From a virus, in the IMG/VR virus record IMGVR_UViG_3300022602_000078, positions 1 to 64,000 of that record: a stretch of 64,000 bases of DNA. One strand, 5' to 3'. The translations under genes and the position numbers were made by a program. This document shows, one piece after another, positions 1 to 64,000 of this stretch. Under the pieces are notes generated by a model. It searched no databases. It saw only the letters and a program-made list of their open reading frames with translations, and was not told where the DNA came from. Every line of letters begins with the position of its first letter. Position 1 is the stretch's first letter.

Positions 1-3000
1 TATTATTATATTTGTGGTAGTAAATGTCGTACCATTAAATGTTAAGCTATTACTGAATGTTGTTATGCCCGGTGATGACTGATATGGGATTTGATTAGCA
101 AGTCCATTTGCAATATTTGTAGCAGTAGTAGCAAGTCCGGTAGTTAGACCGCTCGAAGACACCCAAGAGGGCAAATTTGAAACGACTTCTAATATTTGTC
201 CATTACTACCAATTGGTAATGTAGTTGTCGTACCATTTCCGCTTTGATAAACTAGAGAACCAGCAGCGCCACCTATAACATTTGTAGCAGTTGTGGCATA
301 GCCAACTTGAAAGTTCGATGTATTAGCTAGTGTAACAGCAGTTGTTACTAATGTTGCTGTATTAAATGTTACAGCAAACCCTGCAGTCGTTGCATAGCCT
401 ACTTGGAAATTTGATGTATTAGCTAAAGTGACCGCAGTTGTTACTAATGTTGCTGTATTAAATGTTACAGCAAATCCCGCAGTAGTTGCATAACCTACTT
501 GGAAGTTTGATGTATTAGCTAATGTAACAGCAGTCGTTACCAATGTTGCCGTATTAAATGTCACAGCAAATCCAGCAGTTGTGGCATATCCCACTTGAAT
601 AGTTGAAGTATTAGTTGCGTAAACATTTCCGTAAAAATTAGTAGCAGTAACATTACCGCCGACATATACGCCTCCACTAATACCTGCTCCACCGTGTACT
701 ATTAATGTGCCAGTTGACGTTGAATATGTAGGAGTATTAACCGAATTAACTATCATCGCTATATTAGCAGGAGTTGGCAATGAATTTGTATTAGGATCTG
801 CTACTACAAATTTAATATTGCTTCCTGTAGTAGCTGTACCTAATACTAAACTACCAACTCCACTATTAATTCCTTCGCCGACAAGCAAGTACCCATCATT
901 TGGTCCTAATGCAGTACCTAAACTACCTGGTTGAGTACCGTCCCATTGGCTACTAGTAATACCCATATCAATAAAGCTATTAACTGTAGTAACATTATCT
1001 GCACTGGCAATAATATCTGTACTAGCTTGATTTCCGGAATTAATGTTTTGAACATTAATTTCCATATAACCATTATAATTGCCAGTAGCCTGGAACATAG
1101 TCTGCGGAAATACAGATGGGGCGTTGTATATTCCGGCATATAAAGCACCATTACCTATAGAGTCCCCATAAAATGTACCACTATTACCAAATAAAGTAGT
1201 TAGTGTAATATTTGTAGCAGTTATATAACCGGTAACATTCATGTTACCTATATAATAACTATCACCATTAATAACAAGACCAGAGTTTGATGCTATTCCT
1301 CCCGATACATATAAAGCGTTACTACTAAAAGAAGAAGTACTGGATAAAGTACTTGTAACATTAACTCTCGGTGATGATAAAACAGTACTATTGAAAGTAA
1401 AAGATGAATTGAATGTGGTCTGTCCAACGCCTAATTGATAGGGTATCTCATTAGCAATACCTCCAGCAATGTTAGTGGCGGATACAGCATATCCAACTTG
1501 TGTATTACTGGTATTAAGAATGTTAACAGCAGTTGTGACTAATGTTGCTGTATTAAATGACAAGGCATAAGTGGCAGTAGTAACTAATGTTGATGTGTTA
1601 AATGTAACAGCAAATCCTGCAGTAGTTGCGTAACCCACTTGTGTATTACTTGTGTTTAGAAAATTAACAGCAGTTGCTACCAATGTTGCTGTATTAAATG
1701 ATAACGCATAAGTGGCGGTAGTAACCAGTGTTGCTGTATTAAATGTTACAGCAAAACCTGCAGTAGTTGCATACCCTACTTGTGTGGTACTGGTATTAAG
1801 AATATTGACAGCAGTTGCTACTAATGTTGCTGTGTTAAATGTTACAGCAAATCCTGCAGTAGTTGCGTAACCTACTTGAATAGTTGCAGTATTAGTTGCA
1901 TAAACATTACCATAAAAATTTGTAGCAGTTACAGATCCCCCAACATATACATTATTACCAATTCCTACTCCGCCCGCAATTACTAAAGCTCCGGTTATAG
2001 TTGATGTTGAATCTGTAGTTGCTGTGACTGCTATATTTGTAGTGGTAAATGTTGTTCCGTTAAATATTAAGTTACTGCTAAAAGTTGTAATACCCGGCGA
2101 CGCCTGATATGGAATTTGATTAGCCAGTCCATTTGCAATATTTGTAGAAGTAGTAGCAAGTCCGGTACTTAGACCGCTCGAAGATACCCAAGAGGGCAGA
2201 TTTGAAACGACTTCTAATACTTGTCCGTTACTACCGATTGGTAATGTTGTTGTAATACCAGATCCATTTTGATAAAGTAATGACCCTTGGGCACCTCCTA
2301 TAATATTAGTAGAGGTAACAGCGAATCCTACTATGGTATTTGATGTATTAAGAAAATTAACAGCAGTTGCTACCAATGTTGCTGTATTAAATGATAAAGC
2401 ATAGGTAGCAGTAGTGACTAATGTTGCTGTATTAAATGATAAAGCATAGGTAGCAGTAGTGACTAATGTTGCTGTATTAAATGATAAAGCATAGGTAGCA
2501 GTAGTGACTAATGTTGCTGTATTAAATGATAAAGCATAGGTAGCAGTAGTGACTAATGTTGCTGTATTAAATGAGTATGCATATGCAGCACTAGTTGCTG
2601 TAGTTACCAGTGTCGCTGTATTAAATGTTACTGCAAATCCTGCGGTTGTAGCATAACCCACTTGTATAGTTGAAGTATTAGTTGCATAAACATTTCCATA
2701 AAAGTTTGTAGCTGTTACATTTGCAGCTACATATAATCCACCTTGTATTCCAACTCCACCTGCAACATTCAATGCACCGCCAGTTGCATTAACAACTCCT
2801 GTGGTGTTAGTAATTGTGAATATATCTGGGCTGGTTACTAATGTCTGCGTAACAGTGGTATAATCGATAGTTAAAGTTTGAGCTACAATGTTTGTAGCAG
2901 TAATCGTACCGCCTACATATAATCCGCCGCCAATACCTACTCCACCTGTTACTTGCAATGCTCCTGCAGCATATGTATTTCCTTTAGAAGCATCAGCTCC

Positions 3001-3489
3001 AGTAATTTGAATATTAGTAGAAGTTATAGTACCAATTATATTGAGGTTTGTAGCTGTTGCAATTCCGCCTATATATAATCCTCCACCGATACCCACTCCA
3101 CCAGAAATTTGTAATGCGCCTGAATTAGTGGAATTTGTGGGATTTAATGCAGTTATATAGATATCATTATTAGTAGTTGAGCCGCGATTAGTAACACTTT
3201 GTAATGTACTAATATCCCAAATTATAACATCACCGGTTGATGTACTCACTACGGTATCTGTGCCTGCCGTAATGCTAGAAACATTAAAATTTTGTACGGT
3301 TGAAGTAGTAATTACTGCTGCACCTGCAGAGTAGAGGTTCTGCGCCCACAGGTCTTTGCCTACTCCGACACCGCCTGCTACAATCAACGCTCCGGTCGAT
3401 GCTGAAAATGCATTAGTTTGTGAAAGTACTGTGGCCGTTGTTGTGACCACAATTCCATTCTTGACTAAAAAGTCTTGATTTAGTGCCAT
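1..3489 (-). CDS. Tail fibre/adhesin repeat protein, partial at C-terminus
   Basis: The frame opens at an ATG at 3489 behind a purine-rich AAAGGGAAA site and stays open for all 1163 codons to the window edge, so the C-terminus is missing. The N-terminus (MALNQDFLVKNG) matches the next gene upstream, showing paralogy. The protein is built from Ser/Thr/Ala/Asn-rich modules: GALIVAGGVGVGKDLW-type blocks recur about every 60-100 residues, alternating with runs of NTATLVTTA and VGYATTAGFAVTF. Such GGVGIGG blocks are common in structural proteins of aquatic T4-like phages and suggest a fibrous beta-rich trimer. The role in host recognition is inferred from composition and from the adhesin block around it. 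A late-type promoter lies about 45 bases upstream. Confidence 0.85.
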   Translation of the reverse strand, partial: MALNQDFLVKNGIVVTTTATVLSQTNAFSASTGALIVAGGVGVGKDLWAQNLYSAGAAVITTSTVQNFNVSSITAGTDTVVSTSTGDVIIWDISTLQSVTNRGSTTNNDIYITALNPTNSTNSGALQISGGVGIGGGLYIGGIATATNLNIIGTITSTNIQITGADASKGNTYAAGALQVTGGVGIGGGLYVGGTITATNIVAQTLTIDYTTVTQTLVTSPDIFTITNTTGVVNATGGALNVAGGVGIQGGLYVAANVTATNFYGNVYATNTSTIQVGYATTAGFAVTFNTATLVTTATSAAYAYSFNTATLVTTATYALSFNTATLVTTATYALSFNTATLVTTATYALSFNTATLVTTATYALSFNTATLVATAVNFLNTSNTIVGFAVTSTNIIGGAQGSLLYQNGSGITTTLPIGSNGQVLEVVSNLPSWVSSSGLSTGLATTSTNIANGLANQIPYQASPGITTFSSNLIFNGTTFTTTNIAVTATTDSTSTITGALVIAGGVGIGNNVYVGGSVTATNFYGNVYATNTATIQVGYATTAGFAVTFNTATLVATAVNILNTSTTQVGYATTAGFAVTFNTATLVTTATYALSFNTATLVATAVNFLNTSNTQVGYATTAGFAVTFNTSTLVTTATYALSFNTATLVTTAVNILNTSNTQVGYAVSATNIAGGIANEIPYQLGVGQTTFNSSFTFNSTVLSSPRVNVTSTLSSTSSFSSNALYVSGGIASNSGLVINGDSYYIGNMNVTGYITATNITLTTLFGNSGTFYGDSIGNGALYAGIYNAPSVFPQTMFQATGNYNGYMEINVQNINSGNQASTDIIASADNVTTVNSFIDMGITSSQWDGTQPGSLGTALGPNDGYLLVGEGINSGVGSLVLGTATTGSNIKFVVADPNTNSLPTPANIAMIVNSVNTPTYSTSTGTLIVHGGAGISGGVYVGGNVTATNFYGNVYATNTSTIQVGYATTAGFAVTFNTATLVTTAVTLANTSNFQVGYATTAGFAVTFNTATLVTTAVTLANTSNFQVGYATTAGFAVTFNTATLVTTAVTLANTSNFQVGYATTATNVIGGAAGSLVYQSGNGTTTTLPIGSNGQILEVVSNLPSWVSSSGLTTGLATTATNIANGLANQIPYQSSPGITTFSNSLTFNGTTFTTTNIII
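2381..2560 (-). repeat. Four exact 45-bp tandem repeats inside the adhesin gene
   Basis: Units run 2381-2425, 2426-2470, 2471-2515 and 2516-2560 and are identical base for base; a fifth copy starts at 2561 and diverges after 14 bases. Each unit adds 15 in-frame residues of the NTATLVTTATYALSF type. Elsewhere in the gene the same peptide repeat has diverged at synonymous sites, so this exact block looks recently amplified. Confidence 0.95.
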
Positions 3490-3532
3490 TAGTTTCCCTT
3501 TCCACCAACAGGCTTATGTTTGCGTTGTTGTG

Positions 3533-3540
3533 TATTTATG
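3533..3540 (-). promoter_or_regulatory. Possible late promoter, CATAAATA
   Basis: Read on the minus strand this is CATAAATA, one base from the T4 late consensus TATAAATA. It lies in the short gap between the 1097-residue protein gene and the adhesin starting at 3489, leaving a leader of about 35-40 bases. The call rests on the motif, its intergenic place and gp55 being encoded in this window. Confidence 0.45.
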
Positions 3541-3582
3541 TATTTTTGGAAAACTGTATTAACTGGTAAGAAAATTTTGAAA

Positions 3583-6500
3583 TTACACGTAATTTTCAGC
3601 AATAGTTAGGATTTTTTGACACACAACCTGTATAGTCATATTTGTTGCTGTGGATGGAGTAAATGTTACGATTGCGTTTGGTCCAACAATAGATCCGTTG
3701 AATACTCCCAGTTGACCATGATTATCTATAATACCATATTCGGTCATATACACATTTCCGGAGCCATCCTGAATAAACAACAATTCTGCTGCCATTACAT
3801 ATCCAGTATCAACTATCTGCATTAGATATTTGGCAGTAGTATATGTAGCAGTACTCCAGGTATCAATAGTTACAGTAGAAGTATTATCAATACCTTTAAT
3901 AGTTCTTGCACTTTGCATATTATTAAGCAAGAAAAATCCATCTCTAGAACCACTATCGTTGTTTATAGAATATGGTTGTCCAGTACTATCAAAATCTCCG
4001 GCGCTAATTACCCCTCCGGCAATTATATTACCAGCAGATTTAACTCCTCCTAAAGTAGCTAAACTATAATATATATTGCTAGCGGTAGTGCCCGCAATAT
4101 ATCCCGAATCTAATGTGCTAGTGATGAACACATTTCCTAAAATAGTAGCAGTTGTTCCAACATATAAATCTTTATCTATTGTAATTCCGCCTGCTACCAT
4201 AATATCTGCAACATTAGTTCCTGAATTTGAAGCTAATCCATTAGTAGTTGTTATCGTTTCGGCAAAAGTAGCTGCAGTTTTAACATACAAATCTTTTTGT
4301 ATATTAACACCCCCATCTACTAATAATACGCCATTGGAAGTTCCTGCCAATGTTGCATTTGTTCCGGTAATTTGTATAGAAGAAAAAGTTCCGCTATTAG
4401 CAATAACAGAAGTTCCACTAATTGTCGAAAGAGATACGATATTATTAGCGTATAAACTGCCGCCAACACCTACTCCACCTGCTATAACCAATGATCCAGA
4501 TTGAGTACTAGTACTATTAATTGTAGTATTAATAATAAAAACACCCGAAGTATTAATAGTTGCTGCATCAATCGAATTATTATTGATTACAAAATGTATG
4601 CTATTAGTATTAAATGTTCCTAATACTAAATCGCCCGATCCGGCAGAGAGATATGTAGCATTACCGAGATAAAAACTTCCTAATCCTGTTACCGCACTAC
4701 TATTAATACCAAAATCACCTAAACTACCTTGATCATTTACTACAACAATATCAGCCGATGCTGCTGTTCCTGTAGTATAATTTCCTACCACTAAAGGTAA
4801 TTGAGCATTTGTATTCGTGCTACCCAATTCAAAATAAGTATGAGGTATAGCAAATTTAGGACTACCGATTCCCACACCTTCAGCATATACAAAATTATAT
4901 ACCGTAAGACTATTAAAGATACCTATATGATTAGTTGTTGTATTTCCTCGACTAGTCACACTTTGTAATGTGCCGGTGTTCCAAATAGTAATATTGCCGG
5001 TTGACGTACTAATTGCCGTATCGGTTCCCGCGGTCATCGATACAACACCAATATTAGTAATTGTAATGGTTTGAGTATTTGCAACCGTAGAAATTCCCGG
5101 GCCAGAAATGAAATCTAGTGTTTGTGTTATTAAATTAATTGTTCCTGTTCCTGTAGAATTACTTCCAGTAAATTCCAAGATAGAGGATGAGGGTTGCCAA
5201 GATGCTTGACCAGATCCGTTAGTAGTTAATGAATATCCATTCGTTCCTGAATTAGTTGGCATGGTATACGCATTATTAATTACTAATCCGTAGCTAGTTA
5301 AAGTACCTGCGTTAGTAATGGTAACTCTTTTATTATTATATCCTAATGTAACCCCACTATTATTAACTTTAACAATAGTAGTATTAGCATAGTTTAATTC
5401 AGAAAATCCCGTAGTGCTGGTGCTATATAATTCGATTCCTTGATTATTACGATCTACGATTTGATTGCCGGCAAGTCCTGGACCTTTATTAGTACCATCA
5501 CCATAAATTTGTATATTATTAATAGATAAAATATTATTACTATTAGTGTTATAATAAGTAAACGTGTTATCAAATTTTGTAATGCCGGGCGCAATTTGAA
5601 AAGGAATATCCCATGCTGCTCCTCCGGAAATATTAGTAGCTGTATTGGAAATATTTGATCCTGCTACCGACTGCCAAGTTGCCGTATTATTAATGGAGTC
5701 CCAAGTTAATACATATCCATTGCTACCTGTACTAATAAATGTAGTTGACCCTTGGGAATTTTGTATTGGAATTTGTCCGGGTGCCCCACCATTTATATTA
5801 TTTGCTCGAGTAACAACACCGTAAATAGTACCCGCCACAACAACATCATCGGCAAAATAACTGGGTCCATCGACTCCAATACCGCCTGACGTAATTTGTA
5901 TGGTGTTACCTGCTACTGTTGTTGTATTAGAGCTTGTATTTTCCGCAATTAATGATCCTAATTGCATTGTAGCAAATATACCATTATTAATATAATAATT
6001 ATTCGGTATATTAATCAAAGGCGATCCGATGTTAGTGCGTACTATTAGGTATCCATTAGTATTATTTCTTCCCAAAAACATTTGATTATTTTGAGTATCA
6101 TAATAATGAATCACCAATCCTTTATTATATCCATCATTTCCGTGTAGTATAGTATCATTAATTCCAACGCCTAAATCAATAACAGGATCTGTAATTGCGG
6201 TACTAGTAGAATTAACAATAGTTTGTGTGCCTAAAACAGTTAATGTGCCGCCAATTACCGTATTATTTCCTACAAATAGATCTTGAGCAATGCCAACTCC
6301 ACCTTGAGTAATAATACTATTACCCGATGTTGCTGTACTATCTGAATCATTATTTGCAATATATAAATTATTTCCTAAATACGCGCCGCCCGCAACAACC
6401 AGTGCTCCTATACTATTAGAAGAAGCCGATATTAAACTATCAATTTGAACAGATTGATTAACATATAATCCGCCTGCTTGAATAGACACTGCTGCTGTAC

Positions 6501-6876
6501 TAGTATTTCCTGGAACATCAGTTGATCCTAAAACGTATAAATTAGATGTGGCGGTAATTACCTGACTATTAATATTAGTTGCATTTAATTGCGCACCAGT
6601 TAGACTATATGAAAGTCCACTATCTTGAATTAATTGACTAGTATTATCTGTGAATATTATTCCGCCTTGTTGAATTAAATTATTATCATAGATTCCATTG
6701 GCGATTAACGGTCCAAAGATTGAGGCAGTAGATCCTACTATTAAGTTTAATGCAACTGATGCGCCACCATATGTTTGTAGACTTCCTGGTGGATTATTGG
6801 TGGAACTTGTAACATAAGATGCGTTAGCGGCTCCTACTATAAGACCATTGTTAACAATAAAATCTTGCAGTGCCAT
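3583..6876 (-). CDS. Tail fibre/adhesin repeat protein (1097 aa)
   Basis: A Ser/Thr/Asn-rich structural protein with repeated GGVGVGGSLYANN-like blocks, paralogous to its left-hand neighbour. Both start with MAL...QDF.V.NG, and both carry an AGTDT..STSTG segment followed by LQSVT.RG.TT. The last 110 or so residues form a distinct, less repetitive domain (KYLMQIVDTGY ... TEYGIIDN ... TATN.TI) that recurs at the C-terminus of the 247-residue protein next door. That suggests a shared tip or trimerisation/receptor module. Its start is 16 bases after the upstream stop, so it is probably co-transcribed with that gene. Late virion protein by inference; the exact role is unknown. Confidence 0.85.
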   Translation of the reverse strand: MALQDFIVNNGLIVGAANASYVTSSTNNPPGSLQTYGGASVALNLIVGSTASIFGPLIANGIYDNNLIQQGGIIFTDNTSQLIQDSGLSYSLTGAQLNATNINSQVITATSNLYVLGSTDVPGNTSTAAVSIQAGGLYVNQSVQIDSLISASSNSIGALVVAGGAYLGNNLYIANNDSDSTATSGNSIITQGGVGIAQDLFVGNNTVIGGTLTVLGTQTIVNSTSTAITDPVIDLGVGINDTILHGNDGYNKGLVIHYYDTQNNQMFLGRNNTNGYLIVRTNIGSPLINIPNNYYINNGIFATMQLGSLIAENTSSNTTTVAGNTIQITSGGIGVDGPSYFADDVVVAGTIYGVVTRANNINGGAPGQIPIQNSQGSTTFISTGSNGYVLTWDSINNTATWQSVAGSNISNTATNISGGAAWDIPFQIAPGITKFDNTFTYYNTNSNNILSINNIQIYGDGTNKGPGLAGNQIVDRNNQGIELYSTSTTGFSELNYANTTIVKVNNSGVTLGYNNKRVTITNAGTLTSYGLVINNAYTMPTNSGTNGYSLTTNGSGQASWQPSSSILEFTGSNSTGTGTINLITQTLDFISGPGISTVANTQTITITNIGVVSMTAGTDTAISTSTGNITIWNTGTLQSVTSRGNTTTNHIGIFNSLTVYNFVYAEGVGIGSPKFAIPHTYFELGSTNTNAQLPLVVGNYTTGTAASADIVVVNDQGSLGDFGINSSAVTGLGSFYLGNATYLSAGSGDLVLGTFNTNSIHFVINNNSIDAATINTSGVFIINTTINSTSTQSGSLVIAGGVGVGGSLYANNIVSLSTISGTSVIANSGTFSSIQITGTNATLAGTSNGVLLVDGGVNIQKDLYVKTAATFAETITTTNGLASNSGTNVADIMVAGGITIDKDLYVGTTATILGNVFITSTLDSGYIAGTTASNIYYSLATLGGVKSAGNIIAGGVISAGDFDSTGQPYSINNDSGSRDGFFLLNNMQSARTIKGIDNTSTVTIDTWSTATYTTAKYLMQIVDTGYVMAAELLFIQDGSGNVYMTEYGIIDNHGQLGVFNGSIVGPNAIVTFTPSTATNMTIQVVCQKILTIAENYV

Positions 6877-6891
6877 TTAATGCTGCTCCAC

Positions 6892-7635
6892 TTATGCAGT
6901 CAACGCGGTTCTAAGGAAGGTAATTGTTTTGTTAGTAGCTGTGGTAGCTGCAAAATATAATGTTAAGTTTGATGATATTATCTGAACAGTCCAGACACCT
7001 AAATCATAGTTATTCCAAATTTTACCATACTCTGTTGCAACTGCAACACTTGATCCGTTGTGTAATGTTAATATTTCTAATGCTTCGTAATTAGGATTGT
7101 CATCTATTTGTACAATATATTTTGCACATCTATAATGAGAAATTGGATAGGAATCAATGGCAACTAACGAAGTAACACTAGTCGAAGTTATATTCGAAAT
7201 AAAATCAGCGTAGGGCACTTGTAAAGAACTGGCATATATATTACCACCGACACCCAGTCCACCTTCGATAGTAACTGCACCAGTAATTGTGCTAATACTA
7301 TCTGAAGTATTTAAAAACGAAACTCGATATGTAGTTGAATTTCCAAAACTAGTTACTTGTTGTAAAGATATAGTTGCGGTAGTTAATATAGCCGAACCAT
7401 TAATTGTAGCGGTGCCGCTAATATTAACACCTCCGCTTATTCCTACTCCGCCGGTTATGACTAAAGATCCGGTAACCGGACTATTACTACTAGTAGCGGT
7501 TGTTACTTGTACCGGGGTGAATGAACTACTGGTATAACTAATCCATGCACTTCCAGTCCATATCCAAGTATTTGTTCCTACGGTATATGTTTCGTTTATT
7601 GTGGGGTTTGTTGGGAAACCTAATTGACCTGCCAT
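6892..7635 (-). CDS. Short tail fibre/adhesin protein (247 aa)
   Basis: The N-terminus contains PTNPTINETYTVGTNTWIWTGSAWI, the NPTxGxxYxxGxxxWxWxGxxW pattern of many phage tail fibres. One SLVITGGVGISGG block and one AVTIEGGLGVGGNIY block follow. The C-terminal 95 residues or so (from about 150) match the C-terminal domain of the 1097-residue protein: both have CAKY/TAKY, Q-I-D, TEYG-I, LGV and a TATNKTI ending. It looks like a short version of that adhesin with the long repeat stalk removed. It starts 3 bases after the stop of the upstream 938-residue gene, so the two form one transcription unit. Confidence 0.8.
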   Translation of the reverse strand: MAGQLGFPTNPTINETYTVGTNTWIWTGSAWISYTSSSFTPVQVTTATSSNSPVTGSLVITGGVGISGGVNISGTATINGSAILTTATISLQQVTSFGNSTTYRVSFLNTSDSISTITGAVTIEGGLGVGGNIYASSLQVPYADFISNITSTSVTSLVAIDSYPISHYRCAKYIVQIDDNPNYEALEILTLHNGSSVAVATEYGKIWNNYDLGVWTVQIISSNLTLYFAATTATNKTITFLRTALTA

Positions 7636-7638
7636 ATC

Positions 7639-10455
7639 TTATAATCCTGTTGTGAATTGTATCCAGAAAGTATTTCCACCATCGTCGACATACTGTAGTT
7701 CTACGCCATAAGTAGTATTAATCCAGAAATCACCGACGTTGGGGTTATCTGGGGCATTGGTTGAAATTGTTATTTTGGGAGTATATAACAAATAATTTTG
7801 TTGAGGATTACCGTCTGAACTATATATACTTCCAGGAACATTTAATATATTAGTTCCAGTGGTAAAGTAACTACTTGTATTAGTAGAGGTAACCACATAT
7901 GATAGTGATGAATCTGCCGATAATTCAGTCCAAGTATTAGTTGTTATCGATAACGTCGGATAATAGATGTGATTAAATACTGTATTAATTAATACAGATG
8001 TCGAACTATTTGCTGAAAAACTAGGAATAACCCAAGTTGCTGTAGAACCATTACTTTGTAATACAGTGCCATTTGCACCAATACCAATAAAACTAGTAGT
8101 TCCAGTAGATGATTGATAAGGAATACTTCCAGTAATTCCATTTGCTAAATTAGTAGCTGTCGAAATAGTACCAATAATTTCATTAACAACCTTTATACCT
8201 CTATAGAATGTTGCCTCACTAGTAACTATTAAATTACCTGCGATTCCTACCCCACCCAATATCGATAATGCTCCTGTGGGTTCTAATGCATTAATTGCTC
8301 CGCCGCCAGCAAGAGCTCCATAAGTTAATCCTGGTCCACTACTACTATATGTAGTGCCATTATTAGTTAATGTAAATCTATAAGTAGAATTATCTGTAAA
8401 AGCAGTGCCACTAGTTTCAACATTCAATAATAATGATGTTTCAATACCTGTGATAGCAGAAATATTAGTGCTAGCGGATTGTGTTGCTGCCAATTCCACT
8501 GTCGGAGTAGTAAATGCTCCTGTATAAACAGCGACTCCTTTAGTGATACGTATATTACTTAAGTTGCCCGCAAAATATTGACTAAAATGTGTAGGACCGC
8601 GTGTTCCAATATCTAATAAACTGCTATCAGTTAAATTAACACCAGTTGCTATTTGGCCTTGATAAGTTCCATTATAATAAACAGTTACCGTTCCGACATT
8701 GGCGACTATTGCAACATGAGTCCATTGATTAGGATTAGGTTCAGAAATACTAGTTGTAGTATCCCCGTATAATAAAAATCCATTTATAAATCCTACATCG
8801 ATGGAAGTAGTTAAAGGTTGCTGACATAGTATAGGATAAACCGTTCCGATAGAATTACTAGTAGCATTACTCCAAAATTCTATAGTCCATGTGCTACCTA
8901 AAGCAAACGCACTGTTAGACGGAGCATATATCCATGAAGTAGTTCCATCAAATACTAAACTACCCACTACAGGATAACTAGCCGGAATATATGTCCCATA
9001 CCCCGTACCATCGACTGGTTGTGAAATTTTCCAATCGTAGTATAATCCAAATGTTGTAGAATCAATGTGGCTGGCAAAATAAATTTGATCATTTATTTGT
9101 GTCATTCCCTGCACACCAGTAATTATAATTTCTGTGCCTGTACTAATACCGTTGGGCAAAGTATGTTGTATAATAACTGGATTTGAATTCGATGCTGCAG
9201 TAATCGTTGATATAAAAGTAGTAGCAGTAGCCCAAGTTCCAAGTCCTGCTCCTAAATTACTTTGAATTTGTGTGTATCCGAGACCATCATAATATAATAA
9301 TGCTCCGATGTTGATTTGGTTATCAACCCCATCAACTAAATTATCGCCAGCAATACTAATATTTCCACTACCTTTAGTCATATTATTAGCAGTCTCATGA
9401 CCAATAAACAAATTATAAGATCCGGTAGTTAAATTAGTAGCCAGTCTATCTCCTAAAAAGAAATTCATTTGGCCATTAATTAAATTGATAGCAGCATCTG
9501 TTCCGATAGCAATATTATCATTATATGAAGTTTCTAATGCTATCTGCCCTGAATTTGTTTGATATGCAGATGCATCGATATTAGCACCACTAGACGGATA
9601 AGTTACGTTTACATCTCGAAATAATTGAATATGAGTATTATCAATTGGTTGGGCATAAAATCCTGCACCGTTTAGTGTAGCAATAGATGTATCGTTCATA
9701 ACAGTTGACGTGGCGCCAACAATAGTTACATATGTACCGGTGATTAATATATCAGAATTATAAGAACTAAATTCTAAGTATAAATTAGAACCAGAAGTAC
9801 TAATGCTTTGTATAAAATTTACAGGTATTGCATGTACTGTGCCGATATTTTTAAGAGCACTATCACCGATAGCAATAGTATTCGATAAATCAGTACCAGT
9901 AGATGCTGCATTATTTCCGACTGCTATTGTTTTTAATGCTGTACTAAGTCCATTCAAAGTATTATAACCAATAACAATACTATTTTCACCGTCGGTAGTA
10001 TTGTTAGTGGCTGTATTAAGTATACCTGTTATTGCAATATTATTATTTTGAAGATTATGATAAGAGCTTTGCCAGCCTTGACCAATAGTCAGACCATTAA
10101 CATGTATATCCTCGCCGGTATATAATGTTCCCCATGCTGCTATATCACCTTGAACAATCAATGCTCCAGTATTAGTATTTGTAGCAGTTGTTCCGCCTTG
10201 TACTAAAACAGAAGTAGTTCCTGTTCCAATTAATGTTAAAGTTTGATTAAGTACGTTACTATATAAAGTGCCAGAACTAAACTGTATATTGCCCAGAGAT
10301 GACGTGTAAGTAACAATAGATGCACTATTAGTAATCAGTGTATATCCTGTGCTTGTTGTGGGTGTAGGGCCTAATTGGTACTGTGTCTGTCCTAATGTAA
10401 TATATCCACTAGGTGAACTGGTATCTAACGCTGCCCCACTTATTAAACTTGGCAT
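7639..10455 (-). CDS. Tail adhesin with LamG/concanavalin-like domain (938 aa)
   Basis: Residues about 1-490 are Ser/Thr/Asn-rich with a GALIVQGDIAAWG-type block and several NNIAIG.DA/IAIGDSAL hexapeptide-like repeats, as in trimeric adhesins. Residues about 494-655 read as a LamG-like jelly roll: LVFDGTTSWIYAP, STWTIEFW, QWTHVAIV, VTVYYNGT, GNLSNIRITKGVAVYTG. This fold commonly binds carbohydrate. A GALSILGGVGIAGNL block and an IPYQSSTGTTSF segment follow, then a C-terminus with DNPNVGDFWINTTYGVELQYVDD. Together these suggest a receptor-binding protein with a glycan-binding head. The ligand is unknown. Confidence 0.8.
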   Translation of the reverse strand: MPSLISGAALDTSSPSGYITLGQTQYQLGPTPTTSTGYTLITNSASIVTYTSSLGNIQFSSGTLYSNVLNQTLTLIGTGTTSVLVQGGTTATNTNTGALIVQGDIAAWGTLYTGEDIHVNGLTIGQGWQSSYHNLQNNNIAITGILNTATNNTTDGENSIVIGYNTLNGLSTALKTIAVGNNAASTGTDLSNTIAIGDSALKNIGTVHAIPVNFIQSISTSGSNLYLEFSSYNSDILITGTYVTIVGATSTVMNDTSIATLNGAGFYAQPIDNTHIQLFRDVNVTYPSSGANIDASAYQTNSGQIALETSYNDNIAIGTDAAINLINGQMNFFLGDRLATNLTTGSYNLFIGHETANNMTKGSGNISIAGDNLVDGVDNQINIGALLYYDGLGYTQIQSNLGAGLGTWATATTFISTITAASNSNPVIIQHTLPNGISTGTEIIITGVQGMTQINDQIYFASHIDSTTFGLYYDWKISQPVDGTGYGTYIPASYPVVGSLVFDGTTSWIYAPSNSAFALGSTWTIEFWSNATSNSIGTVYPILCQQPLTTSIDVGFINGFLLYGDTTTSISEPNPNQWTHVAIVANVGTVTVYYNGTYQGQIATGVNLTDSSLLDIGTRGPTHFSQYFAGNLSNIRITKGVAVYTGAFTTPTVELAATQSASTNISAITGIETSLLLNVETSGTAFTDNSTYRFTLTNNGTTYSSSGPGLTYGALAGGGAINALEPTGALSILGGVGIAGNLIVTSEATFYRGIKVVNEIIGTISTATNLANGITGSIPYQSSTGTTSFIGIGANGTVLQSNGSTATWVIPSFSANSSTSVLINTVFNHIYYPTLSITTNTWTELSADSSLSYVVTSTNTSSYFTTGTNILNVPGSIYSSDGNPQQNYLLYTPKITISTNAPDNPNVGDFWINTTYGVELQYVDDGGNTFWIQFTTGL

Positions 10456-10467
10456 TACAATATCCTA

Positions 10468-10854
10468 TTATGAATTTGCTGTTTGCAGTATACTTAATAC
10501 TAACTGCAATGTTCCTGCAGAGTCGGCATATGCTTGAATTTGATCTAATTCTTCAACAATCAGTTTGCCGCCCAATGGTATACCTGCATCATTAGGAGGT
10601 ATTCCATAATTTAAAATTAATGTGCTAGTAGTTTGTCCAGCCTGTCCTCCATTACCCTGAGCATCTGCTAAAATTGGTTTATTTCTATAGTGAGAAAATG
10701 TCAAATAATGCGTTTGGTTGGATACATTTGCTATCTGTGCCATCAAAATAATTGATGTAACTCCGATAGGTGACGTGTACACAGATGTTGACGTATTATT
10801 TGTATTCAACAATGCTGTTTTGGTTAAAAATGTGTTTAACGGTAACTGTGCCAT
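10468..10854 (-). CDS. Small virion-associated protein of unknown function (128 aa)
   Basis: Not recognised as a named family. The protein is compact and probably all-beta (SVYTSPIGVTSIILMAQIANVS, HYLTFSHYRN, GGKLIVEELDQIQAYAD), with no signal peptide, membrane segment or catalytic motif. It lies between two large tail proteins with 12- and 15-base gaps, in the same orientation and probably the same transcript. It may be a small accessory tail or attachment protein. The composition (Thr, Asn, Leu, no Cys) matches its neighbours. Confidence 0.75.
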   Translation of the reverse strand: MAQLPLNTFLTKTALLNTNNTSTSVYTSPIGVTSIILMAQIANVSNQTHYLTFSHYRNKPILADAQGNGGQAGQTTSTLILNYGIPPNDAGIPLGGKLIVEELDQIQAYADSAGTLQLVLSILQTANS

Positions 10855-10869
10855 ATAAAAAAATTCCTA

Positions 10870-13800
10870 TTATGTTATTGCTAATATGAATGGTGTCGTA
10901 TAAGCATATAAGCTCTGTACAAAGGTTCTACCACTTAATACGCCAGTTGCCTGACTAATTACTAATCCTGTACCAATACGGAAATCACCGTTTTGATCAG
11001 TTGAAGTAAAGAATACCTTACCACTATTTAACTGAATTGTTTCCTGAGACTGTACAGGATCGGCAACTCCTCGTTGTGGTAATGCTCCATAGTTCGCTCC
11101 AGCACCTACATATTCAAATAAGTACCCAGACGCACTCAAATAACTACGTTGATAAAAGTTAACAATGCACCCGTCTGGGAATAATAATGGATTTCTTATT
11201 CCTTCGGTTATTGATACAATATGATAGGTGCCTGGTCTCGACCAATAACTTAACCCAGCGTATACGCTATTATAATTGCCACCTGTTTCTAAATCATATA
11301 TTATTTGTTGTAGTATTAATGAGACATCTCTTACGCATTTAGTAGCTTGCCCATCACTCATGGTGTATCCATCGTATACTGATGAATAATACTGCTGTAC
11401 AAATGCTACAGTTTCTGCCGTTAAGAAATCAAGATTGTCTTGAATTAACGATACTGCCGCACCCGATCCTGCAGGTATTGTTCCAGAAGTCTTAATTGAT
11501 CTTGGGGGAACTACAGATTCCGCTTCAGCAAGACTACCGGCATTAACAATATTAATTATATCTTCAAATCTTAAATCAATAAATGATTGTGATTCTATAC
11601 CCCCAACAATAAGTTGATTAAACACTTGGGTAGCAGTATTACCAGTAGTAACACTAACAGGTATATTAGAAATAATGTTATTTGTAACCAGTGATAAATG
11701 TTGAATTGATGCGATATGTGCAGCAATTTGACTAGTAGTTGGTCCTTGATAACTGCTAGTAGTAGCTGCTGATAAAATATTTGTGCCTGGTGCATATGGT
11801 TGCTGAATCGATGGTGAACTAGTATCTACAGTATAATATGCATTACCACAGAAATATAATGTAAAATAATTAGGATTATCTACAAATCCACCGCCATTGG
11901 TTAATGCTTGGTTTAGTGTAATACTATTAAAGTTTACATCAGTTACTACCGTTCCTGTAGCAGCATACCATTTTCCATAATTAGGATTAGGTACTCCATG
12001 AATTTCTACATACGAAAGACTTTGATCAGGTAATGCATTTCCATTGACATCCACATACTGTCCAAATTCATTATACAAATATTGATAAGCATCATATTGA
12101 TGACCGAATCGATCTTCGATATATACTGTATTACCGATATATACATCTGTAGTATCGATATTAGTAAGATTAATTGTTCCCGATATTAATGTACTAGTAC
12201 TGGGTTGAGCATTTAGAAATCCCGGAAATCCTTGATTATTTAAATATGGGGTATAAATTAATGAACTAGAGGACTTACTAGCAAACGATGGAATCGATAC
12301 CGGAGGAATAACCTCCATAACTAATCCAATGTGAGGTCTATTTCCTAAGTCTGGAACAAATATTTCAACTTGTCCTTGATTATTCGGCCAGTATCCTTGA
12401 GGATAATATTGATCTAATCCGGTAGGCCCTGGACTAAATGGGTAGGAACGATTAATAGGATTATAGACGGTTCCGCTAAATTGTCTTTTTCCATAACCTT
12501 TAGCAATTAATGCGTAATTACCAAAGTTACAGTTAGAGTTGGTGATCGATCCAATTCCGCCATTATCGGCCAATACTGCAATATTATTAAAAATAGTAAA
12601 CACCGATACTAACTGTGCATAACCATCATTAGTAATGTGAACGCCGATTCCGCCTTGTGTTAATTGCGTATATGCATCATAAACAAATGATTGAATCGGG
12701 CTAGTATCACTAATAACACTGCCGTCAACTAAACTACCTCCCATACCGCCAATTTGATCAATAAGTCTATCATCCCAGGTACTAGCACTACCAGTATATT
12801 GTAATGAATATGTTTCTACTTGCGAATCTTGTAATGGAAAAATCTCTGTATTACCGAAATACAATGTAGCATTAATTCCAAATCCTATAGTGGATGTACT
12901 TAATCCTATCAAATAAGTACCGGTCGATAGTTTTACTAATTCGGTAATGGTAGGAGCAATATTTACATCTGATCCATTGAGACCAGTTAATGCAAATAAT
13001 GCGCTACCGGCATATATTGGAGGTGCAACGCTTGGACCATTGGCAATAATACTGCTAATAATATTAAAATTTCTAGCCACTGCTTGTTGTGGCATATAAT
13101 TATTACCATATGCAAAAAATGTATTAATAACCTGTGTCGATATTGTGCCAGTAACTATTGCAACTGGTTCATTGGCAATAATTTGTGCTGCTATACTAGC
13201 AACATAATTAATTGCTGCAGTTGTGGTTGATATTTGATTAGCAACATAGTTATATGCTTGATTCCAATAACTTAATCCTGCTTGGATACTATTGCTATTT
13301 CCACCTAATAATATATCTTGGCTTACAGCGTCAACAATTAGTCCGGTATCTCGATAGCATAATGCCTGATCGTAATTGAAAGAATTTGCATTATATGTAT
13401 TATTAATCCAAGCAACAATTTCTGCTTGTATGAATGATTTATTTGTTGTAATAATATTATATGTAGCTAATGCGCTAGGGCTACTTAATTCTATTAAACT
13501 TACTGGACGTAATGGAGACGCCGCACTAGGTCCATTACTAATAATATTTGTAATAGTATTAATTGCTGTTACTAAGGTTGTTGCATCACCTGAAGAACCT
13601 GGTTGCATTCCTAATACTGGTGGTATTATTGTTTGATTCAATGTATATGTAGCAGTAAATGCCGAAAGAGTTTGATTTAATACTAATGCAGATGTTAACG
13701 TCTTTAAGAAATTAAATGCTGCTGCAGTAGGAGCAACTTCTTGTGGTATGATAGGATCTGTGCTATTGCTGGCATAATAACTTAATCCCGCCTGAATACT

Positions 13801-16800
13801 TTGACGATTACCACCATATAATAAATCAAATACAACACTATTAATAATAAATCCAACATCTCTAAAGCAGGTACTAGTATTATATGTAAAATCTGGATAA
13901 TTGGCGGATACATATCCTAGTACTTCTCCGGCCAAATAATTAGTATTTTTTAATAATAATTGAGCAGTAATTTGAGTACTAGCCAATGTACTAGAAGTTA
14001 TACCATTAGCTACAATTTGATCTGTCCAACCAGTAGTATTGCCGTTTAATATGGTTAATATGGTTCCAAATTCTTGTTCGAGTTTTGCAATTTCAACACC
14101 AGTGGCTCCACCGGTACTGGTAGTAATCTGGGTACCAGTTGTATACCTATAAACACCTACTAATGCATCTGTGGCAGTGGTAATATTTTGTACAACCTTA
14201 ATACTTAAACCTTGTAAGTAAGTAAATGCATCAATGGTAGGATCAATCTCTTCTGGGATATTTCCAAGATAACCATTTTGTGCATAATATTGTAAACCAG
14301 CAAAGTTTGATTGACTATATGTCGGTGTTGGGAACATCAGATCGATAACAATACTATCAACAATAACACCTACGTCTCTAGCACATTTAATTTGATTGTA
14401 TGGCAACGCCTTAGCTGGGTGACATAGGTTCCAATTAATATAATTAATAGTTTGTTCTTGAATGAATGTTCTATTAGCTTGTAGTAATATTTCTGCACTG
14501 ACATAAGCAGCATCTGGTCCAGTGCTAGTATAACTTTCTGGAGCAGACCCAGGACCTTTTTCAATAATATCAATGGTAATATTGAATAAATTCTGTATTG
14601 AAAGTTGAGCAACTTCACCACCAATTAGATTAGAATTTATAATCTGTGTACCTAATGGAATATTATCGGATGTTGCCAATGGTAATACCGTGCAGGTATT
14701 ATTAACAACTATTTTTTGACATAAATCATTTAGATAATAGATTGAAGAAACACATTGTGAAGTTAATCCAGGTATAACACTAGTTACGCCATTAAAATAA
14801 GCTAGACCACTTTCAACGGATTTTTGGTTTCCGCCAAAGGCCATGTCGTAAGACATATTCTCTATTAATATTCCAGCATCTCTATAGCATAACTGTCTAT
14901 TAAATGTTGCTGTAGTAGTTGCCAGTGTTTGCGAATATGCTGCTGCTTCTGCGGCTAAGAAGTTAATATTTTCAGTTAATAGATTATAAGAATCAATTAC
15001 ATATGTTGCTGTATTTTCTATTAATGATTGAGGAGTCTTTGGTCCGGCAACATCTGGCCCTTCATTAATGATTGATAAAATATAATCTATGCTATTTTGA
15101 ACTGCTGCTACCTGATATGAAGATCCGAAGGCAACTGTAGAAGTAGTTTGTTTAACTGCCGTTTGATAAACACTTGGCACTGGTTGGCCAGAAATAATAT
15201 AAGGCAAGTATCCATTAACAACATTTATAATTGCAGTACATTGAGGAATCTGATTTCCTAGAACAGTCGATGTGGTCAATGTTGTGTCTGTTACACTATA
15301 TCCATAGTAATAGGTTCCGCTCTTGATACTTTGAATATTACCGCCATGTAATAAATCAAAAGCCACACTTTCAATAATATATCCTGTATCTCTTAAACAA
15401 GTGGCCGTACTATACGCTGTAAAATGTAATGTATTAGTGATATAAGTTTGTACTTCGCCAGCTAATGTTGGGATAGCTGTTATTAATGCCTTATAATCTG
15501 CTATAGTTGTAGCATTAGTAGATGGTAATCCACCGTATATTATAGTATCTGTTACTCCAACTGTTCCGTGTTGAATTAAATTAGTAACTGTGGTAAACAA
15601 TTTAGAAACAGTAGTCTGATTCCCACCACTTACTAGCGGTACTGCTAATGATTTTAGATAATTTATAGCACTTATTGTAGCATTTGTTTCAGCTGTCTGT
15701 TGTACAGATCCAACATCTTGTTTCCAATATTGTAAACCGACGAATGTACTATCACTTTGACTAAAATATAATAAGTCATTAGCCACAGCATTAACAATTA
15801 AACCTATGTCTCTTTGAGTTTTTGATGAATCGGCATAATATGATGAGCTATTAAATGCAGCATCCAAATATGCTACCGTTTGTGATTGTAAAAATGGTTT
15901 ATTGGCTAACAATAATGTACGAGCATTAAAGAATCCTTGATTTTGTTGGCCGGCATTAATCGATTGTCCTATTTCAAGGCCAGGAGCATCTGTATAAACC
16001 CAAAGATCTCCGGTATCTAGTGTTGTAATAGCATCACCTAATATAGGCGAACTATCTACTACAGATAACCAGTCTGTGGAAGTTATTGAACCTTTAAGTG
16101 TCAGCGTTGAATATAAAGTATTAGTATAGTCTGTCGAGCTTGATGCAACAGTACCTACATTAATCCATCCATTGACAGGAAGATTGTTAAATTTTACAAT
16201 AATGCTACTTGTATTATATGCCCATGTTCCAGTACCTATTACCGATGGAACTTGAATAGTTTGATCAGGTACAAACATCGTACCATCTTTCAACCATGGA
16301 CCATTTTGATTAGTACAGTTTTGAATGTATGGCGAATGGAATAAATTAATAGTTGATCCGTTTACACTCGGCGGAAATGCAGTAGCATATGCGCCACGGT
16401 TATATCCTATTGCATATTGCCCGGGTAATAATCCACTTCGACCATTTAAGAAATTCATGTAATTGAGATAACATCCACTTTGTACATGGAACAAATCTTG
16501 TGTTTTATTAATTGGTTCGATAAATGTGGTACGAAGATCAGATCCTTTAACACTGGTATATGGTTTTAATAGAATAGGATTATTTTCATAATAGTGTCCA
16601 GGGGCTACAACAATTTGTGTACCTGATTGATAATATGGGCTATTGATAGCACCACTAATAGTACGACAAGCACGGCTAGCATCCATCGCGCGACCATCAT
16701 TGGTATCATCACCGTCCATAGTTACATATAATATGTTAGTAACTACTGGTGCAGTACCTAATGGTTCTTTACCTCGAACTCTTATTTCTCCGAATAAATC

Positions 16801-17817
16801 TACCATTCCGGCACCAACAGGGATAGTTGTTTCGGTGGCAGACAATCCTAAATAATTTGTATAGATGTTATCTAAAATTGCATCAGGTAAGATTGAATCC
16901 CCGTATATTGATCCGGCTATTGCTAAATTGTCTGTCGTTAATCTACCATTACCTTGGTTATCATAATTAGGATTATATGTTAAATGATTGGTTCCAGTAT
17001 CTCCATAAAATACTGCTGCAATACCGCCGCTAGTTGTAGCGTTTACAACTTTAACAAATGTTGGAAAATATTCTTCATTATTGTTAGCATCAACAACTAT
17101 TAATTGTTGTGCCTGAGTAGACGATGTGGCTTGTGCAATACGACCATATATCCACCCACCTACTGCTAGATCTTGTTCAATACCGACGCCACCCGCAAAA
17201 TATGCTGCTGCTGTTTTTCTTTCAGCTGTTGTACTAAAAATAGTTTGTGATGCATATCCTGATGCAAGTAAATCCCCGTCGACAGTTGCTATAATTCCGC
17301 TATTGGGCGGATATTGATATCCTGTTCCTCCATATTCTGGGTATGTTGCTCCGGTAGGATTAGCTAAACTAGCAACGTTTTGTACACTTTTATCTAAAAA
17401 ATTAGAACCATTACTGTTTAGTGTTAATACTCCGTCACTAGTCAATGAAAATACAGTATCGACTGTAAAAACATATCCTCCGGAATTTGATGGATCCAAT
17501 ATAGCAGCATTTGCAGTAGGAACTGTTGTGCCTACTGCAGTTCCGATGGTTAATGCTTGATGGGTCAGTACACCTCCCGAGGAACCACCAATAGACAATT
17601 GAGTTGGACTTAACACACCTCCATTAGCGAGCCCTACTTGCAATAACGAACTATTAATTGCTACTATGCCATCGGGCGTGGTACTTAGAGTTATATTTTT
17701 GTCAATAGCAACAAGTGGAGAACTATTTCCAACAGAAATGTTTACATTACTATTTGCTACAATAGCTTGATTTTCATTGGGTGTTACATTTCTTGTTCCG
17801 GAAATACGAGTCGTCAT
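10870..17817 (-). CDS. Giant tail protein with pectate-lyase-like region and ~170-aa repeats (2315 aa)
   Basis: The start ATG at 17817 has AAAGGAAC 8 bases upstream. Residues 1-340 hold GGVGIEQDLAVGGW-type and GGVLSP/QLSIGG blocks. Around 360-450 there is a parallel-beta-helix-like segment (YVTMDGDDTNDGR, ACRTISGAI, IVVAPGHYYENNP, SVKGSDLRTTFI), as in pectin-lyase-fold tailspikes. From about 665 a repeat of the form C.RD.G.I...V..DLL.GGN..SI.AGL.Y recurs with Cys/Thr-RD near residues 667, 808, 978, 1148, 1318 and 1490, and once more near 2163. The C-terminus carries VFFTSTDQNGDFRIG and ATGVLSGR, a motif seen in other T4-like structural proteins. A large fibre or spike is the best reading; enzymatic activity is not shown. 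Confidence 0.85.
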   Translation of the reverse strand: MTTRISGTRNVTPNENQAIVANSNVNISVGNSSPLVAIDKNITLSTTPDGIVAINSSLLQVGLANGGVLSPTQLSIGGSSGGVLTHQALTIGTAVGTTVPTANAAILDPSNSGGYVFTVDTVFSLTSDGVLTLNSNGSNFLDKSVQNVASLANPTGATYPEYGGTGYQYPPNSGIIATVDGDLLASGYASQTIFSTTAERKTAAAYFAGGVGIEQDLAVGGWIYGRIAQATSSTQAQQLIVVDANNNEEYFPTFVKVVNATTSGGIAAVFYGDTGTNHLTYNPNYDNQGNGRLTTDNLAIAGSIYGDSILPDAILDNIYTNYLGLSATETTIPVGAGMVDLFGEIRVRGKEPLGTAPVVTNILYVTMDGDDTNDGRAMDASRACRTISGAINSPYYQSGTQIVVAPGHYYENNPILLKPYTSVKGSDLRTTFIEPINKTQDLFHVQSGCYLNYMNFLNGRSGLLPGQYAIGYNRGAYATAFPPSVNGSTINLFHSPYIQNCTNQNGPWLKDGTMFVPDQTIQVPSVIGTGTWAYNTSSIIVKFNNLPVNGWINVGTVASSSTDYTNTLYSTLTLKGSITSTDWLSVVDSSPILGDAITTLDTGDLWVYTDAPGLEIGQSINAGQQNQGFFNARTLLLANKPFLQSQTVAYLDAAFNSSSYYADSSKTQRDIGLIVNAVANDLLYFSQSDSTFVGLQYWKQDVGSVQQTAETNATISAINYLKSLAVPLVSGGNQTTVSKLFTTVTNLIQHGTVGVTDTIIYGGLPSTNATTIADYKALITAIPTLAGEVQTYITNTLHFTAYSTATCLRDTGYIIESVAFDLLHGGNIQSIKSGTYYYGYSVTDTTLTTSTVLGNQIPQCTAIINVVNGYLPYIISGQPVPSVYQTAVKQTTSTVAFGSSYQVAAVQNSIDYILSIINEGPDVAGPKTPQSLIENTATYVIDSYNLLTENINFLAAEAAAYSQTLATTTATFNRQLCYRDAGILIENMSYDMAFGGNQKSVESGLAYFNGVTSVIPGLTSQCVSSIYYLNDLCQKIVVNNTCTVLPLATSDNIPLGTQIINSNLIGGEVAQLSIQNLFNITIDIIEKGPGSAPESYTSTGPDAAYVSAEILLQANRTFIQEQTINYINWNLCHPAKALPYNQIKCARDVGVIVDSIVIDLMFPTPTYSQSNFAGLQYYAQNGYLGNIPEEIDPTIDAFTYLQGLSIKVVQNITTATDALVGVYRYTTGTQITTSTGGATGVEIAKLEQEFGTILTILNGNTTGWTDQIVANGITSSTLASTQITAQLLLKNTNYLAGEVLGYVSANYPDFTYNTSTCFRDVGFIINSVVFDLLYGGNRQSIQAGLSYYASNSTDPIIPQEVAPTAAAFNFLKTLTSALVLNQTLSAFTATYTLNQTIIPPVLGMQPGSSGDATTLVTAINTITNIISNGPSAASPLRPVSLIELSSPSALATYNIITTNKSFIQAEIVAWINNTYNANSFNYDQALCYRDTGLIVDAVSQDILLGGNSNSIQAGLSYWNQAYNYVANQISTTTAAINYVASIAAQIIANEPVAIVTGTISTQVINTFFAYGNNYMPQQAVARNFNIISSIIANGPSVAPPIYAGSALFALTGLNGSDVNIAPTITELVKLSTGTYLIGLSTSTIGFGINATLYFGNTEIFPLQDSQVETYSLQYTGSASTWDDRLIDQIGGMGGSLVDGSVISDTSPIQSFVYDAYTQLTQGGIGVHITNDGYAQLVSVFTIFNNIAVLADNGGIGSITNSNCNFGNYALIAKGYGKRQFSGTVYNPINRSYPFSPGPTGLDQYYPQGYWPNNQGQVEIFVPDLGNRPHIGLVMEVIPPVSIPSFASKSSSSLIYTPYLNNQGFPGFLNAQPSTSTLISGTINLTNIDTTDVYIGNTVYIEDRFGHQYDAYQYLYNEFGQYVDVNGNALPDQSLSYVEIHGVPNPNYGKWYAATGTVVTDVNFNSITLNQALTNGGGFVDNPNYFTLYFCGNAYYTVDTSSPSIQQPYAPGTNILSAATTSSYQGPTTSQIAAHIASIQHLSLVTNNIISNIPVSVTTGNTATQVFNQLIVGGIESQSFIDLRFEDIINIVNAGSLAEAESVVPPRSIKTSGTIPAGSGAAVSLIQDNLDFLTAETVAFVQQYYSSVYDGYTMSDGQATKCVRDVSLILQQIIYDLETGGNYNSVYAGLSYWSRPGTYHIVSITEGIRNPLLFPDGCIVNFYQRSYLSASGYLFEYVGAGANYGALPQRGVADPVQSQETIQLNSGKVFFTSTDQNGDFRIGTGLVISQATGVLSGRTFVQSLYAYTTPFILAIT

Positions 17818-17834
17818 ATCTTGTTCCTTTAAAG

Positions 17835-17842
17835 TATTTATC
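17835..17842 (-). promoter_or_regulatory. Probable late promoter, GATAAATA
   Basis: Minus-strand GATAAATA followed by CTTTAAAGGAACAAGATATG. The motif is 17 bases upstream of the 2315-residue protein's start, so the message would have only about a dozen leader bases, mostly the ribosome binding site. Confidence 0.55.
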
Positions 17843-17845
17843 GGT

Positions 17846-18370
17846 TTAGCTTATTCGTATCTCTATAGCTTTGATTAATACAGGGTCATTATGGGGCCAT
17901 TCAGGATGCGCTTTAAATCTAATAATTACACCAAATGTAGGATCTTGTACATTTTCAATAGTTAAATTAGTAGTCCATAAATCGCTTGAACTTCCATAAA
18001 TTATTTGAGGTGCAATATCATATACTGCATGATTTTCGCCTATCGAATTACCCGATAGACATAAATTTATACTATCATCCATAGCTCTTCCGTATCTATT
18101 AGTAGTCAATTGTACTTCTATACCAGAAAGTGTTTTAGGTAGATTGATAAAATTAAATCCTGTGGCTTGTAAAAAGCATGTTTTATTTGTTAAATCAAGT
18201 TTAGGTGATCGAGCCTTATGATAAAGAGTTCCGATAGACTGTAATTCACCGTACACATTAGTTGTCAATTCTAAAAAATTATTAGTAGAATCCCAAGCAA
18301 TATCTACATTCTCACTGCCGGGTTCATAGTATTGCGAAATAATTGTTGGAACGGTCCAATTAGTAGTCAT
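17846..18370 (-). CDS. Virion structural protein of unknown function (174 aa)
   Basis: Not assigned to a named family. The sequence is beta-rich (NFLELTTNVYGELQSIG, GIEVQLTTNRYGRAMDD, FGVIIRFKAHPEWP), with no signal peptide or membrane segment. It could be a jelly-roll attachment domain that links a fibre to the particle; that is only inference. It stands between the decoration-like protein's terminator and the 2315-residue tail protein. A TATAAAAT/GTAAATAT stretch lies just upstream of its ATG and may be a weak late promoter. Confidence 0.75.
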   Translation of the reverse strand: MTTNWTVPTIISQYYEPGSENVDIAWDSTNNFLELTTNVYGELQSIGTLYHKARSPKLDLTNKTCFLQATGFNFINLPKTLSGIEVQLTTNRYGRAMDDSINLCLSGNSIGENHAVYDIAPQIIYGSSSDLWTTNLTIENVQDPTFGVIIRFKAHPEWPHNDPVLIKAIEIRIS

Positions 18371-18409
18371 ACCGATATTTACCTAATTTTATTTTATACC
18401 GAGTAAATG

Positions 18410-18433
18410 AAAAAAGGCTCCGAAGAGCCTTTT
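18410..18433 (-). terminator. Intrinsic terminator after the decoration-like gene
   Basis: On the minus strand, an AAAAGGCTC arm, a TTCG tetraloop and a GAGCCTTTTTT arm form a stable hairpin ending in a run of six T. It begins 23 bases after the stop of the 299-residue gene. The TTCG loop and U-run are classic for rho-independent termination. Confidence 0.9.
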
Positions 18434-18456
18434 CTCTATTAGCAGGTAATTGTAAA

Positions 18457-19356
18457 TTAAACTGCGTTTGTAGCAATTGAAACTACCGAACCGCTAGCTG
18501 AACCAGTTGTCCACTGAGCTCGTCCGCCGTCGGCAATTAAAAAGCTACCAGACTTAGCATATTGATATAAAGTTGCATAATTCATTGTTAATTTACCAAC
18601 AAAATATGTGCTACCATTAGCATCCGTAGCAATAACTGACATCTGTCCAGCAGTTAATGATGTTGATGTAGTTACTAAATTACAAATACCGGTGCCTTGA
18701 GCATTTTCTATTAGATAACGATGACTACCTTTTTGTTTAACAATAGTGGAAGTTACAGCACTTGTGCCGCCATCGACTACAGGAATGTATGCTGTTGTGG
18801 CAATAGTGCCAGCTACTAAATCAACTGAAGTTACACCTGTAGTAAATGTAGCACCTGATCCAACATCACTAAAAGTGATTACGTTTCCTGTTAGATTCGA
18901 ATTAGCATTATTTAGAGAAAGACCTACAACCTTAGTACTTGGGTTAACTGCTAGTACATAAGTTGTTCCTGTGTTAATTCCTGTTCCTACAGCTTTCATA
19001 CCAACATAGATACCATTAACTCCATTCAATGTTAATGTATTTGTAGTATTTGTAGTAACTGTGGCTGTTTGAGTTGTCGGTGCAACAACTGTAACAGTTG
19101 GAGCAGATTTATATCCGCTACCTTGATTGGTAACAGTTATCGAAGCAATCGCACCTGTTGAAGTAGTAACTGTTAATGATGCAGTAGCATTTAAACCTGC
19201 TGCGTCGTCGGGTGCTGAAACTAGTGCTGTTACACCAGTAGAATAATGTGTGCCGCCGGCATTTACAGATGCAGTCACACCTTGATATTGAGTCATTACT
19301 TCACCTGCGCCTTGAGCGTTAGTCAAGAAGTATGTTTGTTTAATTGGACGTCCCAT
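18457..19356 (-). CDS. Decoration-like virion protein, MGRPI family (299 aa)
   Basis: Begins MGRPIKQTYF, like a family of structural proteins beginning MGRP(L/I) that I recall from aquatic T4-like phages; the assignment is from memory of the pattern. A ASVNAGGTHYSTGVTALVSAP and VTNQGSGYKSAPTVTVVAP segment (about residues 30-95) carries the SGxGYxxxPTV motif that also occurs in the 4303-residue baseplate protein. The second half repeats a TYFLTNAQGAGE/RYLIENAQGTGI phrase, so two related halves may exist. Its own terminator, a structured leader and a strong AAGGAG site mark it as a separately controlled and probably abundant late protein. A capsid decoration role is inferred from its position right after the major capsid gene. 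Confidence 0.75.
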   Translation of the reverse strand: MGRPIKQTYFLTNAQGAGEVMTQYQGVTASVNAGGTHYSTGVTALVSAPDDAAGLNATASLTVTTSTGAIASITVTNQGSGYKSAPTVTVVAPTTQTATVTTNTTNTLTLNGVNGIYVGMKAVGTGINTGTTYVLAVNPSTKVVGLSLNNANSNLTGNVITFSDVGSGATFTTGVTSVDLVAGTIATTAYIPVVDGGTSAVTSTIVKQKGSHRYLIENAQGTGICNLVTTSTSLTAGQMSVIATDANGSTYFVGKLTMNYATLYQYAKSGSFLIADGGRAQWTTGSASGSVVSIATNAV

Positions 19357-19378
19357 TTTATTTTCTCCTTATGAAAAC

Positions 19379-19436
19379 ACAGCGTTCTAGGCTGTACGCG
19401 GTTGGATTTCCGCATAAAACTTACACTATGTAAGTT
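19379..19436 (-). promoter_or_regulatory. Three tandem hairpins in the leader of the decoration-like gene
   Basis: In the minus-strand leader, in transcript order: an 8-bp perfect hairpin with a 3-base loop (19418-19436), a GCGG/CCGC hairpin with an 8-base loop (19398-19413) and an ACAGC/GCTGT hairpin with a 7-base loop (19379-19395). The AAGGAG ribosome site and ATG follow. A CTAAATA element (19445-19451) just upstream may be the promoter. Confidence 0.6.
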
Positions 19437-19464
19437 ATACCATGTATTTAGTTTGTTATTCAAG

Positions 19465-19488
19465 AAAAAGCCCACACAAGGTGGGCTT
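19465..19488 (-). terminator. Intrinsic terminator after the major capsid gene
   Basis: On the minus strand AAGCCCAC, a CTTGT loop and GTGGGCTT form an 8-bp stem followed by TTTC. It lies 28 bases after the capsid stop codon, as expected for a highly transcribed monocistronic end. Confidence 0.9.
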
Positions 19489-19516
19489 TGTCTCGTTTGA
19501 AATAATCTTTTATTGA

Positions 19517-20698
19517 TTATTGGAAACTTACATTGGCAGTATTAATACCAACGCGACCTAGGTAGTCAGCAGCATTACCCAAGCTCGATGCGGTGTTAGT
19601 CAATTGGACATAACCGTAACGAGTTAGGAAGCCTACTACTGGCTCGAAGGTTGCTGGATCTAGTACAACGCCAGAGCTCATTAGAGGAATATAAGGGCAA
19701 TAGAAAGCTGCGGCATCTGCCTCGCTTGAACCTTTATAACCAATTAGAACCTGGTTGCCATTTTGGGCAGTTGAATCAGCCATATATGCATCAACAAATA
19801 CCTTCATTGAGCCATTTAATGTACCAACAAACTTAGTATTAGTTGGAGCTTCGAATGTACCTTCAGTTGTGCGAGCAAAAGCTGAAGTTGTTGCGCTCTG
19901 TAGAATTGTTAAAGCCTGATTCGATACAACAGCCCAGTTACCAGCACCACGACGTGTGCGCTGAGCAATTAAGTTGCTTACACGATTGATCATGATTGCT
20001 AATGCAGCATGTTCGTCGCCGACGAATGTTGCTGTACCAGATACCAATGCCTGGTCGTATGTATATTCAAGACTTGCTAAACTGCGTAAGCTGTTTAAGA
20101 TTTCTTGATCGATTTCAGCAGTAATTTCTTGAGCCAAAGCAGCCATAATTTCTGCTTCGATATCAATACCCTGCTGTGCTTGTGCATCCTGAGCAGCCTC
20201 AAAAGTCCAACGAGCAGATAGCTTGCGGCTCTTTGCTTCGACTGGTGCCTTGAGGATCTGGATGCTCATGCGCTTGCCGGGGGTACCTTCAAGTGCTGCT
20301 GTTGTTGAAGCTGCTGGAGTAGAGTTGCTACCGTTACCCGAATATCCACGAGCGATATTGAATGGGCTTAGTGCTTCTTCACCTGCTGAAACTTCTGTAT
20401 CACTGTCTGCATAACGAACACGTAGTGTGTGGATCTGTGCAACAGGTCCTGTCATTGGCTGTACGCCGATGATTTCATTAGCAATAACAGTTGGCATCAC
20501 GCGACGGATAACTGGTAGAATTACACGGTTAAGTGTTGCTACGTTACCTGCGCTTGTTGCGCCTGCTGTGGCTGATTCTGTAAGTGCGCGACGTGTGTTC
20601 TCTAAGCATACATTCATGCTTGCACGACGGTTACCAGATAGGCCTTCAAGCAGAGCTTCTTTGGTCTCTGACCATCTTTCATTTAATAACTGTGACAT
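19517..20698 (-). CDS. 23: Major capsid protein gp23
   Basis: Clear T4-type gp23: the N-terminal segment with LENTRRALTE, SAGNVATLNRVILPVIRR, VMPTVIANEIIGVQPMTGP and the conserved C-terminal VGFLTRYGYVQ. It forms the hexameric shell of the head. At 393 residues it is shorter than T4 gp23 (521). A likely prohead-protease site, L-T-E before S, falls at residue 41, fitting removal of an N-terminal peptide by gp21. The start at 20698 has an AAGGAG site 10 bases upstream. Gene order 20-core-core-21-22-23 is the T4 order. A strong terminator follows. Confidence 0.97.
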   Translation of the reverse strand: MSQLLNERWSETKEALLEGLSGNRRASMNVCLENTRRALTESATAGATSAGNVATLNRVILPVIRRVMPTVIANEIIGVQPMTGPVAQIHTLRVRYADSDTEVSAGEEALSPFNIARGYSGNGSNSTPAASTTAALEGTPGKRMSIQILKAPVEAKSRKLSARWTFEAAQDAQAQQGIDIEAEIMAALAQEITAEIDQEILNSLRSLASLEYTYDQALVSGTATFVGDEHAALAIMINRVSNLIAQRTRRGAGNWAVVSNQALTILQSATTSAFARTTEGTFEAPTNTKFVGTLNGSMKVFVDAYMADSTAQNGNQVLIGYKGSSEADAAAFYCPYIPLMSSGVVLDPATFEPVVGFLTRYGYVQLTNTASSLGNAADYLGRVGINTANVSFQ

Positions 20699-20728
20699 TT
20701 TATGTCTTCTCCTTGAAATATATTAAAT

Positions 20729-21814
20729 TTATTTTAGACCCGCTAACTTGCGGATATCTAAAATGTTATCTAAGCCTACCTCAGGCTTATGTTCTCGATT
20801 ACCAGTCACTTCAGTGCCTTCAGTTAGTGTAGTTTTAGCTGCACGAACCTTACCACCTTCCATTACTGTCGGTAGGTACTTGTCAAAAGCTTCTGCTAGT
20901 TTCTTGGTCTGTACAGATTCAAGTAACTGATGCATCAACTCTCTCTTATCAGCACCTAGAGGTGCTAGTAACTCGCCCATAACCTGCTTACGCTCCATTA
21001 AATCTTTGGCAACACGAATTTCTCGGTCCTTGGACTCAACAATGGTTACTTTTTCTGTTAGGGCTTGTTTGGCCTCATTCAATTCTTTATCTTTCTTAGC
21101 AATAATCTTTAACAATTTACTTGTTTCAGATTTCTCGTTTAAGTAAGAACCAGAATATTCTTGAGCAAACGCTTCATATATACGACGACCAAAATCGTTA
21201 GTGCGGGCATTGTCAATATCTTCTTTCAATTGCTTGATTTCAGATGTCAACTTTTTAGTAACTGCCGTTTCAACAACTTTAGCCGAACGCTTAATGAAAT
21301 TCTGACTGATCTCATCGAATTTGTTCTTGGCTTCACGTACTAGCTTAACTTTAGTTTCAGCTAAATCACGCTTGTCAACAGCAAACTCGTTGATTTCTTT
21401 TGCTAGAGCATGTACTACGAATTGCTCTAACTTAGCAAAGTTTTCCGAAACTTTCTTGCGATCATTTTGGAATTCTACTAATTCTTTTCCTAATTGATTG
21501 ATTACAAAACCTTCTAGTTTTTTGCTGTCTGCTGATACTTTATTTTTATATTCAACTTGAGCTGCTGCTAGTGCTTTCTTGTCTTCATGCAATTCGGACA
21601 TTTCTGCGGCTAATCTATCGTTTAACATCTTGTCGATTGCTTCAACCATTACAGCCTTATCTTGGGTGTACTTTTGAGCAAATTCTTCACGAAGTTCTGC
21701 GGTGACTAGATCGCGATTCTCTTTAATTTTCTCAGCAAAAGCCGATTCAACAACAGATTTTGTTTCTTCTGTCATTACACCTGCTTCTACTAATTGTTTG
21801 AATGCGTCCAACAT
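20729..21814 (-). CDS. 22: Prohead core scaffolding protein gp22
   Basis: Almost entirely charged alpha-helix/coiled coil (Lys/Glu/Ala-rich, residues about 15-290), with the family-typical ending RKLAGLK and a conserved segment around LMERKQVMGELLAPLGADKR. It builds the internal scaffold on which gp23 assembles and is then degraded by gp21. Its place between the protease and the capsid gene is diagnostic. At 361 residues it is longer than T4 gp22 (269). Several Leu/Ile-x-Glu sites that gp21 could cut are present. The start Met lies 18 bases after the gp21 stop with a GAGGAGAAATG-like ribosome site. Confidence 0.93.
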   Translation of the reverse strand: MLDAFKQLVEAGVMTEETKSVVESAFAEKIKENRDLVTAELREEFAQKYTQDKAVMVEAIDKMLNDRLAAEMSELHEDKKALAAAQVEYKNKVSADSKKLEGFVINQLGKELVEFQNDRKKVSENFAKLEQFVVHALAKEINEFAVDKRDLAETKVKLVREAKNKFDEISQNFIKRSAKVVETAVTKKLTSEIKQLKEDIDNARTNDFGRRIYEAFAQEYSGSYLNEKSETSKLLKIIAKKDKELNEAKQALTEKVTIVESKDREIRVAKDLMERKQVMGELLAPLGADKRELMHQLLESVQTKKLAEAFDKYLPTVMEGGKVRAAKTTLTEGTEVTGNREHKPEVGLDNILDIRKLAGLK

Positions 21815-21832
21815 TTACATTTCTCCTCGGGC

Positions 21833-22465
21833 TTATTTTAGACCTTTAATAATTTGCAAGAGAGATTCCTGCAAGTATTTCTGGGCCTTTGGATCTTCTT
21901 TTACTTCTTGTGCTACCTTAAATGCTTTCATCCCACCACGTGAGTTCATGATATGTTCATAAACCGGTGTGGGATAAGCTCCAGGAGCACTGGGTTGAGC
22001 AACTACGTCTACCGTGATGATCTCAAAATCAGATACATGGCCGTTCATGTCGTTAACATTGCCGCTACCACGAGAACTAACACCAAGTTTTACACCGCTT
22101 TCAAGCATAGTACGAACTAAGTTACCCATTGGAGTTGGCAAAATTTTCATTTTGCCGTATCCATTAGGACCTTCCATCCACATTTGTGTTATCATGTGGC
22201 TGACACGATCCAAATTAACTTTCAAATCATCTGGATGATCAACTTCGCCTAACACTGAATATCCGTTTTGAATTTGGTCATTCAGTGTCTTTACCGCACT
22301 CTCAATTTCGTCTACTGGGTAAACACGTTGATTAGCGTTACGTATCCCACCTTGGATGGCAATGCCTTTTAAATAAAGACTCTTACCATCCTTATCATCA
22401 CTCTCGAGTATAACTCCAGCTTGATCAAAACTTAGGTGTTCTTTTAGATAGCGTATTTGATGCAT
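21833..22465 (-). CDS. 21: Prohead core protease gp21
   Basis: T4-type prohead serine protease, 210 residues (T4 gp21 is 212). The catalytic His is seen in GEVDHP (His77) and the catalytic Ser in GVSSRGSG (Ser130/131); RVYP and the FEIITVDVVAQPSAPGA segment are also typical. It matures inside the prohead and cleaves core and shell proteins. It is encoded directly upstream of its substrates gp22 and gp23 on the same strand. It begins 11 bases after the acidic core protein gene ends. Confidence 0.95.
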   Translation of the reverse strand: MHQIRYLKEHLSFDQAGVILESDDKDGKSLYLKGIAIQGGIRNANQRVYPVDEIESAVKTLNDQIQNGYSVLGEVDHPDDLKVNLDRVSHMITQMWMEGPNGYGKMKILPTPMGNLVRTMLESGVKLGVSSRGSGNVNDMNGHVSDFEIITVDVVAQPSAPGAYPTPVYEHIMNSRGGMKAFKVAQEVKEDPKAQKYLQESLLQIIKGLK

Positions 22466-22476
22466 CTACTTCTCTA

Positions 22477-23523
22477 TTAAAGTTTCTTTAAGAAAGATTT
22501 GCTGCTACTGACCGAAGTCTGTCCAGCCTTGTCACCTGTACCTGAACCAACTGGACCTGGGGTCTTGTTGTTCTGTGGCCATCCTGATTGCTTCTTAAGA
22601 TTCTTTACACCAGCTTTTCCGCCTGGTGCGCTATTGGCTTCCCAATCTTTACCAGTAAACTGCTCACTCTTTTCTGGAGTAATACCTTTGTTTACTTTGT
22701 TTGGTGAAGTTCCAGTGTTATGCTGGCCATCTGTGCCGCTATCTTGTGCAATGTTCTTAGCATCTGCACCAGTTGTTGGCTTGCCTTTTCCTGAACTTAC
22801 TGGGCTCTTTCCTTCTGAAGGAGCACTTACTGTTTCACCACTGCCAGAACCGGCGTTCTTGCCTTGTGCTTTTTGTGTGCTGCCTTTTTCCCAGTCATTT
22901 CCAACTTTTTCTACATATTCTCGAGTCATGCGGCGTGCTTCTTGCATACTCATCATTTCATCTTCATTATCTTCTTCGCTATCGAAGTCACTATCATGTT
23001 CGCTGTGATCCATACCCATATCAGCTTCTTCGCTGCCTTGAGCTGCTTCTAATTCAGCAAACGCTGCTTCTAATTCTTGGATAGCATTTTTGATATCTAA
23101 AATAGCATGATCTTCATCGGCTTCGTGGCCTTCTTTATCATCCTCACCGCCCATGACGTCTGCGCCGAAATCATCGGTTGCATCGCCTGGAGCAAAATCA
23201 TGCTTATCGGCTTCTGAATCCTCTTCTGAATCCATTACATATGAATCTTCTAATTCTTCTTCTGCAGATTCTTCCATTTCTTCGTCTTCTGCAGATTCTT
23301 CCATTTCTTCGTCTTCTGCAGATTCTTCCATTTCTTCGTCTTCTGCAGATTCTTCCATTTCTTCGTCTTCTTTAGACTCATCCATCTCATCCTCTTCTTC
23401 AGAGATTAGATTTTCATAAATTGTACGTGATTTTTCTACTACGATCTCATGAAAAAGTTCATTTGCCTTTTCATGTTCTTCGTTAACTAGGTAATCTAGT
23501 AATTGTTCAAATTTGGTTGACAT
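22477..23523 (-). CDS. Acidic prohead core protein, gp68-position (348 aa)
   Basis: The N-terminal 40 residues (KFEQLLDYLVNEEHEKANELFHEIVVEKSRTIYENL) are helical and typical of prohead core proteins encoded next to gp21 in aquatic T4-like phages. Residues about 45-100 are extremely acidic with four exact EDEEMEESA repeats. The middle contains another acidic helix and the C-terminal 150 residues are Gly/Ser/Lys-rich, low complexity and probably disordered, ending KSFLKKL. Position (portal, small core protein, this, protease) matches T4 20-67-68-21. The acidic stretch may organise the core or counter DNA. Start at 23523 with a strong AAAGGAGAAC site. Confidence 0.75.
   Translation of the reverse strand: MSTKFEQLLDYLVNEEHEKANELFHEIVVEKSRTIYENLISEEEDEMDESKEDEEMEESAEDEEMEESAEDEEMEESAEDEEMEESAEEELEDSYVMDSEEDSEADKHDFAPGDATDDFGADVMGGEDDKEGHEADEDHAILDIKNAIQELEAAFAELEAAQGSEEADMGMDHSEHDSDFDSEEDNEDEMMSMQEARRMTREYVEKVGNDWEKGSTQKAQGKNAGSGSGETVSAPSEGKSPVSSGKGKPTTGADAKNIAQDSGTDGQHNTGTSPNKVNKGITPEKSEQFTGKDWEANSAPGGKAGVKNLKKQSGWPQNNKTPGPVGSGTGDKAGQTSVSSSKSFLKKL
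23264..23371 (-). repeat. Four exact 27-bp tandem repeats coding EDEEMEESA
   Basis: Units at 23264-23290, 23291-23317, 23318-23344 and 23345-23371 are identical; a decayed fifth unit follows at 23372. Each adds nine acidic residues in frame. Confidence 0.95.
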
Positions 23524-23681
23524 TGCAAAGTTCTCCTTTATATAGCGGCAAGGCTGTGTTAATATTTAAGATAATTTTAAAAAAGGTGGAGAAAATAGGC
23601 CAAAAATGGAGAATTTTTAAACCTTATGATGATTTTTATTAAAAATATTTAGTTTTTAATAGCTATCAGTTAACTTAATAG

Positions 23682-23912
23682 TTATCGAGGGGGTGCTTCT
23701 GCAGAGGTAGGAGCGGCGTACATTTTACGAATAACATCAAGTTCTTCGTTCTTTTCTTTATCATGAGCCTCACCTGCTTTGCGTATTTCATTAAGATCCC
23801 GAAGTGTAAGACGCATCTTCCTTAAGTCTTTTTTATGCAATACGCTAGTGTCATTTTGACTCAAATACCGATCATCTGCTTGAGGATCAGCGTGATCGCG
23901 ATTGAAATACAT
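23682..23912 (-). CDS. Small prohead core protein, gp67-position (76-82 aa)
   Basis: A small charged helical protein (YFNRDHADPQADDRYLSQND, then KKDLRKMRLTLRDLNEIRKAGEAHDKEKNEELDVIRKMY) between portal and acidic core protein, where T4 has gene 67. The longest frame starts at an ATG at 23930. A perfect TATAAATA lies 8 bases in front of that ATG, so a late transcript would begin almost on it. The Met at 23912, with GAGAG upstream, is chosen here as the more likely start. The function as an internal core protein is inferred from gene order. Confidence 0.65.
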   Translation of the reverse strand: MYFNRDHADPQADDRYLSQNDTSVLHKKDLRKMRLTLRDLNEIRKAGEAHDKEKNEELDVIRKMYAAPTSAEAPPR

Positions 23913-23938
23913 GAATTCTCTCAATAACATAGTATTGT

Positions 23939-23946
23939 TATTTATA
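23939..23946 (-). promoter_or_regulatory. Late promoter candidate, perfect TATAAATA
   Basis: Minus-strand TATAAATA, identical to the T4 late consensus. It sits between the portal stop codon and the first ATG of the small core gene. It would start a transcript covering both prohead core proteins, the protease, scaffold and capsid. Confidence 0.6.
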
Positions 23947-23948
23947 AA

Positions 23949-26933
23949 TTATTGAGCAGGAGATGGTTCGGCGCCGCCTTCTGAACCGCCCATGTCGTCT
24001 GGAATTGCACCTTCTGTACCTGGTGCCGGAGCTTGATTATTACTTAAATCGCCAAGATCACCGGCAATACCATTGGCAGTAATTCCTGCACTACGTAATT
24101 CTGCACTGGCAGATAATTCTGTATTTTTAGAAATATTCTCTTCTTTCCACATATGCTCGTTTTCCGCAATTTCTTCAGCAGTTAAACCTAAGAAACGTTT
24201 CATAGCATATCTATTACTAACAAATGGTATAGCAACTACAGCGTTAAATGTATTAACACGAGCTGTATCCATTTCTGCTTGACGGTATGAAGCAAAGTTT
24301 TGTGGTGGATTAAAACGAATATCAAAAATATTAGAATCTATGTTAATACCTTTGGCATGTAGATATAGTTTAAATTCTGTATCAAATGTATCATGCATTA
24401 GGCTTTGTAAACGTTCACAATATTTGTTAAAACGCAATTCTTGAATATATGCAGTGCCTACACGACCATCATTAAAATTACTACCCCCATCATCTGATCC
24501 GGTAGGCAAATAGCTACTGGGTATGCGTAATGCACGGAATAATTTGTTAGTAAAATATTTTAAATCGTCTATTTCTCCAAGATTTTGTCCACCTTGTAAA
24601 ATTTCAACTTTACTACCACGACCTTCTGCTGTTTGTGGGAAGAAGTAATCTTCATTGATTGAATTTTTAACGAAGATTCCTGCGTCAATGGCAAAAGTAT
24701 GGTAATTATTCCATCTTTCTTTTCCATCAATGGTTATAGTCCCGGTATCTCTGTTAAAAACTTTTTCAATTTTAACTATTCTATGATTAAAATTATCAAT
24801 CTCTCTAACAAAATACTTCCAATTTTTATATCCAAACTTTTCTAATAATCTATCTAATTTGCTATATCCAAATTTAGAAAAATCTATTTTGCACTGTGCA
24901 TTTTTATAATCTAATGGTTTGCTGTTTTCATTTTTTACTAGTGTTAATAGCTGTGCATCATTGTCACAAAGTTCTAAAATAGCATCTTTATTTTTAATTC
25001 CATTTTTTACTTTATTCGCCACAAGTTGTAACATTTCAAAAGTTAAGTTTAATGGTTGATTTTTAATTTTTACGCGAGTATTGAGATTAGAAATAAGTTT
25101 ATTTGCAAATTCTGGATTACTGGCAATATATTCTTTTCTAGATCTGCTGGCATTTTCTTTATAAGAATCACGAGTGGTGGGATCATTTTGTCTCATCCAA
25201 ACTGACTTTTTCTGTGCAACACGAATGTTCCAAAGAGCAGTTAGACGCCCTTCTTCCGACATATTGGTCCAATGTTCTTTTAGTGTTTTACTAATTTTAT
25301 CGGTTAACTGTCGTCTATAATCATCGCTCATGTTTTCCCAAAATTCTTTCTTTTGAGCAGCATGATACAGAATATGGTCTTCTTTATTCATATAGGTTAA
25401 ATTTCTAGGATCATTATTGAATCTATTGTGATCTTTGTGATGAACCACAGTTCTAGGACTTAAACTATATTCCTCAAGATAACAAAATTCTTGATGTTTT
25501 TCTATCTTTCTAAAAAACTCTGCAACGGTTCTATGAGTCCATATCCATGATTTTTTTTCATGGTCCCATACTTGTTGATAGTCATTACCATTAGAAGCAA
25601 TATCTTCATTTTTAGTATTAAAAGAAATTAAACTATCTTTTTCTGTTAGATCTTTTGCTTCAACAAATCCGCGGCCAAATACGGGAATTTTATGATCAGG
25701 CGTGCAAGTAAATGTCTTACCATTGTCTAATGTAATTTCAATTACATCTGTATTTTTTCTTGTTATACCGGCCCAATCGATTACACCAGGAACTATTTTG
25801 CCTGTAACAGGATCACAGCTATAAGCCCAGTTTTCTTTGCCTTGCTCAAATTCTTTTATAATTTCATTTAATGACAAGGTTCTACCATCTAACAAAGGAA
25901 TTTTAGTTTCAAGGTCAAGGCATAACGGATTATAACTGGCGTCTATGACACTTTGGCTACCACCATTTGAACTAGGTATTCTGCGTTGGTTTACTTCATT
26001 CTTTACACGCTCGACAAAACTCATAGCTAAGTGACTGGGCATATTACCTACATCAATATAAAATACACGACGTTCTGGCGCACGTTGTACACGATAGATA
26101 ATAATAGCATCTTCTAATAATTCTTTTTGTTTGAATACTTTGAAGATTGTTTCCATCAAACTATTTCCGAATGGATAATTGTTATCCATTCCTTCGCTCA
26201 TGCTGATATGTATTACATGTCGAGCGTCGATGGCATATTGATTTTGATTATTGCTGAATCTACTACCGCTAGCTCCTGTAGGAAATGACCCCACCATGCC
26301 CCGACTTCCGCCGGCCCCGCCTTGCCCTGTACCATAACTGCCGCCGAATTGGCTTCCACCTCCTTGTATATTTGATGGTTGAATGGCAGTTGTGGCCAGG
26401 GTTTCAAGATTGGGATTAAAGTCTCGAATAACATATTGCTCAGGTTTTTTACCATCACTTTCATTAACAATAACTTTGTCCACTTTAGCAGGATCAATAT
26501 ACATCCAAGCCTGAGTTTCAGGATCTCTTACAAAAAATGTATCACCATACTTAAAGGCATTTCTTACAATTTTAAAAATTCTTGTGTGAAACTTGTTTAA
26601 TTTGGTCCATGTCTGCAGATATTTTTTAATGATTTTAATTTCAGTAGTAGTAGCTTGTTCTTTAAAAAATATTTGAAATGGAGTACCATTTTCAACATTA
26701 GACTGTGTACAAAATTCTGCTAAAATATCAAAAGCAGCATTGACTTCACTATCCCAATCCATGGTATCATATTGCCCATAACGTTCAAGTCGATTAGGAT
26801 GGCCAGAATAAACATCAGGCAAATAACTAGAGTAATTAGTTCGGCTGAGGCTACCGCCTGAATTCATTGATCCATTAACCGGACTTAATTGTCCTGAAGT
26901 ATTAACGGGAGTAAAATATTTTTTCCAACTCAT
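23949..26933 (-). CDS. 20: Portal protein gp20 interrupted by an intein
   Basis: The N-extein (residues 1-337) carries portal hallmarks: YDTMDWDSEVNAAFDILAEF, AFKYGDTFFVRD, RVQRAPERRVFYIDVGNMP. The C-extein (758-994) continues SINEDYFFPQTAEGRGSKVE, LGEIDDLKYF and ALRIPSSYLP. Residues 338-757 are an intein; without it the portal is 574 residues, close to T4 gp20 (524). The portal forms the dodecameric DNA entry ring at one head vertex and nucleates the prohead. The intein sits in a highly conserved stretch, as homing elements usually do. The reading frame is intact throughout, so splicing would give a full portal. A Gly/Ser-rich loop lies near residues 190-230. It starts 3 bases after the tape-measure stop codon. 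Confidence 0.96.
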   Translation of the reverse strand: MSWKKYFTPVNTSGQLSPVNGSMNSGGSLSRTNYSSYLPDVYSGHPNRLERYGQYDTMDWDSEVNAAFDILAEFCTQSNVENGTPFQIFFKEQATTTEIKIIKKYLQTWTKLNKFHTRIFKIVRNAFKYGDTFFVRDPETQAWMYIDPAKVDKVIVNESDGKKPEQYVIRDFNPNLETLATTAIQPSNIQGGGSQFGGSYGTGQGGAGGSRGMVGSFPTGASGSRFSNNQNQYAIDARHVIHISMSEGMDNNYPFGNSLMETIFKVFKQKELLEDAIIIYRVQRAPERRVFYIDVGNMPSHLAMSFVERVKNEVNQRRIPSSNGGSQSVIDASYNPLCLDLETKIPLLDGRTLSLNEIIKEFEQGKENWAYSCDPVTGKIVPGVIDWAGITRKNTDVIEITLDNGKTFTCTPDHKIPVFGRGFVEAKDLTEKDSLISFNTKNEDIASNGNDYQQVWDHEKKSWIWTHRTVAEFFRKIEKHQEFCYLEEYSLSPRTVVHHKDHNRFNNDPRNLTYMNKEDHILYHAAQKKEFWENMSDDYRRQLTDKISKTLKEHWTNMSEEGRLTALWNIRVAQKKSVWMRQNDPTTRDSYKENASRSRKEYIASNPEFANKLISNLNTRVKIKNQPLNLTFEMLQLVANKVKNGIKNKDAILELCDNDAQLLTLVKNENSKPLDYKNAQCKIDFSKFGYSKLDRLLEKFGYKNWKYFVREIDNFNHRIVKIEKVFNRDTGTITIDGKERWNNYHTFAIDAGIFVKNSINEDYFFPQTAEGRGSKVEILQGGQNLGEIDDLKYFTNKLFRALRIPSSYLPTGSDDGGSNFNDGRVGTAYIQELRFNKYCERLQSLMHDTFDTEFKLYLHAKGINIDSNIFDIRFNPPQNFASYRQAEMDTARVNTFNAVVAIPFVSNRYAMKRFLGLTAEEIAENEHMWKEENISKNTELSASAELRSAGITANGIAGDLGDLSNNQAPAPGTEGAIPDDMGGSEGGAEPSPAQ
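24663..25922 (-). mobile_element. Intein with HNH homing endonuclease in gp20 (420 aa)
   Basis: The insertion begins at Cys338 (block A, CLDLETKIPLLDG). Block B has TCTPDHKIPV, the T-x-x-H motif (Thr411, His414). An HNH nuclease module follows (TVVHHKDHNRFNNDPRNL, residues about 495-512), then a Lys/Arg-rich helical DNA-binding stretch. The end is YHTFAIDAGIFVKN at Asn757, with Ser758 as the +1 nucleophile. The joined exteins read NPL then SINEDYFF. The penultimate residue is Lys756, where most inteins have His. The element is in frame and all other splicing residues are present, so activity is plausible. Confidence 0.93.
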
Positions 26934-26936
26934 AAA

Positions 26937-29192
26937 TTAAAACGCCTCTAACAAATTACCATTCAATGCACGAGTAGCATCATGAGTAAGACGGGTATTA
27001 TCAGCCGTTTGTTTCATGTAATTTAATAGCTGCTGTGTAAGAGTATTTAACTGTTTTAAGTCCTCGGATAGGGTATTTTGACCTGCACCAGAGATAATTT
27101 TCCCCATTTGTTCTGGTGTTACTACCGATTCGGTTCCATGTAAATTAACTGCTGTTTCTTTGCCCCAGTTTTCAAATAAATTTCCTGTTGCTCCTAAACT
27201 GCCGCCGGCACGGTTCGGTTCGGTCATTTTTTGTGCTGTAACTTTTATTTCTTCTAATCCTGATATCCGATTGTAATATTTTTCAAATGCCTTTTCGACT
27301 TCTGGTAAATCGGGCACAACTGGTGTTCCGGTTGCTCTACCGGTCGAATGTGGTGTATGTGCTTTTATATAGTTTTCAGCAAAATCTTTATATGCTGCTG
27401 CCTTTTCATCTTCAGGATTAGTTTCTGCTCTAGAACGAAGTTCTTCGGCTCGAAGTCTTGCCTGATGTTTTTCAGAAGATTCCATAAATGGATTTATTTT
27501 TCTTAAAAATGTATCTATAACCAGATCAAATAAGTTACTAAAAGCTGTTTTTAACCACGGTAATAAATCGTCTTCCCATAATTTTATAATAGGTGGTCCA
27601 ATAACTTCCCAAATATTTTTAGCGGCTTCTGCTAATTTGTCCCATATTTTAGTAAAACCCCCTTTAAGGCCGCCTTCTTTAAAGGCTCCTGAAATTTCCG
27701 TTATAGATTTTGTTAACCAGTTTACTACTTGGTTAATTGCTTCTCCCATTGGTGTTATCTTTTCGCTTGCTATACCTAATAATGAATTACTAATATCTAA
27801 TATAATAGAGTTAAACGGTGCTAGGATTTTATAAAACATGTTCATTATGTTCATGCCTAGTAATTTGAGACTTTGTTCTGCATTGCCTAATGCCGCTGCG
27901 TCGCTTACCGCAGATTTTAATTGATCTTTTCTTGCCTTTTCTTCAGCTTTTGAAATATCTCCTGTTCGTCGAGCTGCTTGTATCTGTGCTTGATTAAACA
28001 ATCCTGAACTGAGTACACCGGTTACTCCCATAGAATTAAATAATCTCAATGATGCATCATCCATTTGTTGGAATGTATTAGTTAACGTAGTAATAGATGT
28101 TTGACCGCTGATTATACCTCTAACCAAATTACCTATCTGCACACTCATACCACCAGTAGTGATAGCCATATTGGTAGCTGCTTCATCTAATGGAGCATCT
28201 ATACCTCTAAATTGATTTTTAACTACATTAACTAATGCTTCTCCACCCATAGCTTGAGCAGCAGCTAAGGCTTGGGTTACTCTTTTTGCTGCTTCGGGTC
28301 CTAAAGAATCTTTAAATGACTGCCATAGTTGTTCTTCTTCTGCTTTTTTTACTGCCTTATCAAGCTGATCTCGTTGAATACCGGTTACCTTAGCTAATCC
28401 ATCTAACTGAGTCATGTATTCTGCTGTATACTTTGCTAACTGTTCTGCTGTAGCAGCACCTGCTCGACCCATTGCACCTTGACCTTTGGTCATGGTTATT
28501 AACATTTCATTTGCTTGTTGAGCAGTATAGCCCATACCAAATATAGCTTCTCTAAACCTACTACGTGGACCAATTAAATCACTGCTGGCATCGGCAAACT
28601 TTCGAATCCCATCTGCTACGCTACCGCCCATAGTAGCAAATGTGTCTGAATTGTCTTTTATAACTTTTTGAAATTCATCCAATGTTAATCCAGCAGCAGT
28701 TGCTATATTATGAACGGCTTGTAAACTACCACCAAAACTTGCGCCAGATTCGGTAAGTGTTCTATATGAATCCAATAGTCCTTCGGAGATCTTGACCATG
28801 CTGGAAAATATACTGGCTAATTTACCTATTCCCAATGGCAGCTCTGAAAATGCATCAAATAAATCATGTAATCTTGCTTTGCCTTCCGCGGCTTTTTTTG
28901 CAAGATCGAATAAATTCATTCCTAATCCAGCAATGCTTCCAATAACATCACCGATGACTCCTACAATACCTGAAAGAACATTAGATAATACACTAATGGC
29001 TTTAATCATAGGATTAAATTGTTTGGTTGCTTCTGTAGCCGCCGAAGCTAATCCTCCTAACCCTTGACCAGTTCCTCCGGGCCCGCTTCCTGAGGTGGGT
29101 TTAAATGATCCGGCTAATTTTTTTAGAATTTCGGTCTGAGCTTTACTATTTTTAAGTAATTCGTCTAAAATTGCTTCCGCGGTACCATTCAT
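26937..29192 (-). CDS. Tail tape measure protein
   Basis: The 751-residue protein has the make-up of a tape measure: a small coiled N-terminus, hydrophobic helices around residues 60-130 (VLSNVLSGIVGVIGDVIGSIAGLG), long Ala/Gln-rich amphipathic helices, and a second hydrophobic stretch near 455-480. The segment GYTAQQANEMLITMTKGQG followed by YMTQLDGLAKVTG is, from memory, typical of tape-measure proteins of aquatic T4-like phages. It would fill the tail tube, set its length and be ejected with DNA. It lies beside gp26, a baseplate hub gene, though on the other strand. Named T4 homologue (gp29) not certain. Confidence 0.75.
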   Translation of the reverse strand: MNGTAEAILDELLKNSKAQTEILKKLAGSFKPTSGSGPGGTGQGLGGLASAATEATKQFNPMIKAISVLSNVLSGIVGVIGDVIGSIAGLGMNLFDLAKKAAEGKARLHDLFDAFSELPLGIGKLASIFSSMVKISEGLLDSYRTLTESGASFGGSLQAVHNIATAAGLTLDEFQKVIKDNSDTFATMGGSVADGIRKFADASSDLIGPRSRFREAIFGMGYTAQQANEMLITMTKGQGAMGRAGAATAEQLAKYTAEYMTQLDGLAKVTGIQRDQLDKAVKKAEEEQLWQSFKDSLGPEAAKRVTQALAAAQAMGGEALVNVVKNQFRGIDAPLDEAATNMAITTGGMSVQIGNLVRGIISGQTSITTLTNTFQQMDDASLRLFNSMGVTGVLSSGLFNQAQIQAARRTGDISKAEEKARKDQLKSAVSDAAALGNAEQSLKLLGMNIMNMFYKILAPFNSIILDISNSLLGIASEKITPMGEAINQVVNWLTKSITEISGAFKEGGLKGGFTKIWDKLAEAAKNIWEVIGPPIIKLWEDDLLPWLKTAFSNLFDLVIDTFLRKINPFMESSEKHQARLRAEELRSRAETNPEDEKAAAYKDFAENYIKAHTPHSTGRATGTPVVPDLPEVEKAFEKYYNRISGLEEIKVTAQKMTEPNRAGGSLGATGNLFENWGKETAVNLHGTESVVTPEQMGKIISGAGQNTLSEDLKQLNTLTQQLLNYMKQTADNTRLTHDATRALNGNLLEAF

Positions 29193-29219
29193 AGTTTAAA
29201 AATGCCCATTATATTAGCA

Positions 29220-29257
29220 GATAAATAAAAGATCACAGATCTTCAAGTTTATTTATC
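29220..29257. promoter_or_regulatory. Head-on pair of late promoters in the divergent tape measure/gp26 gap
   Basis: GATAAATA reads on the plus strand at 29220-29227 (towards gp26) and again on the minus strand at 29250-29257 (towards the tape measure). The two form a 10-bp inverted repeat, GATAAATAAA/TTTATTTATC. Between them is a smaller perfect inverted repeat, AAGATC-ACA-GATCTT. Transcripts from both would overlap at their 5' ends. Confidence 0.55.
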
Positions 29258-29267
29258 GGAGAAAAAT

Positions 29268-30137
29268 ATGCAAAATAATCCTGTTCCAAAAAAAGCAAAT
29301 CCTTTGGCCAACTATATGCGTCAGCCAAAGATTTATATCAAATTACCTAGTATGGGTAATTATTGGCCCATGGGAAGTATTGTAATGCCCGATACCGGAG
29401 AATTACCTGTTTATTCCATGACTGCCAAAGATGAATTGATGTTTAAAACTCCAGACGCACTGATGAATGGACAGGCCATGGTAGAAGTTATACAAAGCTG
29501 TATGCCTAATATTAAAAACGCTTGGGATTGTCCTACTATAGATTTTGATGCTATTCTTATAGCTATAAGATTGGCTACATATGGCGATAAGATGACTATA
29601 TCCCATAAAATTCCTGTAATTAACGAAGAAGTAGATCACGAATTAGATTTAAGAATGGTATTACAACAACAACAGAATAATCGTTGGATCGAACAAGTGG
29701 CGGTCAGTGAGGACTTTATTATATTTGTAAGACCGTTAACTTATAAACATATGACTAAAACTAATCTTAAAAACTTTGAAACTTCAAGAATTTTAAATAT
29801 GGTTAACGATGAAACTATTTCCGACGAAAAGAAAATGGAAATGTTTAATATCAGCTTTACTAATCTTACCAAAGTCACTGTGGATTTGATTACAGATAGT
29901 ATTGCTAAAATTGTTACTAATGAAGGTGAAGTATCTGATAGAAAATTTATCGCAGAATTTATTGCCAATTCGGATAAGGATATGTTTAAACAGGTACAGG
30001 AACATCTAACAGAACTTAAAAAGAATAATGACCTTAAATCTCTAGAGTTCACTACTACAGAAGAACAACAAGCAGCGGGTGCTCCTGCCACTTATACAAT
30101 ACCAGTTAGTTTTAATAATTCTGATTTTTTCGACTAA
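29268..30137 (+). CDS. 26: Baseplate hub subunit gp26
   Basis: Matches the T4 gp26-type baseplate hub family: IKLPSMGNYWPMGSI, GELPVYSMTAKDELMFKTPDAL, IQSCMPNIKNAWDCPTIDFDAILIAIRLATYGDKM. This region is near residues 25-110. The remainder is charged and helical. It helps assemble the central hub of the baseplate. It has GGAGAAAA just before the ATG and a late-type promoter 40 bases upstream. It is followed after 5 bases by the small gp51-like gene, as in T4 order 26-51. Confidence 0.88.
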   Translation: MQNNPVPKKANPLANYMRQPKIYIKLPSMGNYWPMGSIVMPDTGELPVYSMTAKDELMFKTPDALMNGQAMVEVIQSCMPNIKNAWDCPTIDFDAILIAIRLATYGDKMTISHKIPVINEEVDHELDLRMVLQQQQNNRWIEQVAVSEDFIIFVRPLTYKHMTKTNLKNFETSRILNMVNDETISDEKKMEMFNISFTNLTKVTVDLITDSIAKIVTNEGEVSDRKFIAEFIANSDKDMFKQVQEHLTELKKNNDLKSLEFTTTEEQQAAGAPATYTIPVSFNNSDFFD

Positions 30138-30142
30138 GGCTT

Positions 30143-30361
30143 TTGACTATGACCCTGCCTGAGATCGAGGCAGAAGTCAAAAAATTAGATCGAGAGTCAA
30201 AAGCCTTAAGAAAAGATACGTTTAAATTAGCTTGGTATATGAGAGGTGCATTGACAGTAGATCAAGCATTTGGCATGGATATCTCAGATAGAGAAATTAT
30301 ATCCGAGATTATTAAAGAAAACATTGAAACTACTAAAACTACGGGCTTACCGCACTTTTAA
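30143..30361 (+). CDS. gp51-like baseplate hub assembly protein (72 aa)
   Basis: A small protein with FKLAWYMRGALTVDQAFGMDISDREII and a terminal ENIETTKTTGLPHF. This pattern is found after gp26 in aquatic T4-like phages, where it is annotated as the hub assembly factor gp51. It is far shorter than T4 gp51 (249). The WYMRG core also resembles small tail-assembly chaperones. Its stop codon overlaps the convergent gene on the minus strand by 4 bases. Confidence 0.6.
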   Translation: MTMTLPEIEAEVKKLDRESKALRKDTFKLAWYMRGALTVDQAFGMDISDREIISEIIKENIETTKTTGLPHF

Positions 30362-31155
30362 CTTTTATAATCAATACGCTTTATTGACTTCTTAAGTATA
30401 GAAATTTCATCAAACTCCGCATCAATAATGGTTTTATCCACCGATTCTTTAAGTGGTTTTGCTGCTATTTGTTTTGATTCAAATCCTGCTCTAGTAAGAC
30501 GTTGATCAATGTTAGCAAGTTGTTGTTTTAATTGAGTAACTTCATCATTGCCGCCGCGATTACTGCGTACACTCCTTTGTGGAGCACCATCTCCCTGATA
30601 TCGATCTCCCCGATAAGGCTGTGAAGGTCCGCCGAATTTTTGTCCCGATCTAGCAGTATGATAACCTTTACCAAACCCTCCTCCGAAAGCTCCTATAGTT
30701 TGAGTGAGACCACCGGCTGCTTGTGCTGTAACATCACCTAATCCTTTAACGAATCCAGGAGCAGCACTACCTGCTTTTTTTGCAAGTTTACCTGCACCTT
30801 TTAATGCACCTTTCCAAAATCCCTGTTTGGCAGTTGCATCATTCGTAGTACCAGTTGCGGCAGCAGTTGCATCATTCGTAGTACCAGTTGCGGCAGCAGT
30901 TGCATCATTCGTAGTACCAGTTGCGGGGGCAGCGGCTGTAGTCGGGGTTCCTACTTGAGGAGTATTAGGATCAAATGTTGCAGCAGTAGCAGGGTTTACC
31001 TGTTGTCCTTGGAATCTCATAGTTAAATTAGAAGGGTTTGTTGTCTTAGGTTCCGAAGAACTAGCTGTAGAAATAGATTTTCCGTCCGGACCAACTAACC
31101 CTGTTGGTGCAGTTTCAGCTTCTTGTAATGCAGATATTAATTGTTCGATTTTCAT
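30358..31155 (-). CDS. Unknown protein with Ala/Thr-Gly repeat linker (265-272 aa)
   Basis: Not recognised. It has a short helical N-terminus (KIEQLISALQEAE), a low-complexity middle with three ATGTTNDATAA repeats, a Gly/Ala/Lys-rich segment (FWKGALKGAGKLAKKAGSAAPGF) and a charged C-terminus with a coiled segment (VTQLKQQLANIDQRLTRAG). The frame is open from an ATG at 31176. However, TATAAATA ends only 2 bases before that codon, and the Met at 31155 has a good AAGGA site, so 31155 is taken as start. Late, probably virion or assembly related; function unknown. Confidence 0.65.
   Translation of the reverse strand: MKIEQLISALQEAETAPTGLVGPDGKSISTASSSEPKTTNPSNLTMRFQGQQVNPATAATFDPNTPQVGTPTTAAAPATGTTNDATAAATGTTNDATAAATGTTNDATAKQGFWKGALKGAGKLAKKAGSAAPGFVKGLGDVTAQAAGGLTQTIGAFGGGFGKGYHTARSGQKFGGPSQPYRGDRYQGDGAPQRSVRSNRGGNDEVTQLKQQLANIDQRLTRAGFESKQIAAKPLKESVDKTIIDAEFDEISILKKSIKRIDYKS
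30830..30928 (-). repeat. Three 33-bp tandem repeats (ATGTTNDATAA)
   Basis: Units at 30830-30862 and 30863-30895 are identical and the third (30896-30928) differs only in its last bases. Each encodes 11 residues of the low-complexity linker. Confidence 0.9.
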
Positions 31156-31178
31156 ATACAATCCTTCAATTGACATTT

Positions 31179-31186
31179 TATTTATA
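31179..31186 (-). promoter_or_regulatory. Late promoter candidate, perfect TATAAATA
   Basis: Minus-strand TATAAATA directly before the 272-codon frame. A start site about 6 bases downstream would leave an AAGGA ribosome site and the Met at 31155 inside the message, but lose the upstream ATG. Confidence 0.65.
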
Positions 31187-31193
31187 CTTCAAT

Positions 31194-31219
31194 TATATAA
31201 AAGCGAACTCTGTTCGCTT
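31194..31219 (-). terminator. Intrinsic terminator at the end of the recombination-gene cluster
   Basis: AAGCGAAC and GTTCGCTT pair as a perfect 8-bp stem with a 3-base loop (31201-31219). On the minus strand this runs on into TTATATAATT. It would stop transcripts coming from the gp55-gp46 side just before the late promoter of the next gene. Confidence 0.65.
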
Positions 31220-31619
31220 GCCGTTTCGCTCACGCTCACAGCATTTTATGGATTTCTTTTTAATTCATGCAGATTGTATAGTCAGACGGAACCATTTTAC
31301 TGGCTCCGTCCTTCTTGGTTTTCATGCGAGTTGCACAGCCAAGACATTGGATGTAGGTACTTAGTTTATACACCGCTCCATGGACTCTGTACTTTTCCTG
31401 CCTACTACGACACATTATATAGCTATAATGCCCGAAACTCGTTCCTGATCCTTCGGGTGTTTAGGAGTATTGGTGTTTTCGAATGACAGCAAGACATTCT
31501 ATACCAAAATTTAGACCCTCAGGGGAATATTTCAGTATGTACGTGTGTGATTTCTAATCACTTTTTCCACAGCGGTATTACTGCTGGCCCGCTAACCTTA
31601 TGTGCTGTATTGATTTGCC
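31220..31619. other. Hairpin-rich intergenic region, possible structured RNA
   Basis: No convincing protein is seen in either strand over about 400 bases, and the stretch is visibly richer in G+C than its surroundings. It holds a series of inverted repeats: a 10-bp stem at 31285-31310, TCTTGG/CCAAGA at 31313-31344, CCCGAA/TTCGGG at 31431-31457 and a 6-bp hairpin followed by T5 at 31547-31566. Short frames of 70-86 codons exist but have no family pattern or ribosome sites. A non-coding RNA or the remains of a mobile element are both possible. Confidence 0.4.
31547..31566 (+). terminator. Possible plus-strand terminator in the structured intergenic region
   Basis: GTGATT-TCT-AATCAC forms a perfect 6-bp hairpin followed by TTTTT on the plus strand. 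There is no plus-strand protein gene here to need it, which is the reason to suspect a plus-strand RNA. Confidence 0.4.
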
Positions 31620-31880
31620 TTAGATGCCTTTAGGGAGCCATGTAACAAACTTTCCGCCACAAGTATTACAAATTACTTTACCTGAATGAGGACCAAATGG
31701 ACCTCTAATGGGTTGCCAATTATGAGTTTCGTGTATGCCTAAATTAATATGTATATTTTTGGGATTTTCTAAACTAAACAATTTCCATTTTTTATCTTGA
31801 ATTTCTCGCCTTTTTTTAGCCCATTCATAATGATCTATCTTATCGTATGCTTTGCGCTTTTCCCAATTTAATTTTGTCAT
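31620..31880 (-). CDS. Small conserved protein with a CxxC motif (86 aa)
   Basis: The N-terminal half is charged and helical. The C-terminal half has GIHETHNWQPIRGPFGPHSGK followed by VICNTCGGKFVTWLPKG, which resembles a half zinc ribbon with upstream His residues. Similar His...GPH...CxxC...W.LPK proteins occur in aquatic T4-like phages without known function. Its ATG overlaps the stop of the preceding GIY-YIG-like gene (ATGA), so the two are translationally coupled. Last gene of the gp55-gp46 cluster. Confidence 0.7.
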   Translation of the reverse strand: MTKLNWEKRKAYDKIDHYEWAKKRREIQDKKWKLFSLENPKNIHINLGIHETHNWQPIRGPFGPHSGKVICNTCGGKFVTWLPKGI

Positions 31881-32308
31881 TTTATTGATTTTAATATATG
31901 TGAACCATGTACCCTAACACGAATATGACCGTTATAATAATCATTTGACTCTAAAACTCTTCTTAATACCTGTTCTTTAAGCTCTAGATATGATGTTTGT
32001 GCTTTAGATGTGCAATAATGTAAAATTTCTCTGGTGAAGTTTTCTTTGCCTAATTTTGCTATGTCTTTTGTTAGTTCGTCTGAGGAGCCATAATATGTTT
32101 GCCAATCTGATTGAATTTTACTTTTAATTTTCTTTCTTTTCTTTTTGCCGTTCTTCAACTTTACAGTCTTGTAGGTCGTTTTACTAAATTTTGCTAATTT
32201 TTTGCCTATATACTTCCTACCTGTGACAACATTTACAATTATGTAAACAAACCCCACGCAATCTTCTGGTAGTTCTGTTACTTCTTTTCCTTGATAGGTC
32301 CACATCAT
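31877..32308 (-). CDS. GIY-YIG-type nuclease-like protein (143 aa)
   Basis: The core reads [19 protein letters not shown] (residues about 18-38), a GIY-YIG motif variant with YI and YIGKK. It is followed by a basic Lys-rich loop and WQTYYGSS, a segment that also occurs in this nuclease family. A Glu in LELKEQVL may be the metal-binding residue. Unlike classic homing nucleases it lacks NUMOD tails and looks like a stable phage gene, perhaps for DNA processing. It is coupled on both sides by ATGA overlaps, with the frameshifted GIY-YIG gene upstream and the CxxC protein downstream. Confidence 0.75.
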
Positions 32309-32956
32309 TTTACATTCTTTTTGATAGAAGATCTACCAATAGTCCACCCAACTCCGGGACATTCTCTGCTTTTAACAGAGTTACTACCTTTACTCCACCA
32401 ACGCTGACCAATTAGTGTTTTTGCTTTTTTTAGTTTAACCTCGTCACTTTGCGTTCTTCCGGACATTGCTTGAGATTGTTTTAATTTTTGTTCTTCGGAT
32501 TTAGGTCTACCTTTCCCAGCTAAACTCATTTTTAGTTTATGCTCTTCGGATTTTGGTTTACCCTTATTCCCCCTAGCATTTTTGTTTCCTAATAATGATA
32601 TTTTATTTTTCATAGAAATTGTAGGCTTTTTAATTCCTATTTGTTTCTCTCTGTTCTGTTTCTTCCATTCTTCTGATCTAATAATTCCGCTAGTGCCATC
32701 ACCGCCGTCTGTTAAATTTCTTAAAATACCTGTACCTAAATCTTTTCGGCCATACCAACGAATCATTCTTCGCTCTAATGCCAAAGCACCTATTTCGGTA
32801 AGATGATGTTCGAGGATAATAATTTGAGACAAGTCTTTTGGCTTGGCAATTTCGCCTTTTCGTTTAGTGGTTGATCGTTTGCCTTTACCCTTACCTTATA
32901 TAATAAGGAGTGCCATCCTTTCGAAGGTAAGCATAGACATAGAATTGTAAATACAT
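32305..32956 (-). pseudogene. Frameshifted GIY-YIG homing endonuclease (Seg-type)
   Basis: Reading from an ATG at 32956 with an AGGAG site 9 bases upstream gives FYVYAYLRKDGTPYYI, then a stop within two codons. Skipping one A at 32896 restores [14 protein letters not shown] and continues without a break to 32305. The join recreates the canonical YYIGKGKGKR of GIY-YIG nucleases. The C-terminal half has three NUMOD3-like repeats ([36 protein letters not shown]) for DNA binding. Only a truncated product from a TTG at 32832 would otherwise be possible, and it would lack the nuclease core. This may be a decayed gene, a sequencing error or a +1 recoding site. Confidence 0.88.
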
Positions 32957-32983
32957 TGCTGATAGCTCCTATAAACTGTTAGA

Positions 32984-33026
32984 GCCAGTGGATGCGTCAA
33001 CATCGCGACTGGCACTTTTATTTATC
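32984..33026 (-). promoter_or_regulatory. Late promoter and leader hairpin of the homing endonuclease
   Basis: GATAAATA on the minus strand at 33019-33026 is followed by a GCCAGT/ACTGGC stem with an 18-base loop (32984-33013). The endonuclease ribosome site comes next, itself inside a small ATAG-GAG-CTAT hairpin. This resembles T4 homing endonuclease genes, which have their own late promoters and hidden ribosome sites in early read-through RNA. Confidence 0.6.
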
Positions 33027-33055
33027 TGATTACTAACAACTGTATTAATAAACCA

Positions 33056-33250
33056 TTAAGCCGATTTGGCTTCCTTGCGAGCATTCTTTTCAGCAGTAAT
33101 TTCATTACGGCGCACTTTAATTAATTTGCTCATCTCGGCCAATGCTTTGCGAGCACGAGTTCCAGCTGCGGAATTTCCTGACTCAAACTTAGAATTTTCT
33201 AATAGATATACGTCTAATGCTGACTTAATCTGATCTGTTGTTTCTGACAT
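33056..33250 (-). CDS. Histone H1-like (Hc1-type) small protein (64 aa)
   Basis: The core FESGNSAAGTRARKALAEMSKLIKVRRNEI matches the pattern of the bacterial/chlamydial Hc1 family (GN.AAG.RARKA..E...L....R.EI). The C-terminus is basic and Ala-rich (AEKNARKEAKSA) but short. Such small proteins in T4-like phages may coat or condense DNA; no function is proven. Its start lies within the upstream 105-residue gene (26-base overlap), so translation is probably coupled to it. Confidence 0.7.
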   Translation of the reverse strand: MSETTDQIKSALDVYLLENSKFESGNSAAGTRARKALAEMSKLIKVRRNEITAEKNARKEAKSA

Positions 33251-33542
33251 TTTGTTTTTCCTCTTTTTTTAATTGTCGAAGCCTTGCTTTTTCTTCCAAA
33301 GCAATTTTTTTAGCTTCTAGCATCTCTTTTCTTTTTTCTCTAACCTGTTTATAAACTAGCTTAGAAAGATTAAGCATCTCCTTTTCAATTTTACGCATAG
33401 CCCTAATCTGGCTACGTAATCGAATACTAGTGTCTAATCCTGTATGGGTAATAAACACTCTATGGTAGTTATGTAATGCTACAGCACGATCTATATATTC
33501 TGAATATAGCTTTTGATATTGTTCTAAATAATCAGGCGACAT
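33225..33542 (-). CDS. Conserved hypothetical coiled-coil protein (105 aa)
   Basis: Not a named family. DYLEQYQKLYSEYIDRAVAL, RLRSQIRAMRKIEKEMLNLSKLV and a long Lys/Glu/Arg helix indicate an all-alpha, highly charged protein. Proteins of this size and pattern commonly follow gp46 in aquatic T4-like phages. It overlaps the gp46 stop by 11 bases and its own C-terminus overlaps the Hc1-like start. Role unknown, possibly linked to recombination or DNA packaging of early transcripts' products only by position. Confidence 0.7.
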   Translation of the reverse strand: MSPDYLEQYQKLYSEYIDRAVALHNYHRVFITHTGLDTSIRLRSQIRAMRKIEKEMLNLSKLVYKQVREKRKEMLEAKKIALEEKARLRQLKKEEKQNVRNNRSD

Positions 33543-35316
33543 TTTCTACATCAGTGCTATAATTGGTAAAACCATTTTCTTTAATGACACGTAATACATT
33601 GTTCACACGACCAATCAATTCGTCTTTATGTGAAATGAGATATATATTTTTTCCTCGTTCGCGAGCCATCTTTTTCAATACTGCCAGAGAGCTTTCTACA
33701 CCGGCACTATCTAAACCGGCATCGATTAATTCGTCGATAAACAATAAATTAATGCTTTGGTACAATCCTTCCCAAACATCTCGGAAAGAAAAACTTAAAC
33801 TTAAAATTAATCTATTACGTTCTCCTCGAGACAAATTATCAAAGTCTAGTTCTTGACCTAGTTGTGTAATTTCTACTGTTAAATCATTTTGGAATACTAC
33901 TTTGTGAGGTAATCCTAAACGATCGATATAATATGCTAATCTTTTGTTCAAATAGTTTAAATTTTGATCAATAATTTTTTTACGTATAAAACTATCTTTA
34001 TTCGTTAATAGTTTATGTAAGAATTCTTGGTGATCTCTTAGTTTTGTTAATTCATTAATTGAATCCCAAGAAATATCTTGAATGGCGGATTTCTTTAAAT
34101 CTTCGATTTGTTCTTCATACGGATTTTCTTCCACCATTCTTTCAGCAAGGCTTTTTTCTAAATTATCTAAATTATTTTTATGACCTAATGCTTCTGCTTC
34201 GGTATCGTAAAATGTAATAGGTCTGCGAGATAGTTTTCCTATTTCAGCAATATTAGCAGTAACACCCCCGAGGTCATCTTTAAGTTTAAAAAGATACGCA
34301 GCGGCTTCGTTTAAATTCTTTTCGGCTGCGGCAGACATTTCTCGATGTTTATGATCCTGTAATTGCTGTTCACAAGAAGGGCAAGTATGATCTTTTAATT
34401 TATTTGCTTCCTTCTTATATTTTTCTACAGATTTTTCAGCCTGGGTAAGAGCTGATTCTAATGTAGCCTTCTGCTTATTAAGGCTAGTAATTTTATTATT
34501 ATTTTCTTCCCAAGTTTTTAGTTCTATATGTAATTTTAATTCTTTATCGATATTAACCGATTCCAAATCAGCAATAGCCTTAGCAAGATTTTCTATGTCT
34601 TGTTCTTTTTTAGTATTCCATGCTGAACTCTTAATTCCTAAACTATCGATACTTTTTTGTACATTATTGTTAGCAGTTTTAATTGCCTCGATACGATTAT
34701 TTTCAGATAAGATAGCATCTTTGGATTCTTTAATTAATAATTTTAAGGCTTCTGCTTTTTCACTTAATAGTGTAATACCTAGTAGTTGTTCAATAACCTC
34801 ACGTTGATCCGCAGCACTCATGCTTAAAAATGGTTCAGTATAAGTGTTTAATGCCACAAGATGTTTAAACATTGTGTGAGACATTTCTAATTTTTGTTCA
34901 ATAGTCTTTTGTGTCTCTCGACTATCACCTTGGCTATCGTCCTCACCGGCATCGTCCATCTTTAATTGTTCTTCGTTAACATACAGTTTTAGTACGTTAG
35001 GTTTACGGCCTCTTTCGATTCGATACTTATTACCGTCTTTTTCAAATTCTACGGTAACTAACATGGATTTGCCATTAATCTTGTTAATTAAGTTTTCTTT
35101 TCGAATGTTGGTTAATGCTTGTCCATATAGAGCATAACTTAGTGCATTAATAATAGTAGTCTTACCAGTACCGTTTCTGCTGCCGGTATCCTCACCACCG
35201 AGATCAAGATTGCTGCCTAATACAAGAGTCAGCTGTTGTCGATCAAAATCTACAGCCTGGGTTTGGTTTCCAACTGATAGGAAATTCTTCACGGTTATAT
35301 TACGGATCTTAAACAT
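33532..35316 (-). CDS. 46: Recombination endonuclease subunit gp46 (Rad50/SbcC-like ATPase)
   Basis: SMC-type ATPase that works with gp47 to resect DNA ends for phage recombination-dependent replication. Walker A is GSRNGTGKTT at residues 45-54. A central coiled coil is broken by a CPSC zinc hook near residue 311. The signature LSRGERNRL is near 500 and Walker B, LLFIDELIDAGLD, near 520-530. At 594 residues it is close to T4 gp46 (560). Its ATG overlaps the stop of the HNH gene upstream by 8 bases. An intact gene by all visible motifs. Confidence 0.96.
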   Translation of the reverse strand: MFKIRNITVKNFLSVGNQTQAVDFDRQQLTLVLGSNLDLGGEDTGSRNGTGKTTIINALSYALYGQALTNIRKENLINKINGKSMLVTVEFEKDGNKYRIERGRKPNVLKLYVNEEQLKMDDAGEDDSQGDSRETQKTIEQKLEMSHTMFKHLVALNTYTEPFLSMSAADQREVIEQLLGITLLSEKAEALKLLIKESKDAILSENNRIEAIKTANNNVQKSIDSLGIKSSAWNTKKEQDIENLAKAIADLESVNIDKELKLHIELKTWEENNNKITSLNKQKATLESALTQAEKSVEKYKKEANKLKDHTCPSCEQQLQDHKHREMSAAAEKNLNEAAAYLFKLKDDLGGVTANIAEIGKLSRRPITFYDTEAEALGHKNNLDNLEKSLAERMVEENPYEEQIEDLKKSAIQDISWDSINELTKLRDHQEFLHKLLTNKDSFIRKKIIDQNLNYLNKRLAYYIDRLGLPHKVVFQNDLTVEITQLGQELDFDNLSRGERNRLILSLSFSFRDVWEGLYQSINLLFIDELIDAGLDSAGVESSLAVLKKMARERGKNIYLISHKDELIGRVNNVLRVIKENGFTNYSTDVENVA

Positions 35317-36172
35317 TGTGTCCTTTTATTTTTTCTTTAAGTTCTTTTAATGTTATCGAGCATTTAATGTATTTTGATCTATTTTCTTTATGTGGTAGCA
35401 TTGTTAAATTACAAATATGTCCAATAATTTCTGGAGAAACATTATTTTTAAACCCACGTGTGATGCTATACATGTGATCTAAATGATAATCAGTTCTCCC
35501 TCGCCTTTCATAATTTTCTAAAAGAGTTAAATTGTTTCTATTTGTTTCGGCCCATACTTTATTTTTATATAATTCAAATGCAGGAACTTCTTCTTCGGGT
35601 ATAGCAGTACCGTTTTTTACCCTAATTGCTCGACATCGTTGTCCTATTGCTCTACTTTCTTCCGGTGTTCTTTTTGCAATAGTATTTTTATGAGATTCTA
35701 CTGCTTTATGTTTTATATTAAAATCTTGTAAGGGATTTTCTACATTGTATTTTTCTAAACAAGTTTGTTTACGTTTATTGTTAACAAGTTGAATATCTTT
35801 ATTTTTCCAAGTTTCTTGTTTTTTCTTTATTAATTGTTCGTGTGCTGTTTTATTTTGTCGATAGTTTTTATCATATGTTGCATCTTTTTTTAATTTAATT
35901 TTGTCGACCTTACTAACATTATTAACACCGTATTTTTCTATTGTAGTATTTGATGCTTTTTCTCTGTTATTAAAATTTTCATCCCCATACCTTTCTTTTT
36001 TAGTTGCTTTATTTTTAGCGGTATTCTTAAAATTTTCATCCCCATATTTTATTTTACAGGTTTCTCTTTTTCTCTTTTGTATTTCAGGACAGCCTGAGAC
36101 ACTTTTGCTACAACAAAATGTTCCATTTTTAAATTGATAAGACGCAGTTGTTTTACAATATTCACAAATCAT
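35309..36172 (-). CDS. Free-standing HNH homing endonuclease between gp47 and gp46
   Basis: The frame is open from 36202, but the Met at 36172 (MICEYCKTT) is the likely start; it overlaps the gp47 stop by 11 bases. The N-terminus has a Cys pair (CEYCKTT, CCSKSVSGC). Then come four repeats of K/R-Y-G/N-x-x-N (KYGDENFKN, RYGDENFNN, KYGVNNVSK, KYNVENPLQ), a DNA-binding motif of phage homing nucleases. The C-terminal HNH-like site is YHLDHMYSITRGF with LTMLPHKENRSKY (residues about 235-285 of the long frame). Both gene ends overlap gp47 and gp46, so it has been inserted without loss of either. Confidence 0.85.
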   Translation of the reverse strand: MICEYCKTTASYQFKNGTFCCSKSVSGCPEIQKRKRETCKIKYGDENFKNTAKNKATKKERYGDENFNNREKASNTTIEKYGVNNVSKVDKIKLKKDATYDKNYRQNKTAHEQLIKKKQETWKNKDIQLVNNKRKQTCLEKYNVENPLQDFNIKHKAVESHKNTIAKRTPEESRAIGQRCRAIRVKNGTAIPEEEVPAFELYKNKVWAETNRNNLTLLENYERRGRTDYHLDHMYSITRGFKNNVSPEIIGHICNLTMLPHKENRSKYIKCSITLKELKEKIKGHNV

Positions 36173-37175
36173 TATATATTTCCATAAGTAGTCTAGAATC
36201 AAATTGGTCTGATTCTATTGTATTTATGCTTTCAGTAACGATTTGATCTACACTTTCAAACTTGCTGTCAGGATTATCATCTATAATTCCTTCTAAATTA
36301 GTTTTATCTTGTATAAGACTAATTTCTCTAATATCATAATCATTAATAAATGTTTCTTTGATGAAACTAGCTTCTTCAAAACTAATATCGATATCTAAGT
36401 TCACTTTAATATGCATCTTAGACTGCATAATTTCATCTTTACGATCGATCAGTTCAGATAATTTTATATTAATATACTTAGGAGCATCAGGCCATGTTTT
36501 AAATTCCGGCTTTCCTCCCCATCCCAAAATCATCATACCTCTATCATTATCACCCGCATCAGCAAAATTGTGTGGAAATGCATTGCCAATATAAATTACT
36601 TTACCTTTTTGTTGACGTTTGTGAAAATGTCCACTAAAAATGTAATCAGGGCCATTAAAATCTTCGGCACGTAATTGGCCATGATCGGGCATTTGTATCA
36701 TTGCGTTCATATAAAATAGCGGCAATTCAAAATGTCCAAATACATATTTGCTTTTTAAAGCCTTCATATTTTTCCATTCGTCACCGATTAACCATGGAAC
36801 CAAAGTCACATCTCCTATTGTAGTAATTTCTTCTACGACAGTGACGCCAGGTATATGATGGCCAAACCCCGAACTATGAATCTCTCGGCTATCTTTATAA
36901 AATAAGTCGTGATTGCCGGGAAACCAAAAAAACTGTTCAAAGGCAGCTCCTAATTTTTCTAAACAACGGAGACTGGAGTCTAACGTATATAGATTTAAAC
37001 TATTACGATGATGACTCCAGTCTCCCAGAAAGATACAAGTTTCGCAACCGGCTTCCTGCGCCTGTTCGATAAACCAGTCTACAAACTCCTCGCAATCTTT
37101 GAGATGTGTAGGCGAATTGGACTTTAGACCAAAATGAATATCTGTCATCGCGGCTACTTTTTTAAATAAACCCAT
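36162..37175 (-). CDS. 47: Recombination endonuclease subunit gp47 (Mre11/SbcD-like)
   Basis: Metallophosphoesterase partner of gp46. All phosphoesterase motifs are present: D-I-H at residues 12-14, GDWSHH at 51-56, GNHD at 87-90, a GHFE site near 147-150 and GHFH at 182-185. Length 337 matches T4 gp47 (339). The pair processes double-strand ends for recombination and replication. It follows gp55 on the same strand and is followed by the HNH gene and then gp46. Confidence 0.96.
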   Translation of the reverse strand: MGLFKKVAAMTDIHFGLKSNSPTHLKDCEEFVDWFIEQAQEAGCETCIFLGDWSHHRNSLNLYTLDSSLRCLEKLGAAFEQFFWFPGNHDLFYKDSREIHSSGFGHHIPGVTVVEEITTIGDVTLVPWLIGDEWKNMKALKSKYVFGHFELPLFYMNAMIQMPDHGQLRAEDFNGPDYIFSGHFHKRQQKGKVIYIGNAFPHNFADAGDNDRGMMILGWGGKPEFKTWPDAPKYINIKLSELIDRKDEIMQSKMHIKVNLDIDISFEEASFIKETFINDYDIREISLIQDKTNLEGIIDDNPDSKFESVDQIVTESINTIESDQFDSRLLMEIYNDL

Positions 37176-37199
37176 TATATTTCTTTGGCCTTATATCCG

Positions 37200-37340
37200 T
37201 TATGGAATTCCTATATTTTTTGATTTTTCTAAAACAGTATCGGCACATTGGCCGATCTGCCTTCGGAATTCGTTTTCAAAGTATAACATACGACCATCTT
37301 CAATTTCAACCTTCGGTAGAATCTTCTTCAGCAGTGTCAT
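37200..37340 (-). CDS. Possible small protein overlapping the gp55 3' end (46 aa)
   Basis: The frame reads MTLLKKILPKVEIEDGRMLYFENEFRRQIGQCADTVLEKSKNIGIP in two halves: a start within the last 12 codons of gp55 and most of the protein in the gap before gp47. The composition is protein-like, and the interval would otherwise be an unusually long gap in this compact cluster. A longer frame from 37400 exists but overlaps gp55 more. No family recognised; start uncertain (an ATG at 37289 is the other choice). Confidence 0.45.
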   Translation of the reverse strand: MTLLKKILPKVEIEDGRMLYFENEFRRQIGQCADTVLEKSKNIGIP

Positions 37341-38214
37341 TGCTTTTGGGCATACGAATATTTTTATATATTTCTGCTTGTCGAGCACTTTCCACAGCAA
37401 ATTCTTGACTATTTTGTCTAGTTGAACTAGGTGTTAATCCTGCTTCTTCTAGCAAATCGTCTCGAATATTCTGACTTTTCTTTTCCAAATTTAGTATTCG
37501 AGTAAATGAATTAGTTACGGCCGCAGTATAATAAGCAAAGGGATTTTCGCTTTTACTTTCATCAAATTGTAGTCCAATATGACTTAGTTGTAGAATAGCT
37601 TGCCCTCGCATTTCGTCGACATATGTATAACCGCGCCAATTGCTACGTTGTGCATAGCGTTCGCTAAGTTTAATATACATTTTACCTAAATTTTCAGTAA
37701 TACGTCCATGATCTTTGGAAAATTTACCAGTTTTGATTCCGCCTTTCCAATGACTTTTACCCACGCATATTAATTCGCCATTATCATCATATTTCCAATG
37801 TTGGAATGGGGGAAAATTTACTTTATCGTGATTATCGGCGCGTGTTTTAGTAGTTTTCTTGCGTCCCGGAGCCAATGGAATATGATCAAATGTCATAATC
37901 CTAATAATTACATCTGTTTTAGCGATAGTTTTGTAATCGGCAATACATTCCGATAATTTAATTTTTTTATCACCGCTAGCTCTAGCAACGGAAAATGCTT
38001 GAATACCCAATCTTTTAGCACGATTACGTTTAGCATCTGCTATAGTTCGAATATTAATCTTATCTAAACTTGTTAAAATAATATCATATTGATGATATTC
38101 GGGTTTACTAAAACTAGAAAATGAACATTTGCTTTTATGGATCTCTGCTAACAAGTCTTTATTATTTAGGTATTTTATTTTTCTTGTGATTATCGGTATT
38201 CCGGCGTTTGTCAT
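37306..38214 (-). CDS. 55: Late-transcription sigma factor gp55
   Basis: The C-terminal third is the diagnostic part: YTYVDEMRGQAILQLSHIGLQF, ENPFAYYTAAVTNSFTRILN and KKSQNIRDDLLEEAGLTPS, near residues 195-270. This matches gp55 of T4-like phages, a small sigma factor that sends host RNA polymerase to TATAAATA promoters. The N-terminal 150 residues, which look basic, are extra compared with T4 gp55 (185 residues in all). A sigma70-type promoter lies just upstream. First gene of the minus-strand cluster that continues into gp47 and gp46. Confidence 0.92.
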   Translation of the reverse strand: MTNAGIPIITRKIKYLNNKDLLAEIHKSKCSFSSFSKPEYHQYDIILTSLDKINIRTIADAKRNRAKRLGIQAFSVARASGDKKIKLSECIADYKTIAKTDVIIRIMTFDHIPLAPGRKKTTKTRADNHDKVNFPPFQHWKYDDNGELICVGKSHWKGGIKTGKFSKDHGRITENLGKMYIKLSERYAQRSNWRGYTYVDEMRGQAILQLSHIGLQFDESKSENPFAYYTAAVTNSFTRILNLEKKSQNIRDDLLEEAGLTPSSTRQNSQEFAVESARQAEIYKNIRMPKSNDTAEEDSTEG

Positions 38215-38238
38215 TCTTATTATTATCCTTGTAGTGCA

Positions 38239-38266
38239 ATTATAGCATAAATTTGTTATTTGTCAA
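38239..38266 (-). promoter_or_regulatory. Host-type sigma70 promoter for gp55
   Basis: On the minus strand TTGACA (38266-38261), a 16-base spacer and TATAAT (38244-38239), both perfect consensus boxes. The gp55 ATG follows 25 bases later. This fits early transcription of gp55 by unmodified host polymerase. Confidence 0.85.
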
Positions 38267-38302
38267 CAAATTATCGTATTAAATTAGCATTTTATTTATT
38301 GG

Positions 38303-38309
38303 TTAAATA
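38303..38309 (+). promoter_or_regulatory. Weak late promoter candidate, TTAAATA
   Basis: TTAAATA lies 19 bases before the ATG of the 256-residue gene, with AAGGAG between. It is a partial match only. It is the best candidate in the divergent gap for the plus-strand baseplate operon. Confidence 0.35.
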
Positions 38310-38327
38310 GCATATAAGGAGTATTTT

Positions 38328-39098
38328 ATGGCCGAGGTTACTTCAATACAAGATGGGGAAGAATTATCACAGGATGCTAATGCGCCCAGTGAAGTTGTAG
38401 TAAGGGCTGCTGTTAATTTAAATGGTGGAGAACCACCTGCTGATCCGCCTGTTCGAGTTACTACAACAAATGCACAAGGACAAGTTATTACCCCCACAGA
38501 TTTGCGGGTCAAAATAATAGTTCCAAAATCTTATATAAGATCATCCACAGCGGGCCTTGCCAATGAATTATATAATATACAAGGTATAGTTTTTCCATAC
38601 ACTCCTCAAATTACATATGATGTTAAAGCAGATTATTCTCCAGTTAATCCTACTCATGGAAATTATACTCAATATTTTTATCAACATAGTTCAATCGGTC
38701 CTATTAATATTAACGGAAAAATCACAGTTCAAAATGATAAAGACGCTGGGGTTTATTTGGCCATAACACATCTACTTAAAGCATTAACAAAAATGAAATT
38801 TGGAACAGATTTAGATGCTGGATCGCCTCCTCCTATTTGTAGATTAAGTGCCTATGGGCAGTATATGATGCGCGATATACCGATTGTTATAAGCTCTTAT
38901 AGAATAGATCTTCCGCCTGATGTTGATTATTTTACCTTGGGTAAAAATACAGTCTACGCTCAATATAAACAAGCAATGGTTCCTATCGTATCTACAATTA
39001 ACATAACTTGTTATCCGATGTATAGTAGGAATGAGTTATCGAAATTTTCAGTTGATAATTTTCTTAACGCATATGCCGCTAATTCACAATATCTATAA
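38328..39098 (+). CDS. Baseplate/tail structural protein (256 aa), family unnamed
   Basis: The protein has a disordered first 60 residues, then a folded core: RVKIIVPKSYI, GIVFPYTPQITYDVKADYSPVNPTHGNYTQYFYQHSS, ITVQNDKDAGVYLAITHLLKALTKMKFG, GSPPPICRLSAYGQYM and DLPPDVDYFTLG. I recall similar proteins in aquatic T4-like phages next to gp53, but I cannot assign a T4 number. It may be a tube-baseplate junction protein. It has a clear AAGGAG ribosome site and opens the plus-strand baseplate operon, 6 bases ahead of gp53. Confidence 0.75.
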   Translation: MAEVTSIQDGEELSQDANAPSEVVVRAAVNLNGGEPPADPPVRVTTTNAQGQVITPTDLRVKIIVPKSYIRSSTAGLANELYNIQGIVFPYTPQITYDVKADYSPVNPTHGNYTQYFYQHSSIGPININGKITVQNDKDAGVYLAITHLLKALTKMKFGTDLDAGSPPPICRLSAYGQYMMRDIPIVISSYRIDLPPDVDYFTLGKNTVYAQYKQAMVPIVSTINITCYPMYSRNELSKFSVDNFLNAYAANSQYL

Positions 39099-39104
39099 TC
39101 TAAT

Positions 39105-39407
39105 ATGACTACATATAAAAACGACAGTCCTTATTATGCAACCACTTCCACTAATGCTGGATATCTAGGTGTGATGACCTATCGAGATGTGCCGTATCAA
39201 TCTGATGATATTTTATTTACAGTTACTAATGAATATCAATATCGTCCAGATTTATTAGCATATGATTTGTATAATAATTCTAATTTGTGGTGGGTATTTG
39301 CTATGAGAAATCTTTCCACAATTAAAGATCCGGTATATGATCTTGTAACAGGCACACAAATTTATCTACCTAAACTTAGTACATTAAAAAAAATATTAGG
39401 AATATAA
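39105..39407 (+). CDS. 53: Baseplate wedge subunit gp53
   Basis: Matches the gp53 wedge family: YRDVPYQSDDILFTVTNEYQYRPDLLAYDLY, NLWWVFAMRN, IKDPVYDL and a final IYLPKLSTLKK. At 100 residues it is shorter than T4 gp53 (196) and consists of the conserved LysM-like core. It joins baseplate wedges into the full ring. It is packed between the 256- and 950-residue genes with gaps of 6 and 1 bases. Confidence 0.9.
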   Translation: MTTYKNDSPYYATTSTNAGYLGVMTYRDVPYQSDDILFTVTNEYQYRPDLLAYDLYNNSNLWWVFAMRNLSTIKDPVYDLVTGTQIYLPKLSTLKKILGI

Positions 39408-39408
39408 T

Positions 39409-42261
39409 ATGGGTGAATTGAAAACAGATAATACAGATATTGTTCAAAAAACATATACTTTATCTAGATCCCCTGTGGAAACCGAATCAGTACAAACTAA
39501 ATCTACAGCAACTAATATTTTAAATTCTTATAAATCTTATACATATAATTTTACAATGGCTGTTTTACCAATAGAAATGGCCAGCGATCCTAATACATAT
39601 AGAACTAATACAACAGGCAATGATCCTCTAGCAGGATATACTATATTAAGATCGGGCGGAAAAGGAGGGCAGCCGTTTAAAGCTCCTGATTTTGCAACAC
39701 CAGAAAATTTGCTTACTGCAGAATTTAATGCTGATCTTCCTCGTTACTCATCATCTGAAAATATTACTAATTCCGATGGTACTATTACCGAAACCCCTAG
39801 AAGATCTTTAGGCGTAAATGTAGAATCTCAACAGAGATTGTCTTTAATAAAAGAAGGTCCGGGGATAGTTACAGATTTTAATAATAGTCCTTGGGTAAAT
39901 TTTGATTATTATATCGATAATGTTGAAATAAAAACGATAATGGCTCCATCTCGAGCTGCACACACAACTATTGTACAATCGATATCGTTTGACGTTTATG
40001 AACCTTATAGTGTTAGTGGATTTTTAGAAACAATACAAGTAGCAAGTATAACGGCGGGCCATATTAATTATATGCAAGCAGTATTTCTATTAAGAATAAA
40101 ATTTTTAGGATACCCCGATGATCAATTGGATCCAGGAGAACCCGAAACAGTCGATAAAAGTACAAGATATTTTCCTTTTCATTTTACAAAATTAGATGTT
40201 GATGTGACAGAACAGGGTACTCGATATCATTGCCAAGCGGTTCCTATGGATCAATTAGCACTTGGACAGTCTAATCGTTTACAACGACCTATAAGAATAG
40301 TCGGGGAAACAGTGGCAGAAGTTTTAACCAATTTAATGGTTAGCATTAATAATGGCATATATGCAGATGCAAAAAGTGGTAAAGAACAAATTGCTGGTCC
40401 AAATACAAATGATACTTATGCTATCGAATTTCCTTCTATTGTAAATAAAAAATGGGATACTACAGTACCTAATACAATATCAAAGTCAAAAGTCGCTAGG
40501 TTATTTTTACAAAAAAGTATTTTCGGATTTCTTGATCCAAAAGACGCAAAATCCAGCAATTACAAATTTGACGATGAAGAAGGAGCAACCTATGCAAATA
40601 CTCATGTTAATCCTACTGATGTAGCTATGGTATTTCCGGCAGATGCTAATATAAATGAAATTATTGATTCTGTTATACGCGATAGCGATTATTTAAGCAG
40701 TATATTAAGCAATGATACCTTACAAGTTGATTCAAATGATATGATCGACTTTTGGAAAGTAACTTTAAAAGTTGAAATAGGGCCGTATGATTTTGTATGG
40801 GGAAAAAATTCTAAAAAATATACATATCGTGTTGCACCCCATAAGATACATTATACACAAATTCCGGGATTTCAACAAACTAATGCAGATCCTGCAAAAT
40901 TACAAAATTTAATATTAAGAAATTATAACTATATCTATACTGGCCAAAATGTCGATATATTAAATTTTAAATTAAATTTTAATACATTGTTTTATGAACC
41001 ATTGGCTAGAGCAATGGGTAATAATCAAATAATACCTAGTAGTGAATCATTAGTTCCTGGTGAAACTGCTGAACAAAAGAAAAAAGCACAAACTGATTTA
41101 GAATCAATACAAAGAAAATTTATTGGTAGACCTGTAACACTTCCAGATGGATTTGCAAGTAAATTAAATCAAAAAAACGCAGGCATTCCATCAAAAGATC
41201 CTTTTGCTATACAAGCAAAAAATATGTTTAATTCATTATTATCAAATTCCCAGTATAGTATGTTAAAGGGGGATCTTGAAATAATCGGCGATCCTTTCTA
41301 TTTGGTTACCGGCGGATTGGGAAATTATTTTCCTGATCAAAATGAACTCACCCCCGCAGAAACAGTGGATGGTGAAGTCAATCATAATTATTCGCAAGTA
41401 TTAATAGAAGTTGATTTTAAAAATCCCGTAGATATCGATGACAGATCGTTGTCAACTAATGGAACAGGAATGGCAATTTTTGATAATAAGAAAGTTTCTT
41501 TTACAGGAATATATATGGTCACGCAAGCTACTTCTGTTTTTAGAGAAGGCGTATTTAAGCAACATTTAAATCTTATTAGAATGGTAGCAGTTGATGTGGA
41601 TCCTAAAATAAAAGTTATTCCGATCGAACAAGTAATGGAATCTAACCCTAATCCTTATGATAAGTCAGTTCCCGATGCAGGCAAAGAAAAAATAGTCAAA
41701 ACTCCATCATCTATACTTAATTTAATAAAAGGTATTCAAACTGTCGAGGGGTCTATTCAAAATGCTATTAATACTATAAACAATAAAATTAACGGTGGAA
41801 TTAGTGCTGCTCAAGCAGAACTTAATAGTGTAATGAACACTATCAAGGCTGAAATATCACCAGTTACTTCTACAATATCGGATATAACATCGAAAATTCA
41901 GGGAGCTTCATCTGCATTATCTAATGCCGCAACGAAATTAGGATTAACCCCAGGACAAACAGCATCTTTATCATTGCTTCAAATACAAACAATGGTAAAA
42001 ATAGCTCAATCTCTACCGCAAAATTCTAATTTGTCGCAATCATTAGCTAATGGTCTTGTACTTACATCTGCGGCATCGTTATCTAATATACCTCCAGCAC
42101 AACCTGCAACAATAGCACCTCCGACGGGACAAACCATTAATGGAAAATATTATACATTTGAACAAATACAAGCTAATAAAGATGCTAGTGATGCATCGGG
42201 AATTCCTTTAAGTGCATACTATGGTATAAGTTCTTCTCAATCAACAGGAAAAGGACTTTAA
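39409..42261 (+). CDS. Large baseplate protein upstream of the spike (950 aa)
   Basis: Residues about 40-270 include YTYNFTMAVLPIEMASDPNTYR, WVNFDYYIDNVEIKTIM and ISFDVYEPYSVSGFLETIQVAS, a pattern I recall from large structural proteins of aquatic T4-like phages. The middle is mixed alpha/beta (residues 270-750) and includes FVWGKNSKKYTYRVAPHK. The C-terminal 200 residues form helical, coiled-coil-like repeats of Ile/Ala/Asn. It sits directly before the gp5-like spike, which suggests a hub protein of gp27 type; that is inference only. It overlaps no neighbour and is probably co-translated with gp53. Confidence 0.7.
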   Translation: MGELKTDNTDIVQKTYTLSRSPVETESVQTKSTATNILNSYKSYTYNFTMAVLPIEMASDPNTYRTNTTGNDPLAGYTILRSGGKGGQPFKAPDFATPENLLTAEFNADLPRYSSSENITNSDGTITETPRRSLGVNVESQQRLSLIKEGPGIVTDFNNSPWVNFDYYIDNVEIKTIMAPSRAAHTTIVQSISFDVYEPYSVSGFLETIQVASITAGHINYMQAVFLLRIKFLGYPDDQLDPGEPETVDKSTRYFPFHFTKLDVDVTEQGTRYHCQAVPMDQLALGQSNRLQRPIRIVGETVAEVLTNLMVSINNGIYADAKSGKEQIAGPNTNDTYAIEFPSIVNKKWDTTVPNTISKSKVARLFLQKSIFGFLDPKDAKSSNYKFDDEEGATYANTHVNPTDVAMVFPADANINEIIDSVIRDSDYLSSILSNDTLQVDSNDMIDFWKVTLKVEIGPYDFVWGKNSKKYTYRVAPHKIHYTQIPGFQQTNADPAKLQNLILRNYNYIYTGQNVDILNFKLNFNTLFYEPLARAMGNNQIIPSSESLVPGETAEQKKKAQTDLESIQRKFIGRPVTLPDGFASKLNQKNAGIPSKDPFAIQAKNMFNSLLSNSQYSMLKGDLEIIGDPFYLVTGGLGNYFPDQNELTPAETVDGEVNHNYSQVLIEVDFKNPVDIDDRSLSTNGTGMAIFDNKKVSFTGIYMVTQATSVFREGVFKQHLNLIRMVAVDVDPKIKVIPIEQVMESNPNPYDKSVPDAGKEKIVKTPSSILNLIKGIQTVEGSIQNAINTINNKINGGISAAQAELNSVMNTIKAEISPVTSTISDITSKIQGASSALSNAATKLGLTPGQTASLSLLQIQTMVKIAQSLPQNSNLSQSLANGLVLTSAASLSNIPPAQPATIAPPTGQTINGKYYTFEQIQANKDASDASGIPLSAYYGISSSQSTGKGL

Positions 42262-42264
42262 TTT

Positions 42265-44361
42265 ATGACAATTAATAAAAGATCTTTAGCACCATTACCA
42301 TCAGCTGGTCCATTCATAGGAGAAATAACTAATCATTTAGATCCTTCATATATGGGAGGAGTAGAAGTTGCATTAATTAAAGGTATTCCTGGAGATGTTG
42401 ATAGTCAAGATTTTGTTTATCCTGTACAATATCTTAATCCTTTTTATGGAGTGACTTCGGCAAGATTCGAAGGTAATGATAGCACAAATTTCAATGACGT
42501 ACAAAAAAGCTATGGAATGTGGTTCGTACCACCCGATGTAGGAACTAAAGTTTTAGTTATTTTTGTGGACGGCGATCCTAACCAAGGATATTGGATGGGA
42601 TGTGTAATGGATGATTATCAAAATCAAATGATTCCGGGTATTGCTGCTAGTAAAAATTCTGCAGTGACTCGGGATCATATTAATACATACGGTACTACAT
42701 TATTACCTGTAGCAGAAATACATAAAAAAAGTCAGAATATAAATGATGAATCAGTAATAGATAATATACCTAAAGCAGTCCATCCGTTTGCTGATAGATT
42801 ATTACAACAAGGATTATTATTAGATACTATAAGGGGTGTAACTTCTAGTTCGGCTAGAAGAGAAATACCCAGTGCTGTATTTGGAATTAGTACCCCAGGT
42901 CCTGTGGATACTAGAAATGGAGCTAAACGTGGATCAATCGGATATCAAAGTTCTCGTCAGGCTCCAGTTAGTAGATTGGGAGGAACAACCTTTGTAATGG
43001 ATGATGGAGACCTCAATGGTAATAACGAATTAGTGAGAATACGTACAAGAACTGGGCATCAAATTTTACTGCATAATTCTTCAAAGTTAATTTATATTGC
43101 TAATGCTGAGGGAACTGCTTGGTTAGAAATGACCAGTCAAGGAAAAATAGATATCTATGCTGCTGATTCGGTATCTATTCATAGTGAAAATGATATTAAT
43201 CTTCGTGCCGAACGAGATATTAATTTTGAAGCAGGCCGAAATTTAAATATGGTGGGATTGCAGGGAATTCAAATAGAAAGTCAATCAGAATTAGCAATTA
43301 TATCATCGGATAATGTATATATTCAAACTGATGGAGAAATGAATATTAATTCCGAAGGCGATTTTAATATTGAATCGACAAATAATTTTAATGTTATCGG
43401 TGATAACTCAGTTAAGATTGAAAGTTCGGCCGATGTGCATTTATCGGCAAAAGGTACAATGTATCAAGGATCTAATAGTGATTTCAATGTATCTGCGGGT
43501 GGCAAATATTTTGAAACTGCACAACAAATTCATATGAATGGACCTACTGCTGCTACGCCAACAAGTCCCGCTGCTGCGTCACAGGTAGATACATTGCCGA
43601 GATTTTCTTTACCAAATACTCTACAACCTAGTTCTTGGACCGGCAAATATTTTAATGCCGATAACTTTACTACAATATTAACCAGAATACCCACACACGA
43701 ACCTTACCCTCAGCACGAAAATATTAACCCTACCCAATTTAATACAATCGGTACCGATGCCCAGGCAACTGGAGGTCCGACATCACAAATATCAGGAGGG
43801 GTATCAAAGCATATTTCAAGCCTAACAACTTTTAAACCTAATGTAAAAGCAGCTCCTCCTACCCCAACAGGAGATACCGCCAGTAAAAATTTACAGGCAT
43901 TTTTATGGATGATTAGAGTAGCGGAAGGAACTGATACCATTAATGGCTATAATACTATGTTTACCGGCAAAACATTTAATGTTACCGATCCAACTATAAA
44001 TGGAATAGCAAATCCCACATACAATTATGCCGTTTTTCCGGGAATATTGAATAGCGCAAATGGTAAAACTTCTAGCGCAGCTGGCGCATACCAATTTACA
44101 TCTAAAACTTGGCAAGGTTGTCAGAAAGCTCTTAATTTGCCTGATTTTAGTCCCGCAAGTCAAGATAAGGCGTGTGTTTATCTATTATCCCAAACTAATT
44201 CTATAAATGATATTCAAAATGGTAATTTTACAATAGCAGTATCTAAGAATAAGAAAATATGGGCCAGTTTACCGGGTGCAAATTATCCAGGACAACCTAT
44301 GCAAAAGTTAAGTGATTTACAAACAGCTTATCTAAAAGCAGGAGGAACAGTCGTTGCTTAA
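42265..44361 (+). CDS. 5: Baseplate hub spike with C-terminal lysozyme, gp5-like
   Basis: The N-terminal OB-like domain (about 13-130) contains GEITNHLDPSYMGGVEVALIKG and WFVPPDVGTKVLVIFVDGDPNQGYWMG. The middle (about 250-425) is a repeating beta-helix (HQILLHNSSKLIYIANAEGT, then DIN/INFEAGRNLNMVG steps), the spike that pierces the outer membrane. The C-terminal domain (about 540-698) resembles the lambda R endolysin (GH104): MIRVAEGTDTINGY, SSAAGAYQF, LPDFSPASQDKACVYLL, KKIWASLPGA, AYLKAGGTV; Glu554 in VAEGT aligns with the catalytic Glu. T4 gp5 instead carries its own lysozyme between OB and spike. The enzyme would cut peptidoglycan during infection. Confidence 0.9.
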   Translation: MTINKRSLAPLPSAGPFIGEITNHLDPSYMGGVEVALIKGIPGDVDSQDFVYPVQYLNPFYGVTSARFEGNDSTNFNDVQKSYGMWFVPPDVGTKVLVIFVDGDPNQGYWMGCVMDDYQNQMIPGIAASKNSAVTRDHINTYGTTLLPVAEIHKKSQNINDESVIDNIPKAVHPFADRLLQQGLLLDTIRGVTSSSARREIPSAVFGISTPGPVDTRNGAKRGSIGYQSSRQAPVSRLGGTTFVMDDGDLNGNNELVRIRTRTGHQILLHNSSKLIYIANAEGTAWLEMTSQGKIDIYAADSVSIHSENDINLRAERDINFEAGRNLNMVGLQGIQIESQSELAIISSDNVYIQTDGEMNINSEGDFNIESTNNFNVIGDNSVKIESSADVHLSAKGTMYQGSNSDFNVSAGGKYFETAQQIHMNGPTAATPTSPAAASQVDTLPRFSLPNTLQPSSWTGKYFNADNFTTILTRIPTHEPYPQHENINPTQFNTIGTDAQATGGPTSQISGGVSKHISSLTTFKPNVKAAPPTPTGDTASKNLQAFLWMIRVAEGTDTINGYNTMFTGKTFNVTDPTINGIANPTYNYAVFPGILNSANGKTSSAAGAYQFTSKTWQGCQKALNLPDFSPASQDKACVYLLSQTNSINDIQNGNFTIAVSKNKKIWASLPGANYPGQPMQKLSDLQTAYLKAGGTVVA

Positions 44362-44366
44362 ACAAC

Positions 44367-44374
44367 GATAAATA
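44367..44374 (+). promoter_or_regulatory. Late promoter candidate, GATAAATA, abutting gp25
   Basis: The motif ends 5 bases before the gp25 ATG and sits in a perfect inverted repeat ACGATA-AA-TATCGT. Transcription from it would start at or near the A of the start codon. Confidence 0.5.
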
Positions 44375-44379
44375 TCGTC

Positions 44380-44826
44380 ATGCCTTATAAATCATTAGAA
44401 ATTACAAATCCTACCCCATCAAGTCAACAATTTGTTGCTACTAATCACAAGTATTCGGGATTTAGTACAATTAACAATACAAATCCTGGATCAAAACTAT
44501 ATGACATTGATTTAATAAAGCAAGATCTTATAAATCAATTTAATACAAGGACTGGAAGCAGGGTAATGAATCCTACATTCGGTACTGTTCTATGGAATTA
44601 TCTAATGGAACCATTGACTGATAATATTAGGGAATTATTACAAACCGAAGTTACAAAGATATGCTCGTCAGATCCTAGAATACAACCTATCTCAATTAAT
44701 CTTACTGAATATATAGATGGATATTTGTTAGAATTAACAGCAAATATAGTAGGAACAAATCAATCTGTTAATATGTTGTTAACATTTGATCAAAATCTTG
44801 GGCTGGCATCGGCAGCGCAGCAATAA
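44380..44826 (+). CDS. 25: Baseplate wedge subunit gp25
   Basis: GPW/gp25 family: YDIDLIKQDLINQFNTRTGSRVMNPTFGTVLWNYLMEPLTDNI with the family's EPLT core and R-I-Q-P near residue 110, then LTANIVGTNQSVNMLLTFD. Length 148 matches T4 gp25 (132). It forms the core of the wedge together with gp6. No clear ribosome site precedes the ATG, and a late promoter motif abuts it. It lies between the spike and gp6 as in other contractile systems. Confidence 0.93.
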   Translation: MPYKSLEITNPTPSSQQFVATNHKYSGFSTINNTNPGSKLYDIDLIKQDLINQFNTRTGSRVMNPTFGTVLWNYLMEPLTDNIRELLQTEVTKICSSDPRIQPISINLTEYIDGYLLELTANIVGTNQSVNMLLTFDQNLGLASAAQQ

Positions 44827-44846
44827 TATGCTAAGTTTATTATTAC

Positions 44847-44854
44847 AATAAATA
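44847..44854 (+). promoter_or_regulatory. Late promoter candidate, AATAAATA, before gp6
   Basis: AATAAATA with C upstream lies 19 bases before the gp6 ATG in a short gap after gp25. One mismatch to the T4 consensus. Confidence 0.4.
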
Positions 44855-44872
44855 CCAAAGTAAATTAAAATT

Positions 44873-47800
44873 ATGTCAATTCCAACAACACCATCTAACA
44901 TATTAACCACAGAAGATTGGGTCAAAAAGTATCGATCTTATCCCAATGCCGAATTCCAAAGTTATGATTTTGATACATTAAAACGCATTTTAATTGCTTA
45001 TCTTCAAGAGAACTATCCCGAAGATTTTAATGATTACATTAATAGCAGCGAATACATTGCATTAGTTGATTTAATAGCATATCTCGGGCAAAATCTTAGT
45101 TTCCGTATTGATTTAAATGCTCGTGAAAATTTCTTAGAGACTGCACAACGTAGGGACAGTATTTTACGATTAGCACAGCTAATAAGTTATTCGCCCTCTA
45201 GGAATATCCCAGCCTCGGGAATTTTAAAAATAACAGCAATATCTACCACAGATAGCGTTTTTGACAGTACAGGTATAAATCTATCCAACACTACTGTTGT
45301 TTGGAATGATTCTACGAATTCAAATTGGTATGAGCAATTTATAGACATTCTTAATGCTGCTATGAACGCCAATGCTGGTTTTGGAACACCTTTAGACAGT
45401 TTAACCATTAGTGGCATTTTAACTCAGCAATATCAGGTCAATAGTTCGACTAAAGATGTGCCTATATTTGATTTTACAAAAAATATCAGCGGCACATCGA
45501 TGAATTTTGAAATTGTACCAGCAACGTTATCCAATGGAACGTCTGTATCTGAACAATCTCCTCAACCCGGAAGTAAATTTAGTTTTCTTTATCAAAATGA
45601 TTATCAAGGTAATTCAAGTTCTAATACTGGATTCTTTGTTTATTTTAAACAAGGGCAATTGGGAGTATCTAATTTTACATTAACAACTCCGGCAGCTAAT
45701 GAACTTATTGGTGTTAATATTAATAATATTAACAATAATGATGTTTGGTTATGGCAATTAGATTCTAATGGAAACTATTCAACCTTATGGACCCAGGTTC
45801 CGGCTATTACAGGTAGTAGCGTCATTTACAATAGTATTAATGCCGATGTACGAAACATTTATAGTGTAACTACTAGAGATGGAGATCAAATAGATCTAAA
45901 TTTTTCTGACGGTAGTTTTGGTAATCTACCGCAAGGTGTTTTTTCTTTATTTTATCGACAAAGTAACGGATTGTCTTATACTATAAGTCCTCAACAAATG
46001 AGTGGTATAGTTATTAAGATTCCTTATGTTAATCAAAATGGTCAAAATCAGACGTTAACGATGACATTAGGATTACAATATACTATTTCTAATAGTTCAG
46101 GCGCTGAATCTAACGCCAGTATACAATTAAAAGCACCACAGGCATATTATACACAAAATAGAATGGTTACTGCCGAAGATTATAATATCTCACCATTAAC
46201 ATTAGGTAGTGATATATTAAAAGTTAAAAGTGTGGCAAGAGTTACTAGTGGTGTAAGTAGATACTTTGAATTAAGTGATGTAAGTGGAAAATACAGTTCA
46301 ACAAATATATTTGCATCTGATGGTATATTATATAAAAATAATTCCGAATCAAATTTTACATTTACATTTGCTAATCAAAATGATATTTGGAATGTTATTA
46401 AAACACAGGTAGAACCTATTGTCGCGGATCCGGCATTACTGTCATTTTACTTCGATCAATATAGAACTCATGCTCCTATTGTTTTAGATCCTACATTGGA
46501 ATTGTCATGGAATAAAGTTAGTACTACTACTGGACAATCGACCGGATATTTTCAAAATAGTACCGGGCCTATTAGTGTAGGTACTTATATATCTAATAAT
46601 TTAAAATATATTACTCAAGGAGCCATGGTTAAATTTGTTTCTCCGGGTAGGTTAGCGCATTCCGATCCTAGATATAATCCTTCTTTAAATTATTTTACTC
46701 CTGCGGGTAAATTGGTAAAAAATAAAGGAAGTAATGGCCAATCATATGCTTGGGCAATGGTTAGTCAAGTTATTGGCAATGGATCCGCCCTAATTGGAAA
46801 CAATGGACCTATTGTATTAAGTAATCTAATTGATAATGCTGCAATTCCTGTGGAAATTGTTCCTACCTTTATTAGCGCCTTTACTTATTCATTCGAATCC
46901 AATTTAGTTACCTTATGCCAATCTCAACAGAATTTTGGATTAACATTTGATAATATATTAAGAACCTGGACAATTATAGCCGATACCAATTTAGATTTGA
47001 TAAATTCATTTAGTTTAATAAACCAAGGCGATTCTTCTGGACTTAGTTTAGATGCTAGTTGGATAATAGCATTTGTTTGGACTGGTAATAGCTATGAAGT
47101 GAAATATAGATTTACAAATTATATATTTCAAAGTGTTCAAGAAACAGCATTTTACATAGATCCTAATAATGTAAATTATGATTTTGTCAGAAATACAGTT
47201 GTAAAAGATCAAATTAACATATTATCTATAAATTCTTTAAACACAACTACTAGTGTAGGATTAGGTAAAGATTATCAATGGCAGATAGATGGAAATATTA
47301 CGGAAACAGATGGATATGTAGATCCTAGTAAAGTTGAAATTAGTTTTTATAATTACAATAATTCAGGACAAATTTCAGATCCTGATGCTTATAATAATAT
47401 TGTACAACCATTTAGCACAGATTCTATAACAGGATATCAAGATAAATTTGTTTATTTTCAAGTGCAATCTGATGGACAAACATATGCTCCTGTAGATAGT
47501 GGAATATTTACTGCATATCCAACTCCTGATGCTGTTCCGACATCTGGACCAAATGCACCTAATAACGGAGATTTATATTATTTTTATGATTCTTCTTATA
47601 ATGTTGTGAACAAATATGTTTCGGCAGGTATTCGTCAATATAACACTACAGTATATTGGGAATATGTTCCTGGCTATCAAGTTTACTCAGGACGATCGAA
47701 TTTAAAATTTCAATACTTACATAATAGTGGAGAAGATACAAGAATTGATCCTAGTAAAACTAACATCATTGATATCTATTTACTGACAGCAGATTATGAT

Positions 47801-48337
47801 ACTGCTTATAGAACATGGTTATCTACTGGAGTAGGCCCGGCACCATTGGCTCCTACTAGTAATAGTTTGTCACTAAATTATTCTGCATTATTAGAACCTA
47901 TTAAAACTATTAGTGATCAATTGATTTTTCAACCTGTAAGTTATAAAATATTATTTGGTAGCCAAGCAGATACTAATTTACAAGCTACATTTAAAGCAGT
48001 TCAAAGTTCTTCAAGTATTGCTAGTGTTAGTAATTTACAAGGAAGAATACTAACTGCTATTAATGATTTCTTTTCCTTGCAAAATTGGGATTTTGGTCAA
48101 TCATTCTATTTTAGTGAATTATCCACATATGTAATGAATTTATTAACACCAGATATCACAAATTTTGTTATAGTTCCTAATTCAGAAAATTCTTTTGGAA
48201 GTCTGTATGAAATAACATGTCTTGATACCGAATTATTTGTAAGTGGGGTAACAGTAAATAATATAGAAATTATTAGTGCGATTACTGCCAGCCAATTAAA
48301 TCTTACAAATAATATAATTACTAGTGCTGGAAATTAA
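44873..48337 (+). CDS. 6: Baseplate wedge subunit gp6
   Basis: The N-terminal region is diagnostic for gp6: YDFDTLKRILIAYLQENYPEDFNDYINSSEYIALVDLIAYLGQNLSFRIDLNARENFLETAQRRDSIL, split here in the reading as residues about 28-100, plus the following ISYSPSRNIPA. Further gp6/baseplate-J features are NLPQGVFSLFYRQSNG and YTQNRMVTAEDYN...SVARV (residues about 425-465). At 1154 residues it is much longer than T4 gp6 (660). gp6 dimers form the inner baseplate ring that drives sheath contraction. It is directly followed, after 2 bases, by the giant protein. Confidence 0.93.
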   Translation: MSIPTTPSNILTTEDWVKKYRSYPNAEFQSYDFDTLKRILIAYLQENYPEDFNDYINSSEYIALVDLIAYLGQNLSFRIDLNARENFLETAQRRDSILRLAQLISYSPSRNIPASGILKITAISTTDSVFDSTGINLSNTTVVWNDSTNSNWYEQFIDILNAAMNANAGFGTPLDSLTISGILTQQYQVNSSTKDVPIFDFTKNISGTSMNFEIVPATLSNGTSVSEQSPQPGSKFSFLYQNDYQGNSSSNTGFFVYFKQGQLGVSNFTLTTPAANELIGVNINNINNNDVWLWQLDSNGNYSTLWTQVPAITGSSVIYNSINADVRNIYSVTTRDGDQIDLNFSDGSFGNLPQGVFSLFYRQSNGLSYTISPQQMSGIVIKIPYVNQNGQNQTLTMTLGLQYTISNSSGAESNASIQLKAPQAYYTQNRMVTAEDYNISPLTLGSDILKVKSVARVTSGVSRYFELSDVSGKYSSTNIFASDGILYKNNSESNFTFTFANQNDIWNVIKTQVEPIVADPALLSFYFDQYRTHAPIVLDPTLELSWNKVSTTTGQSTGYFQNSTGPISVGTYISNNLKYITQGAMVKFVSPGRLAHSDPRYNPSLNYFTPAGKLVKNKGSNGQSYAWAMVSQVIGNGSALIGNNGPIVLSNLIDNAAIPVEIVPTFISAFTYSFESNLVTLCQSQQNFGLTFDNILRTWTIIADTNLDLINSFSLINQGDSSGLSLDASWIIAFVWTGNSYEVKYRFTNYIFQSVQETAFYIDPNNVNYDFVRNTVVKDQINILSINSLNTTTSVGLGKDYQWQIDGNITETDGYVDPSKVEISFYNYNNSGQISDPDAYNNIVQPFSTDSITGYQDKFVYFQVQSDGQTYAPVDSGIFTAYPTPDAVPTSGPNAPNNGDLYYFYDSSYNVVNKYVSAGIRQYNTTVYWEYVPGYQVYSGRSNLKFQYLHNSGEDTRIDPSKTNIIDIYLLTADYDTAYRTWLSTGVGPAPLAPTSNSLSLNYSALLEPIKTISDQLIFQPVSYKILFGSQADTNLQATFKAVQSSSSIASVSNLQGRILTAINDFFSLQNWDFGQSFYFSELSTYVMNLLTPDITNFVIVPNSENSFGSLYEITCLDTELFVSGVTVNNIEIISAITASQLNLTNNIITSAGN

Positions 48338-48339
48338 TC

Positions 48340-51300
48340 ATGGCAACTAATTTTATTCAGTCGGTTAATTTACTTCCGGATTTTTTACAGACAGATAAGA
48401 ATACAAAATTTCTTGCCAGTACAATCGATCAATTAATTCAAAAACCTCAATTAGAAAGGTTAGATGGATATATAGGATCTACCAATACTCCTACATATAC
48501 CACTAGTGATGTCTATATTTCTGAATTTTCTAATTTAAGAACAGATTATCAATTAACTCCATCATTAATTGTCCAAGATGAATTAGGAAATATTAGTAGT
48601 GTTGTTGCTATAGATGATCTTGTAAATGAAATTAATCTTTACGGCGGAAATACAGATAATTTTGATAGATTATTTAGATCTGATTTTTATTCATATGATC
48701 CGAAAATAGATTGGGACAAATTAGTAAATTACCAACAGTATTATTGGTTAATTAATGGGCCAGATCTATTAATATTGAATAATGTGGAAAGTGTGGTATC
48801 GAATATTCTGGGTCGTACAACATATTCCATTAATGGAATAACATTGTCTAATGGTATGAAAATATCATTCGATAATACTGTAGAAACTTTTTATCAAAAT
48901 AAAGAATTTTTTGTCGAGGGGGTTGGAACATCAATAGTTTTGATCGATCTTTCTACTTTGACAGGAACCGAATCGGTAGATACATTATATACGGATTCAT
49001 TTGATGCTAGCCAGTTTGATCAATATCCATTTGATGGAACAGTAAAACTTCCATTAAGTCCTGATTATATAACAATTAATCGAGCCAGTCAAGATTTAAA
49101 TCCTTGGACTCGTAATAATCGATGGGTTCATGCTGATGTAATTGCAGCATCAGCTGCTGCAACTAATCAAATACCGGTATATCCTTCAAATTTACGAGCT
49201 ACTAGACCTATTATAGAATTTGCAGCGAATTTAAAACTTTATAATTTCGGAACATCAGGAATACCTAATGTCGATTATATCGATAATACTATAACTGATG
49301 TTTTTTCTACAATATCAGGTTCGACCTCCACTGTTATAATAGACGGAGTTTCTATAGCACCAGGAACAGCAAAAAATAATACAGTAATATTCCTTGCTGA
49401 TAATAATCCTGCAGTTGCTGGAAAAATTTATCAAATTAATTATATAACTATAGCAGGTCAATTAAGATTAACATTAACAGAAATCGATACATTGATAGTT
49501 GGATCCGCAACTGCAGTTAACTATGGTAAAACAAATGCCGGAACTAGTTGGTGGTATAATGGATTAACATGGATATATGCTCAACAATATACTACAAATA
49601 ATCAAGCACCACTATTTGATTTATTCGATGATCAAGGCCATAGTTATAGTGATACTACATACTATTCTAGTAATTTTACTGGAAATCAGATCTTTGGGTA
49701 TGGGGTAGGAACTGGAATTTCCGATCCTGTATTAGGTTTTCCATTACAATATAAAAATAATTTAGATCTTAATGCTGCTTATTTGTTTCAAAATTATTTC
49801 ATGAATGATACTATTACTATCATTGAAGATAATCAACTAACACTTATTCCTACAAAAATAACGTATTTTAAAATAGGGGAAAATTATTTTAATGTGTGGA
49901 ATAAAGCAGCAGAATATCCCATACCTGTATTAACCTCAAATTTAACTGCCACTACATCTACATATTATAATTTACCATTAGGACTTACTAATAATCCTTT
50001 AAATGGCCCTATTAAATCATTTACATTAAGTGATTTAACTAATCATGTCAATACTATGGCATCTAATACTCTTTCAGGATTTGTAGCAGCTAATACTGCT
50101 TCGACTATTTTAGTACCTGGTAATAGTAATTTAAGAGATATTGGAGATATATCAATTTATGGTAGCAGACTGATATCGAATATTAATCCTATGCCATATG
50201 CCCACTTGTTTATCGGTACAAAAGAAAACAGTGTCATTGACGCATTAACAAAGGCAGCAGATCAATATAATCAATTTAAAATGGGGTTTTTAAAAAAAAT
50301 CTCAGCAATAAGTATTCAAACAGATCCTGTTCTTGCTGTTGATACTGCATTATCGGAAATGAATGCTAATAAAACATCCGTTTCGTCTTATTATTTTTCA
50401 GATATGGTTCCTTATGGAACAGATTTTATTTCAAGAACTTGGACAGTTATTAATAGTGCTAATACAGTTTACCCCATAACATCACCGTATGATCCTACGG
50501 CATTAACATTAAGAGCAATACTAGTTTATGTAAATGGCACACAATTAATTTATGGACAAGATTATGAATTCGTTGCTAATGATCCATATGTTCAATTTTT
50601 AATTACATTAAATGTCGGCGATGTGATTATTATCAATGATTTTACAAATACTAAAGGAAATTATATTCCTTCTACCCCTACCAAATTAGGGTTATATCCT
50701 AAGTTCACTCCTAGAATTTTTCTTGATAATACGTATATTATTCCGGTTAATGTAATTCAAGGTCATGATGGTAGTATTATGACCGCGTATAATGATCATA
50801 GAGACGAGATTATTCTTGAATTTGAAAAAAGAATTTACAATAATATTAAATCAAATTACAGATCAGAATTATTAGATATTAATGTATCTTCTCCTGGCGC
50901 ATATAGAACTAGTGATTATTCTATAGATGAAATTAATACTATAATACAACAAGATTTTATTAAGTGGGCAAATTATTACGGAATTGATTATACTGTTAAC
51001 ACAACATTCAATCAAGATAATTATTTTACTTGGAATTATACTAGCGGATATAATAATAATACTAACACATTATTATTTGGATCTTGGAGAGCTATTTACA
51101 AATATTTTTATGACACCGATCGTCCACATACCAATCCTTGGGAGATGTTAGGATTTAGTGAAGAACCTAGTTGGTGGGTAAATCAATATGGAGAAGCACC
51201 ATATACTTCTAATAACGATAGTTTATGGGATGATCTTGAAGCAGGCAGTATTGCTCAAGGACCCACGGCAGGAATCAACACTTTATATGCTCGTCCTGGA

Positions 51301-54300
51301 TTATCAAATTTAATACCAGTGGACAATCTGGGAAATTTAATTGATCCTATAACTCTCGGATTAGCTAAGAATGTTACCTCGATAACTAATACCCAATCTT
51401 GGAAATTCGGTGACCAAGGAGCCGGAGAAACTGCATGGAGACGTAGCAGTTATTGGCCATTTGTTGTACAAAAAATGTTGGCATTAACTCGTCCTGCCAC
51501 ATATGCTTCATTAATGTATGATCCTATTAATATTAATAAGAATATTGCCGGACAATGGACTTATGGTTCTAATTACGAATTTTTAAATCTTAAGAACATG
51601 CCGATTCAAGGGTTAAATGACACATTAACTAGTGGTTATAGTGTTTATGTAAGTGAAATCGGGCGTCAACGAACGGGCAATTATAATCAAAACTTATATA
51701 ACAATCTAACTAATTTAAATGTAAATTTATTTTATAAAGTAGGCGGATTTGTTAACAATACGGAATTGCAAGTTATTATTGATGCAGTGGATCCCACTAG
51801 TACAAGTCCTGGATCTATATTACAGCCAGAAGATTATTCAATTATTTTAAATGTTAGTAATCCTATTCGAGCTAGCGCAATCTCCGGAATTATTATACAA
51901 AAAAATAATAATAAATTTTTAATTAAAGGATATGATACACAAAACCCATATTTTAGTGTATATACATGTATAAGAAATGCCAATACACCTACAATTACTA
52001 TAGGCGGAGTATCGACATCATTTTTAGTATGGGCACCTAGTATTTCAAATGGTGATACTGGATTAACATCAGAACAGACAACTACAGCTAATTCGGCGGC
52101 CTCTGGAACATTTTATCAGAAAGGACAAATTGTTTTTTATAATGGAAAATATTATGTTGTACAAATAAGTCATAAATCTGGTCCTACATTTGATGAAGAA
52201 TATTTTCAGCAAATAGCTTCATTACCGATTACTGGAGGAACCACAGTACAAATTGCTGCAAGATTTGATAAGTCTTCAGTTGAGAAAATAACTTATGGAA
52301 CAGAATTATCTACCATACAACAAGTATATGATTTAATAATCGGGTATGGTGCATGGTTACAAGATCAAGGTTTTTCATTTGTAGAATATAATTCAAATTT
52401 ACAATCGACATTAAATTGGGATTATACATCGAGAGAATTCTTATATTGGACTACACAAAATTGGGCCGATCAAAGCGTAATAGCCTTAAGTCCATTTGCT
52501 AATCAAATAGTTTTTAACTTATCTAATTCTGTAGTAGATAATATATTTGATAGTTTTTATCAATACAATTTATTACAAGCAAATGGAGTTCCATTTCCAC
52601 AAGATCAATTATCAGTAACTAGAAATAATGGTATATGTACAATACAGACATTAAATTCAGTTAATGGAATTTATTTTGCTAGATTAAACTCTGTACAAAA
52701 AGAACATGCGATGGTGTTCAATAATTCTACAATATTTAATGATACAATCTATGATATAGAAACTGGTTATAGACAAGAAAGAATGAAATTAGTAGGATTT
52801 AAAACTGCTAATTGGAATGGTGATTATTTTAGTCCAGGGTTCATATACGATCAAGCGGTAATAACTAATTGGAAACAATATACAAAATATATCGTGGGAG
52901 ATGTTGTATATTATGTAGGAAATTATTATTCTGCGGCAAGAAATTTGGATGGATCGTCGACTTTTGATTTTACTCAATGGAATTTATTAGGTAAAAAACC
53001 TGTCGCTCAATTATTGCCAAATTTTGATTATAAGATTAGTCAGTTTGAAGATTTTTATAGTCTTAATATTAACAATTTTGATTCATCTGTACAACAAGCA
53101 GCACAAAATTTAATAGGATATACACCACGTAATTACTTAAACAATATTTTTTCAGATCCTATTGCCCAATATAAATTCTATCAAGGATTTATTAGGGAAA
53201 AAGGAACAAAGAACGCTATTACAAAATTAGCTCGCGCTAGTATCAATACATTAGATAGTAAAATAGAATATAATGAAGAATGGGCATTTCGTGTAGGTTA
53301 TTATGGATCTTATTCCTCATTTAATGAAATTGAAGTTCCTTTAATCGAAGGATCTTTTGTTGATAATCCTCAAATTATTAGTTTTGTTGACAAACTTCCT
53401 TCCAGTACTTCACAATTAATTGAATATGCATTGCCCAGTAATTTGGCTATTGTGCCTCAAAATTATCAAGCAAATAATACTTTTGTTACAACATCATCGA
53501 GTGATATATTTCGATTGGACGTTGCTGGTTATCCTCGAATCGATGATGTCGATTCAACAATATTTAATCAAGATGCTATATTAAATCTTACTAGTACAAT
53601 TTCTATTAGTAAAGGCAGTACAATATGGTTAGGCAATACTACCAATAATGATTGGGATGTTTTACGTTACACATTATCTTCCGCTAGGGTCGTTAGTTTA
53701 ATAATTGACAATACAGTAGAACATCAATTTAATTTAATAACAGACAATAGACACAATTTATCAATAGGACAATTTATTTCTATTGCCGAATTTGATGCAC
53801 TGGTAGACGGTGTTTACCAAGTTAATACTATTCCTAATATTAATGAATTTACAATTATTAGTACTGCATCTTTTATCACTGTTAATATTAAACCTAGTAC
53901 TCCTGGTTTATTGTTTACATTTAATAGTGCTAGATATGATAATTTTGATGGGTTACCCACTGATGATATATTATTAGATTTAAATAAAAATTCCATTGTA
54001 TGGACTGATGATGACGGAACAGGAAACTGGGCAGTTTATCAAAAAATAAAAAATTATGATGACAATCTTATAAGACAACACCCGCTCTCATCTGGACAGA
54101 AATTAGGGTGGAGTATTAGTAAAAAAAGAAATTCTAATATTTTCTTAGTTGGTGCTCCGGGGTATATGGATTCTAAAAATTCAGGAAATGTTTCTGTTTA
54201 TTTAGAACATTCGGGATTTCTTCCTTTACAATTCGATTATGGCATTAATAATAATTCTATCAACACATATTGTTCATTAGATTTTGAAACAGGATTTGGA

Positions 54301-57300
54301 CAAAGTGTAATATATGATGATACTTATAGCACATCTTCTTATGGTTTAATGTTTGTTGGAGCACCATTAGCTAGCAATGTTAAATGGACTAATACAGGAA
54401 CAGTAAACACAGTTACTACAGTTGCTACTCCATCAATAAATGTTCAAGAGGGTTTAGTAAAAATTAGTAGTATTAACCCTAACATAATTAATGAAGTCAC
54501 ACAATTAGTATTAGCAAGCCCATATCCTAATAGTTATGAACAATTCGGACATAGTTTATATGAAGCAGGATTGCCTTCTGCAAGATTATTATTAGTTGGA
54601 GCACCACAAACAACTAATTCAGGACCAGGTAATGTATATGCTTATTGGATATCAACTACTACAAATGATATAGCAAATAATATTTCCTATATAGGAAATG
54701 TTAGTACATCATCCATTACTAGGGTAGGTAGTTTATGGGGGAACGCGATTAGCGGATCTGCGAATGCTGAATATATAGCAATCGGAGCTCCTGGGTATTT
54801 TACAGGAACGGGGTTAGTATCAATATTTGCGGGAGTATCACTTACATATTCGCAAACAATAATTAGTCCTTTTGGAAAAACTGGAAATTTCGGAGAATCA
54901 ATTGCCCTTAATACTTCGGGAAATTATTTGTTTGTTTCGGCTCCTAATTCTAGATCATCTAATCAATCTTATGGTAAGGTTGCAGTATATAATAATGAAT
55001 CGGGAATTTATACACTAACACAAATTATATCAAATCCTATTCCTGGAATAGGAATGAAATTCGGTCAAGCAATAGACGTTAATTCCGATGCTACGGAATT
55101 AACAATTACCGCATTAGGTACTAACAAACATATTATTGATACATTTGATGTTTACTCTCGCCCATTATCAAATAGTAAATCTTTATTCAATACACCATAT
55201 GTAAATGATTCCAACAGTATACTTTCAGATGTTCCTACTACTTTTGATTTGGGATCGACTACGTTTTTTGATACTATAATTTATTCAGGTACTGCATATG
55301 TTTATAACAGAAAACAAAATTTATTTAAATTAGCAGAAGAATTAGTACCATTAGATACTAATACGGGAACTAATTTTGGATTTAGTCTCGCGGTTAATGA
55401 TAATACCATTTATGTAGGAGCACCTGCTTATAAAAATAAAATATCTCCGGATAATGCAGTTAGTGCATTTACTCAGTATTATAAAATTAATCAAACAGCA
55501 ACAAGCTGGAATTTATTAAGATACCAGGATCGATTAGTAGATGTTGATACTATACAAAAAATAACAGTATTTGATACATTTAATGATGATGTATTAAGTT
55601 ATTTAGAAGTTATTGATCCGTTAAAGGGTAAAATAGCAGGAATTGCGGATCAAGAATTAAAATATAAAACATCATTCGATCCTGCGATATATTCTATATC
55701 CAATAATTCAACGGTTAATAACCTTAATACCAATTGGCAAGATTCGCATGTAGGAGAGTTATGGTGGGATTTAAGTACAGCAAAATATACTTGGTATGAA
55801 CAAGGTGAACTAGAATATAGAAGAAATAATTGGGGAGCATTATTCCCAGGATCCAGCATTGATGTTTATGAATGGGTAGAATCAACATTATTACCTAGCC
55901 AATGGGCTGCCCAGGCAGATACTACAACAGGATTGGCCTCTGGAATTAGCGGCCAACCAAAATATTCTGATAATAGTGTATTATCTGTAAAACAAGTCTA
56001 TAATAAAATTAGCGGTAATTTTACAAATTATTATTATTATTGGGTTAAAAGTTCGATAATAGTCCCTAACGCTTCTAATAGAAGAATATCATGTAATGAT
56101 GTAATATCAATAATTTCTAATCCTAAAACTTATGGATTACAATATGCCGATATTATATCTAGTAATGCTGTAGCCGTAGCTAATATAGATAATTTGCTAG
56201 TCGATGACAGGATAAATTTGAATATTTCATCTGATATTATTAATAATTCTATTCCTCGACATACGGAATGGTTATTATTAGAAGAAAATAATCAAAATAG
56301 TGTACCAAATGCATTATTAGAGAAAAAATTATTTGATAGTTTAATGGGACATGATAATTTAGGAAATCCTGTTCCAGATCCTGCACTGTCTCAACGACAA
56401 GCATATGGTATCGAAATTCGACCACGGCAGTCTATGTTTAAAAATAGAATCACTGCCTTAAGAAATGTTATAGAATTTACCAATAATATTTTAATTAATG
56501 AACGTATTGTAGGCAGTTATAGTTTTGAAAATTTAGATAAGCAAGAATTACCTCCAGATAGTTACAGTAACACTTATGATCAAATAGTAGAAGATGATGA
56601 CGCATTATCGTTAATAGACACTACTGGTTTTGTAACAGCGATTTTTACTTGTACTCTTACAACAAGCACGGGTCAAATATTAGGTATTGATATTATAAAT
56701 TCCGGAATGGGATACTTAGTTAATCCTACAGTTACAGTAGAGGGAGATACCTCAGGGGCGTTAATTACCACAGAAATTAATACTGCAACCGGAGCTATTC
56801 TTTCTGTATCAATTATTAATCCCGGAGCAGGATTTGTGACGGCGCCCACATTAACTGTTCGTCCATATACAGTTATTGTTCAAGCAGATTTTACTTCTAA
56901 CGGTAAATGGGCCATATATAGTTATATTAATAATAACTGGATTAAAGTAAGAACTCAACTGTATAATACTACATTATATTGGAATTATGTCGACTGGATC
57001 AGCCCAGATTATAACAAATATATCAATTATGCTGCTATTGTTAATGATATATATGGTCTTAATGAATTAACTTCTTTAAGCAGCGGCGATTATGTAAAAA
57101 TTAATAATGGAGGGTTGGGTAACTATATTATAGTAGAAAAGGTTGAATCAGGCGTTCTCGGCAATTTCAATAATAATTTTAATGTAGTATATTCTCAAAA
57201 TGGTACTATACAGATTTCAAATAATCTATGGGACATACCAGATAGTAATTTCGGATTTGATGAAATAAACACATGGGATCAAACCCTATATGATCAAATT

Positions 57301-60300
57301 CCAGATTTAGAATTAAAATATATTTTAGCAGCAATAAAAGAAGATCTATTCATTAACGATTTAAAGGTTAATTGGAACTTGTTCTTTTTCACAGCAGTAA
57401 AATATGCGTTATCTGAGCAAAAACAATTAGACTGGGCATTCAAAACATCATTTATTAGTGCAATTAATTATGCAGGAGAATTAAGTCAACCACCCGTATA
57501 TAAATTATTGGATACTACTAATTTTGAAGATTATGTATCGGAAGTTAAACCTTATCATACACAGATCAGAGAATTTATAACCGATTATACTGTGCTAGAA
57601 CCTACAAATTCTTATACAACAGATTTTGATTTACCATCGTATTATGATAATACCTTAGGTAGATTCAATAGTATTCAATTAGGAAATCCATTATTGTCTG
57701 AGTATCCTTGGAAATCTTGGGCGGATAATTACACTTATCAAATAGGTAGTATCGAGGTTGCAAAATCTGGTTCGGGGTATACTTCTGCACCGACTGTAGT
57801 AATAACCACAGCTACGGGAGATACCGGTTCGGGAGCAAAAGCAGTCGCTTATATATCATTAGGTAAAGTTTCTCAAATCGAAGTTATTGATTCTGGGTCG
57901 GGATATGTTATTCCTCCAGTAATTACAATAGTTGGTGGCGGCGCAATTACCACTGCTACAGCATATCCTTATCTATCAAATAATGTAGTTAGAGAACCTA
58001 CTATTACAATGAAATTTGATAGAATTAGTTCTACATCTTCTATAACAACCTTACCGGTAGTTGATTCATTTATTGCTAATGGGCAAACAGCAGATTTTAT
58101 ATTATCATGGCCTGCAGTTCCAGATAAAACTAAAATAAAGGTAACTAATAGTTCTACACAGGTTTTCCCATCAGATTACACAATAATTTATTATTCTAAT
58201 TCTTATAATGGATTTAATACAGTTTATAGTAAAATTGTATTTTTAAATTACGTGCCTGCAATTAATAATTTAATAACAGTTTCTTATATTAAAAATATAA
58301 ATGTCTTGACTGCTGCCGATAGAATATTAAATTATTATTCTCCAACATCGGGTATGCCGGGCGTAGACCTTGCTCAGGTAATGACAGGTATCGAATATCC
58401 AGGAACTAATTTACAAAGTCCAGGATTTTTTGATAATACTCCTTTAGATACTGAAATTTCAGGTGGTGATTTAGGATACACTGTTGCTACTGGTACAGAA
58501 ACAACTGATATTATTATAGATGGTGACGGATTTATTACTCCTAATACTAGTTATGGGCCTGAGGAATTAATTCCCGGTGAAATTAATGAAAGTTTAGGCA
58601 TTAATGTTTACACTAAGAATAGCAATGGGTCACCAATAGTATTATCGTCATCATTCGATATATTTGCTGGTATAACTGCTATTAGAACAATGTCTATTGT
58701 TCCTCCGGATTATGCTAGCATCCTAGTAGCTTTTGAAGGCACAATTTTTACATATGTTCCCGAGAACAATTTTTCAACTTCCACCACTTATCAGTATTCA
58801 ATCGATTGGCAAACTAATCAAATGATTATTCCTCCGCAGCCAAAAAGCGGAAAACTATCATATAGTATTGTACAAGAAGGAGGGTTGTCGACCCCACATC
58901 AAACAGGATTTATTGATTTTTCTACAGTGAATACTGTTACTACTTCAACATCGATTATTCAAGTAAGAGGAATAAGTGGCGGTGATACTGTTAATTCTGC
59001 GTTTGTCACGATAAACGGACAATCTATTACTACTTCTACTATTACATCTCCCTATTATTCGTTAATTGACGGAATTGTAACAGTTTATGGATTGCCAGCA
59101 GGTATTAGTACTATTACTGCATGGTTTTTTGGAACTTCTCATCAATTGTTTAACGAAATCAATGAACAAGTATTTGAAATCACTGAAGGACTCATTCCCA
59201 ATATTGCAACCCCTCAACAATATCTATTACCATTGACATATCCTCCGGGCAATGTTAAACCTGAAATAGCAAGTGTTTTAGTTGAATTTTATAATAGTGT
59301 TACAGGAGGAACTCGTTTATTAATACCTCCTCATATTGATTATTATCAAATAACTTCTGATGAAGTTAAAAATCCTGTATTTCTTATTAATAATTTAAAT
59401 GGTGCCGGTAATGTTTATAACACTACTAATGTTAGAGTATATATTAACGGTTCACAATTAAATCCAGGATTCGATTACTCTGTTCAATCAGATATTAATA
59501 GCTATGTAACAATACTAACAAAATTATTCGTTAAAGATGTAGTAGCAATTTTAAGTAAACCGGGATACAATGATGGTAATCAAAATATTGATTTACAAAA
59601 TTATGAATATGATATAGAAGACGGCAATTTATATCTATGTGTACCACCAAATAATGGGTTAGTATTAACAGGATGGAATATTAATAATATAGGTGAAATT
59701 AGAGTTATCACATATACTAATCAAGATGACATGATGATAGAAACACAGTCATTCTTCGGCAATGATACCGGACGTTTCCAAGTTGTTAGACCTATATTAA
59801 ATGAAAATTATGTTTGGGTCACAGTCAATCAAGTTCCTATCGTTAATTTTGTTGATTTTAATATACTTGATGACCAAGTTACAATTCAATTATCCGATAA
59901 ATTTGTATTAACTAGCGCAGACATTATAGAAATAATTAGTTTTAATAGTATCGATTCTGTCGCCACTGTGGTTGGATATAGAATATTTGAAGATTTATTT
60001 GATAGAACACATTTTACTCGATTGAGTCATCATAATTCAACTTATCTAACAAGTCCTTTATATTCGACTAGTACCAACATTTATGTAAATGATGTATCGA
60101 TATTAACACCTCCATCCGATGACAACGCTATACCTGGTGTAGTATTAATTGATGGGGAACGTATAGAATTCCTTAGTATTGATTATTCTAATAATGTTTT
60201 AGGACAACTTCGTAGAGCAACACTAGGAACAGGTCCTAAAGATGTCAGTGTAATAGATACAATAGTATTTGATCAAGGATCTTTACAGAATATTCCTTCA

Positions 60301-61251
60301 TACAGTGAATCTATATTAGTACAAAGTACATTAACTACAGCCGGAACGGTTGTTTATTCTATATCAACTGCATCCACAGTTACAAATTATAATGTAGGAT
60401 CGATATTTACAGGTACATTTATTAATGATGGTATTACATTATCGCCATTGATTAACGCAATTGATCAAGTAACAGTATATTATGGTGGACGATTATTGAA
60501 TAAGGTAGGAACATATCAGCAAGATGTTAATATATCTTACAATTCTCCAATTATAAACTTTAATACATCCACTTCGGCCGGGCTTATTCAAGTACCATTT
60601 GTACAAGATTTACCCATTACAACTAATATTGGTGATGCAGGAATTGTATTGAATATATTAACAACATCTACTCCGACAGCCAATATTACTGCAGAGGTAT
60701 CGGCAGGATCAACAATACTTCCTATCTATGGATATATTGAAGCATCATTAATTAATATAGGGGATTATGTACAATGTGTATTTTATTCCAATGGTGGGCC
60801 GGTATCTGCAATTCCCGATGGAACTACTATAATTGATTTTACAACCGTAAGTGGATTTGTAAATAATATAACATTAAGTACTGCTACTATTATTGATTTG
60901 CCAACAAGCCCAGTAACGATTGTAACAATTTACCCTTATACAACTTCTAATCAAGTTTGGGTATATGAAAATTCCACAGACCCTAGAGCAGTTAATGGGT
61001 ATGTTTATCGAGGAGTAACTTATACTCCTCCGGAATTTACAATAACTACTTCTACTCAGCAAATTAATCTGAATATTGCAGCCGGAATAGAAAATGGTGT
61101 TAAATTAACGGTGGTACAGAAACAGATTTCCACAGCAACTTGGTGGAATTATGGTGTATCATTATTAGATAGTACTACGGTGAATGCGAAATTCTTACAA
61201 AAAGAACTATCTGCGATACCCACTGCGTATTATTATGGTAACAATCCTTAA
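48340..61251 (+). CDS. Giant baseplate protein with FG-GAP propeller (4303 aa), gp7-position
   Basis: One unbroken 12.9-kb frame. The N-terminus (VNLLPDFLQTDKNTKFLASTIDQLIQKPQLERLDGYIG, then SDVYISEFSNLRTDYQL, WDKLVNYQQYYWL) is a pattern I recall from large proteins following gp6 in aquatic T4-like phages, the place of wedge protein gp7. Residues about 1920-2370 carry seven FG-GAP-like repeats (FGQSVIYDD, FGHSLYEAG, FGESIALN, FGQAIDVN, FGFSLAVN, each with VGAP or similar), enough for a seven-bladed propeller. SGxGY...P-T repeats occur at about 2785-2845 and 3137-3207. The C-terminal third is beta-rich with GERIEFLSIDY...LRRATLGTG. Baseplate periphery or fibre attachment is likely; some parts may be adhesive. 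Confidence 0.85.
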   Translation: MATNFIQSVNLLPDFLQTDKNTKFLASTIDQLIQKPQLERLDGYIGSTNTPTYTTSDVYISEFSNLRTDYQLTPSLIVQDELGNISSVVAIDDLVNEINLYGGNTDNFDRLFRSDFYSYDPKIDWDKLVNYQQYYWLINGPDLLILNNVESVVSNILGRTTYSINGITLSNGMKISFDNTVETFYQNKEFFVEGVGTSIVLIDLSTLTGTESVDTLYTDSFDASQFDQYPFDGTVKLPLSPDYITINRASQDLNPWTRNNRWVHADVIAASAAATNQIPVYPSNLRATRPIIEFAANLKLYNFGTSGIPNVDYIDNTITDVFSTISGSTSTVIIDGVSIAPGTAKNNTVIFLADNNPAVAGKIYQINYITIAGQLRLTLTEIDTLIVGSATAVNYGKTNAGTSWWYNGLTWIYAQQYTTNNQAPLFDLFDDQGHSYSDTTYYSSNFTGNQIFGYGVGTGISDPVLGFPLQYKNNLDLNAAYLFQNYFMNDTITIIEDNQLTLIPTKITYFKIGENYFNVWNKAAEYPIPVLTSNLTATTSTYYNLPLGLTNNPLNGPIKSFTLSDLTNHVNTMASNTLSGFVAANTASTILVPGNSNLRDIGDISIYGSRLISNINPMPYAHLFIGTKENSVIDALTKAADQYNQFKMGFLKKISAISIQTDPVLAVDTALSEMNANKTSVSSYYFSDMVPYGTDFISRTWTVINSANTVYPITSPYDPTALTLRAILVYVNGTQLIYGQDYEFVANDPYVQFLITLNVGDVIIINDFTNTKGNYIPSTPTKLGLYPKFTPRIFLDNTYIIPVNVIQGHDGSIMTAYNDHRDEIILEFEKRIYNNIKSNYRSELLDINVSSPGAYRTSDYSIDEINTIIQQDFIKWANYYGIDYTVNTTFNQDNYFTWNYTSGYNNNTNTLLFGSWRAIYKYFYDTDRPHTNPWEMLGFSEEPSWWVNQYGEAPYTSNNDSLWDDLEAGSIAQGPTAGINTLYARPGLSNLIPVDNLGNLIDPITLGLAKNVTSITNTQSWKFGDQGAGETAWRRSSYWPFVVQKMLALTRPATYASLMYDPININKNIAGQWTYGSNYEFLNLKNMPIQGLNDTLTSGYSVYVSEIGRQRTGNYNQNLYNNLTNLNVNLFYKVGGFVNNTELQVIIDAVDPTSTSPGSILQPEDYSIILNVSNPIRASAISGIIIQKNNNKFLIKGYDTQNPYFSVYTCIRNANTPTITIGGVSTSFLVWAPSISNGDTGLTSEQTTTANSAASGTFYQKGQIVFYNGKYYVVQISHKSGPTFDEEYFQQIASLPITGGTTVQIAARFDKSSVEKITYGTELSTIQQVYDLIIGYGAWLQDQGFSFVEYNSNLQSTLNWDYTSREFLYWTTQNWADQSVIALSPFANQIVFNLSNSVVDNIFDSFYQYNLLQANGVPFPQDQLSVTRNNGICTIQTLNSVNGIYFARLNSVQKEHAMVFNNSTIFNDTIYDIETGYRQERMKLVGFKTANWNGDYFSPGFIYDQAVITNWKQYTKYIVGDVVYYVGNYYSAARNLDGSSTFDFTQWNLLGKKPVAQLLPNFDYKISQFEDFYSLNINNFDSSVQQAAQNLIGYTPRNYLNNIFSDPIAQYKFYQGFIREKGTKNAITKLARASINTLDSKIEYNEEWAFRVGYYGSYSSFNEIEVPLIEGSFVDNPQIISFVDKLPSSTSQLIEYALPSNLAIVPQNYQANNTFVTTSSSDIFRLDVAGYPRIDDVDSTIFNQDAILNLTSTISISKGSTIWLGNTTNNDWDVLRYTLSSARVVSLIIDNTVEHQFNLITDNRHNLSIGQFISIAEFDALVDGVYQVNTIPNINEFTIISTASFITVNIKPSTPGLLFTFNSARYDNFDGLPTDDILLDLNKNSIVWTDDDGTGNWAVYQKIKNYDDNLIRQHPLSSGQKLGWSISKKRNSNIFLVGAPGYMDSKNSGNVSVYLEHSGFLPLQFDYGINNNSINTYCSLDFETGFGQSVIYDDTYSTSSYGLMFVGAPLASNVKWTNTGTVNTVTTVATPSINVQEGLVKISSINPNIINEVTQLVLASPYPNSYEQFGHSLYEAGLPSARLLLVGAPQTTNSGPGNVYAYWISTTTNDIANNISYIGNVSTSSITRVGSLWGNAISGSANAEYIAIGAPGYFTGTGLVSIFAGVSLTYSQTIISPFGKTGNFGESIALNTSGNYLFVSAPNSRSSNQSYGKVAVYNNESGIYTLTQIISNPIPGIGMKFGQAIDVNSDATELTITALGTNKHIIDTFDVYSRPLSNSKSLFNTPYVNDSNSILSDVPTTFDLGSTTFFDTIIYSGTAYVYNRKQNLFKLAEELVPLDTNTGTNFGFSLAVNDNTIYVGAPAYKNKISPDNAVSAFTQYYKINQTATSWNLLRYQDRLVDVDTIQKITVFDTFNDDVLSYLEVIDPLKGKIAGIADQELKYKTSFDPAIYSISNNSTVNNLNTNWQDSHVGELWWDLSTAKYTWYEQGELEYRRNNWGALFPGSSIDVYEWVESTLLPSQWAAQADTTTGLASGISGQPKYSDNSVLSVKQVYNKISGNFTNYYYYWVKSSIIVPNASNRRISCNDVISIISNPKTYGLQYADIISSNAVAVANIDNLLVDDRINLNISSDIINNSIPRHTEWLLLEENNQNSVPNALLEKKLFDSLMGHDNLGNPVPDPALSQRQAYGIEIRPRQSMFKNRITALRNVIEFTNNILINERIVGSYSFENLDKQELPPDSYSNTYDQIVEDDDALSLIDTTGFVTAIFTCTLTTSTGQILGIDIINSGMGYLVNPTVTVEGDTSGALITTEINTATGAILSVSIINPGAGFVTAPTLTVRPYTVIVQADFTSNGKWAIYSYINNNWIKVRTQLYNTTLYWNYVDWISPDYNKYINYAAIVNDIYGLNELTSLSSGDYVKINNGGLGNYIIVEKVESGVLGNFNNNFNVVYSQNGTIQISNNLWDIPDSNFGFDEINTWDQTLYDQIPDLELKYILAAIKEDLFINDLKVNWNLFFFTAVKYALSEQKQLDWAFKTSFISAINYAGELSQPPVYKLLDTTNFEDYVSEVKPYHTQIREFITDYTVLEPTNSYTTDFDLPSYYDNTLGRFNSIQLGNPLLSEYPWKSWADNYTYQIGSIEVAKSGSGYTSAPTVVITTATGDTGSGAKAVAYISLGKVSQIEVIDSGSGYVIPPVITIVGGGAITTATAYPYLSNNVVREPTITMKFDRISSTSSITTLPVVDSFIANGQTADFILSWPAVPDKTKIKVTNSSTQVFPSDYTIIYYSNSYNGFNTVYSKIVFLNYVPAINNLITVSYIKNINVLTAADRILNYYSPTSGMPGVDLAQVMTGIEYPGTNLQSPGFFDNTPLDTEISGGDLGYTVATGTETTDIIIDGDGFITPNTSYGPEELIPGEINESLGINVYTKNSNGSPIVLSSSFDIFAGITAIRTMSIVPPDYASILVAFEGTIFTYVPENNFSTSTTYQYSIDWQTNQMIIPPQPKSGKLSYSIVQEGGLSTPHQTGFIDFSTVNTVTTSTSIIQVRGISGGDTVNSAFVTINGQSITTSTITSPYYSLIDGIVTVYGLPAGISTITAWFFGTSHQLFNEINEQVFEITEGLIPNIATPQQYLLPLTYPPGNVKPEIASVLVEFYNSVTGGTRLLIPPHIDYYQITSDEVKNPVFLINNLNGAGNVYNTTNVRVYINGSQLNPGFDYSVQSDINSYVTILTKLFVKDVVAILSKPGYNDGNQNIDLQNYEYDIEDGNLYLCVPPNNGLVLTGWNINNIGEIRVITYTNQDDMMIETQSFFGNDTGRFQVVRPILNENYVWVTVNQVPIVNFVDFNILDDQVTIQLSDKFVLTSADIIEIISFNSIDSVATVVGYRIFEDLFDRTHFTRLSHHNSTYLTSPLYSTSTNIYVNDVSILTPPSDDNAIPGVVLIDGERIEFLSIDYSNNVLGQLRRATLGTGPKDVSVIDTIVFDQGSLQNIPSYSESILVQSTLTTAGTVVYSISTASTVTNYNVGSIFTGTFINDGITLSPLINAIDQVTVYYGGRLLNKVGTYQQDVNISYNSPIINFNTSTSAGLIQVPFVQDLPITTNIGDAGIVLNILTTSTPTANITAEVSAGSTILPIYGYIEASLINIGDYVQCVFYSNGGPVSAIPDGTTIIDFTTVSGFVNNITLSTATIIDLPTSPVTIVTIYPYTTSNQVWVYENSTDPRAVNGYVYRGVTYTPPEFTITTSTQQINLNIAAGIENGVKLTVVQKQISTATWWNYGVSLLDSTTVNAKFLQKELSAIPTAYYYGNNP

Positions 61252-61260
61252 TTAGCTTAG

Positions 61261-61268
61261 TATAAATA
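61261..61268 (+). promoter_or_regulatory. Late promoter candidate, perfect TATAAATA
   Basis: Perfect consensus in the 23-base gap after the giant gene, ending 6 bases before the next ATG. A transcript would begin at about the first ATG. Confidence 0.55.
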
Positions 61269-61274
61269 TATTTT

Positions 61275-61934
61275 ATGGAACAGTCTAAAATTATGAATAA
61301 TCAATTACAGTCCCGAGAAAATACAACGATTGCTCGCCCTAATGAGCAAGGTACGGTAAAAATTCAAGGTCACATTAAGATATTTGATCCTGTAACTAAT
61401 GAAGTTTTTGTCGATAAACGTAATGCTATAAATTATGAAAACTTTTCATTAGCCTTGGCGCAAAGTATGAGCAATCAGGGATACGGTACTATCTCACAAA
61501 TGGCTTTTGGAAATGGAGGAACACAGATAGATGATACGGGAATTATAACCTATCTTACCCCAAATACTGTGGGTCCAACTGCTGCCCTTTATAATCAAAC
61601 ATATAGCAAAGTAATAGATGCTAGTTTACCCAGCGATCTAGATCCTGCTAGAAACTTTATGCAGGTACGTCATGTATTAGGAGCGGCATATAGTGATATT
61701 TTAGTTAGTTGTTTGTTAGATTTCGGTGAACCAGCTGGGCAAGCTGCTTTTGATAATGCTACGAATCTCAATGGTACATATATTTTTGATGAATTAGGGT
61801 TAATGGCTTATACTTCAACAGGAGATAGCTTATTATTAACTCATGTTATATTTCATCCCGTACAAAAATCATTAAACAGAATGATTCAAATTGATTATAC
61901 TGTAAGAGTGCAAAGTTTAACAAACGGAATGTAA
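61275..61934 (+). CDS. Baseplate/tail fibre attachment protein (219 aa), unnamed
   Basis: Contains VKIQGHIKIFDPVTNEVFVDKRNAINYENFSLALAQSM, ISQMAFGNGGT, LLDFGEPAGQAAFDNA, YIFDELGLMAY and LTHVIFHPVQKSLNRMIQIDYTVRVQ. I recall this pattern from structural proteins beside the gp6/gp7 region in aquatic T4-like phages, but it has no T4 number I can give. The Met at 61293 is a possible alternative start because of the adjoining late promoter. Its stop is 1 base before the next gene. A link between baseplate and fibres is inferred from order. Confidence 0.75.
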   Translation: MEQSKIMNNQLQSRENTTIARPNEQGTVKIQGHIKIFDPVTNEVFVDKRNAINYENFSLALAQSMSNQGYGTISQMAFGNGGTQIDDTGIITYLTPNTVGPTAALYNQTYSKVIDASLPSDLDPARNFMQVRHVLGAAYSDILVSCLLDFGEPAGQAAFDNATNLNGTYIFDELGLMAYTSTGDSLLLTHVIFHPVQKSLNRMIQIDYTVRVQSLTNGM

Positions 61935-61935
61935 T

Positions 61936-62754
61936 ATGTCATATACTCTATTAAACAACGATGGATCGGTTCTAGCAATATTAGCAGATAATACCATTGA
62001 CCGACAATCCACTAGCCTTACATTAGTTGGAAGGAATTGGATTGGATATGGACAGTATTTAAATCAGAATTTTATTAATATATTAGGAAATTATTCCAAT
62101 GCTAATCCACCATCTACTCCATTAAAAGGACAATTATGGTATGATTCTGTTGGAAAAAGATTGAATATTTACGACACAGATTTTAAACCAATTAATGGTG
62201 CTATTATATCGGCAACACGACCTGTGGATTTAAGTAATGGGGATTTATGGTGGAATTCTAATAGCGATGAATTAAACATATTATCAAATAATATCTTATA
62301 TACTGCGGGCGGATGGAATATTAGTTCTGATACAGTAATATATGATGTAACTAATTCATTTCAATTGCCTGCCACAATAATTGAAAATGATGGAGTAATC
62401 CTAGGATATTATAGTAATGTCGCATCCTCAATCGGTACATTAAACACTACATCTGTTTATATAAGTGCCATTACTCCATCTGCAGTTCAAGGTTTAAATA
62501 TTTTAGGAGATATACAGGCTTCAGGAGTTGTTTATAGTAATAACTCATTTGTAAATAATTCAATTACAGCAACTAATGTAACAGTAACAGGTAATATAAT
62601 ACTACAAGGTTCACCCCCCAGTACCCCATCGAGCCCCGGCACTGTAGGGCAAATCGCTTACGGTTCTACAGGAACTAATTTTAACTATCTGTTTGTTTGT
62701 ACAGCTACTAACGCATGGGCGCGTATACAAATAACAGATACCGGCCCATGGTAA
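61936..62754 (+). CDS. Tail fibre protein A (272 aa)
   Basis: The N-terminal 120 residues (LTLVGRNWIGYGQYLNQNFINILGNYSNANPP, LKGQLWYDSVGKRLNIYD, DLSNGDLWWNSNSDELNI) form a module shared with the next gene. It is typical of fibre proteins that attach to the baseplate. The centre has a GLNILGDIQASGVVYSNN block like the left-hand adhesins. The C-terminal GQIAYGSTGTNFNYLFVCTATNAWARI is a short tip often seen in phage fibres. Start one base after the preceding stop. Receptor unknown. Confidence 0.82.
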   Translation: MSYTLLNNDGSVLAILADNTIDRQSTSLTLVGRNWIGYGQYLNQNFINILGNYSNANPPSTPLKGQLWYDSVGKRLNIYDTDFKPINGAIISATRPVDLSNGDLWWNSNSDELNILSNNILYTAGGWNISSDTVIYDVTNSFQLPATIIENDGVILGYYSNVASSIGTLNTTSVYISAITPSAVQGLNILGDIQASGVVYSNNSFVNNSITATNVTVTGNIILQGSPPSTPSSPGTVGQIAYGSTGTNFNYLFVCTATNAWARIQITDTGPW

Positions 62755-62771
62755 AATAAAAAGATAAAACT

Positions 62772-63986
62772 ATGCCATATACATTAAAACTATCAAATGG
62801 AACAGTATTAACTACGGTTAATGATGCTTCTTTAAATATTTCCACAAGTCTAACATTTGTAGGAAGAAATTATTCTGGATACGGCAGTATAATAGATCAA
62901 AACTTTGTTTATCTATTACAAAATTTTGCTAATTCCACTATGCCTACTAATTCTATTCAGGGGCAACTTTGGTTTAATACTGGTAATCAACAACTTAACG
63001 TTAATTATAATGGTAATGTTATTGGTAATGCTTTTAAAAGTTTAGCTTATCTTAATACATCTACTACACAACCTGCTAGCTTAAACAATGGCGATTTATG
63101 GTGGAATGGATCTCAATTAGCAATTTGTAATGGTATCGATTACACTACTATAATCGGACCGCCGGCCAATGCTCAATCATGGGTATTTGATAATTCAAGT
63201 TATTGGGATCCAGTTTTATATGATTTAAACACAGATGTTCCGGGGATTACTCCGATACTTACAATAGCTTCTTCAATTACTACTAGTACAACTAATAATT
63301 ATAATATTCCTGCATTATTTCCTTCCTCAGGGAATCTTCTTGACACTTTTGGAAATGGTGGTATAGTACAAGGAATAACTTTAGCAGGATGTGATGAAAA
63401 TGGATCTAGCCAGCTTGCCGGAAATTATTTCTGGGGAACTGCTGCGGAAGCATTATCGGCATATGTTAAAACCACTCCAACCTCTAATAATGGAAGTTTT
63501 TATGTACCATTTTTTAGTGATTTATCGGGAAATCAATCGGCTTATACTACTTCGACTTTTTATTTTAATCCGGCTAATAATGTATTACACGTTACTGCCA
63601 GTGCTGCATTATACGCAGATTTAGCAGAAAGATACGAAGCAGATACTGAGTATGAAATCGGAACGGTAGTTGTAATTGGGGGTGACAAAGAAATCACAGT
63701 TACTACTGTGGTGGGTGACATGGCGGTAGCAGGGGTTATTTCACGTAATCCTGCTTATATGATGAATGCCGATGCAGGCAACGACCAAACTCACCCATAT
63801 GTAGCATTAAAAGGTCGTGTAATGTGTAAAGTAAAAGGACCGGTAAAGAAAGGACAATCTTTAGTTACTAGTACTATTCCTGGATATGCTCAAGCATATT
63901 TAGGAACAGAGAATCCTAGATCTATTTTTGCAGTATCATTGCAAGATTTTGTGGGTGAACAGGGATTAATCGAAGTTAAAATTTAA
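62772..63986 (+). CDS. Tail fibre protein B (404 aa)
   Basis: The first 120 residues parallel protein A (LTFVGRNYSGYGSIIDQNFVYLLQNFANSTMP, IQGQLWFNTGNQQLNVNY, SLNNGDLWWNGSQLAI). The C-terminal 130 residues differ: DLAERYEADTEYEIGTVVVIGGDKEITV, VAGVISRNPAYMMN, HPYVALKGRVMCKVKGPVKKGQSLV. That is a domain found at the end of phage and bacterial fibre-like proteins, with the LAERYE start reminiscent of endosialidase-chaperone-adjacent regions, but no S74 catalytic pair is evident. The gene ends 14 bases before the window edge. Confidence 0.83.
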   Translation: MPYTLKLSNGTVLTTVNDASLNISTSLTFVGRNYSGYGSIIDQNFVYLLQNFANSTMPTNSIQGQLWFNTGNQQLNVNYNGNVIGNAFKSLAYLNTSTTQPASLNNGDLWWNGSQLAICNGIDYTTIIGPPANAQSWVFDNSSYWDPVLYDLNTDVPGITPILTIASSITTSTTNNYNIPALFPSSGNLLDTFGNGGIVQGITLAGCDENGSSQLAGNYFWGTAAEALSAYVKTTPTSNNGSFYVPFFSDLSGNQSAYTTSTFYFNPANNVLHVTASAALYADLAERYEADTEYEIGTVVVIGGDKEITVTTVVGDMAVAGVISRNPAYMMNADAGNDQTHPYVALKGRVMCKVKGPVKKGQSLVTSTIPGYAQAYLGTENPRSIFAVSLQDFVGEQGLIEVKI

Positions 63987-64000
63987 ACAGCCATTGGTGC

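Follow-up and report, generated by a model that had tools for sequence, protein, structure and literature searches.

A predicted HNH homing intein in the gp20 portal gene of a T4-type phage, and its relatives in other portal genes

Results

Organisation of the portal locus

The stretch of DNA analysed here (the window) comprised 64,000 nucleotides, corresponding to positions 1 to 64,000 of IMG/VR virus record IMGVR_UViG_3300022602_000078, which is 69,651 bases long and possibly a fragment. On the reverse strand, one open frame at 23949–26933 encoded a gp20 portal precursor of 994 aa, interrupted by an intein. Profile searches identified the T4-type portal domain (Portal_T4, E = 1e-104) over two stretches on either side of this insert, together with PHROG 213, a portal family (4.6e-108), and the closest named portals belonged to jumbo T4-like phages, e.g., PA5oct, XaC1 and Atu_ph07. 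Downstream, the genes followed the order of T4: the gp21 prohead protease, a protein of no known family in the gp22 position, and the gp23 major head protein. An acidic 348-aa protein with tandem EDEEMEESA repeats and no known PHROG family was encoded between the gp20 and gp21 genes (22477–23523, reverse strand), and a very large ORF of 4303 aa was observed downstream of the baseplate genes (48340–61251, forward strand).

All parts of the portal ORF lie on the reverse strand. The N-extein (25923–26933; portal residues 1–337) ended in ...YNPL and was 51–75% identical to the portals of other intein carriers. The insert (24663–25922; ORF residues 338–757, CLDLETKIP...GIFVKN) was 420 aa long and free of stops; an earlier note, made from the letters alone, had claimed an in-frame HNH intein here, and its coordinates and frame proved exact. 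The C-extein (23949–24662; residues 758–994 plus the stop codon) began with Ser+1 at 24660–24662 and resembled other portals. Without the insert, the portal was computed to be 574 aa and 63.9 kDa, matching the spliced product of about 64 kDa that had been anticipated. The G-C content was mildly lower in the insert (about 0.27–0.33) than in the exteins (0.33–0.41), which is weak evidence of a foreign origin. A search with two profile families found no second intein in the rest of the source record.

Identity of the insert

The insert matched two profiles above their curated cut-offs, Intein_splicing (1.7e-10) and the intein N-terminal region TIGR01445 (1e-9). An AlphaFold model of the intein (pLDDT 87.7) matched 46 PDB entries at E ≤ 0.001, all of them inteins, homing-endonuclease inteins, or Hedgehog and bacterial intein-like HINT domains; a HINT fold was supported by this predicted structure. 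Among proteins of known structure, the closest sequence match to the splicing domain was the NrdJ-1 intein (PDB 8ubs; 5e-8, or 2e-9 with a family profile) which, unlike the window intein, is split and without an endonuclease. RtcB-related inteins, found in an extein unrelated to gp20, gave the best NCBIfam match (NF052663; residues 1–420, E = 9.9e-21, far below the cut-off of that whole-protein model). When IMG/VR was searched with the 420 residues, 50 homologous loci were recovered, all 50 inside gp20, and chance resemblance was excluded because of this number. At the level of sequence, these comparisons confirmed the insert as an HNH intein inside a T4-type gp20 gene.

The N-terminal splicing region (25611–25922; intein residues 1–104) began with Cys1 (25920–25922) and contained block B, TPDH (T74–H77, 25692–25703), of which T74, P75 and H77 were invariant among 34 aligned members. 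The C-terminal splicing region (24663–24788; residues 379–420) contained block F (GTITIDG...HTFA) and block G (GIFVKN), ending with Asn420 (24663–24665); here G394, T395, T397, D399, H408–A411, G415 and N420 were invariant in the same alignment. The HNH nuclease core (25353–25451; residues 158–190, TVVHHKDHNRFNNDPRNLTYMNKEDHILYHAAQ) was identified by PHROG HNH families (3e-7 to 2e-5) and by Pfam HNH_3 at a value below its cut-off (2.8e-4). It followed the motif HHKD.N..NNDP.NL..M....H...H, and its core residues, HH(161–162)...N170, N174...H183/H187, were all intact. A region after the HNH core (24804–25040; residues 295–373) was helical in the AlphaFold model and is proposed to be the DNA-recognition part of the endonuclease.

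Splicing residues

Every sequence feature on which the original claim relied (Cys1, a TxxH block B, the HNH module and Asn followed by Ser at the exit) was present. Cys1 was invariant across the 34 members, as a class 1 nucleophile at residue 1, and Ser+1 followed Asn420 in every member at this site with the end in its contig; the TPDH of block B and the predicted HINT fold also agreed with class 1. Two departures had been overlooked by the earlier note. By alignment, Thr395 took the place of the block-F Asp (position F4) and was invariant throughout the family at sites A, B and C (defined below), while the penultimate His was replaced by Lys419 in the window intein and by K, T, F or L across the family. 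The penultimate His and block-F Asp are usual, rather than universal, in class 1 inteins, and hence do not define the class. Their absence nonetheless makes the splicing rate and route uncertain. The window intein did not correspond to class 3 (no residue-1 nucleophile, block-F Cys, WCT signature), since it had Cys1 and Thr395.

The penultimate His is reported to be dispensable in other inteins, including class-1 inteins of mycobacteriophages, some of which lack it and have Lys among the replacements, as here (PMC5050341). A full-length homologue of the window intein (23% identity, E = 2e-9) was found in the dCTP deaminase of Aphanizomenon phage vB_AphaS-CL131. This shares Cys1, TPDH and HNH and ends in GVFVKN (GVFVKN|C), but it differs in its host gene, its +1 Cys, and a block-F Cys instead of Thr. 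It gave a spliced-size product in E. coli by SDS-PAGE (PMC6293099), and therefore the missing His is no bar to splicing.

Insertion site and intein-free alleles

Alignment with T4 gp20 (from NC_000866) placed the insertion at M328|S329, termed site B. T4 gp20 (PDB 3ja7) is of the same extein family as the window portal, although T4 itself is intein-free. Both the packaging ATPase and the neck attach to its clip domain (279–358), which adjoins the channel loop at 350–359 (PMC4493910). Since site B lies within the clip domain, an unspliced precursor is unlikely to build a working portal; from the same location, splicing would be expected before portal assembly, and efficient removal of the intein, as the earlier note had supposed, would fit a domain that docks the packaging motor.

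Intein-free relatives were joined at the same residues (YNPL|SINEDYFFP), so the flanks do form a normal, continuous portal as had been stated, and Ser occupied the +1 position in 158 of 160 intein-free ORFs counted. The closest intein-free portal was 88% identical to that of the window, and the proposed junction alignment, when carried out, showed none of the 420 residues in gp20s up to that identity; the possibility that they represent a structural domain of related gp20s failed on this point. Occupancy was estimated by scanning DNA for the pattern S(I/M)NEDYFFP, a search that is independent of the upstream sequence and covers gp20s with that motif. Among the matches listed, all 80 loci read ...NP(L/M)|S(I/M)NEDYFFP without an insert, giving a site-B occupancy of 0/80 (95% upper bound 3.7%). 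A portal search ranked by E-value was left out of this count because such ranking favours uninterrupted genes. The suggestion of an uncommon insertion site was therefore borne out in that site B is rarely occupied, but not in other respects, given that the site has been used repeatedly across phages and that portal inteins were already known in mycobacteriophages (PMC5050341).

Relatives at the same site

Of the 50 homologues, 49 were located at site B (YNP(L/M)|S-NED; some contigs included one junction only) while L049 had its intein a short distance away. The exact position of the window insertion was shared by at least 40 further environmental phage sequences. The best relative of the window intein was 74% identical over its full length, and thus none of the matches qualified as a recent donor of the window copy. 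Exact-peptide seeding found no relative in bacterial and archaeal genome contigs. The records of several portal-intein carriers (L003, L007, L016, L024, L254, L271, L277 and L280) contained additional Intein_splicing matches beyond the portal gene. Related inteins were also observed in the hypothetical protein SP15_022 of Bacillus phage SP-15 (L262:3001–4131) and in an unannotated DNA-polymerase-like frame of Streptococcus phage GXN1 (L264:3001–3579), neither being named in the public record.

In a phylogeny of 142 portals, from which inteins were removed before tree building, carriers and non-carriers were interspersed, and the window portal clustered with 22 intein-free portals. Intein occupancy required 18 changes, at least 15 of them forced by well-supported branches, against a mean of 24.2 when shuffled; this indicates some vertical inheritance plus much gain or loss. 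The inteins of L030 and L031 were 99.9% identical in DNA (about one base difference over 1,260), whereas their flanks were 73–78% identical, and identity fell at both splice junctions. This pattern is the sequence footprint of recent homing. Together with the patchy tree, it points to horizontal transfer into the same site in relatives, rather than for the window copy itself. For L012 (4001–5260) and L014 (3739–4998), transfer of the whole intein (intein proteins 96% identical, exteins 59%) was rejected, as only the endonuclease part was near-identical and the splicing part had diverged (dS about 0.8); this suggests that a tract within the intein moved, i.e., that the endonuclease part was transferred separately.

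Where it could be estimated, dN/dS between relatives was mostly 0.02–0.2, for the splicing region and the nuclease region alike. Catalytic-type HNH residues were retained in nearly all full-length members, but the HNH was lost or damaged in L036, L039, L045, L046 and L047, and shortened inteins, in which the HNH region was wholly or partly missing, occurred at sites A, B and C. Taken with patchy occupancy and recent transfer, these HNH-deleted forms describe the life cycle expected of a homing intein.

Other portal sites and inteins with Pro1

Homologous inteins occupied site A (about T4 320) in L049, L267, L268 and L045, and site C (A353|D354, in the channel loop) in L037, L253, L254, L255–L260, L045 and L280. 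Sites B and C were both occupied in L037/L038 and L253. In L045 (2–3538), three homologous inteins (A, B and C) lay within about 60 portal residues, and three per portal were also present in L261 (1027–5187; LR756508, a 484-kb uncultured phage), L274 (674–5356) and L280 (1751–6988). All site C carriers examined had Ser+1; the corresponding residue in intein-free portals was T in 110, Q in 12, S in 7, K in 3, and A and E in one each (some contigs being counted twice). More distant portals added sites near T4 99|100, 150|151, 251, 264|265 and the tunnel loop (386–394), making about eight positions in all and about seven besides site B.

The portals of L271–L273 and L277–L280 contained homologous HNH inteins with Pro1, a Cys at block-F position 4, and a block B without the Thr of TxxH. 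These inteins (L271:3989–5281, L272:1401–2702, L273:25–1326, L277:3989–5281, L279:1353–2654 and L280:3989–5296) have no nucleophile at residue 1. The four that were mapped (L271, L272, L277 and L280) lay at exactly M328|S329, and all belonged to one clade (support 100/100) that also included a wing-domain intein at another portal site (L274:2213–3349), which likewise has Pro1 and the block-F Cys. By alignment, the Pro1 inteins have neither the W nor the T of the WCT signature. The L277 intein was likewise modelled with a HINT fold, and its weaker matches included class 3 inteins. A further intein at M328|S329, in L270, combined Cys1 with a block-F Cys. These residues suggest that any splicing by the Pro1 inteins would follow a chemistry different from that of the window form, and they are possibly class-3-like without the WCT motif. 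Tentatively, and at less than even chance, the T4-type portal gene may be a hot spot for one HNH-intein family at about eight positions, with class-1 and Pro1/block-F-Cys forms both at M328|S329.

Discussion

With high confidence, the insert is interpreted as a mobile HNH homing intein that would splice itself out to leave a 64-kDa portal and copy its gene by means of its endonuclease; it is a genuine intein and probably an active homing element. The gp20 gene would be translated as a 113-kDa precursor, intein included, from which the HINT domain would excise itself by the class-1 route, through an acyl shift at Cys1 and then transfer to Ser+1. Cyclisation of Asn420, perhaps helped by block-F His408 standing in for the absent penultimate His, would follow, with the exteins joined seamlessly. 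During co-infection, the freed endonuclease would cut intein-free gp20 near the uninterrupted YNPL|SINEDYFF codons, and repair templated by the intein allele would copy the element into the cut gene. We infer both splicing activity and target cleavage for the window intein.

It is unlikely, though the best of the alternatives, that the intein splices while its nuclease is now inactive and that it is kept mainly by descent. Five relatives have indeed lost or damaged the HNH, and the nearest relative is as distant as 74% identity; but the HNH core of the window is intact, purifying selection acts on it in relatives, and the position of the window portal among 22 intein-free portals is more readily explained by arrival of the intein than by many losses. 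Much less probable is a regulatory role, in which slow or conditional splicing, owing to the missing penultimate His, would time portal supply late in infection. The family-wide replacement of that His accords with such a role, as does the altered splicing of a mycobacteriophage intein on change of its penultimate residue, yet in that case mutation to His made splicing worse (PMC5050341), most related phages do without an intein, and there was no evidence of any signal. The idea that the 420 residues form a fixed structural part of this portal can be dismissed almost with certainty, for although the insert is in frame and retained in many contigs, it is missing from closely related portals and from all 80 listed junctions, has a HINT fold bounded by Cys1 and Asn|Ser, and keeps its splicing parts in deletion variants.

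An intein in a portal gene has precedent in the PORT inteins of cluster C1 mycobacteriophages (PMC5050341); these belong to a different phage group, and the likeness is one of description. In the open-access papers searched, portal inteins were described from mycobacteriophages alone, and so the window intein is a known kind of element at an apparently, and provisionally, unreported site. Surveys of T4-like phage diversity use g20 as a marker gene (PMC2657995), and in carriers of full-length site-B inteins this gene is about 1.3 kb longer. The cyanophage g20 primers CPS1/CPS8 had no match in the window g20, and the point is therefore not directly applicable to this phage.

Phage heads are nucleated on the portal, which is also where the packaging motor docks, so that with an intein in the clip domain every virion would depend on protein splicing. 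Related elements use the same conserved residues as a landing site in phages that differ widely, and the footprints of recent transfer are clear. Portal inteins may thus provide a natural system in which to watch intein homing among uncultured phages. If the Pro1 inteins splice via the block-F Cys, then chemistry has changed within one family, which would bear on the origin of class 3 from class 1, a transition that has been argued to be improbable (PMC7664689). The presence of Pro1/block-F-Cys forms at the very same site makes it possible to test how alternative splicing chemistries arose.
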